NCBI RefSeq assembly: GCF_017168145.1
Contig: NZ_JADQTL010000010.1
Location: 124,001 to 188,000, forward strand
Direction: 5' to 3'
DNA: 64,000 bases
From: Anaerovorax sp. IOR16
GTDB lineage: Bacteria > Bacillota > Clostridia > Peptostreptococcales > Anaerovoracaceae
The notes beneath the pieces were generated by a model, which saw nothing but the letters and a program-made list of their open reading frames with translations, had not been told where the DNA came from and ran no database searches. The position numbers and the translations under genes are program-made. Of the stretch, positions 1-64,000 are shown in pieces. Positions within the stretch are counted from its first letter, which is position 1. Every line of letters begins with the position of its first letter.

Positions 1-106
1 GTTAATATTTAAAATTTTCAATAATTTATTTAAACTTTAAAAATATTTAATAATTTAAATAAATTTTGGAAGGGCAAGAATGATTAAACAAATATTTTTA
101 CATAAT
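1..106. other. AT-rich intergenic stretch at the window edge
   Basis: Very AT-rich sequence beyond the ribosomal operon terminator. I see no reading frame, promoter or repeat in it that I can support. Confidence 0.5.
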
Positions 107-136
107 AAAAAAAGCCTGAAGGAAATCCTTCAGGCT
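107..136 (-). terminator. Intrinsic terminator of the S10-spc-alpha operon
   Basis: Perfect 11-bp arms (AGCCTGAAGGA and TCCTTCAGGCT) are followed on the minus strand by a run of seven T. It lies 25 bp after the rplQ stop and closes the whole ribosomal string. Confidence 0.93.
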
Positions 137-160
137 CTGTATTTGATTCACAAAATCAGC

Positions 161-502
161 TTATACTAATTCTAAAAATACCAATTCGGCACAGTCCCCT
201 CTTCTAGGTCCTAGCTTTAGAATTCTGGTATAGCCACCGTTACGTTCTGCATATTTTGGTGCAATTTCATCAAACAGCTTTGTTACTACATCTTCATCAA
301 AGACATAAGCAAGTACCTGTCTTCTTGCATGCAAATCTCCACGCTTTGCCAATGTGATCATCTTTTCTGCTTCTCTTCTCGCTTCTTTTGCTCTTGTATC
401 AGTCGTTGTAATACGACCTTCTCTCAGAAGATCGGTTACAAGGTTTCTCAACATAAGCTTTCTATGAGCAGTCGGTCTGCCTAATTTTCTATAACCTGGC
501 AT
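161..502 (-). CDS. rplQ: 50S ribosomal protein L17
   Basis: L17 is a large-subunit protein near the peptide exit side of the ribosome. The 113-residue product has the usual bacterial length and the family N-terminus MPGYRKLGR...HRKLMLRNL, with the conserved GGYTRILKL segment near the C-terminus. The start is fixed by AAGGAGG nine bases upstream. It begins 20 bp after rpoA and is the last gene of the S10-spc-alpha string, followed by a strong terminator. No promoter of its own is visible, so it should be made from the long operon transcript. Nothing is odd about it. Confidence 0.97.
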
Positions 503-522
503 AATTCATCCTCCTTCCGCAA

Positions 523-1470
523 TTATTCTTCGCTCGGCTTTAATCCAAGGCCTAATTCTTCTAACTTGTGCTTTACCTCATCCAAAGATTTCTTACCAAG
601 GTTTCTAACCTTCATCATATCATCTTCCGTTCTATGAGTCAGCTCTTCTACAGTATTAATTGCCGCACGTTTTAAACAATTGAAAGAACGAACGGAAAGT
701 TCAAGCTCTTCAATAGTCATCTCTAAAGCTTTTTCTTTCTGATCTTCTTCTTTTTCAACCATGATTTCAACCGAATCCATGCTATCTGTTAAGTCAATAA
801 ATAATTTCAAATGCTCTTGCATAATCTTTGCACCAATAGAGACGCCTTCATCAGGGGCAATGCTACCATCAGTCCAAACCTCTAAAATCAGTCTATCATA
901 ATCTGTTACCTGACCAACTCTAGTATTCTCAACCATAAAATTGACTTTACGAACCGGTGTATAAATGGAATCCACCGGAATCACCGCAATCGGAGTAGAT
1001 TCTGTTTTATTCTGATCTGCAGGTACATAACCTCTTCCTTTTGCAATGTTAATTTCCATTACTAAAGTCGCATTTTCCTCCAAGGTTGCTATATGCAGAT
1101 CCGGATTGAAGATATCCAAATCACTGTCAGCAATGATATCTGCTGCAGTTACCACTTTCGGCCCAACTGCATTGATGATTACTCTTTTTGTACTTTCATT
1201 GTTTAAGCGAACAGCGAGTTTCTTTAAATTAAGAATAATCTCGGTAACGTCCTCTTTTACACCCGGAATGGTTGAAAATTCATGAAGAATGCCATCAATT
1301 TTTACAGATGTTACAGCGGCTCCAGGAAGTGAAGAAAGTAGAATTCTTCGCAAGCTGTTACCTAATGTTGTACCATATCCTCTCTCCAGAGGTTCAACTA
1401 CAAACTTACCATAGCTCATATCCTCATCCGAATAGATACACTCGATTGTTGGCTTTTCAATTTCGATCAC
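523..1470 (-). CDS. rpoA: DNA-directed RNA polymerase subunit alpha
   Basis: Alpha dimerises to start RNA polymerase assembly, and its C-terminal domain contacts UP elements and activators. The 315-residue product shows both parts: an N-terminal domain with [19 protein letters not shown] (about residues 32-51), and an acidic, Lys-rich linker around 230-245. A helix-hairpin-helix C-terminal domain follows ([26 protein letters not shown]). The start codon is GTG, placed behind AAAGGAGGG. It follows rpsD after a 91-bp spacer that holds an unusual GC-rich palindrome, annotated separately, and leads directly into rplQ. Confidence 0.98.
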
Positions 1471-1500
1471 TCAAAATCCCTCCTTTTTTAATCGAATTAA

Positions 1501-1540
1501 CTGGAGGAATTCCCACTCGGCCTAGGCCGCGGAATTCCCG
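1501..1540 (-). promoter_or_regulatory. GC-rich nested palindrome in the rpsD-rpoA spacer
   Basis: Two copies of GGAATTCC (1506-1513 and 1531-1538) flank a perfect 12-bp palindrome CGGCCTAGGCCG (1518-1529). In RNA this folds into an 8-bp outer stem, an internal loop and a 6-bp inner stem. No T-run follows, so it does not look like a terminator. It is much richer in G+C than its surroundings. S4 represses its own operon in other bacteria, so an S4-binding or RNA-processing site between rpsD and rpoA is possible. That role is inference. Confidence 0.6.
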
Positions 1541-1561
1541 TATGGGACCATCTTACGTGGC

Positions 1562-2182
1562 TTACTTTGAGTACAATTCGACGATGAGATGTTCTGCGAT
1601 CGGTGTATCGATGTCTTCTCTTCTTGGCATTGCAAGAATTTTACCTTCAAGCTTATCTGGCTCAACCGTAATCCAGTTTGGAGTGCTGATAGACATTTCT
1701 CTAATTTCTTTAAACTTAGGAGAAGAAGCACTCTTTTCCTTTACTTTAATTACGTCACCCGGTTTTACTTCAAGGGAAGGAATGTTTGCTTTCTTTCCAT
1801 TAATCGTAAAATGTCCGTGTCTCACGAGTTGTCTTGCTTCTTTTCTTGAAGAAGCAAATCCCATTCTATATACTGCATTGTCAAATCTTGTTTCTAACAT
1901 GATTAACAAGTTTTCACCGGCAATACCCTTTTTCTTTTCTGCTTTATCAAAATAATTTCTAAACTGAGTTTCCAGTATACCATAGAAACGCTTTGCTTTT
2001 TGCTTTTCTCTTAGCTGTAGACCATAATCAGAAATCTTCTTTCTGCTCTGACCATGCTGTCCCGGAGCGTAGCTTCTCTTATCAATAGCACATTTGCTGC
2101 TATAGCATCTTTCGCCCTTTAAGAACATCTTTTGGCCTTCTCTTCTGCATAATCTACAAGCAGGACCTATATATCTAGCCAT
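1562..2182 (-). CDS. rpsD: 30S ribosomal protein S4
   Basis: S4 is a primary 16S rRNA-binding protein that nucleates 30S assembly and is a known autoregulator of its operon in several bacteria. The 206-residue product carries the Cys-containing N-terminus [18 protein letters not shown], with Cys pairs that suggest a zinc-binding form. It also has the S4 RNA-binding domain with [10 protein letters not shown]-like sequence (here [20 protein letters not shown]) and [12 protein letters not shown]. It lies 21 bp after rpsK in the alpha operon. The spacer after it contains the palindrome at 1501-1540. Confidence 0.97.
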
Positions 2183-2203
2183 ATTAACTACACCTCCCTT
2201 TCA

Positions 2204-2602
2204 CTAAACTCTTCTTCTCTTTGGTGGTCTGCATCCGTTGTGTGGAATTGGAGTAATATCTTTAATCATATTAATCTCAAGACCTGCAGTCTGTAATGCT
2301 CTGATTGCAGCTTCACGTCCGGAACCAGGTCCCTTTACGTATACTTCTACGGTCTTAAGTCCATGTTCCATAGCGCCTTTTGCAGCTTCTTCTGCCGCCA
2401 TTTGTGCTGCGAATGGTGTAGATTTTCTAGAACCCTTAAATCCTAAAGAACCAGCACTGGACCAAGACAATGCATTACCGCTTAAATCGGTAAGAGTTAC
2501 AAGAGTGTTATTGAAGGTCGATTGGATATGAGCTTGACCGCGTTCAATATTTTTACGTTCTCTTCTCTTTTTACGAACCGTCTTTTTTATTGCTTTTGCC
2601 AT
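2204..2602 (-). CDS. rpsK: 30S ribosomal protein S11
   Basis: S11 lies on the platform of the 30S subunit and helps shape the mRNA exit site. The 132-residue product has a basic N-terminus and the conserved segments [30 protein letters not shown] and the C-terminal [13 protein letters not shown]. The length is normal for Firmicutes. It is followed closely by rpsD and preceded by rpsM, the standard alpha-operon order, with a clear GGAGG site before its ATG. Nothing is unusual. Confidence 0.97.
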
Positions 2603-2617
2603 TTTAATCTCCCCTCC

Positions 2618-2989
2618 TTACTTCTTCTTCTTTCTACCAACTGTCTTCTTAGGACCCTTACGAGTTCTTGCGTTGGTCTTTGTCTTCTGTCCGCGAACAG
2701 GAAGACCTCTTCTATGTCTGATTCCTCTATAGCAACCAATTTCCATCAATCTCTTAATGTTTAAGGAAACTTCTCTACGAAGGTCTCCTTCTACGTTGTA
2801 TTCGCTATCAATGATTTTTCTGATTGCACCTACCTCGTCCTCAGACAAGTCTTTAATTCTGGTATCTGGGTTGATTCCAGCTTCTTCTAAAATTTTAGCA
2901 GAAGTTTTTCTACCGATACCATATATATAGGTGAGTCCAATTTCTACTCTTTTGTCTCTTGGTAAATCGACACCGGCTATACGAGCCAT
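2618..2989 (-). CDS. rpsM: 30S ribosomal protein S13
   Basis: S13 sits in the head of the 30S subunit and forms intersubunit bridges with L5. The 123-residue product begins [21 protein letters not shown] and has the [16 protein letters not shown] helix-turn segment. It ends in the basic tail [18 protein letters not shown], all typical of the family. Its ATG follows AGGAGGTG. It is separated from the upstream rpmJ by an unusually long 180-bp spacer with hairpins, annotated below. Confidence 0.97.
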
Positions 2990-3169
2990 CCTTACACCTC
3001 CTATTTTTTCCTTTTTTTGTCCTTTCCATACAGGACTTTATGGAAAACAATTTACTAGTCTCCAATTGCTTCTATTTGAATGCCCTTAAGTTGTTTCGTT
3101 GCCTCCCGGCAAGAAAACACAGCCGCTCCCTAGGGTACATCCTTCTGATTTTGTGACGATTGTCGTTTA
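2990..3169 (-). other. Structured 180-bp spacer between rpmJ and rpsM
   Basis: Neighbouring ribosomal genes are 2-30 bp apart, but this spacer is 180 bp and has no reading frame I can support. It contains a perfect 8-bp hairpin (TTTCCATA at 3023-3030 with TATGGAAA at 3039-3046), just before the rpsM ribosome site. A second short hairpin, TTGCC/GGCAA, is at 3099-3112. It may hold a regulatory leader for the alpha-operon part; function unknown. Confidence 0.4.
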
Positions 3170-3522
<353 letters not shown>

Positions 3523-3607
3523 ATATGGCGCACCTCCTCCTTTACCCGGTTCTACTTATTTAACAATACCGATTCATTCATTTGCAATAGATTTTACTTA
3601 GCTGCTT

Positions 3608-4354
3608 TTATAAAGTCAGCAGTTCAGGTTCATCTTCCGTAATCACAACCGTATTCTCATAATGAGCGGAAAGCTTTCCATCACAGGTCTTTACTGTCCA
3701 ATTGTCCAGCATTACATCTACCTCATAGCTTCCTTGGTTAATCATTGGCTCAATTGCAAGTACCATTCCCGGAACAAGCTTTGGACCTCTACCGGGCTTT
3801 CCGTAATTCGGAATCTGAGGATCCTCATGCATCGATCTTCCAATGCCATGTCCAACGTAATCTCTTATGGCAGAAAATCCAGCGGCTTCAACAGTTACCT
3901 GAATGGCATGAGATACATCTGATAGACGAAATCCTGGCTTGCAGAATTTTAAGCCTTCAAAAAAACTCTGTTCTGTTACTGTGATTAAGCGTTGTGCTTC
4001 TTCAGAAATTTTTCCTACACCATAAGTTCTTGCAGCATCGCTGTAATACTTATGGTGTATGGTTCCTAAATCAACACTGACAATATCTCCGTCTATCAGC
4101 TTCCGTTTCTTTGTCGGAATGCCATGAACAACTTCGTCGTTTACCGATATGCAAGCACACGCAGGGAATCCACCGTAACCTTTAAATGCAGGAATCATAT
4201 TATTTTTTAAAATGGTTTCCTCCACATAATCATCGATGTCCTTTGTACTCATTCCCGGCACAATGATGCTCGGGAGTTCTTTCAGCATGGCCTTTGTCAC
4301 AGTAGCCGCTTCTCTCATAATATCAATTTCTTCTTGTGATTTCAGAATAATCAT
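3608..4354 (-). CDS. map: Type I methionine aminopeptidase
   Basis: The enzyme removes the initiator methionine from nascent proteins, using two metal ions. The 248-residue product is the short bacterial type without an N-terminal zinc-finger extension. The five metal ligands are recognisable: D in VSVDLGT, D in YYSDAART, H in GHGIGRSMHEDPQIPN, E in LAIEPM and E in HYENTVVIT. The start lies one base after the adk stop, so the two are translationally linked. It is part of the spc-alpha junction, as in other Firmicutes. Confidence 0.96.
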   Translation of the reverse strand: MIILKSQEEIDIMREAATVTKAMLKELPSIIVPGMSTKDIDDYVEETILKNNMIPAFKGYGGFPACACISVNDEVVHGIPTKKRKLIDGDIVSVDLGTIHHKYYSDAARTYGVGKISEEAQRLITVTEQSFFEGLKFCKPGFRLSDVSHAIQVTVEAAGFSAIRDYVGHGIGRSMHEDPQIPNYGKPGRGPKLVPGMVLAIEPMINQGSYEVDVMLDNWTVKTCDGKLSAHYENTVVITEDEPELLTL

Positions 4355-4355
4355 T

Positions 4356-5000
4356 CTATGCTCCTAAAACCTCCACAATTTCGCTAAAGACTTTGTCTAA
4401 AGCGCCAGCTCCATTAATATGAGCAATGTTTCCGGCTTTTTCATAATAATCAATCAGTGGACTCGTTTGCTCAAGATAAACTTGAAGACGATTGCTTACT
4501 GTCTCCAATGTATCGTCCGCTCTCTGGTAAATCTCTCCACCGCAAACATCGCATATACCTTCCTTTTTCGGAGGCATATTTTTTACGTGATAAGTTGCAC
4601 CACAGTTTTTGCAAACTCTTCTACCAATCATTCGGTCAATCAATATATCTTTTTCTACATCAATGTCCAAAACCTTATCGATTGCCGAATTTTTTTCTTT
4701 TAAATAAACATCAAATTTTTCTGCCTGATAAACGGTTCTTGGAAAACCATCCAATAAAAATCCGCCCTTGCAGTCATCTTCTGTCAAGCGATCCTCTACT
4801 AATTCAATCACTAAATCATCCGGAACAAGCTCTCCCTTAGACATATACTCTTGCGCTTTTTTGCCAAGAGGTGTTCCTTCTTTTACATTCTTTCGAAAAA
4901 TATCACCAGTAGAGATATGAGGAATATTATATTTCTCAGCAATTTTGGTTGCTTGTGTACCTTTGCCGGCACCCGGAGGGCCTAACAAAACTAAATTCAT
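4356..5000 (-). CDS. adk: Adenylate kinase (zinc-lid form)
   Basis: Adenylate kinase interconverts ATP + AMP and 2 ADP in the cytoplasm. The 214-residue product has the P-loop GPPGAGKGTQA at residues 7-17 and the AMP-site STGDIFR. The DGFPRT motif follows, and a LID domain carries two CxxC pairs (CKNCG and CDVCGG) that bind structural zinc, as in Gram-positive species. It lies between secY and map in the standard order. The GxPGxGKGT loop and the lid are intact, so it should be active. Confidence 0.97.
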   Translation of the reverse strand: MNLVLLGPPGAGKGTQATKIAEKYNIPHISTGDIFRKNVKEGTPLGKKAQEYMSKGELVPDDLVIELVEDRLTEDDCKGGFLLDGFPRTVYQAEKFDVYLKEKNSAIDKVLDIDVEKDILIDRMIGRRVCKNCGATYHVKNMPPKKEGICDVCGGEIYQRADDTLETVSNRLQVYLEQTSPLIDYYEKAGNIAHINGAGALDKVFSEIVEVLGA

Positions 5001-5016
5001 TTTTTTTATCCTCCAA

Positions 5017-6303
5017 TTATTTCAAGAAGCCTTGGTAGTTTCTCATTACCATTTGCGATTCCAGCTGCTTCATCGTGTCAAGTGCAACACCGACTGCAAT
5101 CAGAAGGGAGGTTCCACCGAAACCAATCTGCAAATGTGTAAACTGTTGCAGAAGGGTTGGCATGATGGCAATGGCAGCTAAGAATACTGCTCCTACAAAA
5201 GTAATTCTTGTCATAACTTTGTTTAAATAATCAACGGTTGGTCTTCCCGGACGAATTCCAGGAATAAAACCGCCATTTGCTTTCATATTATCAGCTACTT
5301 CCATCGGATTAAATGTAACTGCCGTATAGAAATACGTAAAGAAGATAATTAACAGTACATCCAATGCTGCATACAGCCATATACCGGGTGCTGGAGCTGC
5401 TGGAGATAACCATGCATGCACAAAATTAGCAAATCCCGTATTTGGCCAGAAATAAGTTAAGGTCAATGGGAACTGTAACAAGGAAATCGCAAAGATAACC
5501 GGAATTACACCTGCCTGATTTACCTTCATTGGAATGTGTGTGCTTTGTCCGCCATACATCTTTCTTCCAACCACTCTCTTTGCATACTGAACAGGAATTT
5601 TTCTCTGTCCCTGTTGTATAAGGACAATACCTACGACTACAACAAATGCAAACAGGATAAAAAGAATAACGGAAAGCCAAGATACATCACCAGCTTGAAG
5701 CTTCGTCCAAGTCTGAGCAATACCACCAGGCATTCTGGATACAATACCGGCAAAGATAATCAAAGAGATACCGTTTCCGATTCCTTTTTCATTAATCTGT
5801 TCACCGAGCCACATAAGGAATGCCGTACCAGCTGATAACGTCATAACAATGACTATTACAGAAAAAATATCTGTGCTAACCAATGCGCGACGGAATAAGC
5901 CAACTGTCAATCCAACTGCTTGAACCAAAGCCAAAACCACTGTTAAATATCTTGTATATTGTGCTATTTTTTTCTTACCTTCGGTACCCTCCTTTGCAAT
6001 TTCCTCAAGACGAGGGATTGCAATGGTGAGTAACTGAAGAATAATCGATGCCGTAATGTACGGCGTGATGCTGAGAGCAAAAATGGTGAAGTTACTAAAC
6101 GCACCGCCAGAAAACAAGTCAAACAATCCAAATAGGCCCGCATCATTTGAGTTAAATAACTGTGACAACGTAGCTCTGTTAATACCCGGTACCGGAATGT
6201 TCGATCCCAAGCGGAAAACAACCATCATAAATACTGTAAACATAATTTTATTACGAATATCTGAAATTTTCCACGCTTGAGCCATTGTTTTAATCATGCT
6301 CAT
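5017..6303 (-). CDS. secY: Preprotein translocase channel subunit SecY
   Basis: SecY forms the protein-conducting channel of the Sec translocon with SecE, whose gene is at 48987-49208. The 428-residue product has ten predicted membrane segments and the conserved plug region RLGSNIPVPGIN. Other family segments are GGAFSNFTIFALSITPYI, the cytosolic loop GIGNGISL, and FNPMEVADNMKANGGFIPGIRPG. AGGTGA precedes the ATG. It starts two bases from the rplO stop and is followed by adk, the usual spc-operon order. Confidence 0.97.
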   Translation of the reverse strand: MSMIKTMAQAWKISDIRNKIMFTVFMMVVFRLGSNIPVPGINRATLSQLFNSNDAGLFGLFDLFSGGAFSNFTIFALSITPYITASIILQLLTIAIPRLEEIAKEGTEGKKKIAQYTRYLTVVLALVQAVGLTVGLFRRALVSTDIFSVIVIVMTLSAGTAFLMWLGEQINEKGIGNGISLIIFAGIVSRMPGGIAQTWTKLQAGDVSWLSVILFILFAFVVVVGIVLIQQGQRKIPVQYAKRVVGRKMYGGQSTHIPMKVNQAGVIPVIFAISLLQFPLTLTYFWPNTGFANFVHAWLSPAAPAPGIWLYAALDVLLIIFFTYFYTAVTFNPMEVADNMKANGGFIPGIRPGRPTVDYLNKVMTRITFVGAVFLAAIAIMPTLLQQFTHLQIGFGGTSLLIAVGVALDTMKQLESQMVMRNYQGFLK

Positions 6304-6304
6304 A

Positions 6305-6745
6305 TTAGATCACCTCTGCCTTTCCTCCGGCAGACTCGATTTTTTCAATTGCTGTTTTACTAAATTTCTGAGCCTTTACGGTTACGTTCTTCTCGAGTGT
6401 TCCATTTCCTAGAATTTTAATACCGTCAACAACCTGCTTCGCAAGTCCTTTTTCCATTAGTAGCTCAGGTGTAACCACGGTTCCATTTTCAAATACGTTT
6501 AATGCTTCGACATTAACACCAACGTATTCTTTTCTCCAGATGTTTGTAAAACCTCTCTTCGGGATTCTACGATACAATGGCATCTGTCCGCCTTCAAAAC
6601 CAAGTCGAACGCCGCCGCCACTTCTAGAATTTTGACCGTTCATACCTCTACCGGCAGTTTTACCCTGACCAGTAGCAGTACCTCTACCTTTTCTCTTCGG
6701 CTTTTTGGTTGACCCTTCAGCCGCTCTTAATTCATGTAGTTTCAT
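6305..6745 (-). CDS. rplO: 50S ribosomal protein L15
   Basis: L15 is an assembly protein of the large subunit with a long, Gly/Arg-rich N-terminal arm that penetrates 23S rRNA. The 146-residue product begins [20 protein letters not shown] and contains [20 protein letters not shown] and the signature [18 protein letters not shown]. An ATG two codons upstream is only about three bases from GGGGGT, so the second ATG, eight bases away, is the better start. It lies between rpmD and secY. Confidence 0.95.
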
Positions 6746-6763
6746 TCTCATACACCCCCATTC

Positions 6764-6943
6764 TTAGTCTTCTACTTTTAAAAGATGTGATACTTTTGCT
6801 ACAGCTCCGCGCGTTTGCGGTGTATCTGGGAGCTCAACTGTATGTCGAATTTTTCTTAGTCCTAACGCTTCTACCACTTTTCTCTGAGCAGGGGAAGCGC
6901 CGATTACACTTTTAATCAGTGTGATTTTCACTGTCTTAGCCAT
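6764..6943 (-). CDS. rpmD: 50S ribosomal protein L30
   Basis: This 59-residue protein, MAKTVKITLIKSVIGA... ending HLLKVED, matches the bacterial short L30. The SxIGxxxxQRKVVEALGLRKI segment binds 23S rRNA, and TVELPDTPQTRGAVAKVSHLL is the usual C-terminal half. A GGAGG site lies before the ATG. It sits between rpsE and rplO as expected. It is short and easy to miss, but the match over its whole length is clear. Confidence 0.95.
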   Translation of the reverse strand: MAKTVKITLIKSVIGASPAQRKVVEALGLRKIRHTVELPDTPQTRGAVAKVSHLLKVED

Positions 6944-6957
6944 TTTGCGTTTCCTCC

Positions 6958-7461
6958 TTATCCTAAGATTTCTTCCTTAGTTTTCCCTCTTAGTCTGCAT
7001 ACTTGATCAAGTGTTTTCAGGTTTCTTAGTCCTTCAACTGTCGCGTAAGCCATATTTCCATTGTTATTAGAACCAATCGATTTCGCTCTTACATCTTTCA
7101 GTCCAGCATGTTCCAATACGGTACGAACGGAACCACCCGCGATTACTCCAGTACCCTGTGCAGCAGGCATAATCAATACTCTTCCTGCTCCAAATACACC
7201 TAAAGATCTATGTGGTATCGTTGTTCCAACCATTGGAACTAATATTAAATTCTTTTTAGCATCTTCGATTGCTTTTCTTACTGCTTCAGGAATTTCCTGA
7301 GCTTTTCCAAGGCCGCAACCTACATGACCTTCACCGTCACCGATTACTACAGTTACGCTGAATCTGAAGTTCTTACCGCCTTTAACAACCTTCGCAACTC
7401 TTCTGATGTTTACGATCGATTCTTTTAAGTCAAGCTTGGATGCATCAATCATATTTCGCAT
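6958..7461 (-). CDS. rpsE: 30S ribosomal protein S5
   Basis: S5 forms part of the mRNA entry tunnel and affects translational accuracy. The 167-residue product starts [19 protein letters not shown]. The double-stranded-RNA-binding-like N-terminal domain contains [16 protein letters not shown] and [18 protein letters not shown]. The C-terminal domain has [18 protein letters not shown] place the start at 7461 behind AGGAGGAGG. A longer frame to 7506 would overlap rplR and adds a non-conserved leader. The spectinomycin loop (VVKGGKNF) looks wild type. Confidence 0.95.
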
Positions 7462-7477
7462 TCTGTTCCTCCTCCTG

Positions 7478-7846
7478 TTAGAATTTGAGTCCAGCTTCAC
7501 GAGCACCGTCAGCTAATTCTTTCACTCTCCCGTGATATAAGAATCCACCTCTGTCGAAGCATACTGTTTCGATACCCTTCTCTAAAGCTCTCTTTGCAAT
7601 TGCAGCGCCTACTAGCTTTGCAGCTTCTTTGTTCCCACCATAAGCAGCCTGTGCTTTGATGTCATTATCCAAAGAAGAAGCAGCAACTAAAGTCTTTCCA
7701 GCAACATCATCAATGATTTGTACGGAAATGTTCTTTATGCTTCTATAAACGCACATTCTTGGTCTTTCAGGAGTTCCAGATACATCTTTTCTAACTCTGG
7801 CATGTCTTGCCAGACGTCTATCATTTCTACTATCTTTCTTTGCCAT
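7478..7846 (-). CDS. rplR: 50S ribosomal protein L18
   Basis: L18 binds 5S rRNA together with L5 and L25 in the central protuberance. The 122-residue product has the basic N-terminus [22 protein letters not shown], then [15 protein letters not shown]. The C-terminal signature is [28 protein letters not shown], complete to the last residue. It lies in the standard rplF-rplR-rpsE order, 16 bp from each neighbour. Nothing is unusual. Confidence 0.97.
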
Positions 7847-7862
7847 TTCTATTCACTCCTTC

Positions 7863-8410
7863 CTACTTTTTCTTAGCGCCGGCCTTGCCTTCTTTTCTAC
7901 GAACTACTTCATCAATGTAACGAACGCCCTTGCCCTTATAAGGTTCTGGCTTTCTCCACTTACGAATGTTTGCTGCGTAGTTTCCAACAAGTGCCTTGCT
8001 GATGCCTTTTACCGTAACTTCCGTAGGAGAGGTAACCTCCGTCTGGATTTCATCTGGATCCGGCATTTCGATTGGATGTGAATATCCTAAATTAAGAACA
8101 AGTACTTTACCTTTTTCTCAGCCTTGTAACCAACACCAATCAATTGAAGTTTCTTTTCAAATCCGTTGGTTACACCGACAATCATGTTCTGAATTAATGT
8201 TCTGGAAAGTCCGTGTGCGGATCTTGCTTCCTTAACATCATTGTCTCTCGTTACGGTCAACACACCGTCATTCATTTCTACTTTTATTAAATTGCTAATC
8301 TGCTCCTGCAGCTCTCCCTTTGGTCCTTTTACAGTAACAAGATTGCTGTCACTGACTTTTACTTCGACACCAGCAGGAATCGTTACAGGGAGCTTGCCTA
8401 TTCTTGACAT
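7863..8410 (-). CDS. rplF: 50S ribosomal protein L6, interrupted by a frameshift
   Basis: L6 binds 23S rRNA next to the sarcin-ricin loop and is needed for a fully active 50S subunit. The N-terminal half (8410 downward, [15 protein letters not shown]...GVGYKAEKK) runs into an early TAG at 8087, after about 107 residues. The C-terminal half ([16 protein letters not shown]...[21 protein letters not shown]) is intact in another frame and ends at 7863. The frames meet at a five-base A-run (T-run 8112-8116 on the plus strand). One extra A would give the expected [17 protein letters not shown] and a normal 182-residue protein. The likeliest cause is a homopolymer sequencing or assembly error; a real mutation or recoding is possible. 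Confidence 0.95.
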
Positions 8411-8438
8411 TTGCTATACCTCCTAATTCCTTCTCTTG

Positions 8439-8837
8439 TTACCAAACGTAGCAAATTACTTCGCCGCCGACACCAAGTTCTCTAGCTTCCTTGTCGCTGA
8501 TCAATCCCTTAGATGTAGAGATGATTGCAATTCCTAAGCCACCAAGTACCTTAGGCACCTCGCCGCTTTTTGCATATACTTTTAGTCCCGGTTTGGAGAT
8601 CTTTTTGATTCCACTAATTACTCTTTCTTTGTCAGTACCGTATTTCATTTGAACTCTAATTACGTCCTGAACTTCGTTCTCTATTACATCGTACCCTTTA
8701 ATATAACCTTGTTCGATTAAAATTCCTGCAATCGCTTTTTTCATCTTAGAAGCAGGAATATCAACGGTAGCGTGTCCTACAGTATTGGCATTTCTGATTC
8801 TTGTAAGCATATCTGCTATAGGATCTGTCATGGTCAT
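8439..8837 (-). CDS. rpsH: 30S ribosomal protein S8
   Basis: S8 binds the central domain of 16S rRNA and is the known feedback repressor of the spc operon in E. coli. The 132-residue product has the N-terminus [18 protein letters not shown], typical of Firmicutes. The C-terminal rRNA-binding segment [33 protein letters not shown] is complete. AAGGAGG lies about ten bases before the ATG. It follows rpsN and precedes rplF, as usual. Confidence 0.97.
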
Positions 8838-8865
8838 AGTTCAAGTGCCTCCTTCCTTTTTAATA

Positions 8866-9051
8866 CTACCAGCTGGCTTTTCTTACGCCAGGAATTTCTC
8901 CTTTATAAGCCAATTCTCTGAAACAGATACGGCAGATACCGTATTTTCTCAAGTATGCATGCGGTCTTCCACAGATTCTGCATCTAGTGTATTCCTGTGT
9001 GCGATACTTTGCTTTTCTCTGTTGCTTTACTTTGAGAGATGTCTTTGCCAT
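8866..9051 (-). CDS. rpsN: 30S ribosomal protein S14, type Z (zinc)
   Basis: S14 is a head protein of the 30S subunit. The 61-residue length, with the four ligands CRICG and CRICF separated by a short loop, marks the zinc-dependent form. That form is the ancestral one in Gram-positive bacteria, as against the about 100-residue zinc-free form. The tail [18 protein letters not shown]-like end is conserved. Located between rplE and rpsH. No second, zinc-free copy is in this window. Confidence 0.97.
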
Positions 9052-9063
9052 AATTCCCTCCTA

Positions 9064-9606
9064 CTACTTTTCAAACGGCATACCGAGCAATTCCAAAAGC
9101 GCCTGCGCTTCTTCGTCAGTCTTAGCCGTTGTTGTGAATACAATGTTCATGCCTCTGATTTTTTCTACCTTATCATAGGAGATTTCAGGGAAAATTAATT
9201 GTTCCTTGATACCCATGGAAAAATTTCCTCTTCCATCGAAGGAATTTTTACTTACACCCTTAAAGTCTCTTACGCGAGGAAGTGAAATGTTAAAGAATTT
9301 ATCTGCAAATTCATACATTCTTTCGCCTCTTAAGGTTACCTTTGTACCGATTGTCATACCTTCTCTAAGCTTAAAGTTAGCGATAGATTTTCTTGCTTTT
9401 GTAGCAACTGGCTTTTGACCGCTAATCAAAGCAAGCTCTTCAATTGCCATTTCAACCAACTTTGCATTGTCTTTGGAATCTCCAAGGCCCATATTAATGG
9501 TGATCTTCTCTAGCTTAGGAACTTCCATAACATTCTTGTATTTAAACTTATCCATTAAGCCGTTAAATACTTCATTCTTATATTTGTCTCTTAGTCTAAC
9601 TGCCAA
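9064..9606 (-). CDS. rplE: 50S ribosomal protein L5
   Basis: L5 binds 5S rRNA and contacts the P-site tRNA and S13. The 180-residue product shows the conserved [16 protein letters not shown] near residue 33 and [51 protein letters not shown] and the C-terminal [19 protein letters not shown] complete the match. The length is standard. It is 12 bp before rpsN and 24 bp after rplX in the spc operon. Confidence 0.97.
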
Positions 9607-9630
9607 GATTATTCCCTCCTTTCAAACTGA

Positions 9631-9936
9631 TTAGTCCAAAACCTGGCCCGTTTTCTTGGATACTCTCTTCTTATGACCGTTCTCAACCTTGTATCCAATT
9701 CTGGTTGGAGCCTTAGCCTTTGTATCGTAGTACATTACATTGGAAACATGAATAGAACCTTCCTGGTGCTTGATTTCACTCTGCGCCGTTCTGGTTTGTT
9801 TCTGATGCTTTGTCTGAATGTTTACACCTTCTACGATGACTCTTTCAGTCTTAGGGAATACCTTTAAAACCTTACCCTTTTTACCTTTATCTTTACCGGT
9901 AATTACTAATACCGTATCATCTTTTCTAATCTGCAT
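9631..9936 (-). CDS. rplX: 50S ribosomal protein L24
   Basis: L24 initiates 50S assembly by binding the 5' domain of 23S rRNA. The 101-residue product has a KOW motif at the N-terminus (IRKDDTVLVITGKDKGKKGKV), then VIVEGVNIQTKHQK, and a basic C-terminus. The start is ATG at 9936, immediately behind GGAGGTGAGAAG. The frame can be extended to 9951, but that would place the ribosome site inside the coding region. It follows rplN closely. Confidence 0.95.
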   Translation of the reverse strand: MQIRKDDTVLVITGKDKGKKGKVLKVFPKTERVIVEGVNIQTKHQKQTRTAQSEIKHQEGSIHVSNVMYYDTKAKAPTRIGYKVENGHKKRVSKKTGQVLD

Positions 9937-9950
9937 CTTCTCACCTCCCA

Positions 9951-10319
9951 TTAAAGTACTTCAGGTGCCAAAGACACGATTTTCATGAAGCTCTTATCTC
10001 TTAGTTCTCTTGCAACAGGCCCGAAAATACGAGTCCCAACAGGATTCTTATCATCCTTAATAATTACTGCTGCATTTTGATCAAACTTCACATAACTGCC
10101 GTCAATTCTTCTGGCTCCCTTGCAAGTACGTACCACTACGGCCTTTACAACATCACCCTTCTTTACAACACCACCAGGTGTTGCATCTTTAACGGCACAT
10201 ACGATAATATCGCCAATGTTCGCGTATTTACGGCGTGTTCCACCGAGAACACGGATACACAATAATTCCTTAGCGCCTGAATTATCAGCAACTTTTAATC
10301 TGCTTTCCGGCTGAATCAT
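9951..10319 (-). CDS. rplN: 50S ribosomal protein L14
   Basis: L14 lies at the subunit interface and forms bridges with 16S rRNA. The 122-residue product begins [27 protein letters not shown] and contains the family signature for this region. It also has [17 protein letters not shown] and the C-terminal [26 protein letters not shown]. Both length and sequence are fully typical. It lies between rpsQ and rplX. Confidence 0.97.
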
Positions 10320-10337
10320 AATTGGTGCCTCCTTCTA

Positions 10338-10595
10338 CTATTTTACCTTTTCAATTATGTTTACAAGTCTCCATCTCTTATCTTTACTTAGAGGTCTTGT
10401 TTCCATAATTCTTACTTTATCACCGATATTGCACTCATTTTCTTCATCATGTGCCTTAAAGTTCTTCGTTCTCTTTACTGATTTTCCGTAAAGGGAATGT
10501 CTAACGGACTGTTCCACAGCGACAACGATTGTTTTATCCATCTTATCACTGGTAACGAAGCCAACTTTTGTCTTTCTTCTGTTTCTGTCTAACAT
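10338..10595 (-). CDS. rpsQ: 30S ribosomal protein S17
   Basis: S17 is a primary 16S rRNA-binding protein with an OB fold. The 85-residue product shows [21 protein letters not shown] at the N-terminus, the loop [21 protein letters not shown], and the C-terminal [15 protein letters not shown]. All are family-typical. It sits between rpmC and rplN with good ribosome sites on both sides. Nothing is unusual. Confidence 0.97.
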
Positions 10596-10614
10596 GTTTG
10601 CACCCTCCTTCCGG

Positions 10615-10818
10615 TTAACCTTCTACTTTCTTAAGTTGTTTTTCTCTTAAGATAGTCTTTACGCGAGCGATATCTTTCTTGATATCTCTCAATTTAATAG
10701 GGTTTTCTAACTGACCAGTTACATGCTGGAATCTTAAGTTGAATAATTCATTCTTAAGCTTCTTTACCTCTGCGTTCAGTTCAACCTCAGACATATTTCT
10801 AATGTTTTCAATTTTCAT
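10615..10818 (-). CDS. rpmC: 50S ribosomal protein L29
   Basis: L29 sits at the exit tunnel beside L23, near the docking site for the signal recognition particle and trigger factor. The 67-residue product is a two-helix hairpin: [54 protein letters not shown] is the conserved run (given here in pieces: [39 protein letters not shown]). The start codon overlaps the rplP stop by one base, implying coupled translation. Confidence 0.95.
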
Positions 10819-11252
10819 TACGCTTCACCACCTTCTGCTAACTCTTGGCCTTTGATGGCAAATTTACACTTTACAGGGAGTTTGTGCATTGCAAGTCGCA
10901 TAGCTTCTCTTGCAGCTGCTTCCGATACGCCCTCAATTTCGAACATAACTCTTCCCGGTTTTACAACAGCTACCCAATACTCAGGAGCACCTTTACCGGA
11001 ACCCATACGTACTTCAGCTGGTTTCTTAGTCACTGACTTGTGCGGGAAAATCTTAATATATACTTTACCGCCTCTCTTGATGGATCTTGTCATCGCGATA
11101 CGTGCGGATTCTATTTGGTTTGAACGAATCCAACCACATTCCTGTGCAACTAATCCATACACACCATAGGTGATGGTATTGCCCTTGGTTGCTACGCCCT
11201 TCATTCTTCCTCTGTGGACTCTACGACGTTTTACTCTTTTTGGCATTAACAT
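10818..11252 (-). CDS. rplP: 50S ribosomal protein L16
   Basis: L16 binds near the A site and organises the peptidyl-transferase surroundings. The 144-residue product begins [19 protein letters not shown], the usual form in Firmicutes. It carries [26 protein letters not shown] and [25 protein letters not shown]. The first ATG is seven bases from AGGAGGAG and is preferred over the one two codons in. Arrangement rpsC-rplP-rpmC is standard. Confidence 0.96.
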
Positions 11253-11278
11253 CGTTTCACTCCTCCTTTCTCTGACGA

Positions 11279-12154
11279 TTATTCTTCTACGCTTGCAACT
11301 TCTGCTTCTACAGCTACTTCTTCTTGAGGTGCTGGCTGAGCCGGTTTCGCAGGACGTTTTCTAGGGTTTACAAACTTCTTTTCTTCTTTAAAGTCTCTGT
11401 CACCTCTAGAGCCTCTTCTGTCACCGCGATCACCACGATCTCTTCTTGATCTGTCGTTATTGCGGTTATTTCTACGGCCTTCTGGTTTTCCAGATTCTTC
11501 TGGTAAATTGCTCTTTAAACCTTTAGTCAAAATTTCTCCATGGTTAATCCAGACCTTAACACCAAGCTTACCATAAGTAGTGTCTGCTTCTGCAAAACCA
11601 TATCCGATATCTGCTCTCAAAGTGTGTAGTGGAACATTACCTTCACTGTATTTTTCGCTTCTTGCAATTTCCGCACCGCCAACACGACCGGAAACGACAA
11701 CTTTAATTCCCTTTGCGCCAGCTTTCATTGTTCTGCCGATTGCCTGCTTCATAGCTCTTCTGAAAGAAATTCTCTTTTCCAAAGCCTGTGTAATATTTTC
11801 TGCAGTTAATTGCGCATCAAGTTCGGTTCTTCTTACTTCTATAATGTTAATTTGAGTGGTCTTTTTCGTTAATTTTTCAACCGCACGCTTTAATTGGTCA
11901 ATGCCATCTCCGCCACGACCGATTACCATACCTGGCTTACCTGTCAGTACGGAAATCTTTAACTGGTTGTTTGCTGCTCTTTCGATTACTACTTTAGAAA
12001 CTCCAGCGGCATATAGCTTTTTCTTTACAAATTCTCTGATTTTCTGATCTTCTACCAGATAATCAGCAAAGTTTTTCTTATCTGCATACCATTTGGAATC
12101 CCAGTCTTTTATAACGCCCACTCTTAATCCATGTGGACTTACTTTCTGACCCAT
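11279..12154 (-). CDS. rpsC: 30S ribosomal protein S3 with a long charged C-terminal tail
   Basis: S3 forms part of the mRNA entry pore and helicase centre of the 30S subunit. The first about 215 residues are typical: [23 protein letters not shown], a KH domain with [15 protein letters not shown], and the C-terminal S3 domain with [19 protein letters not shown]. The family is usually about 210-230 residues; this product has 291. The extra about 75 residues are an Arg/Asp/Asn-rich stretch ([18 protein letters not shown]). A Pro/Ala/Glu-rich end follows. There is no frameshift; it is a genuine extension of low-complexity type. Confidence 0.95.
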
Positions 12155-12178
12155 TCAATAAACCTCCTGTCCTGAAAA

Positions 12179-12511
12179 TTATTTTTCCTTTAGTGTTACG
12201 CCAATGTGGCTGCTTCTCTTAAGAATAACGGATGCACGTCCTTGAGATCCTGCTCTCCATCTCTTCATAGTAGGTCCCTGATGTGCATACACTTCAGCAA
12301 CATAAAGCTTATCGACGTCCATATCGTGATTATTTTCTGCGTTTGCTGCTGCAGATTTTACTACGTTTTCCACCAACTCCGCACCTTTGCCCGGAGTAAA
12401 TTTTAAAATAGTCAGTGCCTCCTGCAGGCTCTTTCCTCTTACTAAATCAGTAACAGGCTTAAGCTTGATCGGAGACATTCTAACGTATTTTGCAACTGCT
12501 TTTGCTTCCAT
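12179..12511 (-). CDS. rplV: 50S ribosomal protein L22
   Basis: L22 lines the nascent-peptide tunnel and its beta-hairpin narrows it. The 110-residue product shows AVAKYVRMSPIKLKPVTDLVRGKSLQEAL and VVKSAAANAENNHDMD. The tunnel hairpin VYAHQGPTMKRWRAGSQGRAS is of normal length, with no insertion of the type linked to macrolide resistance. It lies between rpsS and rpsC. Confidence 0.97.
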   Translation of the reverse strand: MEAKAVAKYVRMSPIKLKPVTDLVRGKSLQEALTILKFTPGKGAELVENVVKSAAANAENNHDMDVDKLYVAEVYAHQGPTMKRWRAGSQGRASVILKRSSHIGVTLKEK

Positions 12512-12528
12512 CTTTCATATCTCCTTTC

Positions 12529-12807
12529 TTATCTCTTGACCTTAGAAGACTTATCCGCATGTCCTCTATAGTTTCTTGTAGGAGCAAACTCTCCAAGTCT
12601 GTGTCCTACCATATCTTCAGTGATGTACACTGGAACATGTTTCTTTCCGTCATGTACAGCAATTGTGTGTCCTACCATCTGCGGAAATATAGTTGATGGT
12701 CTTGACCATGTCTTTAATACTTTCTTTTCGTTTGCTGCGTTCAACTCTTCAATTGCTTTCAAAAGCTTTGCATTGACGAAAGGGCCTTTTTTTAGCGATC
12801 TACCCAT
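12529..12807 (-). CDS. rpsS: 30S ribosomal protein S19
   Basis: S19 pairs with S13 in the head of the 30S subunit. The 92-residue product begins [20 protein letters not shown]. It has the signature [30 protein letters not shown] and [15 protein letters not shown]. The length is normal. It is placed between rplB and rplV, as in all S10 operons of this group, with a GGGGAGG-type ribosome site. Confidence 0.97.
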
Positions 12808-12827
12808 TTAATTTATCCTCCCCTCAA

Positions 12828-13661
12828 CTATTTTTCGTTACGTCTTTTTACAATATATTGGTTAGAAGCTTTGTTCTTCTTTCTGGTCTTATATCCAAGA
12901 GCAGGTTTACCCCAAGGAGTAACCGGACTCACACGACCGATACCAGCTTTACCTTCACCACCACCATGAGGGTGATCGTTCGGGTTCATTACGGAACCTC
13001 TTACAGTAGGTCGAATACCCATGTGTCTTTTACGTCCAGCTTTACCGATCATAATATTACCATGATCTAAGTTACCAACTTCACCAATGGTTGCTCTGCA
13101 TTCAATTCTGATCTTACGAACTTCACCGGATGGCAGTCTAACCGAGCAGTAATTGCCTTCTTTTGCCATCAACTGAGCACCGTTTCCTGCAGAACGAACT
13201 AATTGAGCTCCTTTTCCAGCTTTTAATTCGATACAGTGAATCACTGTACCAACTGGAATGTTACGAAGAGGTAGTGCGTTACCAACCTTAATGTCTGCTT
13301 CAGGACCGGAGAAAATCACATCACCGACGTTTAATTTGTTTGGTGCAATAATATATCTCTTTTCACCATCTGCATACACAACTAATGCAATGTTTGCACT
13401 TCTGTTTGGATCATATTCGATTGTAGCAACTTTACCAGGAATTTCGTCCTTATTTCTCTTAAAGTCGATAATTCTGTATTTTGCTCTTGTACCGCCACCT
13501 CTATGTCTTACGGTAATTTTACCTCTTACATTTCTACCGGCATTCTTTTTAAGTGTGACTGTCAAAGATTTTTCCGGTGTGCTTGTGGTGATTTCTTCAA
13601 ATGTGGAAACCGTCATACCTCTTACTCCAGGAGAGGTCGGTTTGTACTTTTTAATACCCAT
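12828..13661 (-). CDS. rplB: 50S ribosomal protein L2
   Basis: L2 is one of the most conserved large-subunit proteins, needed for subunit association and peptidyl transfer. The 277-residue product has the N-terminal OB-like part ([22 protein letters not shown]) and the SH3-like part with [13 protein letters not shown]-like sequence (here [19 protein letters not shown]). It also has the signature [17 protein letters not shown] with the conserved histidine near the peptidyl-transferase centre. Start at ATG after GGAGGG. Nothing is unusual. Confidence 0.98.
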
Positions 13662-13675
13662 TTAAGCGTCCCTCC

Positions 13676-13966
13676 TTATAGACCCTGGAAGAATTCGATT
13701 TCCTTACTGTTATCTGTAAGGGTTACGATTGCTTTCTTGGAAGCAGGCCGTCTTCCTATATTTCTTCCCATTCTCTTTAATTTACCGTTAACGTTCATAA
13801 TGTTGACTTTTGCAACTTCTACACCAAAGATTTCTTCAACTGCCAACTTAACTTGAGTTTTGTTAGCGTCTACTGCAACCTTGAACGTGTATTTCTTTTC
13901 CTGCGCATCATCCATACTTCTTTCGGAGATTACAGGCTTTATAATTACATCATAAGGCGTTGACAT
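13676..13966 (-). CDS. rplW: 50S ribosomal protein L23
   Basis: L23 is the tunnel-exit protein that docks trigger factor and signal recognition particle. The 96-residue product has [25 protein letters not shown], the loop [20 protein letters not shown], and an ending in [12 protein letters not shown]. The trigger-factor contact region (VSEKS-like, here VISERS) is present. The start codon overlaps the rplD stop by one base, suggesting coupled translation. Confidence 0.97.
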
Positions 13967-14589
13967 TATGCGTACACCTCCTCGATTTTATTAATCGCAT
14001 CCTTTGTAATGATGAAGCTTGTATAATTTACGATTTCATACACGTTCATCTGGGATACCATAGTGGTTTTAACTCCAGGAATGTTCGCTGCGGACTTCAC
14101 TACATTTTCATCCTTTTCGCCTGTGATAATTAAGGCTTTCTTTGCAGCTTTTACATTTTCTAATACTTTAATCATTTCCTTTGTTTTTGGAGCATCAAAC
14201 TTTAATTCATCCAAAACAATGATTTCGTTTTCTAAAACCTTTGAAGAAAGTGCAGACTTCATTGCAAGTCTTCTTAACTTCTTAGGTAATGTGTATCTGT
14301 AATCTCTTGGCTTTGGTGCAAATACCACACCACCACCAATTTGGTTCGGGGATGTTAAACTTCCCTGACGACCGCGGCCTGTTCCCTTCTGTCTGAAAGG
14401 CTTTCTTCCGCCTCCGCGAACTTCAGATCTTGTCTTTGCGGACTGTGTACCTTGTCTTTGATTTGCTAAATAGTTCTTAACAACGGCATGTACCGCAAAC
14501 TCATTAATTTCTATTCCAAAGATATCATCTTTCAATTCAATCTTACCGGCTTCTGCTCCGGCCATGTTCAGCATAGTTACTGTTGCCAT
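13966..14589 (-). CDS. rplD: 50S ribosomal protein L4
   Basis: L4 lines the peptide tunnel and, in E. coli, represses the S10 operon by binding its leader. The 207-residue product has [26 protein letters not shown], then the tunnel loop [21 protein letters not shown], and the globular C-terminus. The loop is wild type in length. If this organism uses L4 feedback, the target should be in the 230-base leader upstream of rpsJ. Confidence 0.97.
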
Positions 14590-14616
14590 TTGACTTCCTC
14601 CTTTCTGAGTCGATTC

Positions 14617-15252
14617 TTATTTTTCCTGTCCTTTTATTGCATATTGGATACGAAGCAATCCACCCTTGCGTCCAGGAACAGCTCCCTTAACAAGCATTAC
14701 GTTTCTGTCTGCGATTACTTTAACAAGCTCTACATTCTGAACCGTGATGGTTTCTCTACCCATTCTTCCAGGACCTTCGTTTCCTTTGAATACTCTGGAA
14801 GGATACGTACCAGCAGCCAAGCCGCCTGGCAATCTCTTATGCTTAGAACCGTGAGTCATAGGTCCTCTATGATGTCCGTGTCTCTTAATGTTACCCTGAG
14901 TACCTTTACCCTTTGAAGTACCGGTTATGTCAAGCTTTACACCTTCTTCAAAGTCAGCAACAGTAATCACTTGACCAGCTTCATAGCTTTCGCCGTCAGC
15001 AAGTCTGATCTCTGTTAAATGCTTCTTCAAAGGAGCCTGCCATTTTGCGAAATGTCCTTTTGTTGGCTTGTTGAGTCTGTGTTCTTTGGCATCTTCAAAA
15101 CCAATCTGTACAGCATTGTAGCCGTCTGTCTCAACAGTCTTGATCTGGGTAACCACTGCCGGTCCTGCTTCGATTACAGTTACCGGAATTGCTGCACCCA
15201 TCTCAGAAAAAATTTGTGTCATTCCGACTTTTTTCCCTAAGATTGTTTTCAT
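14617..15252 (-). CDS. rplC: 50S ribosomal protein L3
   Basis: L3 is an early assembly protein whose loop reaches the peptidyl-transferase centre. The 211-residue product starts [19 protein letters not shown]. It has the signature [12 protein letters not shown] and the central extension [25 protein letters not shown] (in pieces: [37 protein letters not shown]). The loop residues are normal. It is separated from rpsJ by an unusually long 166-bp spacer with two hairpins. Confidence 0.97.
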
Positions 15253-15329
15253 TCTTTCTTCCTCCTAATTTCTTACAGCGGATTACGCTACGTAATCATA
15301 CTAAGTGGTGGAGATCCTTTTGAAGCCCT

Positions 15330-15389
15330 GCCTGTACGGCGTGCAGGCCTCATACAGAAATTTCCGAAATCTGCGATTTCGTGAAATTT
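15330..15389 (-). promoter_or_regulatory. Two strong hairpins in the rpsJ-rplC spacer
   Basis: The first hairpin, at 15330-15348, has an 8-bp stem (GCCTGTAC with GTGCAGGC, one wobble) and a three-base loop. The second, at 15358-15389, pairs AAATTTCCGAAATC with GATTTCGTGAAATTT through 14 pairs with one bulge around a TGC loop. On the minus strand the second hairpin comes first and neither is followed by a clean T-run. The spacer is 166 bp, far longer than neighbouring gaps. An attenuator or processing site between S10 and L3 is plausible. Confidence 0.55.
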
Positions 15390-15418
15390 TTCAGTTGGAA
15401 TCTATCTTTTCTTAGTAC

Positions 15419-15727
15419 TTACAGTTTAATTTCGATATCTACGCCAGCTGGCATATCAAGCTTCATCAAAGAATCGATTGTCTTTGGTGTTGGGCATAAG
15501 ATATCAATCAATCTCTTGTGGGTTCTCTGTTCGAACTGCTCTCTGGAGTCCTTATACTTGTGAACCGCTCTCAAGATAGTTACTACCTGCTTTTCAGTTG
15601 GTAGTGGAATCGGTCCGGAAACTTCTACTCCGGTTTTCTTGGCTGTTTCCACAATTTTAGCTGCGGACTGATCTAAAGATTTATGATCGTAAGCCTTTAA
15701 TTTGATTCTGATTTTCTGACTGCTCAT
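15419..15727 (-). CDS. rpsJ: 30S ribosomal protein S10
   Basis: S10 works in the 30S head and also binds NusB in antitermination complexes on rRNA operons. The 102-residue product has [24 protein letters not shown], then [29 protein letters not shown] and [13 protein letters not shown]. It is first in the long S10-spc-alpha string. The ATG follows AAGGAGG, and transcription can start from the TTGCAT/TATACT promoter about 240 bp upstream. Confidence 0.97.
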
Positions 15728-15960
15728 TTTTCTTCCTCCTTAATTTTCGTACGTTTTCGCTATGCTGTACGAGGGGTTTTCATTCCCGACTTTACGGTTT
15801 TTTGCTTTTTTCATCATTCACACGTCACCGTGTGTTTCATAAATTTTTACTCAAAGCAAAAAGCATGAGAATCCCTTCGCCCGTTTCTAGAACGGACAAT
15901 TCTCTGCAGAAATTACCTGATAGCTCAGCAACTTCCTGCTTCATCGCATTACAAGCAAGC
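15728..15960 (-). promoter_or_regulatory. Untranslated leader of the S10 operon
   Basis: About 230 bases lie between the predicted transcription start and rpsJ, with no credible gene. It contains hairpins CACACG-TCAC-CGTGTG (15819-15834) and CCGTT-TCTAG-AACGG (15881-15895). S10 leaders are targets of L4 in Gammaproteobacteria; an equivalent here is inference, because I cannot recognise the L4 site by eye. Confidence 0.5.
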
Positions 15961-15966
15961 TTTTTT

Positions 15967-15995
15967 AGTATAAAACAGTACAGCCCATAATGCAA
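15967..15995 (-). promoter_or_regulatory. Sigma-A promoter of the S10 operon
   Basis: Minus-strand TTGCAT (15995-15990), a 17-base spacer, and TATACT (15972-15967). An A/T-tract (about 16000-16035) lies directly upstream and could act as an UP element. It is the only good promoter between the divergent deacetylase gene and rpsJ on this strand. Confidence 0.75.
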
Positions 15996-16280
15996 GCTTT
16001 TTTTAAAAAAAAATCAATTTTTTTCAAAATTTTTTTATTGATGATTTCTTGATGTTTTCAATGCTTTTGACGATTATACACTTTCGAATTCGTCGAACAC
16101 GCATCCTAGTGTTTCTTTTTATGAAAAAAATATCATTTTTTTCTGAATATTAACCAATATTATAAGGATAAAAGAAAAAAATTATATCATTATTATTTAA
16201 TTTATTTATATAAAATATCTTTTCAGTGACAAAATAATCTAAAAATTCTTCATTCTTATGCAAATTTCTTGTTTTTATCT
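15996..16280. other. AT-rich divergent intergenic region
   Basis: The stretch lies between the S10-operon promoter and the deacetylase promoter. It is A/T-rich with long T-runs and no gene or repeat I can support. Confidence 0.4.
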
Positions 16281-16308
16281 TTGTTTTTTACAATTCTTTT
16301 GTTATAAT
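16281..16308 (+). promoter_or_regulatory. Promoter of the deacetylase-bactofilin pair
   Basis: Plus-strand TTGTTT (16281-16286), a 16-base spacer and a perfect TATAAT (16303-16308), about 75 bp before the deacetylase ATG. Confidence 0.65.
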
Positions 16309-16382
16309 TAGTTATTAAGCGAACAGATTTACAAAAATATGAAAAAAGTTGCACTGCTTATTGCAGGATTAAAGGAGAAAAT

Positions 16383-17282
16383 ATGTATTGGGGCAGCGTT
16401 CGTTTTTTTAAACATTTAATTTTTGGTATTATTTTTCTTTTAATTCTTATTCCAACAATTGGTTGCGCTGTATTGGGAAATGCTTATCTTACTTTAGAAA
16501 AAGAAATTTCCGAAAAGAATTCTTCAAAGAATACAGCGAGCGACATAAAACCCGAAGCGGTTTATGCTTTAGAATTAAATAATAATTTGGATAAAATGGA
16601 CTATCAAAAAAAATATGAGGACTTGTACATTAAACGTGTAATCGAGTATAAAACAGAAATGCCCAAGACCGTTTATTTAACATTTGATGATGGTCCTTCT
16701 ATAAATACAGAAAAAATTTTAGATATTTTAAAAGAACTTCAAGTACATGCAACCTTCTTTGTAATATATAAAAATGATGCAAAGTCACGTGCTATTTATA
16801 AAAGAATTGTTGATGAAGGTCATACCTTAGGCGTTCATAGTACCTGTCACGAATACAGCATTATTTATCAATCGGTAGAAGCTTATTTAGATGACTTTGC
16901 TACGACTGCTCTATTATTAGAGGAAGTTACCGGTATAAAACCAACCATTTTCCGGTTTCCGGGTGGAAGCATTAATGCTTATAATCATACAATTTATCAG
17001 GAACTTATTGCAGAAATGCTTCGTCGTGGTTATACTTACTATGATTGGAATGTTGCTTCAAGCGATACTTCTACTAATATAAATGTAGATAAAATTACAA
17101 ACAATGTAATAAATGGTGTCCATAAAAAAGAAAAAGCAATCGTTTTAATGCATGATTCCTATTCTAAAACTGCTACTGTAGCAGCCATTCCTAAAATAGT
17201 TCGGAACCTTCAGGTGGAGGGTTATCAATTTGCAAATCTGGATAACACTATAAAACCCATCTGTTTTAGCTATATTAATTAA
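16383..17282 (+). CDS. Membrane-anchored polysaccharide deacetylase
   Basis: NodB-type deacetylases remove acetyl groups from N-acetylglucosamine or N-acetylmuramic acid in cell-wall or surface polymers. The 299-residue product has a single N-terminal membrane segment (about residues 10-35, FKHLIFGIIFLLILIPTIG). A linker follows, and then the NodB domain (about 95-285). Motifs: TFDDGPS with the metal Asp, HSTCHEY with the two His ligands, RFPGGS, and LMHDS near the end. The active site therefore faces outside. It is plus strand, with AAAGGAG before its ATG, and 17 bp before the bactofilin gene. A cell-wall role is inferred; the exact substrate is not visible. Confidence 0.9.
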   Translation: MYWGSVRFFKHLIFGIIFLLILIPTIGCAVLGNAYLTLEKEISEKNSSKNTASDIKPEAVYALELNNNLDKMDYQKKYEDLYIKRVIEYKTEMPKTVYLTFDDGPSINTEKILDILKELQVHATFFVIYKNDAKSRAIYKRIVDEGHTLGVHSTCHEYSIIYQSVEAYLDDFATTALLLEEVTGIKPTIFRFPGGSINAYNHTIYQELIAEMLRRGYTYYDWNVASSDTSTNINVDKITNNVINGVHKKEKAIVLMHDSYSKTATVAAIPKIVRNLQVEGYQFANLDNTIKPICFSYIN

Positions 17283-17299
17283 TTTAAAGGAGAACAACA

Positions 17300-18016
17300 A
17301 TGGCAGAGAGACCCTTAAACAACTTCAAAAGTGCAGTAAATGACCTTATGAACGGAAAAATAAAGACCGAGGAAACTACAGGGGCTACATACACCTCAGA
17401 GGTAACAAAACCGTTATATGCTGAGCATTCATCCTCCTCTACTTTTACAAAGGTGGTCGAGGATACAATCCCTAAAAATGGTATATCCATTATTTCCTCC
17501 GATTTAGTCATCGAAGGAAATGTGAAATCCAAATCCGATATTCGTTTAAATGGATACATCAAGGGAGACATCCTTTGTGAAGGTTCTTTAATTTCAACCG
17601 GTACTGTAGATGGAAATGTTAGAGGTATCGGTGTAACGTTATCCGGTTCTACAATCAATGGTAATGTGATTGCAAAAGGCGATCTTGTATTGGATAATTC
17701 TTCTACTATTATTGGCGATGTTCGCTCTGCAGCTTTAAGTGTAAATGGTAAAATTAAAGGAAATGTCATGGTATCCGGTAGTGTTATCCTACAGGAAAAT
17801 GCAATTGTTATGGGTAATATTACAGCAAAAAGTATTTCTGTTGAAAATGGCGCTAGTATCAAGGGTACTATGGAAATTCGAAGTGCTGCAATTAATGACG
17901 AGGACTTCAATGCAAAAATGCCATCACCAAGATCTACATCCACATCGGTATCAAAAACAGCAGCGGCCACTTCCGTTGCAACTGCATCCGCAGCATCCGC
18001 TACTTCAAAGGAATAA
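17300..18016 (+). CDS. Bactofilin (polymer-forming cytoskeletal protein)
   Basis: Bactofilins assemble without nucleotide into filaments that organise the cell wall or polar structures. The 238-residue product has a disordered N-terminus of about 55 residues. A beta-helical core of repeated V-x-G-N-V/I turns follows (LVIEGNVKSKSDIRLNGYIKG, DGNVRG, INGNVIAKGDL, IKGNVMVSG, VMGNITAKS, IKGTMEIRS; each in a separate turn). The tail is rich in Ser, Thr and Ala. It is cotranscribed with the upstream wall deacetylase, which fits a role in placing wall-modifying enzymes. Known bactofilin partners often include peptidoglycan hydrolases; the pairing with this enzyme is inference. Confidence 0.88.
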   Translation: MAERPLNNFKSAVNDLMNGKIKTEETTGATYTSEVTKPLYAEHSSSSTFTKVVEDTIPKNGISIISSDLVIEGNVKSKSDIRLNGYIKGDILCEGSLISTGTVDGNVRGIGVTLSGSTINGNVIAKGDLVLDNSSTIIGDVRSAALSVNGKIKGNVMVSGSVILQENAIVMGNITAKSISVENGASIKGTMEIRSAAINDEDFNAKMPSPRSTSTSVSKTAAATSVATASAASATSKE

Positions 18017-18122
18017 ATGTTTTATACAGCAGGTTAAGGGTACCAAAACATTGTAAACAGATAAATAGAAAGTATTAATATGAGACACTCATATGTCTAA
18101 TAATCCTGTTGGGTTTAAAAAA

Positions 18123-18169
18123 GTGGGCAATCCTGCCATTGAAATAGCGGGATTGTCCACTCGTTTTTT
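18123..18169. terminator. Bidirectional intrinsic terminator
   Basis: Arms 18123-18136 and 18147-18160 pair over 14 positions with two wobbles. TTTTTT follows on the plus strand (18164-18169), and an equal T-run follows on the minus strand. It serves the convergent bactofilin and OpuA-type ABC operons. Confidence 0.88.
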
Positions 18170-18202
18170 GCAACTATTAACTTGTGCTTACACAAAGACT
18201 TT

Positions 18203-19384
18203 TTAGTTGAGGGATGAGAGGATACTTGCTTTTGTTACGATACCCAACATAACGCCGTCCTCATCGGTGACGGCAATGGGATAGGCGGATTCGGTAGCAA
18301 TGAGAATTACATCAGAGACCAGCGTATCCGCTGAAATAGTTGCGATGCCCGTTTGCAACACTTGGGCAATTGACTTTCCATCTTTTCGTGCTTGCAGGGC
18401 TTCACCGATAAAAAGCATTCCCTTAGGGTGAAGCTCATCGTCCATAACGATAACGGAGGACAGGTTATTCTTACGCATTTCATGAACAGCTCTGTCCATA
18501 TTATCGCCAAGACGAACGATGCACGACGGAGTTATCATAATATTACGGACGGTCATCACCTTCGTTTTGTCCGCCGTCTCAAGAAAGTCACGCACATAAT
18601 CATCGGTGGGATTCATGCTCAGTTCCTCTGGCGTGCCCGTCTGCACCACCTTGCCATCCTTCATGATACAGACGGTATCACCCATCTTAAACGCCTCGTC
18701 GATATCGTGGGTGATGAATACAATGGTCTTTTTCAGTTTCCGTTGGATTTGCAGAAGCTCAAACTGCATATCCCTGCGCACCAGAGGATCCAGTGCCGAA
18801 AAGGGCTCATCCATTAAAAGTACCTCCGGGTCGTTGACCAGTGCCCGAGCGATCCCCACACGCTGGCGCATTCCACCAGAGAGCTTCCCACAGGACTGAT
18901 GCTCCCAGCCGTCAAGTCCAATCATGGAGATAAACCGTTTTGCAATTTCCTCCCGTTTGCTCTGCTCTATTCCTTTCACCTCAAGACCATAGCTCACATT
19001 GCCCAAAACGTCTCTGTGACTCATCAAGCCAAAGGACTGAAATACCATGGATATTTTATTGCGGCGGTATTCAAGGAGCTCTTTTTTGCTCATCTCATGT
19101 ACATTCCGATCTTCATAGACCACCTTTCCACCGGTAGGATCGGTCAGCCGGTTAAAGCAGCGTACCGCGGTAGACTTACCCGAGCCGGAAAGCCCAATGA
19201 TAACAAATATTTTTTCTTTGGGGATTTCCAGATTTACATCCCACAATGCAACGGTGCATCCAGTTTTTTTATTCACCTCATCCTTGTTCGAGCCATTGGT
19301 CATCATTTTTGAGGCCTCCGCACGGTTGGGACCATAGAGCTTTGTCACATGCTCCATCTTTAAGATGAAATTATTTTTTTTCAT
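18203..19384 (-). CDS. opuAA: Glycine-betaine/proline-type ABC transporter ATPase with CBS pair
   Basis: This ATPase powers uptake of quaternary ammonium osmolytes such as glycine betaine. The 393-residue product has Walker A GLSGSGKST near residue 64, Q-loop VFQSFGLM, signature LSGGMRQR and Walker B VLLMDEPFSALDP. The switch His is in ITHDIDEA. Two CBS motifs near the C-terminus (VRNIMITPSC..., GIATISADTLVSDVI...) sense ionic strength in the well-studied OpuA. The start overlaps the permease stop by four bases. The G+C is clearly higher than in neighbours: 38 of 60 bases in 18841-18900 against 19 of 60 in 16861-16920. Confidence 0.92.
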   Translation of the reverse strand: MKKNNFILKMEHVTKLYGPNRAEASKMMTNGSNKDEVNKKTGCTVALWDVNLEIPKEKIFVIIGLSGSGKSTAVRCFNRLTDPTGGKVVYEDRNVHEMSKKELLEYRRNKISMVFQSFGLMSHRDVLGNVSYGLEVKGIEQSKREEIAKRFISMIGLDGWEHQSCGKLSGGMRQRVGIARALVNDPEVLLMDEPFSALDPLVRRDMQFELLQIQRKLKKTIVFITHDIDEAFKMGDTVCIMKDGKVVQTGTPEELSMNPTDDYVRDFLETADKTKVMTVRNIMITPSCIVRLGDNMDRAVHEMRKNNLSSVIVMDDELHPKGMLFIGEALQARKDGKSIAQVLQTGIATISADTLVSDVILIATESAYPIAVTDEDGVMLGIVTKASILSSLN

Positions 19385-20283
19385 TGCCCTTGCCCCCCCT
19401 CGTTTATATTCTCTACTTTCTCCGCAGACTTATTTTTATCTGACGTAACACCACCTTGCGTCAACCGGTCAAGGACAATGGCAAGAATCACAACAGCACT
19501 GCCGGCAACCAGCCCTCGGCCGATTTCGATGCGGTTTACGGCATTCAGCACTTCCATACCCAATCCACGCACACCAATCATAGATGTGGTAACCACCATT
19601 GCCATGGCCATCATCAGAGTCTGATTGACACCGGTCATAATCGTGGGCATCGCCTGAGGTACCTGAACCTTTTGCAGCAACTGCCACCTGGTTGATCCAA
19701 AGGACTTTGCGGCCTCGATTACTTCCTTATCGACCTGTCGAATACCTAAGCTGGTCAGGCGGATCACTGGAACCACCGCATAGATGACCGTGGCAATGAC
19801 GCCGGAAGCGTTTCCGGTGCCAAAGAGAAGCAACGCCGGTATCAAATACACAAATACCGGCATGGTCTGCATGGTGTCCAGAATGGGGCGAACGATTTTG
19901 TTCGCCGTTTCCGAATTTGATATCAGTATCCCTATGGGTATTCCTATCACAAGGGCGATAGCCACACTGGCCAGTACCACGGCCAGTGTAGTTCGCATAA
20001 GCTCCCAAAGGCCTACCGCGCCGACCAAGAAGACTAGGGTTCCATAAAGGATGCCGCTTTTCAGGCTTTTTCGTATGCGCCATCCTAAAAATACAATCAA
20101 CAGTAGGAAAATCGGCCACGGTATGTAACTTAAGAACATACTGACGAAATTTACCTGCCCATTAAGCCCTCCTTTTATCATATCCAGCACAGCCTCCGCA
20201 CTTACGGCAAAGGATCGCACTGCATTATCAATCGCTGTAGTATCCAGATCAAAGAGCTCCGGAAAATTAAATAACCACTCCAT
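19381..20283 (-). CDS. opuAB: Glycine-betaine/proline-type ABC transporter permease
   Basis: This is the membrane channel of the OpuA/ProU-type importer. The 300-residue product has an N-terminal amphipathic region, then about six to seven membrane segments (YIPWPIFLLLIVFLGWRI, VLASVAIALVIGIPIGIL, VFVYLIPALLLFGTGNASG, and so on). The coupling motif around EAAKSFGSTRWQLLQKVQVPQA contacts the ATPase. It overlaps opuAA by four bases and follows the binding-protein gene after a 45-bp gap. The codon use is G/C-rich like the rest of the operon. Confidence 0.92.
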   Translation of the reverse strand: MEWLFNFPELFDLDTTAIDNAVRSFAVSAEAVLDMIKGGLNGQVNFVSMFLSYIPWPIFLLLIVFLGWRIRKSLKSGILYGTLVFLVGAVGLWELMRTTLAVVLASVAIALVIGIPIGILISNSETANKIVRPILDTMQTMPVFVYLIPALLLFGTGNASGVIATVIYAVVPVIRLTSLGIRQVDKEVIEAAKSFGSTRWQLLQKVQVPQAMPTIMTGVNQTLMMAMAMVVTTSMIGVRGLGMEVLNAVNRIEIGRGLVAGSAVVILAIVLDRLTQGGVTSDKNKSAEKVENINEGGQGQ

Positions 20284-20328
20284 AGTCTACCCCCTTTATT
20301 TGTATGACTTTGCCAAACAGTCGTCTTC

Positions 20329-21309
20329 TTACAGTGTGTTTTTCAGTTCAGTAGCCTGCTCTTCATCAAGCCATTCCTCAATCAGTTCAGGATGAGCTTC
20401 TGAGAGGAGCCATTTTGCCGCCTCCTCGTAGTCCGCATTCGTCTCATTCATATATGCCAGTGTTTCGCTGATAACAGCCGATGACATTTTGAATCTACTC
20501 AGAAATTCACAGTATTCTGGATTGGTTGCGGCAAAATCGTTGCTGACTGCAATCGTGACAGTCACAGCCGGGCAGGCACCATAACCTGTTTGAAATTTTT
20601 CGGCATCATAGGCTTCATCGTCCAATAGAACAAAATCATATTTTCCCAGCAGCCAGGTCGGCTCCCAATAGTAAGCAACGATAGGCTCCTGCTTATCCCA
20701 CGCCGAGGTCATTGCTGCACTGAGTATGGCATCACTACCACTCTCAAAATAGTTATAGAATTTATCTAAGCCATAGAGTTCCACTTTTTTCGCCATAATC
20801 TCTGTAATTTCCCAGCCAGTTACGCCGCCATAAATGATGCCCAAGGAGGAATCCTCAGGGTCTGGGAAAAGCTCCGGGTACTCGGCCAGATCCTGGACGG
20901 AATTCAGATCCGGGTACTCGTCGGCAACATATCTGGGAATGTAGAAGCCCTGATAGTTATCGTCAAAATTAATGCCTAGCTCGGTGAATTTCCCTTCTTC
21001 CAAGTCAGGAGCGTAAGAGGGAATATTGTTTGTCCATTCCTCCATATGTATATCCACCTCACTCTTTATCAAAGCCTCGTGGGAAATTGGAGTAGACCCG
21101 GGCGTTTCCTGCCATGTATAACCAAACACCTCTTCCGCAACAAGACCAGCTAAAGCATTGTTCAGCTTGATGGAGTCCCAACCTACATCAGCAAAGGAAA
21201 TTGTCGTCTTCTCTGCTGTGCCGCTTTCGTCTCCATTTGAACCGCCACAGCCGGTTAGCGCTAAAACTAAGGCAAGCGCCAATATAAGTGCTATTTTAAG
21301 TCTCTTCAT
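20329..21309 (-). CDS. opuAC: Glycine-betaine-type ABC transporter substrate-binding lipoprotein
   Basis: This lipoprotein captures the osmolyte outside the membrane. The 326-residue product has a signal peptide ending in the lipobox LTGC (Cys at about residue 21), then the OpuAC-type domain (from ISFADVGWDS). Several Trp/Tyr residues (HMEEWTNN, GWEIT, YYWEPTWLLGKYD) could form the aromatic cage for a quaternary amine. It is the first gene of the operon, downstream of a palindrome-rich control region. Glycine betaine, choline or carnitine are all possible substrates; the sequence does not settle it. Confidence 0.9.
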   Translation of the reverse strand: MKRLKIALILALALVLALTGCGGSNGDESGTAEKTTISFADVGWDSIKLNNALAGLVAEEVFGYTWQETPGSTPISHEALIKSEVDIHMEEWTNNIPSYAPDLEEGKFTELGINFDDNYQGFYIPRYVADEYPDLNSVQDLAEYPELFPDPEDSSLGIIYGGVTGWEITEIMAKKVELYGLDKFYNYFESGSDAILSAAMTSAWDKQEPIVAYYWEPTWLLGKYDFVLLDDEAYDAEKFQTGYGACPAVTVTIAVSNDFAATNPEYCEFLSRFKMSSAVISETLAYMNETNADYEEAAKWLLSEAHPELIEEWLDEEQATELKNTL

Positions 21310-21381
21310 TGTAAAAGTACCTTCCTTCCATTGTTGTTCGGGACAGAATCAACGATTCGACGTCTTCTTTCCCTAAAATAA

Positions 21382-21449
21382 TTAGTGCACAACGCACTAA
21401 CATCACAAAGTAACTACTTAATGCTATCATAAAGTTGGTACTTTGTCAA
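21382..21449 (-). promoter_or_regulatory. OpuA-operon promoter with operator dyads
   Basis: Minus-strand TTGACA (21449-21444), 17-base spacer, TAGCAT (21426-21421). Two dyads whose centres are 24 bp apart flank the -10: AAAGT-TGGT-ACTTT (21431-21444, in the spacer) and AAGTA-AC-TACTT (21408-21419, near +1). Together they form an 18-bp inverted repeat with 15 of 18 matches around CTAT. A third perfect dyad, TTAGTGC-ACAAC-GCACTAA (21382-21400), lies downstream in the leader. This looks like repression by a dimeric regulator, whose gene is not in the window. Confidence 0.7.
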
Positions 21450-21642
21450 ACACACGCCACAAACTACCTTTGCACTTACGTTTCTTATCTTGTTCCTATG
21501 GGACTGTCGAATTACCTATTTTTTCTTTTTTTAAAAATTGATGTCGGATATCTTACAATTATGTAACATTGCAGTCTTTTCTTTTTCATTTTGACGAAAT
21601 GCAGTATACTATAAGTAAGAAAATAGAAATGGGGTAAAAACT

Positions 21643-23157
21643 ATGAAACAATCACGAAGAAATTCGCTTCTGCGTATGACAATACAACTTCTGTTACTAA
21701 TTTCATTACTTTTATTAAGTACTATGATTTCATTTGCTATTGGTTCACCCGATGGCAGTGATCATCGACTGACAATTGACGGTAATCTGATTCAAACATC
21801 AGTACCTCCTTACATAGAAAATGATCGGTCTTTGGTTCCGGCAAGAGCAGTTTTTGAAGCGATTGGTGCCAATGTTACTTGGTCACCGAGTGATCCAAAT
21901 CATGTGGGTATCTCCTATGCAAATACGCAGGTGTCTCTGACTCTTAATTCTCCTATTGCTTACGTCAATGGGGAAGAAAAAAAGCTAGATGTACCGGCAA
22001 GACTTCATAACAATAGCACAATGATTCCAGTTCGTTTTGTATCGGAGTCCTTATCCTTTGGTGTCGGATATGACGTAGATCAGCGTATCATCCAATTAAC
22101 TTCACCAAAGGTAGAGCCGATTTATGGTTCCGTTTCAAAAGTTAGCTATGAGGATCTTCAATATTTCTACCGTGTTGAAATAGATGCGACAGAGCCTATT
22201 AAGATATATCAGGATTCAACATTGGCTGATCCAAATCGTTATATTTTAGATTTAACTGGATTTACATTAGATGCTTCAATCAATGAAAAGCTTGTACCAT
22301 CTGATGAAACAAACAATGAGGTTTTTTCTGCAATTCGAAGCTCACAATTTACCCCTGATACGGTTCGTGTTGTAGTTGATTTAAAGGACAAGCAAACAGG
22401 CGCAATCACCTTATCACCAGATGAGAAAAATATATACATTGATTTTTCAAAACCTTATATAGATAATAATAATGACACCTCTGACCCTATTGAAATTCCG
22501 AGCGATCCTATAAACCCAGTGAATAAAAAACCAGCAAACTTAAATGAAGTACTTATTGTAATTGATCCTGGTCACGGGGGGAACGATCCCGGTGCACAAG
22601 GAAAATCAAATGGTGCTGTAATATTGAATGAAAAAGATATAAATTTAGATGTAGCAACTCGACTAAATGAAAAGTTACAGGCAGCAGGATTAAATACGAT
22701 AATGTCTCGAAACGGTGATCATTCTGCAAGCCCTAATTCAAAAAATGCACTTGAAGATCGTATCTATCGCTCCAATTGGGCAAATAGTGAAAATGCTACT
22801 CTATTTGTATCAATTCATAACAATTCCGCAGGAAACGTAACCAGTGCAACCGGTACAGAAACATTTTACAATGAAACCGAAGGCAAAGCAGCTTATGGTA
22901 TCTCAAGTAAGGAATTAGCTGCATCCGTCCAAAAAAAGATGACAGCCTATCTAGGCACACGCAACCGGGGTGTAAAAAACGGATCGGAATTGTCTGTTCT
23001 TCGCCGAACAGAAATGCCTGCAATTCTTATGGAAGGCGCTTTTCTAAGCAATCCAGACGATTTACAGCTTATGCTAACCGATACTTTTCGCGAGAACTAC
23101 GCAAATGCAGTGTCCGAAGCTATTATTGAATATTTGAATGAAATGTATCAAAATTAA
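21643..23157 (+). CDS. Secreted N-acetylmuramoyl-L-alanine amidase
   Basis: This enzyme cleaves the amide bond between muramic acid and the stem peptide of peptidoglycan. The 504-residue product has an N-terminal signal/anchor segment (about residues 11-32). Next is a copper-amine-oxidase-N-like domain (SLVPARAVFEAIGANVTW ... MIPVRFVSESLSFGV), then an AMIN domain (about 165-275) and an Asp/Pro/Asn-rich linker. The Amidase_3 domain is at about 305-500. Its zinc site is visible: H in DPGHGGNDPGAQG, E in NEKDINLD, H in VSIHNNSA, with catalytic E in ILMEGAFLSN. A TATACT -10 element is at 21605, and a strong terminator follows the gene. Confidence 0.92.
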   Translation: MKQSRRNSLLRMTIQLLLLISLLLLSTMISFAIGSPDGSDHRLTIDGNLIQTSVPPYIENDRSLVPARAVFEAIGANVTWSPSDPNHVGISYANTQVSLTLNSPIAYVNGEEKKLDVPARLHNNSTMIPVRFVSESLSFGVGYDVDQRIIQLTSPKVEPIYGSVSKVSYEDLQYFYRVEIDATEPIKIYQDSTLADPNRYILDLTGFTLDASINEKLVPSDETNNEVFSAIRSSQFTPDTVRVVVDLKDKQTGAITLSPDEKNIYIDFSKPYIDNNNDTSDPIEIPSDPINPVNKKPANLNEVLIVIDPGHGGNDPGAQGKSNGAVILNEKDINLDVATRLNEKLQAAGLNTIMSRNGDHSASPNSKNALEDRIYRSNWANSENATLFVSIHNNSAGNVTSATGTETFYNETEGKAAYGISSKELAASVQKKMTAYLGTRNRGVKNGSELSVLRRTEMPAILMEGAFLSNPDDLQLMLTDTFRENYANAVSEAIIEYLNEMYQN

Positions 23158-23177
23158 ATTCTTTATTGCAATATTCC

Positions 23178-23207
23178 AAGCCTGTCAGAAATAGACAGGC
23201 TTTTTTT
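23178..23207 (+). terminator. Intrinsic terminator of the amidase gene
   Basis: Perfect 9-bp arms AAGCCTGTC and GACAGGCTT around AGAAATA, followed by seven T on the plus strand. Confidence 0.93.
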
Positions 23208-23386
23208 ATTTTATAGTTGTGTCATGTACTCTCTCAAGCTCGCAATTCAATAGAAAAAAAAATTGTTTTTGCGTTGTAAAAACAACAGAATAAATAAAAA
23301 AAATACTTTATACTAAAGCTACAATATGCAATACAAAATAAATTAAAAATGAGTATAACTTAGATATAAATCCAAAGGAGGATATT

Positions 23387-24067
23387 ATGAAAAGACGAAT
23401 TATAAAAATTAATGAAGAAAAATGCAATGGTTGTGGAATTTGTGCTGCCGCTTGCCACGAAGGGGCAATCGGCATGGTCGACGGCAAAGCAAAATTGCTT
23501 CGCGAAGACTATTGTGATGGCTTAGGCGATTGTTTGCCTTCCTGTCCGACAGGAGCCATCACCTTTGAGGAGCGAGACGTTCCGGCTTACGACCATGCCG
23601 CAGTTTTGGCCGCCCAGGCGGAAAAAACTGCAGCGGCAGGCGGATGTGCTTCCGGTGGTTGTCCCGGCTCACAATCCAGAACTCTGCATCATTCACCGCA
23701 AGGCTCACAATTGAATCAGTGGCCAGTTCAAATAAAATTAGCTCCTATCAATGCACCTTACTTTTCCAATGCGCATTTATTAATTGCAGCCGATTGCACC
23801 GCATATGCACATGGTAATTTTCACAATACATTTATGAAAAATAAAGTAACCTTGATTGGATGTCCAAAGCTCGATGCAGTGAATTATGCCGAAAAGCTGA
23901 CTGCAATTCTAGCAAACAATGACATTCAGGCTGTTACCGTTGTCCGTATGGAAGTTCCTTGCTGTGGCGGTATTGTACAAGCTGTAAAAACCGCAATGGA
24001 AAATAGCGGAAAGCACATTCCGTGGCAAGTCATTACAATTACAACTGACGGAGAAGTACAATATTAA
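23387..24067 (+). CDS. Ferredoxin-like iron-sulfur protein with a Cys-rich second half
   Basis: A dicluster ferredoxin-type domain occupies residues 1-60: CNGCGICAAAC supplies one set of Cys ligands, and CDGLGDCLPSCP supplies only three of the usual four. A linker with GGCASGGCPGSQ follows. The C-terminal half (about 115-226) has further Cys in ADCTAYA, IGCPKLD and VPCCGGIVQA. A low-potential electron-carrier or redox-sensing role is likely; the partner is not in the window. Similar proteins occur in anaerobic clostridia, and I do not recognise a named function. It is monocistronic, with AAAGGAGG before the ATG. Confidence 0.85.
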   Translation: MKRRIIKINEEKCNGCGICAAACHEGAIGMVDGKAKLLREDYCDGLGDCLPSCPTGAITFEERDVPAYDHAAVLAAQAEKTAAAGGCASGGCPGSQSRTLHHSPQGSQLNQWPVQIKLAPINAPYFSNAHLLIAADCTAYAHGNFHNTFMKNKVTLIGCPKLDAVNYAEKLTAILANNDIQAVTVVRMEVPCCGGIVQAVKTAMENSGKHIPWQVITITTDGEVQY

Positions 24068-24080
24068 TCGAAACAAAAAA

Positions 24081-24118
24081 GCAAAGAAATGGTTTTTGAT
24101 AACCTTTCTTTGCCTTTT
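24081..24118 (+). terminator. Intrinsic terminator after the ferredoxin-like gene
   Basis: GCAAAGAAATGGTT pairs with AACCTTTCTTTGC, with one bulge, then CTTTTT. An A-run on the other side could let it also serve the convergent antiporter gene. Confidence 0.85.
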
Positions 24119-24242
24119 TAATTATCTTATATCATTGGATAAACCGATGCAATTTCTCACTTTTACATAACAGTCAATTCCCTTAGATGACAACATTTGA
24201 CGAATTTCACACCCACTTTTTAAATTTTAATTCTTATAAAAT

Positions 24243-25433
24243 TTATCCGGTTGCACCTTCTATCTTTGTCCGATCTTTCATTATTAATCCCAAAAGAACT
24301 GGTGTGATGAGTGTTGTTACAATAACCATTAATACCAAAGCAGGAAATAGTTCTTCATCAACCAAAGCAGCTTCTGAACCTTTTTGCGCTACAATCAATG
24401 CAACTTCACCTCTGGATACCATACCGATTCCCACACCTACTGCTTCTTTATTACTAAATTTGCATAGCTTTGCACCTAGGCCACAGCCAACCATCTTTGT
24501 CAAAATAGCAACCACTGTTAATACAATGGAAAAAATAAGAATGGACCCGCTTAGACCTCGAATGTCTGTTTTGATTCCGATACTTGCAAAAAACATTGGT
24601 GAAAACATAAGATAAGATATAACTGTAAGTTTTTTAACAATATATTCTTTTGTCTTGGTAATATTACAAAGGAATAAGCCGGCAAAATAAGCCCCTGTGA
24701 TATCTGCTATCCCAAAAAAGACTTCTGTAATATATGCCATAATCAAACAATATGCAAATCCATAAATCGCCATACGCCTTACGGTTCCATGCCATTTTTC
24801 TAAAGATTTAAAAACTCTTGGAATAAAAATACCAACAAAAAATAAAAAGACAAAATAGAGTCCAATTTTTATAAAGACTTGCTTTGGCTGAACATTAGGA
24901 TTCGTAAAACTTGTAACCAAGCTTAAGATGATGATGCCTAAAATATCATCAATAATAGCAGCTCCTAAAATACTGCTCCCCACTTTACCATTTAATTTTC
25001 CCATTTCTCGAAGTGTTTCTACCGTAATGCTGACAGAAGTAGCGGTTAAAATAACGCCTACAAATACAGCTTTTAAAAAATGCTGCGGATCGGTTGTATC
25101 TTGAAAAAACATTTGGTATACACCATATCCGCCAATCAACGGTACAATAACACCAATTATCGCAATCACTAATGATGCAATGCCAGTCTTTTTTAATTCC
25201 TTAATTTCAGTATCCAGACCGGCAAGGAACATCAAAATAATCACGCCTATTTCCGAAGTCTTAAACAAGAAGTCCGTTTCTGCGATCTGTCCTAGAACAC
25301 TTGGCCCTAAAACGACACCTGCTACCAGCGCACCAACCACTTGCGGCATATGCACCTTTCTCGACATGAGACTAAATATTTTGGTAACTAACAAAATAAT
25401 TGCTATAGACAATAAAAAATCGTAAGATTCCAT
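24243..25433 (-). CDS. CPA2-family cation/proton antiporter (KefB/NapA type)
   Basis: CPA2 proteins exchange Na+ or K+ for protons across the membrane. The 396-residue product is all membrane domain, with about 12 to 13 segments: PQVVGALVAGVVLGPSVLG, the region EIGVIILMFLAGLDTE, and TATSVSITVETLREMG. AIIDDILGIIIL holds the paired Asp of the ion site. No C-terminal TrkA-N domain is present, so it is the short type. I start it at ATG 25433, seven bases behind GAAGGAT; the ten upstream codons look untranslated. The function is ion or pH homeostasis; the ion is not visible. Confidence 0.88.
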   Translation of the reverse strand: MESYDFLLSIAIILLVTKIFSLMSRKVHMPQVVGALVAGVVLGPSVLGQIAETDFLFKTSEIGVIILMFLAGLDTEIKELKKTGIASLVIAIIGVIVPLIGGYGVYQMFFQDTTDPQHFLKAVFVGVILTATSVSITVETLREMGKLNGKVGSSILGAAIIDDILGIIILSLVTSFTNPNVQPKQVFIKIGLYFVFLFFVGIFIPRVFKSLEKWHGTVRRMAIYGFAYCLIMAYITEVFFGIADITGAYFAGLFLCNITKTKEYIVKKLTVISYLMFSPMFFASIGIKTDIRGLSGSILIFSIVLTVVAILTKMVGCGLGAKLCKFSNKEAVGVGIGMVSRGEVALIVAQKGSEAALVDEELFPALVLMVIVTTLITPVLLGLIMKDRTKIEGATG

Positions 25434-25527
25434 ATCTGATCCTTCTCTACATATCTTCAACAATAATTGACACTTAAATATAAAAAAGTATAAATTCCAT
25501 TAATATATAATCGATATTTCATATAAC

Positions 25528-25556
25528 AAAAAAGCACGCTGATTCCAGCGTGCTTT
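25528..25556 (-). terminator. Intrinsic terminator of the str operon after tuf
   Basis: Perfect 11-bp arms AAAGCACGCTG and CAGCGTGCTTT around a four-base loop, followed on the minus strand by a T-run. It marks the end of rpsL-rpsG-fusA-tuf. Confidence 0.93.
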
Positions 25557-25606
25557 CTATGCTAAATGATTTCCTCAATAGCGCCGGAAGTCTCTATTAT
25601 AAGCAA

Positions 25607-26800
25607 TTACGCTTCAATTTTAGCTACAACTCCGGATGCTACGGTTCTTCCGCCTTCACGAATAGCGAAACGTAAACCTTCTTCAATTGCGATTGGAGTA
25701 ATCAATTCAATTTTCATTTGAATGTTATCTCCAGGCATACACATTTCAGTTCCTTCTGGTAATGTTACATTTCCAGTTACGTCTGTTGTTCTGAAATAGA
25801 ACTGTGGTCTGTATCCGTTAAAGAATGGAGTATGACGTCCGCCTTCTTCCTTCTTTAATACATATACTTCAGAGCTGAACTTTGTGTGTGGATGAATCGT
25901 TCCAGGAGCAGCAAGTACCTGTCCTCTTTCGATTTCACTTCTCTGTACACCACGAAGCAATGCACCGATGTTATCTCCTGCTTCGCCCTGATCTAACAGT
26001 TTACGGAACATTTCGATACCTGTTACGACTACTTTTCTTGCTTCGTCTGCAAGTCCTACGATTTCAACTTCATCAGATACCTTTAAGATACCTCTTTCTA
26101 CTCTTCCTGTTGCTACTGTTCCACGTCCTGTGATGGAGAATACGTCTTCTACCGGCATCAAGAATGGCTTATCAGTTGCTCTTGTTGGTTCAGGAATGTA
26201 TACATCAACCTGTTCGAACAATTCAACGATCTTATCTCCCCATGGACCTTCTGGATTGTTTAATGCTTCCAATGCAGATCCTCTGATGATTGGTGTATCA
26301 TCTCCTGGGAATTCATATAAGTCAAGTAATTCTCTTACTTCCATTTCTACTAAGTCAAGTAATTCTTCGTCGTCTACCATGTCGCACTTGTTTAAGAATA
26401 CTACGATGTATGGTACGCCTACCTGTCTGGAAAGCAAAATGTGCTCTCTAGTCTGTGGCATTGGACCATCGGTTGCTGCTACTACTAGGATAGCTCCATC
26501 CATCTGTGCAGCTCCTGTGATCATGTTCTTTACATAGTCAGCATGTCCCGGGCAGTCTACGTGTGCGTAGTGTCTGTTTGGTGTTTCATACTCTACGTGA
26601 GCGGTCGCAATTGTAATACCTCTTTCTCTTTCTTCTGGTGCCTTGTCAATCTGGTCAAATGCAACCTGTTCGCCAAGTCCATATCTCTGTTGAAGAGTCT
26701 TTGTAATTGCAGCTGTTAATGTAGTCTTTCCGTGGTCTACGTGACCAATAGTACCGATGTTTACATGCGGTTTTGTTCTCTCAAATTTAGCCTTTGCCAT
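25607..26800 (-). CDS. tuf: Elongation factor Tu, copy 1
   Basis: EF-Tu carries aminoacyl-tRNA to the ribosomal A site as the GTP complex. The 397-residue product has G1 [14 protein letters not shown]2 with the RGITI threonine, G3 DCPGHADY, G4 NKCDMVDD and G5 SALEAL. Domains II and III are intact. I start it at 26800 after GGAGG; a longer frame to 26836 adds [12 protein letters not shown]-like residues that copy 2 lacks. The protein is identical to copy 2 at 50035-51228, with about nine apparently synonymous base differences. It lies 78 bp after fusA. Confidence 0.98.
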
Positions 26801-26830
26801 TATAAAATTCCTCCATTTTATAAATATGTC

Positions 26831-26867
26831 AGACATTCCTCACAGCTTATGCATGCAAGGAATGTCT
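26831..26867 (-). other. Hairpin in the fusA-tuf spacer
   Basis: Perfect 10-bp arms AGACATTCCT (26831-26840) and AGGAATGTCT (26858-26867) with a 17-base loop, and no T-run. It could be an RNase processing site that separates fusA from tuf mRNA, or an internal attenuator. Confidence 0.5.
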
Positions 26868-26878
26868 CTTATATTTCA

Positions 26879-28942
26879 TTATTTATTAATTTTGTCAATT
26901 AAGCTATCTGGTAACTTTTCAAAGTGATCCATCTGCATTACATAAACGCCACGGCCCTGTGTCTTAGAACGTAAGTCTGTTGCGTATCCAAACATTTCAG
27001 ATAGCGGAACAAAAGAACGAACGGTTACAGCTCCGTTATTGATTTCAGAACCTTCGATTCTTCCTCTTCTGGAACTGATATCACCGATAACGTCACCCAT
27101 ATAATCTTCTGGAGCGTTTACTTCTACCTTCATAATTGGTTCAAGCAATGCTGGCTTTGATTTTTTAACTGCTTCTCTGAATGCCATGGAAGCGGCAATT
27201 TTAAATGCCATTTCAGAGGAGTCAACTTCATGGTAAGAACCATCATATAACTCAACACCAACATCTACAACCTGGTAGCCTGCTAAAGGACCATTTTGCA
27301 TTGCTTCACGAATACCTTCATCAATTTTTGGAATGTATTCCTTCGGAATTGCACCACCGATAATGGCATTCTTAAATTCATAACCTTCACCCGGATTTCT
27401 TGGGTAAATTCTAATTTTAACGTGACCATACTGTCCACGACCACCAGACTGCTTCGCATATTTATGGTCAACATCAGCATTACCAGTAATAGTTTCTTTG
27501 TAGGATACTTGCGGTTTACCTACATTTGCTTCCACTTTGAATTCACGAAGAAGTCTGTCAACAATGATTTCCAAGTGAAGCTCACCCATACCAGCAATGA
27601 TTGTCTGTCCGGTTTCTTCATGTGTAAATGTCTTAAAAGTAGGGTCTTCTTCTGCTAATTTAGCAAGAGCAATACCCATTTTTTCTTGACCGGCCTTTGT
27701 TTTAGGCTCAATTGCGATTTCAATTACCGGTTCTGGAAAATCCATAGATTCCAGAATAATTTCTTCCTTTTCATCACACAGAGTGTCACCAGTTGTTGTA
27801 TCTTTTAATCCTACTGCTGCTGCAATATCACCGGCATAAACCATGTCGATTTCTTCTCTCTTGTTTGCATGCATCTGTAGAATTCTTCCGATTCTTTCTT
27901 TTTTACCTTTTGTGGAATTATAAACGTAAGAACCTGAAGATAATGTACCCGAATATACACGGAAAAATGCTAGCTTACCAACAAATGGGTCAGCCATAAT
28001 CTTAAATGCCAATGCCGAAAACGGTCCATTGTCATCTGCGATTCTTTCCGCTTCTTCTTCTGTATCCGGTAGAATTCCCTTAATTGGAGGAATATCTATT
28101 GGAGATGGTAAGAAGTCAAGTACTGCATCAAGCAAAGGCTGTACACCTTTGTTTCTATATGCGGAACCACAAGTTACAGGAACCATTTGTCCTGCAATGG
28201 TCATCTTACGAATGGTTGTCTTGATTTCATCATTCGTTAGCTCTTCGCCATCCAAATACTTCATCAAAAGTTCTTCGTCACCTTCTGCAACCGCTTCGAC
28301 CATCTTTGCTCTCCACTCTGCAGCAATTTCTTTCATATCATCCGGAATTTCTACAAATTCAAGTTCTCTTCCAAGCTCATCTTTGTATACTTCCGCTTTC
28401 ATTTGAATCAAGTCAATGATTCCAACGAAATGATCTTCCTTTCCTATCGGCAATTGGATTGCTACTGCATTTGCCTTAAGGCGATCTACTATCATGTTCA
28501 TAACATGATAGAAATCAGCACCTAAAATGTCCATCTTATTGATAAAGATCATTCTTGGTACTCCATATTTATCTGCTTGTCTCCAAACAGTTTCGGACTG
28601 TGGTTCAACACCGCCCTTTGCACACAATACCGTTACAGCACTATCCAATACTCGAAGAGATCTTTCAACTTCTACGGTAAAGTCAACGTGTCCTGGCGTG
28701 TCAATTATATTAATTCTGGTATCCTTCCACTGAGCAGTTGTTGCAGCAGAGGTAATAGTAATTCCTCTTTCCTGCTCTTGCGCCATCCAGTCCATGGTAG
28801 CCGCACCTTCATGAGTTTCACCAATCTTGTGAGTTCTTCCTGTGTAAAACAAAATTCTCTCTGTTGTTGTGGTTTTTCCTGCATCAATGTGGGCCATGAT
28901 ACCTATATTTCTAGTCTTTTCTAACGGAAACTGTCTAGGCAT
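26879..28942 (-). CDS. fusA: Elongation factor G
   Basis: EF-G drives translocation and, with ribosome recycling factor, subunit release. The 687-residue length is normal. The G domain has [43 protein letters not shown] and NKMD. Domains II to V follow, with [24 protein letters not shown] and a C-terminal [25 protein letters not shown] (in pieces). No fusidic-acid-type change is obvious by eye. It lies between rpsG and tuf. Confidence 0.98.
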
Positions 28943-28963
28943 ATCTGACTCCTCTCTCTATGA

Positions 28964-29446
<483 letters not shown>

Positions 29447-29549
29447 CTATTTCGGTACTCGACACAATGCATTCATGTGCCGCGGTGCCACTCAATATCT
29501 ATATTAAGGGCACGTTTTAGTTTTCCCGATTCTTTCTTAAATATAACTC

Positions 29550-29966
29550 TTATTTTTTCTTAGCTCTCTTCGCACCATACTTGGAACGAGCCTGGTTTCT
29601 GTTAGCTACTCCAGCTGTATCAAGTGTACCTCTAACGATATGGTATCTTACACCTGGAAGGTCCTTAACTCTACCACCACGAATTAACACAACACTATGC
29701 TCTTGCAAATTGTGTCCAATACCTGGGATATAAGCAGTAACTTCGATACCGTTAGTAAGCTTAACTCTTGCTACTTTTCTTAGTGCGGAGTTTGGCTTCT
29801 TAGGAGTTACAGTCTTTACGGAAGTACATACGCCTCTCTTCTGAGGTGCTTCTGTTTCGGTAGGTACTCTCTTAATGGAATTCATACCTCTTAACAGTGC
29901 CGGAGAGTTGGACTTCTTTTCAGCTCTGATTCTTCCCTGTCTTACCAGTTGATTAATTGTAGGCAT
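29550..29966 (-). CDS. rpsL: 30S ribosomal protein S12
   Basis: S12 is at the decoding centre and is the site of streptomycin-resistance changes. The 138-residue product has [17 protein letters not shown] and [17 protein letters not shown]. Both classic lysines (in TPKKPNS and RVKDLPG) are present, so it looks streptomycin-sensitive. It is first in the str operon, with its own promoter and a hairpin-containing leader. The L7Ae-like gene found between rpoC and rpsL in bacilli is absent here. Confidence 0.98.
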
Positions 29967-29994
29967 CTAAATCTCCTTTCTTTGCACAAATCTA

Positions 29995-30091
29995 ACCGTG
30001 CAAAAACTAAATAATTTATGTTTAAACCAAAATGGTTTAAATCCATAGCGAACCAAAGCTCAGTATATCATTAAACAAACAAAGTTGTCAA
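29995..30091 (-). promoter_or_regulatory. str-operon promoter and leader hairpins
   Basis: Minus-strand TTGACA (30091-30086), an 18-base spacer and TATACT (30067-30062). The transcript would begin near 30055 and contain hairpin TTTAAACCA/TGGTTTAAA (30021-30041). A second hairpin, TTTGCAC/GTGCAAA, lies just before the rpsL ribosome site. Confidence 0.8.
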
Positions 30092-30158
30092 TTTTTTTCA
30101 TACTGAGCAATGATTATTTTTTATTCTTTTATTTTTTACAAATTTTTATCTGTTTTTA

Positions 30159-33100
30159 CTAAACCTCAGTAAACCCTAAATCTAAATCTTCACTTGCATC
30201 ATTTGTTTCTGTTGCAGCAGCCACCTCAAGGTTTACAGTTTCATCCTCTGGCTTGAAAAATGGCGCGTTATCTTCTAAAACATCTTCAAATTCATCGTCT
30301 TCTTCAGAATGTGTTTTAAAAGAATTCATGTATTCAGTATTTACACCATAGTCCAAATTAATGTTACGATAACGTTTCATTCCAGTTCCTGCCGGAATCA
30401 GCTTACCGATGATAACATTTTCCTTAAGTCCAAGAAGCTTATCATTCTTACCCTTAATTGCTGCATCAGTTAGGACTCGAGTTGTTTCCTGGAAGGATGC
30501 GGCTGATAAGAAAGAGTTCGTTGCAAGGGATGCCTTTGTGATACCAAGGAGCACACGCTTGCCGACAGCCGGCTGCTGCCCCTCTTCCAATGCAGCATTT
30601 GCTTCTTCTAATTCCATTTGACTGTAAAGACCTCCCGGAAGGAGTGCCGTGTCACCAGCTTCTTCAATCTTACACTTAGAAAGCATCTGACTTACAATTA
30701 CTTCAACGTGTTTATCATTAATGTCTACACCTTGCTGCTTATATACTCTCTGTACTTCCTTCAGAAGATACTGATATACACCTTCTACACCATTGAGTCT
30801 TAAGATATCATGCGGATTAAGCGGTCCTTTTGTAATCGCATCACCTGCTTTGATAAAATCACCTTCCAATACACGCAAACGTGCACCGTAAGGAATGATA
30901 TATACATGTTCTTCTTCACCTTGAATCTTAACCTCTGTTTTATTATCTTTCCGGCTTTCGATGGATACAACCGTACCATCGGCTTCACAAACTTCGGCAA
31001 GACCCTTTGGCTTTCTGGCTTCGAACAATTCTTCAACTCTTGGAAGACCCTGTGTGATGTCATTTCCTGCAACGGATACACCGCCCGTATGGAATGTACG
31101 CATTGTCAACTGAGTACCCGGTTCACCAATGGACTGAGCAGCTGTAATTCCGACTGCCTCACCGATATTAACCGACTCACCCGTAGCAAGATTTCTGCCG
31201 TAACATTTTGCACAGATGCCAGACTGGCTCTTACAAGCTATTACGGAACGAATCTTAACTGCTTCAATTCCAGCGTTCTCAATTGCCTCTGCTGCAGCTT
31301 CTTTGATTTCCTCTCCACCTGCGACAATCAAATTGCCCTTTGGATCGTAAATATCTTCCATTGCAGTTCTTCCTACAATACGAAGTTTTAAAGCTTCAAT
31401 AACCTCTTTTCCATCCACAAACGCTCTTACTTCAATTCCTTCTCTTGTTCCGCAATCCACTTCACGAACGATAGCATTATGGCTGACATCTACTAATCTT
31501 CTTGTCAAATATCCAGAGTCAGCGGTACGAAGAGCCGTATCAGCTAGACCCTTTCTTGCTCCGTTGGAGGAAAGGAAGTACTCCATAACAGAAAGTCCTT
31601 CACGGAAGTTTGCTGTGATTGGAATTTCGATGGTTTTACCAGTTGCGTTTGCCATCAGACCACGCATACCACCGACCTGTTTAATCTGGTTCTTACTACC
31701 ACGGGCTCCAGAATGAGCCATGATATATAAGTTATTTAAAGTTCCTAAGGAAGCCATCAAAGCATCTGCAACATCATCCGTTGCTTTATGCCATGTCTGG
31801 ATTACCTTTTCATAGCGTTCATCATTAGACATCAAACCACGACGATAAGCAGATTCATATTTATCAACAGTTGCCTGCGCCTGTTCAATGATTGATGCCT
31901 TTTCCTTCGGCATTTCCATATCTGCAACACTGATGGTAATTGCCGCCTTTGTTGAATAACGGAACCCCGTACTCTTAATGTGATCAAGCATCTTTACCGT
32001 CTCAGTGTTACCATGTCGACGATAACATTTATCAATAATTTGACCTAACTTTTTCTTATCACAAAGGAAATCAACCTCCAAAGAATATGGGTCAACAGTT
32101 CTATCAATATAACCCAAATCTTGAGGAATTTTATCATTAAAAATAAAACGTCCTACGGTTGATTCAACCAATTTACCGGAATCTTCCTTAGATAGCTTTT
32201 TTCGAACCTTAACTTTTGCGTGAATTCCAACTGCATCGGTTTGATAAGCCATCAAAAGTTCATCATAGTCAGTAAAGATTCTTCCATCGCCCTTTTCAGC
32301 CTTACTGCTTCTGTCCTCTAAACCTGGATGAGTCAAATAATAACTTCCCAGAATCATGTCCTGTGTTGGAGTGGTGATTGGAGAACCATCTTTTGGCGCA
32401 AGGATATTGTTGACGGAAAGCATCAAGAATCTGGCTTCTGCCTGTGCTTCTACCGAAAGCGGAACGTGTACCGCCATCTGGTCACCGTCAAAGTCAGCAT
32501 TGTATGCAGTACATACCAATGGATGAAGCTTAATTGCTTTTCCTTCTACCAATACTGGTTCAAATGCCTGAATACCCAATCGATGCAACGTCGGTGCACG
32601 ATTTAAAAGTACCGGATGATCCTTAATAACTTCATCTAAAACATCCCATACTTCCGGACGTACTTTTTCTACCATACGCTTTGCACTCTTAATATTGTGT
32701 GCATGACCGTCCTGAACTAATTTTTTCATAATAAATGGCTTAAATAATTCCAATGCCATTTTTTTTGGAAGACCACACTGATAGAATTTCAGTTCTGGAC
32801 CTACAACGATTACGGAACGTCCAGAGTAGTCAACACGTTTACCTAACAGATTCTGACGGAAACGTCCTTGCTTACCCTTTAACATATCTGATAAAGATTT
32901 CAATGGTCTGCTTCCCGGTCCAGTTACCGGTCTGCCTCTTCTGCCATTATCAATCAAGGCATCGACAGCTTCCTGAAGCATTCTTTTTTCATTTCGAACA
33001 ATGATGTCTGGTGCTCCCAAATCTAAAAGTCTTTTTAGACGATTGTTTCTATTAATTACTCTTCGATATAAATCGTTTAAGTCGGATGTCGCGAATCTTC

Positions 33101-33839
33101 CGCCATCCAATTGTACCATCGGTCTAAGATCCGGTGGAATAACAGGAATGACTTCTAAAATCATCCATTCCGGTTTATTTCCCGAAGTTCTTAATGCTTC
33201 AATGACTTCCAGTCGACGAACAATTCGGATTTTCTTCTGTCCGGAAGCTTCTTTCAACTTATTTCTTAAGTCCTCAGATAAGGCAACCAAGTCGATTTGA
33301 GAAAGCAATTCTTTAATCGCTTCCGCACCCATAGCGGCTTTAAATCCGCTTCCAAATTTATCTTTTGCTTCTCTATATTGCTGTTCGGTTAGTATTTCTT
33401 TGTAACCCAATCCGGAATCACCCGAATCGGTTACAATATATGCCGCAAAATATAAGACCTTTTCTAGATTTCTAGGTGAAATATCAAGTACTAAGCCCAT
33501 TCTGCTTGGAATACCTTTAAAATACCAAATGTGAGAAACTGGAGCAGCAAGTTCAATGTGCCCCATTCTCTCTCTTCTAACCTTTGCCTTTGTTACTTCA
33601 ACACCACAACGGTCACATACAATTCCCTTATAGCGAATTCGTTTGTATTTACCACAATGGCATTCCCAGTCTTTTGTAGGACCAAATATTTTTTCACAAA
33701 ACAAACCTTCTTTTTCCGGTTTTAATGTTCTGTAGTTAATGGTTTCCGGCTTTTTGACTTCACCGTGCGACCAGCTTCGAATCTTTTCTGTGGAAGCTAA
33801 ACTTATTTGTAATGATTCAAAATTGTTTAATTCGTACAA
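30159..33839 (-). CDS. rpoC: RNA polymerase subunit beta-prime
   Basis: Beta-prime forms half of the polymerase active centre. The product of about 1226 residues has the zinc ribbon [20 protein letters not shown] and the clamp coil-coil. The catalytic loop is [14 protein letters not shown], with the three Asp for Mg2+. The second zinc site [11 protein letters not shown] is followed by [17 protein letters not shown] of the trigger-loop region. The start is probably TTG at 33839, eight bases behind AAGGGGAG, giving the conserved N-terminus [12 protein letters not shown]. An upstream frame to 33881 adds a non-conserved leader. The C-terminus has an acidic tail of about 50 residues. Confidence 0.97.
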
Positions 33840-33899
33840 GGAGCGTCTCCCCTTCCCTTTATTCGTTCTCAAGTGAAACAACGGATGCTTTTGTATTGT

Positions 33900-36800
33900 C
33901 TAAACAAGATCGTCGTCTACGAAATCTTCTTCCAGATCTAACTCGCCGTCGGCATCGTCCAAATCCCCATCCATCAATTCTTCACTGAATCCGGACTCTT
34001 CTTCGAATAATTCTTCTTCAGAAGAAACCGCCTCAATATCAATGATGCTTTCCAAGCCGGAAGCACTGTCTAAGTCATCGGATTCTTTGATCTGAATCTC
34101 TTGCTCATCATCAGTTAAAACCTTTACATCCAAGGCCAAACTCTGCATTTCTTTGATCAATACCTTAAACGATTCCGGAATTCCTGGTTCTGGAATGTTT
34201 TCATCCTTTACAATCGCTTCGTATGTTTTTACACGACCCACTACATCATCGGATTTTACGGTTAAAATTTCTTGTAGTGTATACGCTGCGCCATAAGCCT
34301 CAAGCGCCCATACTTCCATTTCTCCGAAACGCTGTCCGCCAAATTGAGCTTTACCGCCCAAAGGCTGCTGTGTAACAAGAGAATACGGACCCGTACTTCT
34401 TGCGTGAATCTTGTCATCAACAAGGTGATGCAGTTTCAGCATATACATATATCCTACGGTTACCGGATTATCAAATTCTTCTCCGGTTCTGCCATCACGC
34501 AGCAAAAGCTTCCCGCTTTCCGGATAACCACATTCTTTTAATAATTCAATAATATCTATTTCGCTTGCGCCATCAAATACAGGAGTAGAAATATACCAAC
34601 CTTTATATCTGGCAGCCAAACCCAAATGTACTTCCAATACCTGCCCGATATTCATACGAGAAGGTACGCCAAGAGGATTTAACATGACTTGAAGCGGTGT
34701 ACCATCCTGCATAAATGGCATATCTTCCTGCGGCAGAATTCTGGAAATAACACCCTTATTTCCGTGGCGTCCTGCCATCTTGTCTCCAACATTAATTTTT
34801 CTCTTTGTTGCAATATAGCAACGTACCAATTTATTTACACCAGGAGGCAGCTCATCGCCGTTCTCCCTTGAGAAAATCTTTACATCGACAATAATACCGG
34901 TTTCTCCGTGAGGTACGCGCAAAGAAGTATCACGAACTTCTCTGGCTTTCTCTCCAAAGATGGCACGAAGTAATCTTTCTTCTGCCGTTAATTCGGTTTC
35001 TCCTTTTGGTGTTACTTTTCCAACCAAAATATCGGATGCATCTACCTCCGCACCAATACGGATAATACCTTCTTCATCCAAATCTTTTAACGCGTCTTCA
35101 CCAACATTCGGAATGTCTCTTGTGATTTCTTCCGGTCCCAGCTTTGTATCTCTGGCCTCTGATTCATATTCTTCAATATGAATGGAAGTCAAGGCATCCT
35201 CCATAAGAAGCTGTTCATTCAAAATAACAGCGTCTTCGTAATTGTATCCTTCCCAAGTCATGAAGCCAATCAGTAAGTTCTTTCCAAGTGCAACTTCTCC
35301 TAAATCCGTTGATGGACCGTCTGCAATGACTTCACCAGCTTCCACAAACTCACCGTGAGATACAATCGGCTTTTGATTGATGCAAGTACCTTGATTGGAT
35401 CTCTTATATTTAAGCATCTTATATTCATCTAGGCCGCCGTCCTTATCTCTGCGGATTTTAATACGAACCGCATCTACATATTCAACGACACCTGTATTCT
35501 TTGCTAAGATTACAACCCCGGAATCACAAGCGGCCTTGTATTCCATACCCGTACCTACGATTGGGGCATCACTAATCAATAGAGGCACGGCCTGACGTTG
35601 CATGTTAGCTCCCATCAATGCACGGTTTGCGTCATCATTTTCAAGGAATGGAATCAGTGCTGTCGCAACAGATACAACCTGTCTTGGAGATACATCCATG
35701 AAATCTACAACTTCTTTATTGTAAAGGTCAATTTCTCCGCCGGCACCTCTGGCTACTACCTTACGATTAACAAAATGTCCTTCGCTATCCAATGGTTCAT
35801 TCGCCTGAGCAATAATAATCTGTTCCTCTTCGTCGGCAGTCAAATAATGAATGTCTTCGGTTACAATACCAGCTTCTTTATCAACTCTTCGATATGGCGT
35901 TTCAATGAAACCATATTCGTTCACAATTCCATAAGTCGTAAGGGAACCGATCAAACCAATGTTTGGACCTTCTGGAGTTTCTATCGGACACATTCTTCCA
36001 TAATGAGAATGATGTACGTCACGAACCTCGAATCCAGCTCTTTCTCGAGAAAGACCACCCGGTCCCAATGCAGAAAGTCTTCTCTTATGAGTCAACTCTG
36101 CCAATGGATTGTTCTGGTCCATAAACTGTGATAACTGTGAACTTCCAAAGAATTCTTTGATTGCAGCCGTAACCGGTCGAATATTCATAAGAGCTTGCGG
36201 TGTTGTTACTTCAATGTCCTGAATGGTCATTCTTTCTTTTACAACACGTTCCATACGAGCAAGACCGATACGGAATTGGTTCTGAAGCAATTCACCAACC
36301 GTTCTCAATCTACGATTTCCCAAATGATCAATGTCATCAATGATTCCAATGCCATCAGAAAGATTTAAAATGTAACTTACCGAAGCAATAATATCATCTA
36401 TAATAATATGTTTTGGCGAAAGTTGATTTTTCATAGATATCAACGTTTCTTTCAAGTTAGCTTCATCCGTATTTTCCAAAATAGAACGTAATACCGGATA
36501 GAAAACCTTTTTCGGAAGCTTATTTTCTTCCGGATCAAAGTCTACATAATTCTGCAAGCTGACAAAATTATTACCGATTACTTTTACGGCTTTTTCTTCA
36601 TCAATCTTACTGTAGACCATCACGCTTTCAACACCAGCATTTTCAATCATAAATCCTAGTTCTCTGGAAATTTTCGTATCTTTTTCCACTAAAAGCTCGC
36701 CTGTGGAAGGATCAAATACATCCTCAGCAGCGATACAACCTATAATACGATTACTTAATCCTAGCTTTTTATTATATTTGTAACGGCCAACCTTAGCTAA

Positions 36801-37721
36801 GTCATATCTCTTGGCATCAAAAAACAACGCTTCAATCAAATCATAAGCGCTATCAAACGTAGCAGGTTCACCAGGTCTTAATTTTTTATATATTTCTTTT
36901 AAGCCTTCATCATAATTGCTTGTAACATCCTTTGCCATAGACTTATTTAGTCTCTCATGGCTACCAAAAATTTGTTCAATTTCTACGTTGTTACCTTCAT
37001 AGAGAATTTTTGCAATCTCTGTAGAAAATTCATTATAACGGCGAATCTTCTTAGCAATTTCTGCTTCTGTAATATTCGGGTTCTTTCTTCGTTCCGTTTC
37101 CACCTTGTCCTCAACGGATTTATAAGCCAAAGCTCTTAAAATGGTGGTAATCGGCTGTTTTCTTGTTCGGTCTACACGAACCGAGATAATTTCATTCGAG
37201 TCTGTTTCATACTCCAACCATGCTCCTCTATTCGGAATGATTGTAGTTGAATATAACTTATTATTTGATTTATCAATTGCTACATCATAATAAGGTCCCG
37301 GTGATCTTACAAGCTGTGTAACAACAACACGTTCTGCTCCATTATAGATAAAGGTTCCCTTTTCGGTCATAATCGGGAAATCTCCCATAAATACTTCCTG
37401 TTCCTTTACCTCTCCGGTTTCCTTATTGACCAGACGAACCTTTACCTTCAAAGGAGCCGCATATGTTACATCGCGTTCCTTGCATTCTTCCTGATCATAT
37501 TTTGGTGCATCCGTTAAGGAATGTCCAATAAATTCTAGTACTAGATTGTCGGCATAATCCCGTATCGGGGATATGTCTTCAAAAACTTCTGTCAAACCCT
37601 CTTCCAAAAACCATTTGTAAGAATCTGTCTGAATTTGAATCAGATTTGGCATAGGAGCTACAACATTAATTTGCGAGTAGCTCATGCGTTCTTTTTTACC
37701 TATTTTAACGGGTTGAGGCAT
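33900..37721 (-). CDS. rpoB: RNA polymerase subunit beta
   Basis: Beta forms the other half of the active centre and is the rifampicin target. The 1273-residue product starts [19 protein letters not shown] at 37721, just behind AAGGAGGG. The rifampicin region [20 protein letters not shown]...[18 protein letters not shown] has the wild-type Asp, His and Ser residues. The flap and the C-terminal clamp are present ([37 protein letters not shown]). A highly acidic tail of about 70 residues ([14 protein letters not shown]...[11 protein letters not shown]) exceeds the usual Firmicutes length. It has its own promoter, because 8 kb of unrelated genes separates it from rplL. Confidence 0.98.
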
Positions 37722-37771
37722 GTTCTTCCCTCCTTGCATTGAAAACAAAATACTTTGCGTGGCAATGTACT

Positions 37772-37800
37772 ATAATAGCATACGTTTTTCAACTAGTCAA
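37772..37800 (-). promoter_or_regulatory. Promoter of rpoBC
   Basis: Minus-strand TTGACT (37800-37795), a 17-base spacer and TATTAT (37777-37772), about 45 bp before the rpoB ATG. It shows that rpoB does not depend on the rplKAJL promoter in this organism. Confidence 0.8.
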
Positions 37801-37944
37801 GGAAATTATTGACTATTTCATAAAATATTAATCCAAAAACTATATTTTAAAAGAAAATGACTACTAAATACGTAAAGTATAATTAAAAATTATACTTCTA
37901 ATATAAAAAAAAGTGATTTTGCCACGATAATTTCTATTCAATGA

Positions 37945-37994
37945 AAAAAGAGGTCGTCTCTGAATGATTTTTTCAATCATTTGGAGACAGCCTC
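37945..37994 (-). terminator. Intrinsic terminator of the NSS transporter gene
   Basis: A roughly 20-bp stem with one mismatch and a few wobbles (37950-37969 with 37974-37994), then a T-run on the minus strand. It isolates rpoBC from the upstream transporter. Confidence 0.9.
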
Positions 37995-38023
37995 TTTTTA
38001 TCTTCTATTATTAATTATTTCTA

Positions 38024-39478
38024 TTAAGCTTTTTTATTTTTTTTCCCGCCAAAAGAAACATATCCAATATATGCTAAGAATGCAAATCCAACAAGCATCC
38101 AACCTACAGAATGGAATTTATCCCAATAACCTTTTAAGTAAATTCCTACTACAAGTATTGGTAATACATAGGTCATATATCCTCTCATAGAATTAGGGAA
38201 TCTCATACCTTCTCCGGAATTTGCCTCTGCAATGAAATTATTCCAACCCCATCCATAACGTGACGTACAGAAAATCAAATATACCATAGAACCCAAAGGA
38301 AGCAGATTACTAGAAACAATAAAGTCTTCTAGATCCATGATATTTGTACCTTCGCCAAGAGGCTGAATTGCAGAAAGTGTGGAAAAACCTAAAATACAAG
38401 GAAGTGATAATAAAATGATAGCTACCATATTAACTAATACAGCTTTTTTACGTTCCCAACCCCATAAATCAATTGCAAAGGAAATAATGTTTTCAAATAC
38501 TGCAATAATCGTCGACAATGCTGCAAAGGATAAGAAAAGGAAGAAAAAGGCTCCCCAAATACGTCCACCTACCATTTGTTCAAAAATATTCGGCAGTGTA
38601 ATAAATACCAAACCAGGGCCAGCGCCAGGTTCTACATCAAATGCAAAGCAGGCCGGAATAACAATCAATCCTGCCATAATCGCAACAAAGGTATCCAAAA
38701 GTGTGATACTCGCAGCTTCGCCACCCAAAGAGCGAGATTTATCTAAGTAACTCCCGAAAATTGCCATAGAACCGATACCGATACTTAATGTAAAGAATGC
38801 CTGTGAAAGAGCTCCAAAAACAACATTCCCTACTCCATTTTCAACCATCTTTTCAAAATCAGGTATTAAATAGAATTTAATGCCTTCTTCGGCACCAGGC
38901 AAAGTCAAAACACGAATAACTAATACCACCATGATTGCTAAAAGACAAATCATCATAATTTTTGTAATACGCTCTACTCCATTTTGCAATCCAATGGAAC
39001 AAATTCCAAAGGAAAGTATAACAGCAATGATCATCCAAAGTGTCATTGTCCCTGGGCTTCCAAGCATACTCCCGAATCCGTTTGCCACTTCATCTGGTGA
39101 AGCACCCACAAATTCACCACTCATCATGCGGTAACAATAATACATCATCCATCCGCCTACCATGGTATAAAACATCATAAGTACATAGTTTCCAATCATT
39201 CCAAAATATCCGAAATTATGAAACTTGCTGCCTTGAGGTTCTAATGTATGGAAAGAGGATGCCACACTCTTTTGACTGGCACGCCCTACTGAAAATTCGC
39301 ACACCATAATTGGTAACCCCAAAATAACTAAAAAAATTAAATAGATGAGGATAAATGCAGCGCCACCAAACTGTCCAGCCATGTAAGGGAATTTCCATAC
39401 ATTTCCCAGTCCAACAGCGCAACCTGCGGAAACAAGAATAAATCCTAACCGTGATCCGAATTTTTCTCTTTCTGCCAT
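38024..39478 (-). CDS. Sodium-coupled amino-acid transporter, NSS/SNF family
   Basis: NSS proteins import amino acids or related amines with Na+. The 484-residue product has 11 to 12 membrane segments of the LeuT fold. The TM1 motif LGNVWKFPYMAGQFGGAAF contributes to the Na+ and substrate sites. The TM6 region GALSQAFFTLSIGIGSMAIFGSY and the TM8 region FLSFAALSTI contain the expected Gly and Ser residues. I start at ATG 39478; a GTG three codons upstream is too near the ribosome site. Tryptophan, leucine or alanine are possible substrates. It is monocistronic, between rbsB and rpoB, with its own promoter and terminator. Confidence 0.9.
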   Translation of the reverse strand: MAEREKFGSRLGFILVSAGCAVGLGNVWKFPYMAGQFGGAAFILIYLIFLVILGLPIMVCEFSVGRASQKSVASSFHTLEPQGSKFHNFGYFGMIGNYVLMMFYTMVGGWMMYYCYRMMSGEFVGASPDEVANGFGSMLGSPGTMTLWMIIAVILSFGICSIGLQNGVERITKIMMICLLAIMVVLVIRVLTLPGAEEGIKFYLIPDFEKMVENGVGNVVFGALSQAFFTLSIGIGSMAIFGSYLDKSRSLGGEAASITLLDTFVAIMAGLIVIPACFAFDVEPGAGPGLVFITLPNIFEQMVGGRIWGAFFFLFLSFAALSTIIAVFENIISFAIDLWGWERKKAVLVNMVAIILLSLPCILGFSTLSAIQPLGEGTNIMDLEDFIVSSNLLPLGSMVYLIFCTSRYGWGWNNFIAEANSGEGMRFPNSMRGYMTYVLPILVVGIYLKGYWDKFHSVGWMLVGFAFLAYIGYVSFGGKKNKKA

Positions 39479-39505
39479 TAAAAACACATCCTTTCTTATT
39501 ATTAT

Positions 39506-39560
39506 ATTGCATTAATGCAATCATACTTAGTATAATATATTGCTTTTATTTACAGGTCAA
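39506..39560 (-). promoter_or_regulatory. NSS transporter promoter with a 16-bp palindrome
   Basis: Minus-strand TTGACC (39560-39555), 17-base spacer, TATTAT (39537-39532). Just after the expected start is a perfect palindrome ATTGCATTAATGCAAT (39506-39521), suited to a dimeric repressor. Confidence 0.7.
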
Positions 39561-39785
39561 TCATTCTCAATTGATGAAATGTCCAATTCTTCAACAAATA
39601 ATTCTGTCGAATACTTATTTTACAGAATTTCCTAAACTTATCTTGTAAAATCGTCGCCTGTTCACTTACCCAAAAAAGAATGTATCGCAATTTCAAATTA
39701 TTTTTACAAATAGAATTTACTTCCTTTTTTCGACGAATCTTATTCTATTAATAAAAAATATAACGTACACAAATAAATAATATTT
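39561..39785. other. Intergenic region between the NSS promoter and the rbs terminator
   Basis: AT-rich, with no credible gene, promoter or repeat that I can support. Confidence 0.4.
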
Positions 39786-39824
39786 TTCAAAAAACAAATG
39801 CCGAGCAAATTATCTGCTCGGCAT
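39786..39824 (-). terminator. Intrinsic terminator of the ribose operon
   Basis: Perfect 10-bp arms ATGCCGAGCA and TGCTCGGCAT around AATTATC, followed on the minus strand by TTTGTTTTTT, 40 bp after the rbsB stop. Confidence 0.92.
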
Positions 39825-39864
39825 CTACTATTTTATTTTATACGTTTGAATAAAGATAATCTCA

Positions 39865-40767
39865 TTATTCTTTTGTAACAAGTGCCAATTCAACTGGAAT
39901 GTAAGAATCCACTTCTTCTCCAGCAATTACTTTAAATGCTGCATCCACACCATTTGCACCAATTTCTTTCGGAAGCTGCTGCACGGTTGCAGCCATAGTT
40001 CCAGCCTCTACTGCTGCCACAGCGTCATCCGTTGCGTCGAATCCCACAATCATAATTTCTCTCCCGGAATCTTTAATTGCTTCCAATGCTCCAAGAGCCA
40101 TTTCATCATTATGTGCAAATACTGCATTGATTTCAGGCTGTGCCTGTAAAATATTTTCCATTACGGAAAGACCTTCTGCGCGGTCAAAATTTGCAGTCTG
40201 CTTTGCTACAACTTCCAAACCACTTCCTTCAATAGCTTTATTGAAACCTTCGCCGCGATCTCTTGCTGCAGAAGCACCCGGAATTCCTTCCAGTTCAACA
40301 ACCTTTCCACTGCCACCAAGCTGTTCAACGATATACTTTCCAGCCATTTCACCACCTGCAACATTATCCGATGCAATGTGAACTGCAACCTCACCAGAAT
40401 TTGCTGCCCGATCTAATGTAATAACCGGAATATTCGCCTCATTTGCTGCTGCAACAGCACTTCCAACGGCATCTGAATCAGTCGGATTAATTAGAATCAG
40501 GTCAACCCCCTGTGTAATCAAATCTTCTACATTTGACATTTCTGTTGCTGCATCATCCTGAGAATCCAAAACAACAAGAGTGGCTCCTAATTCATCCGCT
40601 TTTGACTGTGCTCCATCTCTTAAATCTACAAAGAATGGATTATTTAATGTAGAAACAACTAGCCCGATTGTAGGTGTGTCGCTCTCTTCCGTTGTTTGGT
40701 TAGCGCCACACGCACCCATTCCGAAAGTAAGAACAACTACTAATAAAATAAGAAATCCTTTTTTCAT
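39865..40767 (-). CDS. rbsB: Ribose ABC transporter substrate-binding lipoprotein
   Basis: RbsB binds D-ribose outside the cell and delivers it to RbsC. The 300-residue product has a signal peptide with lipobox GACG (Cys near residue 20), then the type-I periplasmic-binding fold. Ligand-site motifs are present: STLNNPFFVDLRDGAQ, DRAANSGEV, GIPGASAARDRGEGF, HNDEMALGALEAI and VGFDATDDAV. All are typical of RbsB. It is last in rbsRKDACB, 65 bp after rbsC, with a palindrome in the gap that may raise its level relative to the membrane parts. Confidence 0.93.
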   Translation of the reverse strand: MKKGFLILLVVVLTFGMGACGANQTTEESDTPTIGLVVSTLNNPFFVDLRDGAQSKADELGATLVVLDSQDDAATEMSNVEDLITQGVDLILINPTDSDAVGSAVAAANEANIPVITLDRAANSGEVAVHIASDNVAGGEMAGKYIVEQLGGSGKVVELEGIPGASAARDRGEGFNKAIEGSGLEVVAKQTANFDRAEGLSVMENILQAQPEINAVFAHNDEMALGALEAIKDSGREIMIVGFDATDDAVAAVEAGTMAATVQQLPKEIGANGVDAAFKVIAGEEVDSYIPVELALVTKE

Positions 40768-40810
40768 TTTTTTCTCCTCCTCACTTTGGTTCGAAATTTT
40801 TTTATTTATC

Positions 40811-40828
40811 TTAATCCAATTGGATTAA
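40811..40828 (-). other. Perfect 18-bp palindrome in the rbsC-rbsB gap
   Basis: TTAATCCAATTGGATTAA reads the same on both strands and can form a 7-bp stem with a four-base loop in RNA. It lacks a T-run. It could protect rbsC mRNA or mark a processing site that allows higher rbsB expression. Confidence 0.6.
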
Positions 40829-40832
40829 AACC

Positions 40833-41798
40833 TTAACGAGATGCTTTTTGTTGTCGATCAAGCAATACGGCAATTAAAATAACAACTCCTTTTGCAACAC
40901 CTTGGTAATAGGATGGTACTTGCATCAAATTTAAAGCATTATTTAAAATTCCAATAATCAGAGCACCGATTGCCGTGCCGAAAATAGTACCAACACCTCC
41001 AGACATACTGGTTCCACCTAATACAACGGCTGCAATCGCATCCAATTCATATCCTTCCCCAGCTGTCGGCTGTGCCGAACCCAATCGCGCTGTAACTAAA
41101 ATTCCAGCGAGGGCAGCCAATAAGCCAGCTGTCCCATATACAAATATCTTGATACGATCCACTTTGATCCCGGAATAAATCGTTGCTTCTTCATTAGACC
41201 CTAAAGAATAGATGTATCTTCCAATTCTCATATGTCTTAAAATATAGTATGCAATGACGAAAATGATAATCATGATACAAACAGGGACCGGAATACCAAC
41301 AAAAAATCCTTTCCCAATTTTACCAAACACATCAGCTGCCTCTGCACCGCTTGTACTGATTGGCTTTCCTTGTGTATAGACCAAGGTAGCGCCTCGAAGC
41401 AATGTCATAGTGCCCAAAGTCGCAATAAAAGGCTGTAATCGTCCTTTGCTTATCAGTAAACCATTGACAACACCAATGCCAAGCCCCAGAAGGAGTGTCA
41501 AAAACAGCGTCAGGACTACATCCATGCCTGCTGCAATCATCGTTGCTGCAATTGCACCGCAAATACCCAAAACCGACCCTACAGAAAGATCAATCCCCCC
41601 AATTAAAATTGCAAATGTCATTCCTGTAGCAATCACTGCATTAATTGAAGTTTGACGTAAAACCGTAATTATGTTTCCCCATGTGAAAAATCGATCATTC
41701 AAGAATGACATAGTAAGTCCTAAAATAAATAATACGATTAATGGCTTATTTTTTAATAAAATTTCCTTCATAGAAGTTTCTTTTTTTAAATATCGCAT
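40833..41798 (-). CDS. rbsC: Ribose ABC transporter permease
   Basis: RbsC forms the membrane channel for ribose import. The 321-residue product has about ten hydrophobic segments. Family motifs are present: INAVIATGMTFAILIGGIDLSVGS in the N-terminal half, and AAVVLGGTSMSGGVGTIFGTAIGALIIG near the C-terminus, which contacts the ATPase. The ATG at 41798 overlaps the end of rbsA by 13 bases and follows AGAGGTGAG. A start nine codons later is less well placed. Confidence 0.93.
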   Translation of the reverse strand: MRYLKKETSMKEILLKNKPLIVLFILGLTMSFLNDRFFTWGNIITVLRQTSINAVIATGMTFAILIGGIDLSVGSVLGICGAIAATMIAAGMDVVLTLFLTLLLGLGIGVVNGLLISKGRLQPFIATLGTMTLLRGATLVYTQGKPISTSGAEAADVFGKIGKGFFVGIPVPVCIMIIIFVIAYYILRHMRIGRYIYSLGSNEEATIYSGIKVDRIKIFVYGTAGLLAALAGILVTARLGSAQPTAGEGYELDAIAAVVLGGTSMSGGVGTIFGTAIGALIIGILNNALNLMQVPSYYQGVAKGVVILIAVLLDRQQKASR

Positions 41799-43297
41799 GC
41801 TGTTCTCACCTCTTTTCCAACTGCCAAGCTCATTATCTTTTCCTGGTTCGCTTCTTCATGGCTAAGCTCACCCATAATTCTTCCTTCATGCATAACAACA
41901 ATGCGATCACTCATTCCCAATATTTCCGGAATCTCTGATGATATCATTAAAATGCTCATGCCTTGTTTTTTAAATGTATTAATTAAATCATAAATTTCCT
42001 TTTTCGCACCAACATCCACCCCTCGTGTCGGTTCATCTAAAATTAATACCTCCGGACTAACATTTAAATTTTTTGCCAAGGATACTTTTTGCTGATTTCC
42101 TCCGCTCAAATGTTTAAGAAGCTGCTTACTGCCTGAAGTTTTAATTGACATCTCTTTCATATATTGTTGTGCAGAACTCTCTTCCTTTTTTCTATGAAGA
42201 TTTCCCAGTCTTCCACTGAATTTTTTAAGAGATGCCAGAGTAACATTCTCTCTAACACACATTCCCAATACAATTCCATTGTTCTTACGGTCTTCTGAAA
42301 CATAAGCAATTCCATGATTTAATGCATCCGTTGGATGATTGATTTTTATCTTTTCTCCCTTTACGTAAATATCCCCTTCCTTAGCTTTATAAATTCCATA
42401 TATCGTTCTTGCAAGCTCCGTACGTCCAGAACCCATAAGACCTGATATGCCAACAATTTCATTTTTTCTTAAAGATAAATTTACCTTTTCCACAAATTGA
42501 TTGCTTATATTTTTTACTTCTAAAACAGTCTCTCCCGCCTTGCAGGAAACTCTGGGATATTGTTCGGTTAGCTTTCTTCCAACCATACTTTCAATTATTT
42601 TATCTTCATCCAATTCTGAGATGGGTTGTTCACTCACAAATTGGCCATCCCTCAAGATTGTAACATCATCGCATATTTCGAAAATTTCCTTTAAGCGGTG
42701 TGAAATATATACGATACTTTTCCCTTCTGCCTTTAACTCCTGAATCACCTGAAACAATTTTTCTGTTTCAGAAACAGTAAGCGCTCCTGTAGGTTCATCC
42801 ATAATCAGAATTCTTGCATTCAAAGAAAGCGCTTTTGCAATTTCTACCAATTGCTGTTTCCCTACACTGATGTTCTTTACTAAGGTTTTCGGATTCTCAT
42901 TTAGTCCTAACTTCTCAAGCCATAAATAAGCATCTTCATTTAATTTTTTCCAATTAACCTGCATACCTAATCTCAGAGGCTCTCTTCCAAGAAAAATATT
43001 TTCTGCAATGGACAAGTCCTTTACAAGATTTAACTCTTGATGAATAATAGCAATTCCTTTGGCTTGGGACTGCCGAATGTTTTGAAAATCAATCGGTTCA
43101 CCATCCACGATGATTTCACCCTGATTTTTCTGATAGGCACCTGTAAGAATTTTCATTAATGTAGATTTTCCTGCTCCATTTTCACCTAACAGTGCCATGA
43201 TTCTACCTTCATACACGTTAAAATCAACGCCCTTTAAAACAGGAACGCCAGAAAAGCTTTTGGTGATACCTTTCATTGCAATTAACTTTCTTGGCAA
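41786..43297 (-). CDS. rbsA: Ribose ABC transporter ATPase (two fused cassettes)
   Basis: RbsA energises ribose import. The 503-residue product contains two cassettes. The first has Walker A GENGAGKST near residue 38, and signature and Walker B ILIMDEPTGAL. The second has a degenerate Walker A (GLMGSGRTE) and an intact signature LSGGNQQKVSLAKNL with Walker B VLILDEPTRGVD. Asymmetry of this kind is normal for sugar importers. Order rbsD-rbsA-rbsC is standard; it overlaps rbsC and starts 15 bp after rbsD. Confidence 0.94.
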   Translation of the reverse strand: MPRKLIAMKGITKSFSGVPVLKGVDFNVYEGRIMALLGENGAGKSTLMKILTGAYQKNQGEIIVDGEPIDFQNIRQSQAKGIAIIHQELNLVKDLSIAENIFLGREPLRLGMQVNWKKLNEDAYLWLEKLGLNENPKTLVKNISVGKQQLVEIAKALSLNARILIMDEPTGALTVSETEKLFQVIQELKAEGKSIVYISHRLKEIFEICDDVTILRDGQFVSEQPISELDEDKIIESMVGRKLTEQYPRVSCKAGETVLEVKNISNQFVEKVNLSLRKNEIVGISGLMGSGRTELARTIYGIYKAKEGDIYVKGEKIKINHPTDALNHGIAYVSEDRKNNGIVLGMCVRENVTLASLKKFSGRLGNLHRKKEESSAQQYMKEMSIKTSGSKQLLKHLSGGNQQKVSLAKNLNVSPEVLILDEPTRGVDVGAKKEIYDLINTFKKQGMSILMISSEIPEILGMSDRIVVMHEGRIMGELSHEEANQEKIMSLAVGKEVRTACDI

Positions 43298-43312
43298 TCA
43301 TTCCACCTCCTT

Positions 43313-43732
43313 TTAAAATACAACACCAGAGACCAATATGATGTTTGCAAAAGGAGTAAATTCTCCCGTTCTAACAGCGCCCATACATTGCTGAGTTTCC
43401 TCTTTAAATACTTCATGCGGTACATATACAACCTCCAACTCAATTTCCTCTCTCTGCTCCATTTCAAAAAGCAAAACAATTACCTTCTGATGTAAATCAG
43501 GGCTTATTTGCGTAAATTCTTCTGCCATAATAACCTTTTCAATTTTTTGTTCCGATAATATTGCCTCTAAAACGGTTAAAAAATCCGGTACTCCTTCAGA
43601 AACTGCCAAATCAATTTGTTGAACTTGATTTGAAATAGGAAGTCCAGCATCACCAACCACCAAACTGTCCTTATGTCTCATTCTTGCTATAAGATAAGAA
43701 ATTTCTGAATGAATCAGTTTTGTTTTTTTCAT
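43313..43732 (-). CDS. rbsD: D-ribose pyranase
   Basis: RbsD interconverts the pyranose and furanose forms of ribose so that ribokinase can use it. The 139-residue product starts MKKTKLIHSEISYLIARMRHKDSLVVGDAG and ends with RTGEFTPFANIILVSGVVF. The catalytic His (in RMRHKD) and the family motif for sugar binding are present. I use ATG 43732, eight bases after GGGAG inside the rbsK end; the longer frame to 43759 overlaps rbsK and is not conserved. Confidence 0.94.
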   Translation of the reverse strand: MKKTKLIHSEISYLIARMRHKDSLVVGDAGLPISNQVQQIDLAVSEGVPDFLTVLEAILSEQKIEKVIMAEEFTQISPDLHQKVIVLLFEMEQREEIELEVVYVPHEVFKEETQQCMGAVRTGEFTPFANIILVSGVVF

Positions 43733-43734
43733 TG

Positions 43735-44661
43735 CTATTTCTCCCTTTCTTTTAGCCAAGTATTAAATCCCTTTACTTCTTCCTTATATGGAAGTGATGT
43801 CTGTGCACCTTCCGTAGTCACAGTCATTGCTCCGACCTTCATCGCAAATTCAATTGCCGTTTCTATGTTTTCTCCCGTGCTCAATGAAACGGCTAACGCA
43901 CCATTAAAGCTATCTCCTGCGGCAGTAGTGTCAATACTCTTTACTTTATAAGCTTTAAATACTTTTTCAGTATTTTCTGTGACATAAATGCAGCCTTTTT
44001 CCCCAAGTGTAACAATAACTTCACTTATACCATTATTAATTAGTTTTCTTGCTGCATTTACAATCTGATCCTTTGTATCCGTTTCACACCCGGTTAATGT
44101 CTCTAGTTCTGTCTCATTTGGGGTTAGGATATCAATGTTTTTTAAGAAAGTATGACTCAACGATGCAGCGGGTGCAGGATTCAATATGGTTTTTTTTCCA
44201 GCCTCCTTTGCTATATGCAAAGCATTTTCAACGACATCCATTTTTGTTTCTAATTGCATAAGAACAATGTCAGTATTTTGAATGATATCTTTTTTGCTAT
44301 TTAAATCATCGACCGTAAGCTCAAAATTTGCACCAGGTGCAACCGTAATCATATTGCCTCCGGACTCTTCAACAAGGATTGCGGCAACACCAGTAGAAAT
44401 GTTTTCTTTCTCAATAATGTGATTCGTATCAACACCATCCTTTTCTAAAGACTTTTTCAGCACTTCTCCCATTGCATCTTTGCCGATACAGCCAATCATC
44501 TGTACATTAGCTCCCAACCTTGCAATTGCCGCTGCTTGATTTCCGCCCTTTCCTCCAGGTACCTGCTTAAACTCTTTACCCATAACAGTTTCCCCTGGTT
44601 TTGGTAACTTGGATGTATTGATTACCAAATCCATATTTAAACTACCTATAACTGTAATCAT
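43735..44661 (-). CDS. rbsK: Ribokinase
   Basis: Ribokinase phosphorylates D-ribose to ribose-5-phosphate for the pentose-phosphate pathway. The 308-residue PfkB-family product has GSLNMDLVINTSKLPKPGET and the sugar-site GGKGGNQAAAIARLGA near residue 40. The C-terminal signature is IDTTAAGDSFNGALAVSL, with the catalytic Asp. It follows rbsR by 11 bp and is followed directly by rbsD, whose ATG begins two bases after its stop. All key residues are visible. Confidence 0.95.
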   Translation of the reverse strand: MITVIGSLNMDLVINTSKLPKPGETVMGKEFKQVPGGKGGNQAAAIARLGANVQMIGCIGKDAMGEVLKKSLEKDGVDTNHIIEKENISTGVAAILVEESGGNMITVAPGANFELTVDDLNSKKDIIQNTDIVLMQLETKMDVVENALHIAKEAGKKTILNPAPAASLSHTFLKNIDILTPNETELETLTGCETDTKDQIVNAARKLINNGISEVIVTLGEKGCIYVTENTEKVFKAYKVKSIDTTAAGDSFNGALAVSLSTGENIETAIEFAMKVGAMTVTTEGAQTSLPYKEEVKGFNTWLKEREK

Positions 44662-44672
44662 AAAGACCTCCT

Positions 44673-45683
44673 TTATTTTGTAGATTGTCTTATAACAAGT
44701 TCGGTATCTAAAATAATTCGTTCTTTTTTCTCTTCTTGCTTTTTCTCTTTTTCAATAACATCAATTAATAATTCTGCTGCCCTATACCCCATCTCATACT
44801 TTGGCTGTCGTATAGTCGTCAGCGGCGGCGTTGTCATTTGTGCGAGATAAACATCATCAAAGCCTAGTATGCCCACATCTTTTGGAACATAAATCCCTTT
44901 TTCTTTCAACGCCTTAATTGCACCAATTGCAATTAAATCATTTCCGCAAAATATAGCATCAAAAGACAGAGATTCCTTCTCAAATTCCTGAATGGCATCA
45001 TAGCCCCATTGACTTCGGTAGCTGCCTTTCTTAACCCACTTTAAATCGTATGGCATTCCATGTTCCATCAGTGCTCGACGATAGCCTGCCAAACGATCCT
45101 GTGCCGTTTTCGTTTTCATTGACCCGGCAATGTATGCAATCTTTTTATATCCCTGCTGGATTAAGTAGCTCACACCCGCCATTGAAGCTGCTTCATTGTC
45201 CACCAAAACTCTTCCGACCACATTATCAGCTTTTGAATCTCGATCGATTAATACAATTGGAATGCGAAATTTATTAAAATCTGCTTCTGCTTTTTCTGCA
45301 GAGTGTGCAAAAATAATCCCATCGACCATTTTCTCTGTTAATATCTTAATGTAATTATCTTGTCTCTTTATCTTATCATCGGTATTACAATAGATTACGC
45401 TGTATCCTGATTTACTCGCCATGTCTTCTGCACCTCTTGCAATTTCAGGAAAAAATGGATTTGTAATATCCGGAATAATCAAACCGATTGTTTTTGTTTT
45501 TTTAGTAACTAAACTACGTGCCATGACATTAGGTACATAGCCTCGTTTCGCGATTAATTCTAAGATCCGAGTTCTTGTTGCTTCACTTATATTTTTATCT
45601 TTGTTATTGCATATCATGGAAACAGTGGCGATTGACACTCCCGCTTCTTTGGCAATATCCTTCATGGTCACTTGTCTTTTCAC
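44673..45683 (-). CDS. rbsR: LacI-family ribose operon repressor
   Basis: The product likely represses the ribose operon until ribose binds. The 336-residue product starts with GTG behind AAGGAGA. It has the LacI helix-turn-helix (VTMKDIAKEAGVSIATVSMI) and hinge. A periplasmic-binding-like effector domain follows (ARSLVTKKTKTIGLIIPDITNPFF, GILGFDDVYLAQMTTPPLTT). It is the first gene of rbsRKDACB, and a perfect palindrome (45719-45734) lies 36 bp upstream, so autoregulation is likely. Ribose as effector is inferred from the operon. Confidence 0.93.
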   Translation of the reverse strand: MKRQVTMKDIAKEAGVSIATVSMICNNKDKNISEATRTRILELIAKRGYVPNVMARSLVTKKTKTIGLIIPDITNPFFPEIARGAEDMASKSGYSVIYCNTDDKIKRQDNYIKILTEKMVDGIIFAHSAEKAEADFNKFRIPIVLIDRDSKADNVVGRVLVDNEAASMAGVSYLIQQGYKKIAYIAGSMKTKTAQDRLAGYRRALMEHGMPYDLKWVKKGSYRSQWGYDAIQEFEKESLSFDAIFCGNDLIAIGAIKALKEKGIYVPKDVGILGFDDVYLAQMTTPPLTTIRQPKYEMGYRAAELLIDVIEKEKKQEEKKERIILDTELVIRQSTK

Positions 45684-45718
45684 ACTTATCTCCTTTTATA
45701 AATATTGTAAATACTATT

Positions 45719-45775
45719 AGTTAAACGTTTAACTTAAGGTACCACTATTCTACTATAGACGAATCAATATTACAA
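45719..45775 (-). promoter_or_regulatory. Ribose operon promoter and LacI-type operator
   Basis: Minus-strand TTGTAA (45775-45770), 17-base spacer, TAGAAT (45752-45747). The perfect palindrome AGTTAAACGTTTAACT (45719-45734) carries the central CG of LacI-family operators. It lies just after the expected transcription start, where a bound repressor would block initiation. Confidence 0.85.
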
Positions 45776-45847
45776 CTCAAAACTTTATTTTAACCATTTG
45801 TACCTTATTTCAATCATTGCTGTTATTGGACAAAATTCTTCTTATTC

Positions 45848-45887
45848 AATAAAAAAACCGCTGCATTCTTTCGAATGCAACGGTTTT
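45848..45887 (-). terminator. Intrinsic terminator after rplL
   Basis: 15-bp arms (AAAACCGCTGCATTC with GAATGCAACGGTTTT, one mismatch) around TTTC, then a long T-run on the minus strand. It ends the nusG-rplKAJL transcript before the ribose operon. Confidence 0.93.
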
Positions 45888-45927
45888 TATTTCGCTAATA
45901 ATCAGTTTCTTTCCAAAAAGAATCAAA

Positions 45928-46293
45928 TTACTTTAATTCTACGGAAGCTCCAACTTCTTCTAACTTAGTTTTGATTTCATTAGCTTCTTCCTTAGTAACG
46001 CCTTCCTTCAATGTTGCAGGAGCGCCATCTACCATGTCTTTTGCTTCCTTAAGTCCAAGACCGGTGATTTCTCTTACTGCCTTGATAACCTTAATCTTTT
46101 CTCCACCAGCGGATGTTAAGATTACATTGAATTCAGTCTGCTCTTCAGCAGCAGCTTCGCCACCAGCAGCACCAACTACAGCAACTGGAGCAGCTGCAGA
46201 TACGCCGAATTCTTCTTCACAAGCCTTAACTAATTCATTTAATTCCAAAACGGTCATCGCTTTGATCGCTTCAATGATCTGATCTTTGTTCAT
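45928..46293 (-). CDS. rplL: 50S ribosomal protein L7/L12
   Basis: L7/L12 forms the flexible stalk that recruits GTPase factors. The 121-residue product has an N-terminal dimerisation helix ([27 protein letters not shown]) and an Ala/Gly/Glu hinge ([13 protein letters not shown]). The C-terminal domain is [39 protein letters not shown] (in pieces) with the factor-binding Lys and Glu residues. It follows rplJ by 77 bp and ends at a terminator. Confidence 0.97.
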
Positions 46294-46370
46294 TTTTTAA
46301 TCCTCCATATAGATTTTTCATTTAGAAAATTTTACTTAACATTTTCATTTTTATTTTTTATATAACTGCT

Positions 46371-46868
46371 TTATTCAGCAGGCTTTTCATCTGCAATCGC
46401 CTGTAAAGTACGAACAAACTTGGATACAGGGGATTGGATGCTTCCCATAAATTTCGCAATCATTTCGTCTCTGGACGGTAGATTTGCGATTGCTTGAACG
46501 CCTTCTGCGTCAAACAAAGTTCCTTCAATAACACCAGCTTTGAACGACATTTTCTTGTAATCCTTGATAATTCCGTTCAATACTCTAGCAGGTGCTACTG
46601 CATCATCGTAACCAATCGCAATTGCACTTGGTCCTTCCAAAACGTCTTTTAGACCTTCGTAAGGAGTTCCTTCAATGGCTCTAGCCATTAATGTATTCTT
46701 ATAAACTGTGTAATCTACGTTTGCTTCACGAAGCTTTCTTCTCATTGCATCCGCCTGCGCAACGGTGGTTCCGATGTAATCAATGACAACAGCAGACTGT
46801 GCTTTTTCAAGCTTTGCTTTGATTTCATCAATAATCAGCTGTTTTGCCTGTAAATGTTCTACTGACAT
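46371..46868 (-). CDS. rplJ: 50S ribosomal protein L10
   Basis: L10 anchors the L7/L12 stalk to 23S rRNA. The 165-residue product has KAQSAVVIDYIGTTVAQADAMRRKLRE and VDYTVYKNTLMARAIEGT. A C-terminal helix IQSPVSKFVRTLQAIADEK holds the L7/L12 dimers. The complex of L10 with L12 represses rplJL in other bacteria, and the leader just upstream (46893-46998) has the matching structure. Confidence 0.97.
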   Translation of the reverse strand: MSVEHLQAKQLIIDEIKAKLEKAQSAVVIDYIGTTVAQADAMRRKLREANVDYTVYKNTLMARAIEGTPYEGLKDVLEGPSAIAIGYDDAVAPARVLNGIIKDYKKMSFKAGVIEGTLFDAEGVQAIANLPSRDEMIAKFMGSIQSPVSKFVRTLQAIADEKPAE

Positions 46869-46892
46869 TTCAATCTCCTTTCCGGCTTTTAT

Positions 46893-46998
46893 AAAAAAAG
46901 CCTTTTCGGTTCTGTAGACGGAAAAGGCTCATAAATTATATGATACAATAACCTCGGCAGGATATTAAGTCCGTCTTCGGACACCGGCTGTCTACAGT
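46893..46998 (-). promoter_or_regulatory. Ribosomal L10 leader with attenuator
   Basis: The minus-strand transcript between rplA and rplJ has the L10-leader core, including TTAATATCCTGCCGAGG. A terminator follows: AGCCTTTTC and GAAAAGGCT (46899-46929) and a T-run (46898-46893). The terminator loop contains GTCTACAG (46919-46912), exactly complementary to CTGTAGAC (46997-46990) at the leader start. The two pairings exclude each other, as expected for L10-controlled attenuation, which is known for B. subtilis rplJL. Confidence 0.9.
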
Positions 46999-47025
46999 TC
47001 TTATTTACTTTTTAATTGATTTCCC

Positions 47026-47724
47026 TTATAGGGTAATCTTTAGTGCATTCACCTTTACTCCAGGACCCATAGTTGTAGCTACGGTTACACTCTTCAAATA
47101 CTGTCCTTTTGCTACGGATGGCTTTGCCTTTAAGATTGCTTCAAGCAATGCATTAAAGTTATTAGTCAATTTTTCCGGTCCAAAAGAAACCTTTCCAATT
47201 GGTGTGTGGATGATGTTTGTTTTGTCAAGTCTATACTCAACTTTACCGGCTTTAATTTCTTGAAGCGCTTTTTCAACATCCATAGTAACGGTTCCAGACT
47301 TTGGATTTGGCATTAATCCCTTAGGACCTAACACTTTACCTAATCTACCTACAACACCCATCATATCAGGAGTTGCAACCACTACATCAAAATCAAACCA
47401 ATTTTCTTTTTGAATTTTTTGAGCTAATTCATCAGCACCTACGTAATCAGCACCAGCTGCTTCCGCTTCTTTTGCTTTGTCGCCCTTTGCAAATACAAGA
47501 ACTTTCTTGGATTTACCAGTTCCGTGTGGAAGAACAATCGCGCCTCTAACCTGCTGGTCAGCGTGTCTTCCATCAACACCAAGCTTTACATGAACTTCAA
47601 CTGTTTCATCAAACTTAGCCTTTGCTGTCTGCACTACCAATGCGAGTGCATCATTCACCTCATAAAAGGTGGCTCTGTCAACTAATTTTGCAGAGTCTTG
47701 ATACTTTTTACCTCTTTTAGGCAT
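47026..47724 (-). CDS. rplA: 50S ribosomal protein L1
   Basis: L1 forms the mobile stalk that escorts E-site tRNA, and in E. coli it represses rplKA. The 232-residue product begins [21 protein letters not shown], and domain I carries [22 protein letters not shown]. Family segments [20 protein letters not shown] and [28 protein letters not shown] are present in separate places. It is 49 bp after rplK and precedes the L10 leader. Confidence 0.97.
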
Positions 47725-47773
47725 TTCTTACCTCCTCGTGGTACAAACGGTTCTTCTCGAACCTCCCACCTTC

Positions 47774-48199
47774 TTAGTCTTCAATAACGATTCCCATGCT
47801 TCTTGCAGTACCCTTGATCATGGAAGTTGCAGATTCAAGGTTTGCAGCATTTAAGTCAGGCATCTTGAGCTTAGCAATCTCTTCTACCTGTGCAGTTGTC
47901 AACGTTGCAACCTTCTTTTTGTTCGGTTCACCAGATGCGGATTGAAGATTTGCAGCCTTTTTCAGCAATACTGCTGCAGGCGGAGTCTTCGTAACGAACG
48001 TAAATGATCTATCAGAATATACAGTAATAACAACTGGTATGATCATCCCTGGTTGGTCAGCTGTCTTTGCATTAAACTGCTTACAGAAATCCATAATGTT
48101 TACGCCCTTTTGTCCAAGAGCCGGACCTACTGGTGGTGCAGGGGTTGCATTACCCGCAGCAATCTGCAGTTTAATTAAGCCTTCTACTTTCTTTGCCAT
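47774..48199 (-). CDS. rplK: 50S ribosomal protein L11
   Basis: L11 lies at the GTPase-associated centre and is needed for RelA-type stringent signalling and thiostrepton binding. The 141-residue product begins [43 protein letters not shown] (in pieces). It has the tail [23 protein letters not shown]. The Pro-rich N-terminal segment is intact. It follows nusG after a 113-bp spacer that includes a TATAAT-like element but no convincing -35. Confidence 0.97.
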
Positions 48200-48312
48200 T
48201 TCTATGTCTCCTTTCTTTCTTTACACAATAAAGCTGCTCTTATACAGCCTATTATACTTGTAAAGAATAATGATTTTGATGCGAATTCATCATTTTATTT
48301 GCAATGTTTGTT

Positions 48313-48960
48313 CTAGATTTTATCAACCTGTCCAAATTCAAGCTCAACCGGCGTATCTCTTCCAAACATAGATATCTTGACCTTAAGAGTCTGCTTATCC
48401 ATATTGACCTCTTCAACAACACCCATAAAGCTTTCAAACGGCCCGTTGATTACCTTAACATTATCGCCAGGTTCGATATCCAAATCAATGTATACCTTTT
48501 CGATACCCATTCTTCGAACTTCCTCATCCGAAAGCGGAATCGGCTCGGAACAATGACCAACAAAACCGGTTACACCCTGTGTGTTTCTTACCAAATACCA
48601 TGATTCATTGGTTACAATCATTTTTACAATAACGTAACCCGGAAACATTTTTCTAGTTTTTACCTTTCGTTGACCGTTCTTAATTTCAACTCGATCTTCT
48701 GTAGGCACCACAACAGCGAGGACCAAATCTTGCATTCCTCTATTTTCAACGAGCTTCTCAATATTAACTTTTACTTTGTTTTCGTGGCCAGAATAAGTGT
48801 GCACAACATACCATTTTGCAAGTTTGGAAGGATCGGTATCATCCGGTCTTCCATCTTTGATTGCTTCGTCTTCCTTCCAATCGTTTTTCGATTCTTCCGG
48901 TTCAAAATCCATCAAAGGAACTTCTTCTTCCACAAATTCTCTGTTTTTTTCATCTGACAT
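48313..48960 (-). CDS. nusG: Transcription factor NusG with an acidic N-terminal extension
   Basis: NusG couples RNA polymerase to Rho, ribosomes and pause control. The 215-residue product has the NGN domain starting at KWYVVHTYSGHENKVK and a KOW domain near the C-terminus (DIEPGDNVKVINGPF, GRDTPVELEFGQVDKI). Upstream of the NGN domain are about 48 extra residues, very acidic (EEEVPLMDFEPEESKNDWKEDE); the family is normally about 175 residues. The start at 48960 is fixed by AAGGAAGG. A longer frame to 49071 overlaps secE and is not conserved. Confidence 0.95.
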   Translation of the reverse strand: MSDEKNREFVEEEVPLMDFEPEESKNDWKEDEAIKDGRPDDTDPSKLAKWYVVHTYSGHENKVKVNIEKLVENRGMQDLVLAVVVPTEDRVEIKNGQRKVKTRKMFPGYVIVKMIVTNESWYLVRNTQGVTGFVGHCSEPIPLSDEEVRRMGIEKVYIDLDIEPGDNVKVINGPFESFMGVVEEVNMDKQTLKVKISMFGRDTPVELEFGQVDKI

Positions 48961-48986
48961 TTTTGCCTTCCTTTTCGCTTGAACTC

Positions 48987-49208
48987 TTAGAAAGTAATAT
49001 TTAAAATGCCTTGCAATGCAGCTAGAAATACGCTGTCTACCAGCCAAATTCCAAGAGCGGAAACAGCACAAGTAAGTATAACCACACTAGTATAAGAAGA
49101 AAGCTCCTTCTTTGTTGGCCATACTACCTTTTTCATCTCTGTCTTGATTCCTCTAAAATATTCACGCGTACCGCCTGACTTTTTAACGGCTGTGTTTTTA
49201 TCTGCCAT
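48987..49208 (-). CDS. secE: Preprotein translocase subunit SecE
   Basis: SecE clamps SecY in the Sec channel. The 73-residue product is the short form with one C-terminal membrane segment (SSYTSVVILTCAVSALGIWLVDSVFLAALQ, shown in parts). The preceding amphipathic motif is RGIKTEMKKVVWPTKKEL, the family signature. It follows rpmG by 15 bp and precedes nusG, the standard order. Its partner SecY is at 5017-6303. Confidence 0.96.
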   Translation of the reverse strand: MADKNTAVKKSGGTREYFRGIKTEMKKVVWPTKKELSSYTSVVILTCAVSALGIWLVDSVFLAALQGILNITF

Positions 49209-49223
49209 ATTTCACACCTCCTA

Positions 49224-49373
49224 TTATTTGGTTTCCTTATGAAGTGTGTGCTTTTTACAGAATTTGCAATACTTTTCAAACTCAAGACGATCAGGATCGT
49301 TCTTTTTGTTTTTTGTCGTGTTGTAGTTTCTTTGCTTGCATTCTGCGCACGCTAATGTAACTTTTACTCTCAT
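49224..49373 (-). CDS. rpmG: 50S ribosomal protein L33 (zinc form)
   Basis: L33 binds near the E site of the 50S subunit. This 49-residue protein reads [22 protein letters not shown]... and ends HTLHKETK. Cys pairs C9/C12 and C36/C39 mark the zinc-dependent form. It follows a promoter at 49484-49512 and leads into secE. It is short, but every residue fits the family. Confidence 0.95.
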
Positions 49374-49483
49374 GACTGACCTCCATTATAAATTTTCAAA
49401 GCCACAATTTAATTGCAACTTATCTTTTTATTTATGACATACTGTGAACAATTTTATCATATTAACCATAGATTCACTTTATA

Positions 49484-49512
49484 AAACTATCATAGTTGTA
49501 CCCGTATGTCAA
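49484..49512 (-). promoter_or_regulatory. Promoter of rpmG-secE-nusG-rplKA
   Basis: Minus-strand TTGACA (49512-49507), 17-base spacer, TAGTTT (49489-49484). The -10 is weak; the -35 is perfect. The leader to rpmG is about 100 bp. Confidence 0.55.
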
Positions 49513-49580
49513 TACATTTATTTTAAAACGGTTTTACTTTTGAATTAGATATAGAATAACATTCAAATTTAATACCATTT

Positions 49581-49611
49581 AAAAAGACCTCCGCATCTGA
49601 AGCGGTAGGTC
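49581..49611 (-). terminator. Intrinsic terminator after the DUF1294 gene
   Basis: GACCT-CCGC pairs with GCGG-T-AGGTC, with one bulged base, followed by five T on the minus strand. Confidence 0.85.
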
Positions 49612-49634
49612 AATGTCTTATTATTATTTTACAC

Positions 49635-49907
49635 CTAAATGAAATAAAATACAAGTCGAACTATAATACAATCAAAAATAATTCCCAAAGGAACTAAAAT
49701 ACGAAAACTCAAATGACGCGTTTTATGGTGAAAAGTAAGCATACCCATCCCAATCCCAATTCCTGCAAAACACCATGCCAAAAGGAAGAGCGTTTTTTCA
49801 GGAATACGCCACTTATGTTTGATTGCACATCGTTTGTCCCATCCCATTATAAAAAAGGAAATGGTATTCCATACAATTAATAGTGTTATCCAAAATTCAA
49901 ACGTCAT
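49635..49907 (-). CDS. Small membrane protein, DUF1294 family
   Basis: The 90-residue product has three to four hydrophobic segments (WITLLIVWNTISFFIMG, TLFLLAWCFAGIGIGMGML, ILVPLGIIFDCIIVRLVFYF). The conserved DUF1294 features MGWDKRCAIKHKWRIPE and FHHKTRHLSF are present. Proteins of this family are common in bacteria, and no function is established to my knowledge. It lies alone between tuf copy 2 and rpmG with its own ribosome site (AAGGAG) and terminator. Confidence 0.85.
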   Translation of the reverse strand: MTFEFWITLLIVWNTISFFIMGWDKRCAIKHKWRIPEKTLFLLAWCFAGIGIGMGMLTFHHKTRHLSFRILVPLGIIFDCIIVRLVFYFI

Positions 49908-49981
49908 ACAATTACTCCTTTTATAAAAAACATATAAAAGTGGAACCAGTCTTTACGTTCGTTGCACCCTTTATCTAAAAG

Positions 49982-50009
49982 AAAAAAAGCCCAATCATTG
50001 GATTGGGCT
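49982..50009 (-). terminator. Intrinsic terminator after tuf copy 2
   Basis: Perfect 9-bp arms AGCCCAATC and GATTGGGCT, then a T-run on the minus strand. It separates the tRNA-tuf unit from the DUF1294 gene. Confidence 0.92.
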
Positions 50010-50034
50010 CTTAAAAATCTATTGTTGTGAGCAA

Positions 50035-51228
50035 TTAAGCTTCAATCTTAGCTACAACTCCGGATGCTACGGTTCTTCCGCCTTCACGAATAGCGAAACG
50101 TAAACCTTCTTCAATTGCGATTGGAGTAATCAATTCAATTTTCATTTGAATGTTATCTCCAGGCATACACATTTCAGTTCCTTCTGGTAATGTTACATTT
50201 CCAGTTACGTCTGTTGTTCTGAAATAGAACTGTGGTCTGTATCCGTTAAAGAATGGAGTATGACGTCCGCCTTCTTCCTTCTTTAATACATATACTTCAG
50301 AGCTGAACTTTGTGTGTGGATGAATCGTTCCAGGAGCAGCAAGTACCTGTCCTCTTTCGATTTCACTTCTCTGTACACCACGAAGCAATGCACCGATGTT
50401 ATCTCCTGCTTCACCCTGATCTAACAGTTTACGGAACATTTCGATACCTGTTACAACTACTTTTCTTGCTTCGTCTGCAAGTCCTACGATTTCAACTTCA
50501 TCAGATACCTTTAAGATACCTCTTTCTACTCTTCCTGTTGCTACTGTTCCACGTCCTGTGATGGAGAATACGTCTTCTACTGGCATCAAGAATGGCTTAT
50601 CAGTTGCTCTTGTTGGTTCAGGAATGTATACATCAACCTGTTCGAACAATTCAACAATCTTATCTCCCCATGGACCTTCTGGATTGTTTAATGCTTCCAA
50701 TGCAGATCCTCTGATGATTGGTGTATCATCTCCTGGGAATTCATATAAGTCAAGTAATTCTCTTACTTCCATTTCTACTAAGTCAAGTAATTCTTCGTCG
50801 TCTACCATGTCGCACTTGTTTAAGAATACTACGATGTATGGTACGCCTACCTGTCTGGAAAGCAAAATGTGCTCTCTAGTCTGTGGCATTGGACCATCGG
50901 TTGCTGCTACTACTAGGATAGCTCCATCCATCTGTGCAGCTCCTGTGATCATGTTCTTTACATAGTCAGCATGTCCCGGGCAGTCTACGTGTGCGTAGTG
51001 TCTGTTTGGTGTTTCATACTCTACGTGAGCGGTCGCAATTGTAATACCTCTTTCTCTTTCTTCTGGTGCCTTGTCAATCTGGTCAAATGCAACCTGTTCG
51101 CCAAGTCCATATCTCTGTTGAAGAGTCTTTGTAATTGCAGCTGTTAATGTAGTCTTTCCGTGGTCTACGTGACCAATAGTACCAATGTTTACATGTGGTT
51201 TCGTTCTCTCAAATTTAGCCTTTGCCAT
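50035..51228 (-). CDS. tuf: Elongation factor Tu, copy 2
   Basis: This is the second EF-Tu gene, giving the same 397-residue protein as copy 1 at 25607-26800. The base sequences differ at only about nine positions, mostly near the ends and in a central cluster, all apparently silent. GTPase motifs [17 protein letters not shown] and NKCDMVDD are intact. It is read together with tRNA-Thr from the promoter at 51420-51449. The near identity over 1.2 kb with different flanks points to gene conversion between the copies. Confidence 0.98.
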
Positions 51229-51304
51229 TTGAATACTCCTCCCTTTTTACTCGCGTGTTCTCGCAAATATCATTTCATAAATAAATTTCGTTTATTACTA
51301 AAAT

Positions 51305-51380
51305 TGGAGCTGTTGAGCAGGTTCGAACTGCCTACCTCTTCCTTACCAAGGAAGTGCTCTACCTACTGAGCTACAACAGC
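51305..51380 (-). tRNA. tRNA-Thr (GGT)
   Basis: A complete 76-base cloverleaf on the minus strand: acceptor GCTGTTG/CAACAGC, D-arm, anticodon stem CTTCC/GGAAG with loop TTGGTAA (anticodon GGT, reading ACC and ACU), and T-arm with TTCGAAC. The 3' CCA is encoded. It lies 76 bp before tuf copy 2 and shares its promoter. Confidence 0.97.
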
Positions 51381-51419
51381 GCATCAACAAATATAGACAA
51401 CTTGCCTACATCGTTACAT

Positions 51420-51449
51420 ATTCTACTATGGTTTAGGTATGAATGTCAA
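51420..51449 (-). promoter_or_regulatory. Promoter of tRNA-Thr and tuf copy 2
   Basis: Minus-strand TTGACA (51449-51444), 18-base spacer, TAGAAT (51425-51420), about 30 bp before the tRNA. Confidence 0.75.
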
Positions 51450-51468
51450 CCTATTTTATATTTTCTTT

Positions 51469-52149
51469 TTAATTTCCATTTCTAAGGTAGGCTGCAATTT
51501 TTCTTTTCGTTCTTTGTATTGCATTATCTATTGTTTTCGGATTTTTTCCCATTCGATGTGCAATTTGTGTATAGGTACTTCCTTGCAAATATTCATACCA
51601 AACCTTCAGCTCCAATTCACTGAAAATATTAGCTCCATTCCCATGTATATAATCAACAACTTCCTTTAGAAGCAATCTTGCCTCCGGATCGGAATTGCTG
51701 TCAGAAAATAAGGTTTCCTGCAATGTATTATTTTCATTCTCTTCAGAAAGCGGTTTACTTAGAGAGATAGAGGTATTTAAGGGTGCATGCTTTAACCGAC
51801 TTGCTCGTTTAATCGCCGTGATAATCTGACGATTAATGCAAAGCTCTGCAAAGGTACGAAATGATGCCTTTCGACCGGTCTTATAACTTCGAATCGCTTT
51901 AAAAATACCAATCATTCCTTCTTGAACAACATCTTCGCGATCCGCTCCCACCATAAAATAAAGGTGAGCCTTTGTTTTTACCACATCTTTATATTTCCGA
52001 ATTAAATATTCCTCTGCATCCGTATCGCCTTGCTGCGCCAAGTGAACCAATTCCTCTTCCGTATATTGGTCACTGAATGACATCCAATCATTTGCATCGT
52101 TCTTCTGGAGTTCTTTTTCCTTTAAACGTTCCAAATTTTCCTTGCTCAT
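51469..52149 (-). CDS. sigH: RNA polymerase sigma factor SigH
   Basis: SigH (Spo0H) directs early-stationary and sporulation-onset genes in Firmicutes. The 226-residue product has region 2 with LIRKYKDVVKTKAHLYFMVGADREDVVQEGMIGIFKAIRSY (in pieces) and FRTFAELCINRQIITAIKRA. Region 4 has LELKVWYEYLQGSTYTQIA and KNPKTIDNAIQRTKRKI. Location next to rlmB is typical. It suggests a sporulating or once-sporulating lineage, though sigH alone does not prove it. The ribosome site is weak (GGGATTAG). Confidence 0.93.
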   Translation of the reverse strand: MSKENLERLKEKELQKNDANDWMSFSDQYTEEELVHLAQQGDTDAEEYLIRKYKDVVKTKAHLYFMVGADREDVVQEGMIGIFKAIRSYKTGRKASFRTFAELCINRQIITAIKRASRLKHAPLNTSISLSKPLSEENENNTLQETLFSDSNSDPEARLLLKEVVDYIHGNGANIFSELELKVWYEYLQGSTYTQIAHRMGKNPKTIDNAIQRTKRKIAAYLRNGN

Positions 52150-52181
52150 ATTTCTAATCCCGTTCCCCTATTCTAATTTCA

Positions 52182-52940
52182 TTATTTTGTCTCAGTATTT
52201 TTTCTCTGCCGAAATACTTCATACATCAAAACAGCGGCTGCATTTGATGCATTTAATGATGTTATCTTTCCTTTCATCGGGATGGAAAGAACAAAATCGC
52301 ATTTTTCACGAACTAAGCGACTTACACCTTGGCCTTCCCCACCTACAACAATGCCGATTCCTCCGGTCAAATTCGCTTCATAAAACGTTTGTCCATTCAT
52401 ATCACAAGCACCAATCCAAAGTCCAGCCTGTTTTAATTTTTCTATTGTCTGTACCAAATTTGAAACCCTTGCAACCGGTACGTATTCTATTGCACCAGCT
52501 GAAGCTTTTGCGACAGTATCTGTCAGCGACACCGACCGCCGATTAGGTATGATCACGCCATGCGCTCCGACCGCGTCGGCTGTACGCATAATGGCACCCA
52601 AATTATGCGGGTCTTCCAATCCGTCCAACAAAATAAGAAACGGATCTTCTCCCTTTTCTCTTGCAACATGCAAAAGATCTTCCATTTCACAATACTCATA
52701 AGCTGCAATGTAGGCGGCAACACCTTGATGGCTTCCACCTTCTGCAACACGATCCAACGCCACTTTATCAACATATTGGATAATAATCTTTTGTTCACGA
52801 GCCATCGCAGCAATTTTTTTAATGGAACCTTCCCCATCTTTTTGCATTAATATTTTATCAATTTTTCGACCACTTTTCAGTGCTTCTATAATTGGATTTC
52901 TACCAATTAATAGATTTACATTATTGTTCTGCTTCGCCAA
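52182..52940 (-). CDS. rlmB: 23S rRNA 2'-O-ribose methyltransferase RlmB (TrmH family)
   Basis: The enzyme methylates guanosine 2251 in the 23S P loop, using S-adenosylmethionine. The 252-residue SPOUT product has an N-terminal substrate-binding domain (LLIGRNPIIEALKSGRKI). The SPOUT motifs are LLDGLEDPHNLGAIMRTADAVG, IVVGGEGQGVSRLV and IPMKGKITSLNASNAAAVLMYE. The start codon is TTG at 52940, behind GGAGAAAA. It lies two bases after folA and 32 bp before sigH. Confidence 0.93.
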   Translation of the reverse strand: MAKQNNNVNLLIGRNPIIEALKSGRKIDKILMQKDGEGSIKKIAAMAREQKIIIQYVDKVALDRVAEGGSHQGVAAYIAAYEYCEMEDLLHVAREKGEDPFLILLDGLEDPHNLGAIMRTADAVGAHGVIIPNRRSVSLTDTVAKASAGAIEYVPVARVSNLVQTIEKLKQAGLWIGACDMNGQTFYEANLTGGIGIVVGGEGQGVSRLVREKCDFVLSIPMKGKITSLNASNAAAVLMYEVFRQRKNTETK

Positions 52941-52942
52941 AG

Positions 52943-53452
52943 CTATTTTCTCCTATATTCCATAAAATGATAGGAGTGCCCATTTTCTGTTATCGGGGCC
53001 TCCTCAGATATCACTTCCCATATATCCGGCTGCATATCCAAATTTGGAAAATGCTTATCCGCTCCCGGAAATGCGAAATCAATCTTAGTAATATAAACTT
53101 CCGTGCAATACTCTAAAAGCTGCTTATATATTTTTTCTCCTCCAATGACAAAGGAGTCCTCCATATCTCCATTCGCAATTAGCTCAGTAAACAATGTACC
53201 CATGGAACTACAAACTGTAAAATCACATTTCATGAAATCTTCAGTCAAACGTGCATTTTCAGTCAGCACTATATTTTTTCTTCCAGGTAATGGCTGTTGC
53301 TTCGGTAAGGATTGCAAGGTCGCACGTCCCATTATTACGGTCTTTCCCAAAGTAATCTCTTTAAAATGTTTTAAATCACCGGAAAGATGAACCAAAAGCC
53401 CCCCGTCTTTTCCAATGGCCCAGTTTTGATCCACTACAACAATTGCTTTCAT
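52943..53452 (-). CDS. folA: Dihydrofolate reductase
   Basis: DHFR regenerates tetrahydrofolate after thymidylate synthesis, with NADPH. The 169-residue product has AIVVVDQNWAIGKDGGLLVHLSGDLKHFK with the acidic residue for folate binding. The NADPH-binding GKTVIMGRATLQSLP and the C-terminal DSFVIGGEKIYKQLLEY follow. In place of the usual LPWHLPED-like segment it has LLVHLSGD, as in other clostridial enzymes to my memory. It is 18 bp after thyA, so the two steps are co-expressed. Confidence 0.93.
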   Translation of the reverse strand: MKAIVVVDQNWAIGKDGGLLVHLSGDLKHFKEITLGKTVIMGRATLQSLPKQQPLPGRKNIVLTENARLTEDFMKCDFTVCSSMGTLFTELIANGDMEDSFVIGGEKIYKQLLEYCTEVYITKIDFAFPGADKHFPNLDMQPDIWEVISEEAPITENGHSYHFMEYRRK

Positions 53453-53470
53453 CCTAAGTACCCCCTCATT

Positions 53471-54301
53471 TTAAACCGCTACCGGAATGCCTTTAATCTG
53501 CGGTCCGGCTTCGTAATCCTCAAATATAAAATCACTGACTTTAAAATCATAAAAGTTTTTTACATCAGGATTGATTTTTAATCTAGGTGCAGAATACTGC
53601 GGACGTTGGATCAACTCTTTAACCAAAGGTATATGGCGATCATAAATATGCGCATCAGCAATAACATGTACCAATTCTCCAACCTGAAAACCATTTACCT
53701 GTGCAAGCATGTGCACTAAAACAGCATATTGGGCAACGTTCCAATTATTGGCAACCAATATATCTTGAGAACGTTGATTCAAAATAGCATTCAATCGACC
53801 ATCCACAACATTAAAAGTCATACTATATGCACATGGATATAAGTTCATCTCATGAAGATCTTCGTGTACATAAATATTGGTCATAATTCTTCGGCTGTAC
53901 GGATTATGCTTCAAATCATAAAGTACTCGATCAACCTGATCCATCTCGCCCTCGCTGTATTTATGCTTAACGGATAACTGATACCCATATGCTTTCCCAA
54001 TGGAACCCGTTTCATCCGCCCAAGCATCCCAAATATGGCTTGCTAAATCATTTACATTGTTTGATTTCTTGCTCCAAATCCAAAGAAGCTCATCTATCGC
54101 TGATTTCATTGGCGTAGGTCTTAGGGTTAATGCTGGAAATTCCTCAGACAAATTATACCGATTTACTACACCAAATTTTTTGATTGTATGCGCCGGTGTT
54201 CCATCTTCCCAAACAGCACGAACGCTCTGTCCTTCGGAAGAATACCCATTTTGAATGATGTCGTTACACATTCCTACAAAAATCTGATCTGCCTTACTCA
54301 C
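53471..54301 (-). CDS. thyA: Thymidylate synthase ThyA
   Basis: ThyA converts dUMP to dTMP with methylene-tetrahydrofolate, producing dihydrofolate for the adjacent FolA. The 276-residue product has the catalytic Cys in LYPCAYSMTFNV, the phosphate-binding Arg segments PYSRRIMTNIY and LNQRSQDI, and VANNWNVAQYAVL. The start follows AAGGAGG. It has a TTGAGA/TAAAAT promoter 70-95 bp upstream. Some clostridia carry thyX between mrnC and rlmB; here thyA-folA occupies that region. Confidence 0.93.
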   Translation of the reverse strand: MSKADQIFVGMCNDIIQNGYSSEGQSVRAVWEDGTPAHTIKKFGVVNRYNLSEEFPALTLRPTPMKSAIDELLWIWSKKSNNVNDLASHIWDAWADETGSIGKAYGYQLSVKHKYSEGEMDQVDRVLYDLKHNPYSRRIMTNIYVHEDLHEMNLYPCAYSMTFNVVDGRLNAILNQRSQDILVANNWNVAQYAVLVHMLAQVNGFQVGELVHVIADAHIYDRHIPLVKELIQRPQYSAPRLKINPDVKNFYDFKVSDFIFEDYEAGPQIKGIPVAV

Positions 54302-54368
54302 TGGCGCCTCCTTTATCTTTCACTTCGTATTTTATTGATCAATTCTATTATTCTTTATCTCTCAATTT

Positions 54369-54396
54369 ATTTTACCATAGTTCTACTATTTCTCAA
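54369..54396 (-). promoter_or_regulatory. Promoter of thyA-folA(-rlmB)
   Basis: Minus-strand TTGAGA (54396-54391), 16-base spacer, TAAAAT (54374-54369), followed after about 65 bp by thyA. Confidence 0.6.
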
Positions 54397-54434
54397 CTAT
54401 ATTAGCTTAAATGTATTATATAAAATCTTAAAAT

Positions 54435-55718
54435 TCATGCGATATCCTTAATGTTATTATAATTATGTTTCATTGTTTGTTCAATCCGAAAAAGAATAAA
54501 AAGAACAATCCCAGTTAAAACACAAATCCATGCGATCAGAATCCAAGCCGCTGCCATACTATGTTTTAAAAGAAACAAGCCAAATACCAAAGGTCCAAAG
54601 GCTTTTCCCACACCGCGGGCAAACTCATATAAGGATTGAAAGCGCGCTCTATGACTTTCTGGCGAATGAGAAGCTATGTATTCGCCGGAGCACGTAGAAA
54701 TCAAAATCTCTCCAGACGTCCAAATTGCTACAAATACCATATATAATAGAAGCGAACGTGTTATCGCATAAAATCCAAATCCGACAGCATAGAGCAATGC
54801 TGCAATAAACATATTAAACAACGGCTCTTTTTTCTTTGTCATTAACACTAGAATCGGAGAAGCTATTACAACCACAAAGCCATTACAAGCACTCATAATC
54901 CCAAAATATTTTGCGCCGGCTTCTATACCGAATATATCCTTCACCTGCAAAGGTAAAATAAAATCGACTTCAATATAGCAAAATGTCAGCACTGCCAGAC
55001 AGAAAATAAAACACAGTAAAACAGGACGTTCTAACAATAACAAAAATAAGCTTTTTTCTGCATCTTCCCTTTTTCTATCTTTTAAATCTATGTCCTTTCT
55101 ATTATCTTCTAAGTTTTCTTCCTTTGTGATATTCAATGATGAGTCAGGCATAGTATCATTTATTGTAAAAAATACAATCAATGCTGTTACCATACAGCTG
55201 ATTCCCTGCCCCCAAAAAATCCAGGAAGTATAATTATAAAACAGCATTCCCGCAATTAAAGGGCCCATTGAAAATCCAATGTTGGTACTTAAATATAAAA
55301 GAGAGAAACATTCTCTTCGATTGTTTTCATCTGATAAGTCTGTAATCATTGCAGCCAAAACAGGCATGGTCATACTTACAAAAAAGTAAACCAGCACTAC
55401 CACAGGTACTATTAAAAACTTCTCACAAACAAAGCCTCCAAAAAACAAGGAAGCAACGCAGCCGATCAGTGCATAAAGATATATTTTCTTTCTTCCAAAC
55501 CGATCAGCCAGTTTTCCTGCAAGCAAGGTTCCTATTATGTTTGCAACGGCAATATAAAGCATAACTTGACCGATTTGAAATTCATTATAGCCTAACCTTG
55601 TATTTAGCAATAATGATAAAAAAGGATAAATGAACATCCCCATAGCTGTAATCATTCGTGCTAAAGAAAGTAAATAAATAGGCCTTGGAAGTCCTTTATA
55701 TTGTTGAATCACATTCAA
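54435..55718 (-). CDS. MFS transporter, probable exporter
   Basis: The 427-residue product has 12 predicted membrane segments in two halves. The cytoplasmic loop 2-3 motif [20 protein letters not shown] is typical of the drug-proton antiporter groups. A charged loop of about 40 residues ([10 protein letters not shown]) lies between the halves. The start is uncertain: the frame overlaps the end of fumC by 23 bp, begins with TTG at 55718, and has no good ribosome site. The substrate is unknown. It may be translationally coupled to fumC. Confidence 0.85.
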
Positions 55719-57087
55719 TTGTTTTTACCATATTGGCCGGAACCACTGCCTTATCAAATTCTTCTGCTGTTAATAACCCCAGTTTTACTGCAGCCTCTTT
55801 CAGAGTAATTCCCTCCTTATGAGCGGTCTTAGCAACCTTAGCTGCATTTTCATAACCAATATAAGGATTTAATGATGTTACCAGCATCAAGGAACGATTT
55901 AGATTTTCCTTAATTTTCTCTTCGTTTGGTTGAATCCCAATTGCACAATTGTCACGGAATGAAACTAACGCGGTAGAAAGTAATCGCACTGACTGCAAAA
56001 AGTTATGGATAATCATCGGCATAAACACATTTAACTGAAAGTTTCCTTGTGAAGCTCCCATAGATACCGCAAAATCGTTTGCCATTACTTGTACACACGC
56101 CATGGTCATCGCTTCACATTGTGTTGGATTTACCTTTCCAGGCATAATGGAGCTCCCTGGTTCATTCTCCGGAATTTGAATTTCACCAATACCACAGCGA
56201 GGTCCGCTCGCAAGCCAACGTACATCATTTGCAATCTTCATCAAATCACAAGCCAATGCTTTTAAAGCTCCATGGGAATAGACCAATGCATCTTTGCTGG
56301 TCAGGGAATGAAATTTATTCGGTGCAGTTTCGAATTCTTTCTGTGTTATATTTGAAATTTCCTCTGCAACAAGTATTCCGAATTGCTTATGGGCATTCAG
56401 TCCTGTCCCTACAGCAGTTCCACCCAAAGCCAGCTCTCTTAATCCATTCTCAGATTCGACAATCATATCTGCACATTTTGAAAGCATTTCTCGCCATGCA
56501 CTGATTTCCTGTCCAAGTGTAAGCGGTGTTGCATCCTGCAAATGGGTTCTTCCGGTCTTTATGATGTCCTTGTTATCCTCAGATAATTTATGAAAGGTTT
56601 CTTCTAATTTCCAGATTGCCGGCAGCAATGCATTCTCGATTTCCATAATTGCCGCAATATGCATCGCTGTAGGAAAGGTATCATTTGAACTTTGTGATTT
56701 ATTAACGTGATCATTTGGATGTAAAAGTTTCTCACCCAAAATCTCATTCCCTCGATTTGCAACCACTTCATTTACATTCATATTTGACTGTGTACCACTT
56801 CCTGTCTGCCAAACAACCAAAGGAAAATGCTCGTCCAATTTTCCTTCCATGATTTCATCACATACAGCAGAAATGGCATTTGCTCGTTTTTCATCCAGCA
56901 TTCCAAGCTTACAATTTGTAAGCGCCGCAGCCTTTTTTAAAACGCCGAAAGCACGAACGATCTCAATCGGCATTTTCTCGCCTCCGATTTTAAAATTTTC
57001 AAAACTACGTTGCGTTTGTGCCCCCCAATATTTATCGGACGGTACCTTGACTTCTCCCATTGTGTCATGCTCAATTCGATACTCCAT
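55696..57087 (-). CDS. fumC: Fumarate hydratase, class II
   Basis: FumC reversibly hydrates fumarate to malate, without an iron-sulfur cluster. The 463-residue product has [34 protein letters not shown], the active-site segment [13 protein letters not shown], and HTQLQDA-like [14 protein letters not shown]. The superfamily signature [13 protein letters not shown] holds the catalytic Ser. It follows the malic-enzyme gene by 30 bp, so the pair can turn fumarate into pyruvate. The end overlaps the MFS gene. Confidence 0.95.
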
Positions 57088-57117
57088 CGTACTCCTCCTT
57101 TACAATATTTCATTCAA

Positions 57118-58290
57118 TTATTTTCGATTCAAACCCAATCGGATCGCTTCTTTAGCCACTGCTTCAGAAACTGCCTTTACTACATTGGGATCAAACGCAT
57201 CCGGAAGCACATAATCTGCTTTCAAATGTTGTTCATCAATGACACCTGCGATGGCTCTTGCCGCTGCTTCTTTCATGGAATCGGTAATTTCTCTGGAACG
57301 AACCGATAAAACACCCTTAAAGATTCCGGGGAAAGCAAGCACATTATTTACTTGATTTGGAAAATCACTTCTTCCAGTTCCCACAACAGCTGCACCTGCC
57401 TCCTTTGCCAAATCCGGCATAATTTCCGGGGTTGGGTTGGCCATAGCAAAAATAATTGGATCGTTCGCCATAGAACATACCATATCCTGTGTCACAATAC
57501 CCGGCTTAGAAACACCGATAAATACATCAGCACCCTTCATTGCATCCGCTAAGCTGCCAACCAATTTTTCTTTGTTTGTAACCTTTGCCATTTCCTGTTG
57601 TGCTTCATTATTATAAGGAGCATTTTCATAAATGGTACCTTTGCTACCGCAAAGAATTACATCTCCGAATCCCATTTGTAAAAACAATCGAGCAATAGAA
57701 ATTCCTGCAGCACCGGCACCGCTAATCACAATTTTTAATTCTCCCATTTTCTTCCCGGTTAAACGGATTGCATTTAGGAGCCCGGCTGATGTAATGATTG
57801 CTGTACCATGCTGGTCATCATGAAAAACCGGAATATCGCATTTTTTAATCAATTCTTTTTCAATTTCAAAACAACGAGGTGCAGAAATATCTTCAAGATT
57901 AATCCCACCAAAACTTTTAGAAATGGCAACTACCGTATCTATAATTGTTTTTGGATCTTTTGAATCAATGCAAATTGGGAATGCATCAATATCTGCAAAC
58001 CGTTTAAATAAGGCGCATTTTCCTTCCATAACCGGCATACCGGCGCTCGGTCCAATATCTCCCAAGCCTAAGACAGCACTACCGTCTGTAATAACCGCGA
58101 CCAAATTTCCTTTTCTAGTATAATCATAAGCCAAATTTTCATCTCGCGCTATTTCCAAGCATGGTTCTGCAACCCCCGGCGTATAAGCAATCGCCAACTC
58201 TTCTCTTGTATTAATGGGAGCTCTCGTAATCACCTCAAGTTTTCCTTGCCACTCCAAGTGCTTCTCCAATGCAACCGATTTTTTTGTCAT
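57118..58290 (-). CDS. NAD(P)-dependent malic enzyme
   Basis: Malic enzyme decarboxylates malate to pyruvate with reduction of NAD(P). The 390-residue product is the short bacterial type. It has IAYTPGVAEPCLEIA, the Lys/Asp region GDIGPSAGMPVMEGKCALFK, and the metal ligand segment VFHDDQHGTAII. The nucleotide fold is VISGAGAAGISIARL. The coenzyme cannot be told from sequence alone. It is placed between argH and fumC; a hairpin in the argH gap may partly separate transcripts. Confidence 0.93.
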   Translation of the reverse strand: MTKKSVALEKHLEWQGKLEVITRAPINTREELAIAYTPGVAEPCLEIARDENLAYDYTRKGNLVAVITDGSAVLGLGDIGPSAGMPVMEGKCALFKRFADIDAFPICIDSKDPKTIIDTVVAISKSFGGINLEDISAPRCFEIEKELIKKCDIPVFHDDQHGTAIITSAGLLNAIRLTGKKMGELKIVISGAGAAGISIARLFLQMGFGDVILCGSKGTIYENAPYNNEAQQEMAKVTNKEKLVGSLADAMKGADVFIGVSKPGIVTQDMVCSMANDPIIFAMANPTPEIMPDLAKEAGAAVVGTGRSDFPNQVNNVLAFPGIFKGVLSVRSREITDSMKEAAARAIAGVIDEQHLKADYVLPDAFDPNVVKAVSEAVAKEAIRLGLNRK

Positions 58291-58322
58291 GCTGAAATTC
58301 CTCCTCTGTTCTATCTACGAAA

Positions 58323-58351
58323 CAATGGAAGGTCAAAAGAGCCTTCCATTG
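58323..58351 (-). other. Hairpin between argH and the malic-enzyme gene
   Basis: Perfect 10-bp arms CAATGGAAGG and CCTTCCATTG around a nine-base loop, followed on the minus strand only by TTTCG. It is a weak terminator at best and could be a partial stop or processing site. Confidence 0.6.
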
Positions 58352-58399
58352 AAAAATACCATATTATCTCTACACTCCGATTTTAACATAAATTTTATT

Positions 58400-59782
58400 T
58401 TATGCAAATGCGTTAAGCCAATCTTCTTCTTGTCGAATTTGACGACGAACCTCATCTGGGGCTGTTCCTCCAAAGGATACTCTTGCATTCACACAGCCTT
58501 CAATGCTTAAATCCGGCATTTTCTCCAAAGAAAGACGTTCATCAATCTCCTTTAAATCACTCTCTGTTAAATCACAAAAATCATTATTATGATGTTCACA
58601 GTATTTAACCATTTTCCCAACAATTTCATGCGCTTCACGAAATGGAATCTCAAGCTTAACAAAGTGTTCTGCTAAATCCGTTGCATTTAAGAACCCTTTG
58701 CTTAAATGCTTTTCAATCACATCCATTCGGAATTCTGTTTTTTCTATCATCTTTGCAAAAATTCTCAAAGAAGCTTTCCAAGTATCAATGGTGTCAAACA
58801 TCCCTTCTTTGTCCTCTTGGAAATCCTTATTATAGGCAAGTGGAGTTCCTTTCATCACAGTAAGAATTTGCATCAAATGGCCATAAACACGTCCTACTTT
58901 ACCGCGAAGAAGCTCTGCCATATCCGGATTCTTTTTCTGCGGCATAATGCTGCTTCCGGTACAGAAGCTGTCATCGATAGCAATATAGCTGAATTCTTGA
59001 GAATTCCACCATACAAATTCTTCTGCAAAACGACTGATATGCATCATTGAAATGGATGCATCACTTAAAAATTCGATGATATAATCACGATCACTGACAC
59101 TATCCATTGCATTTTGGGTCGGTGCTTTAAATCCTAAGAGTTCTGCCGTTCTATGACGGTTCGTTGGTAACGTAGTCCCTGCTAATGCACAAGCTCCAAG
59201 CGGGCAATAATCCATTCGTTCATAGGTATCCTGCAATCGCTGAATATCTCTTTTAAACATTTGAAAATAAGCCATAAAATGAAATCCAACTGTAACCGGC
59301 TGTGCATGCTGCATATGTGTAAACCCAATCATAATTTTATCTGCATAGCTTTCTGCTTTTTCTAAAAGAACACGTTCCATGTAAATTAAATTTTCAAGGA
59401 TTTCTTTTATTTGCTCTTTTAAGTAAAGTCTTGTATCTACTGCCACTTGGTCATTACGGCTTCTCGCAGTATGGAGCTTTTTTCCAACATCGCCAAGTTC
59501 CGAAATTAAAGTACCTTCTACTGCCATATGAATGTCTTCACTTTTAACAGTGAAAGTCAATTCTCCCTTATCAATACGTTCTTTGATGCTCTTGAGTCCA
59601 TCAATAATCTTATCCTTTTCTTCGCTGCTTACAATCCCTTGCTCAGAAAGCATAGTTACGTGAGCAATGCTGCCCTGAATATCACAAGCGTACAATCTCT
59701 CGTCAAATCCAATGGATGCATTGAATTTTTCAACAATTTCATCCATTCCTTTTTCAAATCTTCCGCTCCATAAATTTGCCAT
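58400..59782 (-). CDS. argH: Argininosuccinate lyase
   Basis: ArgH splits argininosuccinate into arginine and fumarate. The 460-residue product has LWSGRFEKGMDEIVEKFNASI at the N-terminus and LHTARSRNDQVAVDTRL. HMQHAQPVTVGFH contains the catalytic His. The signature GSSIMPQKKNPDMAE holds the catalytic Ser. No argG or other arginine genes are present. The fumarate it releases could feed the FumC and malic enzyme encoded next to it. It lies 28 bp after the antiporter gene. Confidence 0.95.
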   Translation of the reverse strand: MANLWSGRFEKGMDEIVEKFNASIGFDERLYACDIQGSIAHVTMLSEQGIVSSEEKDKIIDGLKSIKERIDKGELTFTVKSEDIHMAVEGTLISELGDVGKKLHTARSRNDQVAVDTRLYLKEQIKEILENLIYMERVLLEKAESYADKIMIGFTHMQHAQPVTVGFHFMAYFQMFKRDIQRLQDTYERMDYCPLGACALAGTTLPTNRHRTAELLGFKAPTQNAMDSVSDRDYIIEFLSDASISMMHISRFAEEFVWWNSQEFSYIAIDDSFCTGSSIMPQKKNPDMAELLRGKVGRVYGHLMQILTVMKGTPLAYNKDFQEDKEGMFDTIDTWKASLRIFAKMIEKTEFRMDVIEKHLSKGFLNATDLAEHFVKLEIPFREAHEIVGKMVKYCEHHNNDFCDLTESDLKEIDERLSLEKMPDLSIEGCVNARVSFGGTAPDEVRRQIRQEEDWLNAFA

Positions 59783-59810
59783 TTTTCCATTTCCTTTCTT
59801 CGAGTTCCTA

Positions 59811-61355
59811 TTATTCTTCTATTTTTTCTATATCAGCTAAAGTTAAGTTATCTACCTTAATGCCCCAAATTTTTGCTGCTAAAGCATATACGATTGTTAT
59901 TGCAGCAATACATGCAATTGTGACAATTACACTTTCAAAGAATCCTGCAAACAAATAACCAACAATTGAAACCGATGCACAAAGTAATGCATAAGGGAAC
60001 TGCGTTTTTACGTGATCCAAAAGAGAACAATTGGAACCCGTTGCAGCTAAAATAGTGGTATCCGATATCGGTGAACAGTGGTCACCAAATAATCCACCAG
60101 AAAGTACTGCAGCAATAGAAACATATAGTGGTGCTCCTAAATGAAATGCCATAGGGATAGCAATCGGCATCATAATTGCGAATGTTCCCCACGAAGTACC
60201 TGTTGCAAAGGAAATTAAAGCACCTACAATAAAGATAATTGCAGGAATACTCCAGCTCGGTATATTTCCTTTTGCTATGTTTACGATAAAGTCCGGCGTT
60301 CCAATGGCTTTTCCCACTGAACTTAGCGACCAAGCCAATATCAATATAACGATACACTCAAACATTTTACCATATCCTTTAAAGTAAATGCGTATACCCT
60401 CTTTAATGGTTTTTACCTTATACCATGCCATCATTAATATCATTGTAATTGCTCCGTAGAAATATCCACTGATCAAAGCAATACGAAATTGACTGCCGGG
60501 AACCTGTTTTACAGGAAAACCCAAAGGAGCTAAAATCCCAAATAACGTTACAAATAATACCAACAAAGGGATAATAACAACTAGTGGTGAAACGTTATTA
60601 TTCGTTAACATAGTCGGTGCCTTGACTGCATTTTCATCAAGCTGACTGAAAATACCTTTTTGTGCATTTTGTTCTGCCTTTGCCATAAAGCTGAATTCCC
60701 TTCCGGAAAATGCAACCAATGGTACAATCACAAGGCATAATATTGGATAAAATTGAAATGGAATTGCAGAAATAAATGCAGTCCAATCTGTAATTTCTGT
60801 AATCTTCAGTGCATCAAATTCTTCTTGAATTAACCCCATAGAGTAGACGCCCCATCCAATAAACGGAATTAATACACAAACCGGAGAAGCCGTTGTATCA
60901 ATAATCCATGCAAGTTTCTCTTTTGAAACTCGAAGTTTCTCAAACAAAGGTGAAAATACAGGCCCTACAATTAACGGTGTTCCCAATTCAGAAAAAAATA
61001 CAAGAATACCGCCAATCCATGCAGCTAGCTGTACTTTACATCGATTGTTTACCAATCCTGCAACCTTTTTTGCAAAGGCCTCAGCACCTCCGGACTGCTC
61101 AATTAAGGTTACAAACCCTCCTATAAAAACAAGTAGAATAATAATGCCCGCATTATAGCTATCCTGAAGCTGAGCAAACAAATAGTCTCCAACCATTGTC
61201 GTTGTAGCAGTAATCGGATTACCACCCACCTGTAACAACACGCCGGAAAACACACCGATTCCCAAAGACAATATTACATTTTTCGTCTTAATTGCAAGAC
61301 CAATCGTTAGGATTACCGGTATGAGTGATAAAATTCCCAAATAAGATGTTTCCAT
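59811..61355 (-). CDS. nhaC: NhaC-family Na+/H+ antiporter (possible organic-acid exchanger)
   Basis: The 514-residue product has about 12 membrane segments and the family motifs FFSELGTPLIVGPVFSPL, ATGTSWGTFAIMMPIAIP and the signature SGGLFGDHCSPISDTT. NhaC members exchange Na+ for protons; one, MleN of Bacillus, swaps malate for lactate. Because this gene is followed by argH, a malic enzyme and fumC, an organic-acid exchange role is possible, but this is inference. The gene is downstream of a sigma-54 promoter at 61391-61407. Confidence 0.85.
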   Translation of the reverse strand: METSYLGILSLIPVILTIGLAIKTKNVILSLGIGVFSGVLLQVGGNPITATTTMVGDYLFAQLQDSYNAGIIILLVFIGGFVTLIEQSGGAEAFAKKVAGLVNNRCKVQLAAWIGGILVFFSELGTPLIVGPVFSPLFEKLRVSKEKLAWIIDTTASPVCVLIPFIGWGVYSMGLIQEEFDALKITEITDWTAFISAIPFQFYPILCLVIVPLVAFSGREFSFMAKAEQNAQKGIFSQLDENAVKAPTMLTNNNVSPLVVIIPLLVLFVTLFGILAPLGFPVKQVPGSQFRIALISGYFYGAITMILMMAWYKVKTIKEGIRIYFKGYGKMFECIVILILAWSLSSVGKAIGTPDFIVNIAKGNIPSWSIPAIIFIVGALISFATGTSWGTFAIMMPIAIPMAFHLGAPLYVSIAAVLSGGLFGDHCSPISDTTILAATGSNCSLLDHVKTQFPYALLCASVSIVGYLFAGFFESVIVTIACIAAITIVYALAAKIWGIKVDNLTLADIEKIEE

Positions 61356-61390
61356 GATGATTCCTCCTTTTTCATACTGGTATTAAATAG

Positions 61391-61407
61391 AGCAAACACC
61401 ATGCCAA
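61391..61407 (-). promoter_or_regulatory. Sigma-54 promoter of the antiporter gene
   Basis: Minus-strand TTGGCATGGTGTTTGCT (61407-61391) has GG and GC separated by ten bases, the sigma-54 -24/-12 arrangement (TGGCA...TTGC). The antiporter ATG is about 36 bp downstream. The activator gene lies directly upstream. Confidence 0.85.
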
Positions 61408-61523
61408 CTATAATTTTCGTCCATACATATTTTAAATAAACTACTTTAAAGCTTCTAATTTTAATAGAAAAAATATTTTATATTCATTTATTCAACAGTT
61501 AATTTCGAATTATTAGATAAATC

Positions 61524-61564
61524 AAAAGGTTTAATTGGCTATTTATTAACCTATTAAACCTTTT
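61524..61564 (-). terminator. Probable terminator of the sigma-54 regulator gene
   Basis: Perfect 12-bp arms AAAAGGTTTAAT and ATTAAACCTTTT with a 17-base loop overlap the regulator stop. The stem is AT-rich, so termination may be partial. Confidence 0.6.
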
Positions 61565-63663
61565 ATATCATTTAATAACATAAAACCACTAGTGGTAATC
61601 GCACTACCGCTTCTTCCAACTCCTGTAGAAACAAATCCAAAATCATCTAATTTTCGAAGCGCAGTTCGAATTTCAGCTTCAGTAAAAATTAAATTTTTAT
61701 TTATTGCCTTTTGCATTAAGGAGACACGCCCCAAACGTTCTCTACGTTTATATGCATCCGCCAGCTCTGATAATATAAAATCAAACAGTTCAATTCGTTT
61801 CCCTTCTCTTAGAAGAAACCGAGAATTAAAATGCTCTGAATGATTTTTTTCTATAATTGACGGTTCTTCCAATGAATGGATTGTATTTATAACTTTTTGT
61901 TCGACTTTCTGTTCTTCTGCAAAATACTTTATGGCTGGCGGCAAATCCGTTACGTCAATATTTGTTTTATCGAGATTCGCCATATATTCCGCAGCATTAC
62001 GCAATTCACGAATGTTTCCTTTCCAAGGATACTGTTCAATAACTTTCTTTGCCAAATCACTAAAGGTAAAATGGCATCTCATAAGAAACATAAACCATTC
62101 TAATAATCCTATGATATCTTCAGAACGCTCCCTAAGGCTTGGTATCTGTAACGGAAGTACATTAATTCGATAATACAAATCTTCTCGAAATTTTCCTTCT
62201 TGAACCAGCTGTAATAAGTTTTTATTACTCGCTGCAATAATTCGCACATCCACATTAATCACTTTATGGGATCCTATTTTTACAATCTTTCTTTCTTCAA
62301 TAACACGAAGCAGCTTTGACTGCAGCAGCAGCGGCATTTCACCAATTTCATCTAAAAAAATGGTTCCTTTATGTGCTAATTCAAAATAACCGATTTTACC
62401 ACCTTTTTTTGCTCCCGTAAAGGAACCCTCTTCGTAGCCAAACATTTCGCTTTCTAATAAGTTTTCAGGAATAGCAGCACAATTAACTGCAACAAAATTA
62501 TATCTTGCTCTAGAAGACTCATTATGAATACTTTGTGCAAATACTTCCTTTCCTACACCACTTTCTCCTGTAATAAGCACGGATGAATCTGACGATGCCA
62601 TCCGTCTTGCAGCCAAAATAACTTCTTTAAGGCTCTCGCTTTTTCCTTTAATATCTTCAAAGTGGTACCGTGCTTCATGATCAACACCGCTTAGTTTGGT
62701 TCGAAGTCCATGCTGCTGTTCTTCAATCTTTTCAAAATCATCTAAAATAATTACATTTCCTAACCGTTCTTCATCGTGAACAATACCAGTTAATGAAACG
62801 ACTAAATTTTCTCCATTAATTTCAATAAGCTCTTTATCTCCAAATTCTTTTCCATTTTTATCAATTAAATGTTTTAATTCAGGCAAAAGATCTAACATAT
62901 CAAAACCCATTAAAAGTTCTGACCGATGCTTTAAAAGAGATTGTGCCTTATCATTATGTAAGCATACTTTGCCAAGAACATCCGTAATAATAATCCCTTG
63001 ATCCATAAGATGAAGTAAAGCCCCTATACGTCCAGATAAACTTTTATTAATACCTAAAATACGTTCTATGTTTGCATTGCCAAAATACATGTTATTTTTT
63101 GCTTCAAACGCTTCTCTTGAACCAAAAATAGTCTCTGCACCAAGCTTATCTGCAATGTCATAAATACAATTTAAATCAACAATACGTTCACCGATATTAA
63201 TAATTCGATCCATATCATTTGGCACTAACCATTCTTCATCCGGCGTGATTGCTAATTTAATGGTTCGATCATAATCGTTCTTTCCCCAATAAGGGATTAA
63301 CTCTACATTACGGAATCCGGCAGCATATAAAGAGGTAATCACTTGCATGCAGGTTCGTTCGTCAATGTTTACAAGAAGTGCACGCGTACCTTTCGGGAGA
63401 TTACGCAAAGGCTCAACCTTTTCTTTATTTAAAGTAATACTTATTACAATTAATTCCGAAGATTCTTTGATTTTTTGTTTTACTCTTTGAAAAATCGTGA
63501 AGGCAGATACCACTACAAATTCCTCAGAAATTTGCAACATTTGTTCCACCTCTGCTACGGTGTAATAACGAATTTCTGCATACTGATCCAAATAAAGAGC
63601 CAGATTATCTCTTAAATATTTCGCATATTCCTTTTCCATCGCAACGACTGCAATTCGTTTCAT
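61546..63663 (-). CDS. Sigma-54-dependent transcriptional activator
   Basis: The 705-residue product has a sensing N-terminal part (about 1-200, PrpR/receiver-like), a PAS-like domain (about 205-320) and the AAA+ domain (about 335-570). The AAA+ motifs are GESGVGKE (Walker A), EGSFTGA (the loop that touches sigma-54, Ser in place of the usual Ala), and GTIFLDEIGEM (Walker B). The C-terminal part lacks an obvious Fis-type helix-turn-helix; instead it has a winged-helix-like run (RRERLGRVSLMQKAINKN, GVGRSGSAITTSG). Together with the sigma-54 promoter below it, it is the likely activator of nhaC. It lies 9 bp after mrnC. Confidence 0.88.
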   Translation of the reverse strand: MKRIAVVAMEKEYAKYLRDNLALYLDQYAEIRYYTVAEVEQMLQISEEFVVVSAFTIFQRVKQKIKESSELIVISITLNKEKVEPLRNLPKGTRALLVNIDERTCMQVITSLYAAGFRNVELIPYWGKNDYDRTIKLAITPDEEWLVPNDMDRIINIGERIVDLNCIYDIADKLGAETIFGSREAFEAKNNMYFGNANIERILGINKSLSGRIGALLHLMDQGIIITDVLGKVCLHNDKAQSLLKHRSELLMGFDMLDLLPELKHLIDKNGKEFGDKELIEINGENLVVSLTGIVHDEERLGNVIILDDFEKIEEQQHGLRTKLSGVDHEARYHFEDIKGKSESLKEVILAARRMASSDSSVLITGESGVGKEVFAQSIHNESSRARYNFVAVNCAAIPENLLESEMFGYEEGSFTGAKKGGKIGYFELAHKGTIFLDEIGEMPLLLQSKLLRVIEERKIVKIGSHKVINVDVRIIAASNKNLLQLVQEGKFREDLYYRINVLPLQIPSLRERSEDIIGLLEWFMFLMRCHFTFSDLAKKVIEQYPWKGNIRELRNAAEYMANLDKTNIDVTDLPPAIKYFAEEQKVEQKVINTIHSLEEPSIIEKNHSEHFNSRFLLREGKRIELFDFILSELADAYKRRERLGRVSLMQKAINKNLIFTEAEIRTALRKLDDFGFVSTGVGRSGSAITTSGFMLLNDIKGLIG

Positions 63664-63672
63664 AATATTCCC

Positions 63673-63999
63673 TCAAGATTTCTCAATAATAGAAACAGTT
63701 TTTTCCATAATTTCATTCCTGCGATCCAGTTGCTCACTTAAATGCAAATACCCAATTAAAGCTTCAAAGGCAGTTGCCCATTTATACGTAATCGGGTCTG
63801 CATTCTTCGGTTTAGATGTAATTTTTTTATTTCGAGCGCGCTTTACTAGAGCCAATTCAGTTTCGGATAATTCCTCTAACATACTCTTTAAAGCCTTTGC
63901 TTGTCCCTCTGCTCTTACATATTTGATTGCAGAATGATGAAGCTTATCCGCATGAATCTGTCCGGTTGCAATTACGCGTTCCCGAACAAAAACCTCATA
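63673..63999 (-). CDS. mrnC: Mini-ribonuclease III, 5' end cut by the window
   Basis: MrnC (Mini-III) trims 23S precursor rRNA in Firmicutes. The C-terminal 108 residues are visible: VRERVIATGQIHADKLHHSA, VRAEGQAKALKSMLEELSE, then RNKKITSKPKNADPITYKWATAFEALIGYLHL. The catalytic Asp near the start of the protein lies beyond base 64000. An internal ATG at 63882 would make only 69 residues and lacks family support. It is followed within 9 bp by the sigma-54 activator gene, which is not its usual neighbour. Confidence 0.9.
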   Translation of the reverse strand, partial: YEVFVRERVIATGQIHADKLHHSAIKYVRAEGQAKALKSMLEELSETELALVKRARNKKITSKPKNADPITYKWATAFEALIGYLHLSEQLDRRNEIMEKTVSIIEKS

Positions 64000-64000
64000 T

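Follow-up and report, generated by a model that had tools for sequence, protein, structure and literature searches.

The alpha operon of Anaerovorax sp. IOR16 carries, in the gap that separates rpsD (ribosomal protein S4) from rpoA (RNA-polymerase alpha subunit), two copies of GGAATTCC that enclose a second palindrome, CGGCCTAGGCCG. This arrangement raises the question of whether the nested palindrome acts in the operon mRNA and, if so, on which gene. The window analyzed was a stretch of 64,000 nucleotides, the first 8 kb of which hold, on the minus strand, the end of a ribosomal-protein cluster (secY, adk, map, infA, rpsM, rpsK, rpsD, rpoA, and rplQ, named from their open reading frames, or ORFs); rpmJ was also read directly in the sequence near rpsM. 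The rpsD-rpoA gap spans positions 1471-1561 and measures 91 nt, or 94 nt counting the rpsD stop codon. Its features and flanking genes are as follows:

523-1470, minus strand: rpoA (RNA-polymerase alpha subunit), from the ORF, with a GTG start at 1470, and homologues.
1473-1483, minus strand: rpoA Shine-Dalgarno (SD) region, GGAGGGATTTT, complementary to GGAATTCCTCC over 11 bp including G-U pairs.
1503-1505, minus strand: TCC completing the anti-SD motif CCTCC (1503-1507), from sequence and folding.
1506-1513, minus strand: second arm (3' in the mRNA), GGAATTCC, predicted to pair with the first arm or, together with 1503-1505, with the rpoA SD.
1518-1529, strand-neutral: inner palindrome, CGGCCTAGGCCG, identical in the sister species; predicted RNA fold, a 4-bp stem with a CUAG loop.
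1531-1538, minus strand: first arm (5' in the mRNA), GGAATTCC, unchanged in the sister genome.
1562-2182, minus strand: rpsD (ribosomal protein S4), from the ORF and homologues.

The nested palindrome (1506-1538) was confirmed in the sequence as originally described. Throughout the 64 kb searched, it was the sole 8-bp inverted repeat with arms 8 to 23 nt apart that enclosed a palindrome of at least 10 nt. At least one such nested structure was also present in 3 of 20 dinucleotide shuffles of the 64 kb, and the best 44-nt fold at the palindrome ranked 86 among 31,978 windows. Simple 8-bp inverted repeats numbered 78 in the window against 26 in shuffles, roughly a threefold excess. The form is thus unusual and by itself not decisive against chance; it is retention in the sister species that sets the palindrome above chance. 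The two-arm pattern GGAATTCC-N8..35-GGAATTCC occurred at three sites in the 3.38-Mb genome of the organism itself and at one site in the sister genome, in the same rpsD-rpoA gap, while the pattern read backwards gave no match in either. Of the two other pairs, which enclose different inner sequences, one falls within an ORF of lipoprotein type (L112) and one follows a gene for a sigma-54-type regulator (L114), both labels being our own reading. A dispersed palindromic repeat of the REP or MITE kind was therefore rejected, since the genome of the organism itself contained no second copy and neither, by the two-arm pattern, did that of the sister.

Conservation of the gap was assessed against the sister species (G001), the only congener among the genomes searched, whose genome was assembled separately as a single contig. 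Four of the 91 positions were substituted and none inserted or deleted (95.6% identity), compared with identities at third codon positions of 72.8% for rpoA and 84.1% for rpsD. Expressed as divergence, these third positions differed by 27% and 16%, and the rpmJ-rpsM stretch by 16%; the gap was the more conserved in each comparison (Fisher p of 5e-7, 0.004, and 0.006, respectively). All four substitutions fell outside the arms, the inner palindrome, the TCC, and the SD region, although the probability that four changes miss these sites by chance (0.22 for the 28 palindrome columns and 0.08 for 42 columns) is weak evidence alone. High conservation was not unique to this gap, because three other operon gaps of 15 to 21 nt were 100% identical to the sister and the rpsE-rplO stretch, which probably contains rpmD, was 96% identical. 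Conservation was far lower in the infA-map gap (56% identity) and in the region that follows rplQ (57% when indels are counted). Because the gap is better conserved than the third positions of its flanking genes, it is not a linker artefact and is probably not neutral filler.

The original prediction had looked to close relatives, where absence would speak against the element. It is present in the one congener, and outside the genus neither GGAATTCC nor the inner palindrome occurred in any of the other 89 distinct spacers (of 91, from 110 loci). On these sequences the palindrome is genus-specific, carried by two genomes. A scan of positions 1300-2300 found no intrinsic terminator, that is, no GC-rich stem with a T run, on either strand of the gap, and a terminator or promoter role was rejected, neither signal having been found there.

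The second arm and the adjoining TCC read GGAATTCCTCC on the coding strand and are complementary to the rpoA SD region GGAGGGATTTT over 11 continuous base pairs, G-U pairs allowed; the equivalent helix in the sister has 13 bp. No substitution between the two species falls inside the SD helix of the window species, in a comparison of two genomes only. When the upstream part of each spacer was dinucleotide shuffled 200 times, the pairing score was reached by 1.5% of shuffles for the window and 0.5% for the sister. These were the two lowest values among the 85 distinct spacers tested; both stem from the same element, shared by two sister species and singled out of those 85. The survey began with the 110 loci and 91 distinct spacers, six of which were dropped for an upstream part shorter than 15 nt or a spacer longer than 160 nt. 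A general anti-SD rule across the relatives was rejected (median shuffle p of 0.615, with a p of 0.05 or less in only 3 of 85).

Folding of a 150-nt transcript predicted that GGAGG is paired with a probability of at least 0.98 in both species, so that the SD is covered in the favored fold of each. The favored folds differ: in the window species the predicted SD helix uses more of the second arm, and in the sister the second arm stays in the palindrome hairpin and the SD is bound mainly by CCTCC. Mean openness of GGAGGG was 0.04 versus 0.28 in spacer shuffles, with 4% of 300 shuffles equally closed. SD accessibility at rpoA was the seventh lowest of the 46 SD-bearing ORFs in the window (0.20 for a 5-nt site that begins one base early; 0.01 for GGAGG itself); an occluded SD as such is not rare in the window. 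The predicted fold of a 98-nt stretch lay 1.5 standard deviations below its shuffles, 13 of 200 of which folded equally well. The two-part hairpin of the original prediction is possible in a transcript that starts near the rpsD stop codon and ends with the second arm (-17.7 kcal/mol), but in the full transcript the second arm can also pair with the rpoA SD. Before the SD is transcribed, the hairpin is predicted to be stable at -17.7 to -19.2 kcal/mol, with an asymmetric internal loop in the window species that separates 8 to 9 bp from 4 bp. A strict two-state switch, in which the second arm chooses between the first arm and the SD, was weakened as a candidate: neither predicted fold leaves the SD exposed, and only some of the base pairs are contested between the arms.

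Collectively, conservation of the spacer and anti-SD complementarity support a role for the palindrome in the mRNA. We give about even chances to the reading that it forms part of a genus-specific, SD-occluding RNA leader of rpoA within the alpha operon transcript. The arms and inner palindrome would fold into one hairpin, and directly 3' of it CCTCC, made up of the second-arm end and the TCC, would pair with the SD sequence GGAGG across a 19-nt loop. The two hairpins could form next to each other; alternatively, the second arm could leave the first hairpin and extend the SD helix to 11 to 13 bp. Because the SD would be covered in either form, we infer that free 30S subunits should initiate rpoA poorly. 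The yield of alpha subunit would then depend on the frequency of opening of this structure, for which the putative triggers are ribosomes running on from rpsD or a ligand. A ribosome stopped at a stop codon covers about 15 nt beyond it. Since the rpsD stop codon lies 23 nt from the first arm, simple coupling through a ribosome terminating at rpsD is unlikely, which leaves running-on ribosomes or the ligand.

Other explanations of the palindrome were weighed against this rpoA leader. The hairpin could be an mRNA processing or stability element, such as an RNase III site or an exonuclease barrier, that divides the S4 and alpha-subunit parts of the message, the SD complementarity being incidental. 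The intercistronic position, the conserved spacer, and the hairpin stability predicted ahead of SD synthesis all favor such an element; nevertheless, it leaves the 11- to 13-bp complement to the SD unexplained, and the internal loop interrupts the hairpin in the window species, so that we regard it as unlikely. A small insertion without function, decayed or young, and alike in two species through recent descent, would account for a spacer of 94 nt against a median of 54 nt (91 distinct spacers, stop codon included). It is in keeping with the long insertions that other genera carry in the same gap and with the excess of 8-bp inverted repeats in the window. Set against the absence of another copy in either genome and a spacer better conserved than the third codon positions of rpsD and rpoA, this origin appears doubtful.

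The original prediction had also proposed that S4 controls the palindrome, for which nothing was found in support. In its present form, this proposal makes the palindrome a candidate second S4 site that adjusts rpoA-rplQ translation, beyond the operon leader. What speaks for it is the gene neighborhood; Meek and Hayward reportedly asked, in a title of 1984, about a second S4 site near rpoA-rplQ in E. coli. However, none of the 89 distinct spacers from other genera contains the palindrome, although S4 itself is conserved, and no Rfam match up to an E value of 1 was found in window positions 1-9000, with the caveat that the clostridial S4 leader of PMC7247131 may not be among the Rfam 15 families. 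PMC7247131 lists that leader ahead of rpsM, and a second S4 site at the palindrome is very improbable. A cloning-linker or assembly artefact, suggested by the dense restriction-like palindromes, was refuted by the separately assembled single-contig sister genome, which has the element with point differences; its likelihood is negligible. The palindrome is thus real, conserved in two species, and genus-specific, and its link to S4 is unsupported.

Lineage-specific spacers of 145 to 419 nt were observed in the rpsD-rpoA gap of other genera (L004/L032, L035, L065, L076, L088, and L094), several of them with hairpin-like repeats. The idea that these insertions make up a single repeat family was rejected. 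With 282 of its 419 nt used, the L004 spacer gave one further match, of 29 bp, in its genome. Among the five genomes searched, the L065 element had matches in that of L088 in addition to its own.

A better candidate for an S4 site than the palindrome, and a candidate for the clostridial S4 leader, is a conserved part of the rpmJ-rpsM stretch at about 3078-3130 on the minus strand, which reads GGAGCGGCTGTG...GCCGGGAGGC...GGGCATTC. Of 90 distinct loci, 30 have GGAGCGGCTG and 43 have GCGGCTG within 250 nt before rpsM, the window and sister being included in both counts. Also before rpsM, positions 3019-3043 (minus strand) contain the interleaved complements CCATA/TATGG and GTCC/GGAC, which could form a pseudoknot; the sister reads ACCC/GGGT in place of GTCC/GGAC, with two pairs changed on both sides. 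In addition, a strongly conserved stretch resembling CCCGTYTATATYRC...GYGACGGAAGATGGG precedes rpsM in L072, L074, L080, L096, L101, and L111 and was not seen in the leader of the window; for this stretch, GACGGAAGAT was noted before rpsM in 24 of the 90 distinct loci.

In many genomes of the class, the rpoA SD is preceded by another conserved sequence complementary to it. Directly before rpoA, AATCAGTTRCCCTCR...GGAGGG was found in L206, L207, L210, L213, L215, L222, L235 (one change), L186, and L201. The pattern CCCTC-N12..42-GGAGGG-N3..10-TGATHGA matched 133 of 297 genomes of the order, four of them twice (backwards control, 2), counted genome-wide, so that some matches may lie away from rpoA. 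Outside the family of the window it matched 131 of 185 order genomes, versus 2 of 112 inside. Among rpsD-anchored loci from other families of the order, 13 of 15 had CCCTC upstream of the rpoA SD. A sample of the class comprised 40 genomes from 36 families, chosen with leaders unseen among the rpoA matches listed, so that families with the most diverged rpoA fall outside it. CCCTC lay upstream of the SD in 26 of the 40 (shuffle mean 1.0, largest 5) and was lacking in 14; RCCCTCR occurred in the same 26 (shuffle mean 0.3) and CAGTTRCCCTC in 14 (shuffle mean 0). Exact AATCAGTTRCCCTC was present in 14 of 118 class genomes, once in each and always 33 to 112 nt before the rpoA match (control, 0). 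A search of 13 loci against Rfam 15, up to an E value of 1, returned three matches, all to unrelated families and below the gathering score: one of miRNA type at L210, on the opposite strand, and two at other places in the 3.6-kb L003. No credible Rfam 15 counterpart of the wider rpoA element emerged from the loci tested.

A covariance model (R1) was built from 30 leaders. These were taken from the 38 with CCCTC 8 to 42 nt before the SD among 59 leaders (60 minus L196, in which no start was read); eight of the 38 were excluded manually, chiefly because their loops were long or their sequences nearly identical (L188, L191, L197, L204, L208, L211, L232, and L241). In the 30-leader alignment no pair of the CCCTC/GAGGG helix was changed on both sides, and shuffles paired equally well. 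Because CCCTC was the selection criterion, the alignment speaks neither for nor against pairing, and CCCTC may be conserved for a reason other than pairing. Of 27 other loci, 12 were matched by R1 with an E value under 0.001, including L005 (38.1 bits) and L017 (37.4 bits) of the family of the window. R1 did not recognize the window spacer (12.1 bits, E value of 2.3, sixth of 14 hits in the window), and a genome-wide search gave five weak places, none at rpoA (best E value, 0.81).

In L198 and L200, of one genus and chosen for their CCCTC...GGAGGG match, the end of rpsK rather than rpsD directly precedes the element, which argues against dependence on an adjacent rpsD; in L199, of the same family, rpsD precedes it. 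The genus of L198 and L200 (g39; genomes G039 and G050) was observed to have only a distant rpsD, at 39 to 40% identity. The family of the window mostly lacks the exact wider element, and the palindrome gives another complement to the SD. The two share the gap and an SD complement a few tens of nucleotides upstream, but differ in sequence. The palindrome may have replaced the wider element, or the likeness may be coincidental.

Translational leaders that occlude an SD are a known general kind in ribosomal-protein operons. The palindrome resembles them in that an anti-SD sequence in a conserved leader is complementary to the SD of the downstream gene; it differs in that they precede the first gene, whereas the palindrome sits inside the operon before rpoA, in one genus, and its ligand is putative. 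The ribosome binding site of the E. coli alpha operon, which we take to be Rfam RF00140, likewise places an RNA structure over a translation start in this operon, but is a pseudoknot at the first gene and had no Rfam match in the region searched. With the clostridial S4 leader the palindrome shares the operon, rpsM-rpsK-rpsD-rpoA-rplQ, and is set apart by its position before rpoA rather than the one before rpsM given in PMC7247131. For Bacilli, regulation of the alpha operon is described as still unknown in a 2024 review (PMC10931766). A literature search, mostly outside subscription journals, found no paper on an rpoA-proximal leader in Clostridia.

The palindrome would be a local variant or solution of a known kind, and greater interest attaches to the wider rpoA element, a by-product of this analysis that is directly testable and merits a study of its own. 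More speculatively, Clostridia might use an SD-occluding rpoA leader to control alpha-subunit synthesis separately from that of the ribosomal proteins encoded in the same operon. Many lineages would use the AATCAGTTRCCCTCR element, perhaps read by a ligand, and the genus of the window would have swapped in the palindrome, with the second arm as a new anti-SD: a turnover of RNA regulators in which the pairing logic is kept. If rpoA does have its own occluded start in Clostridia, RNA polymerase could be set apart from the ribosomal proteins encoded on the same mRNA.
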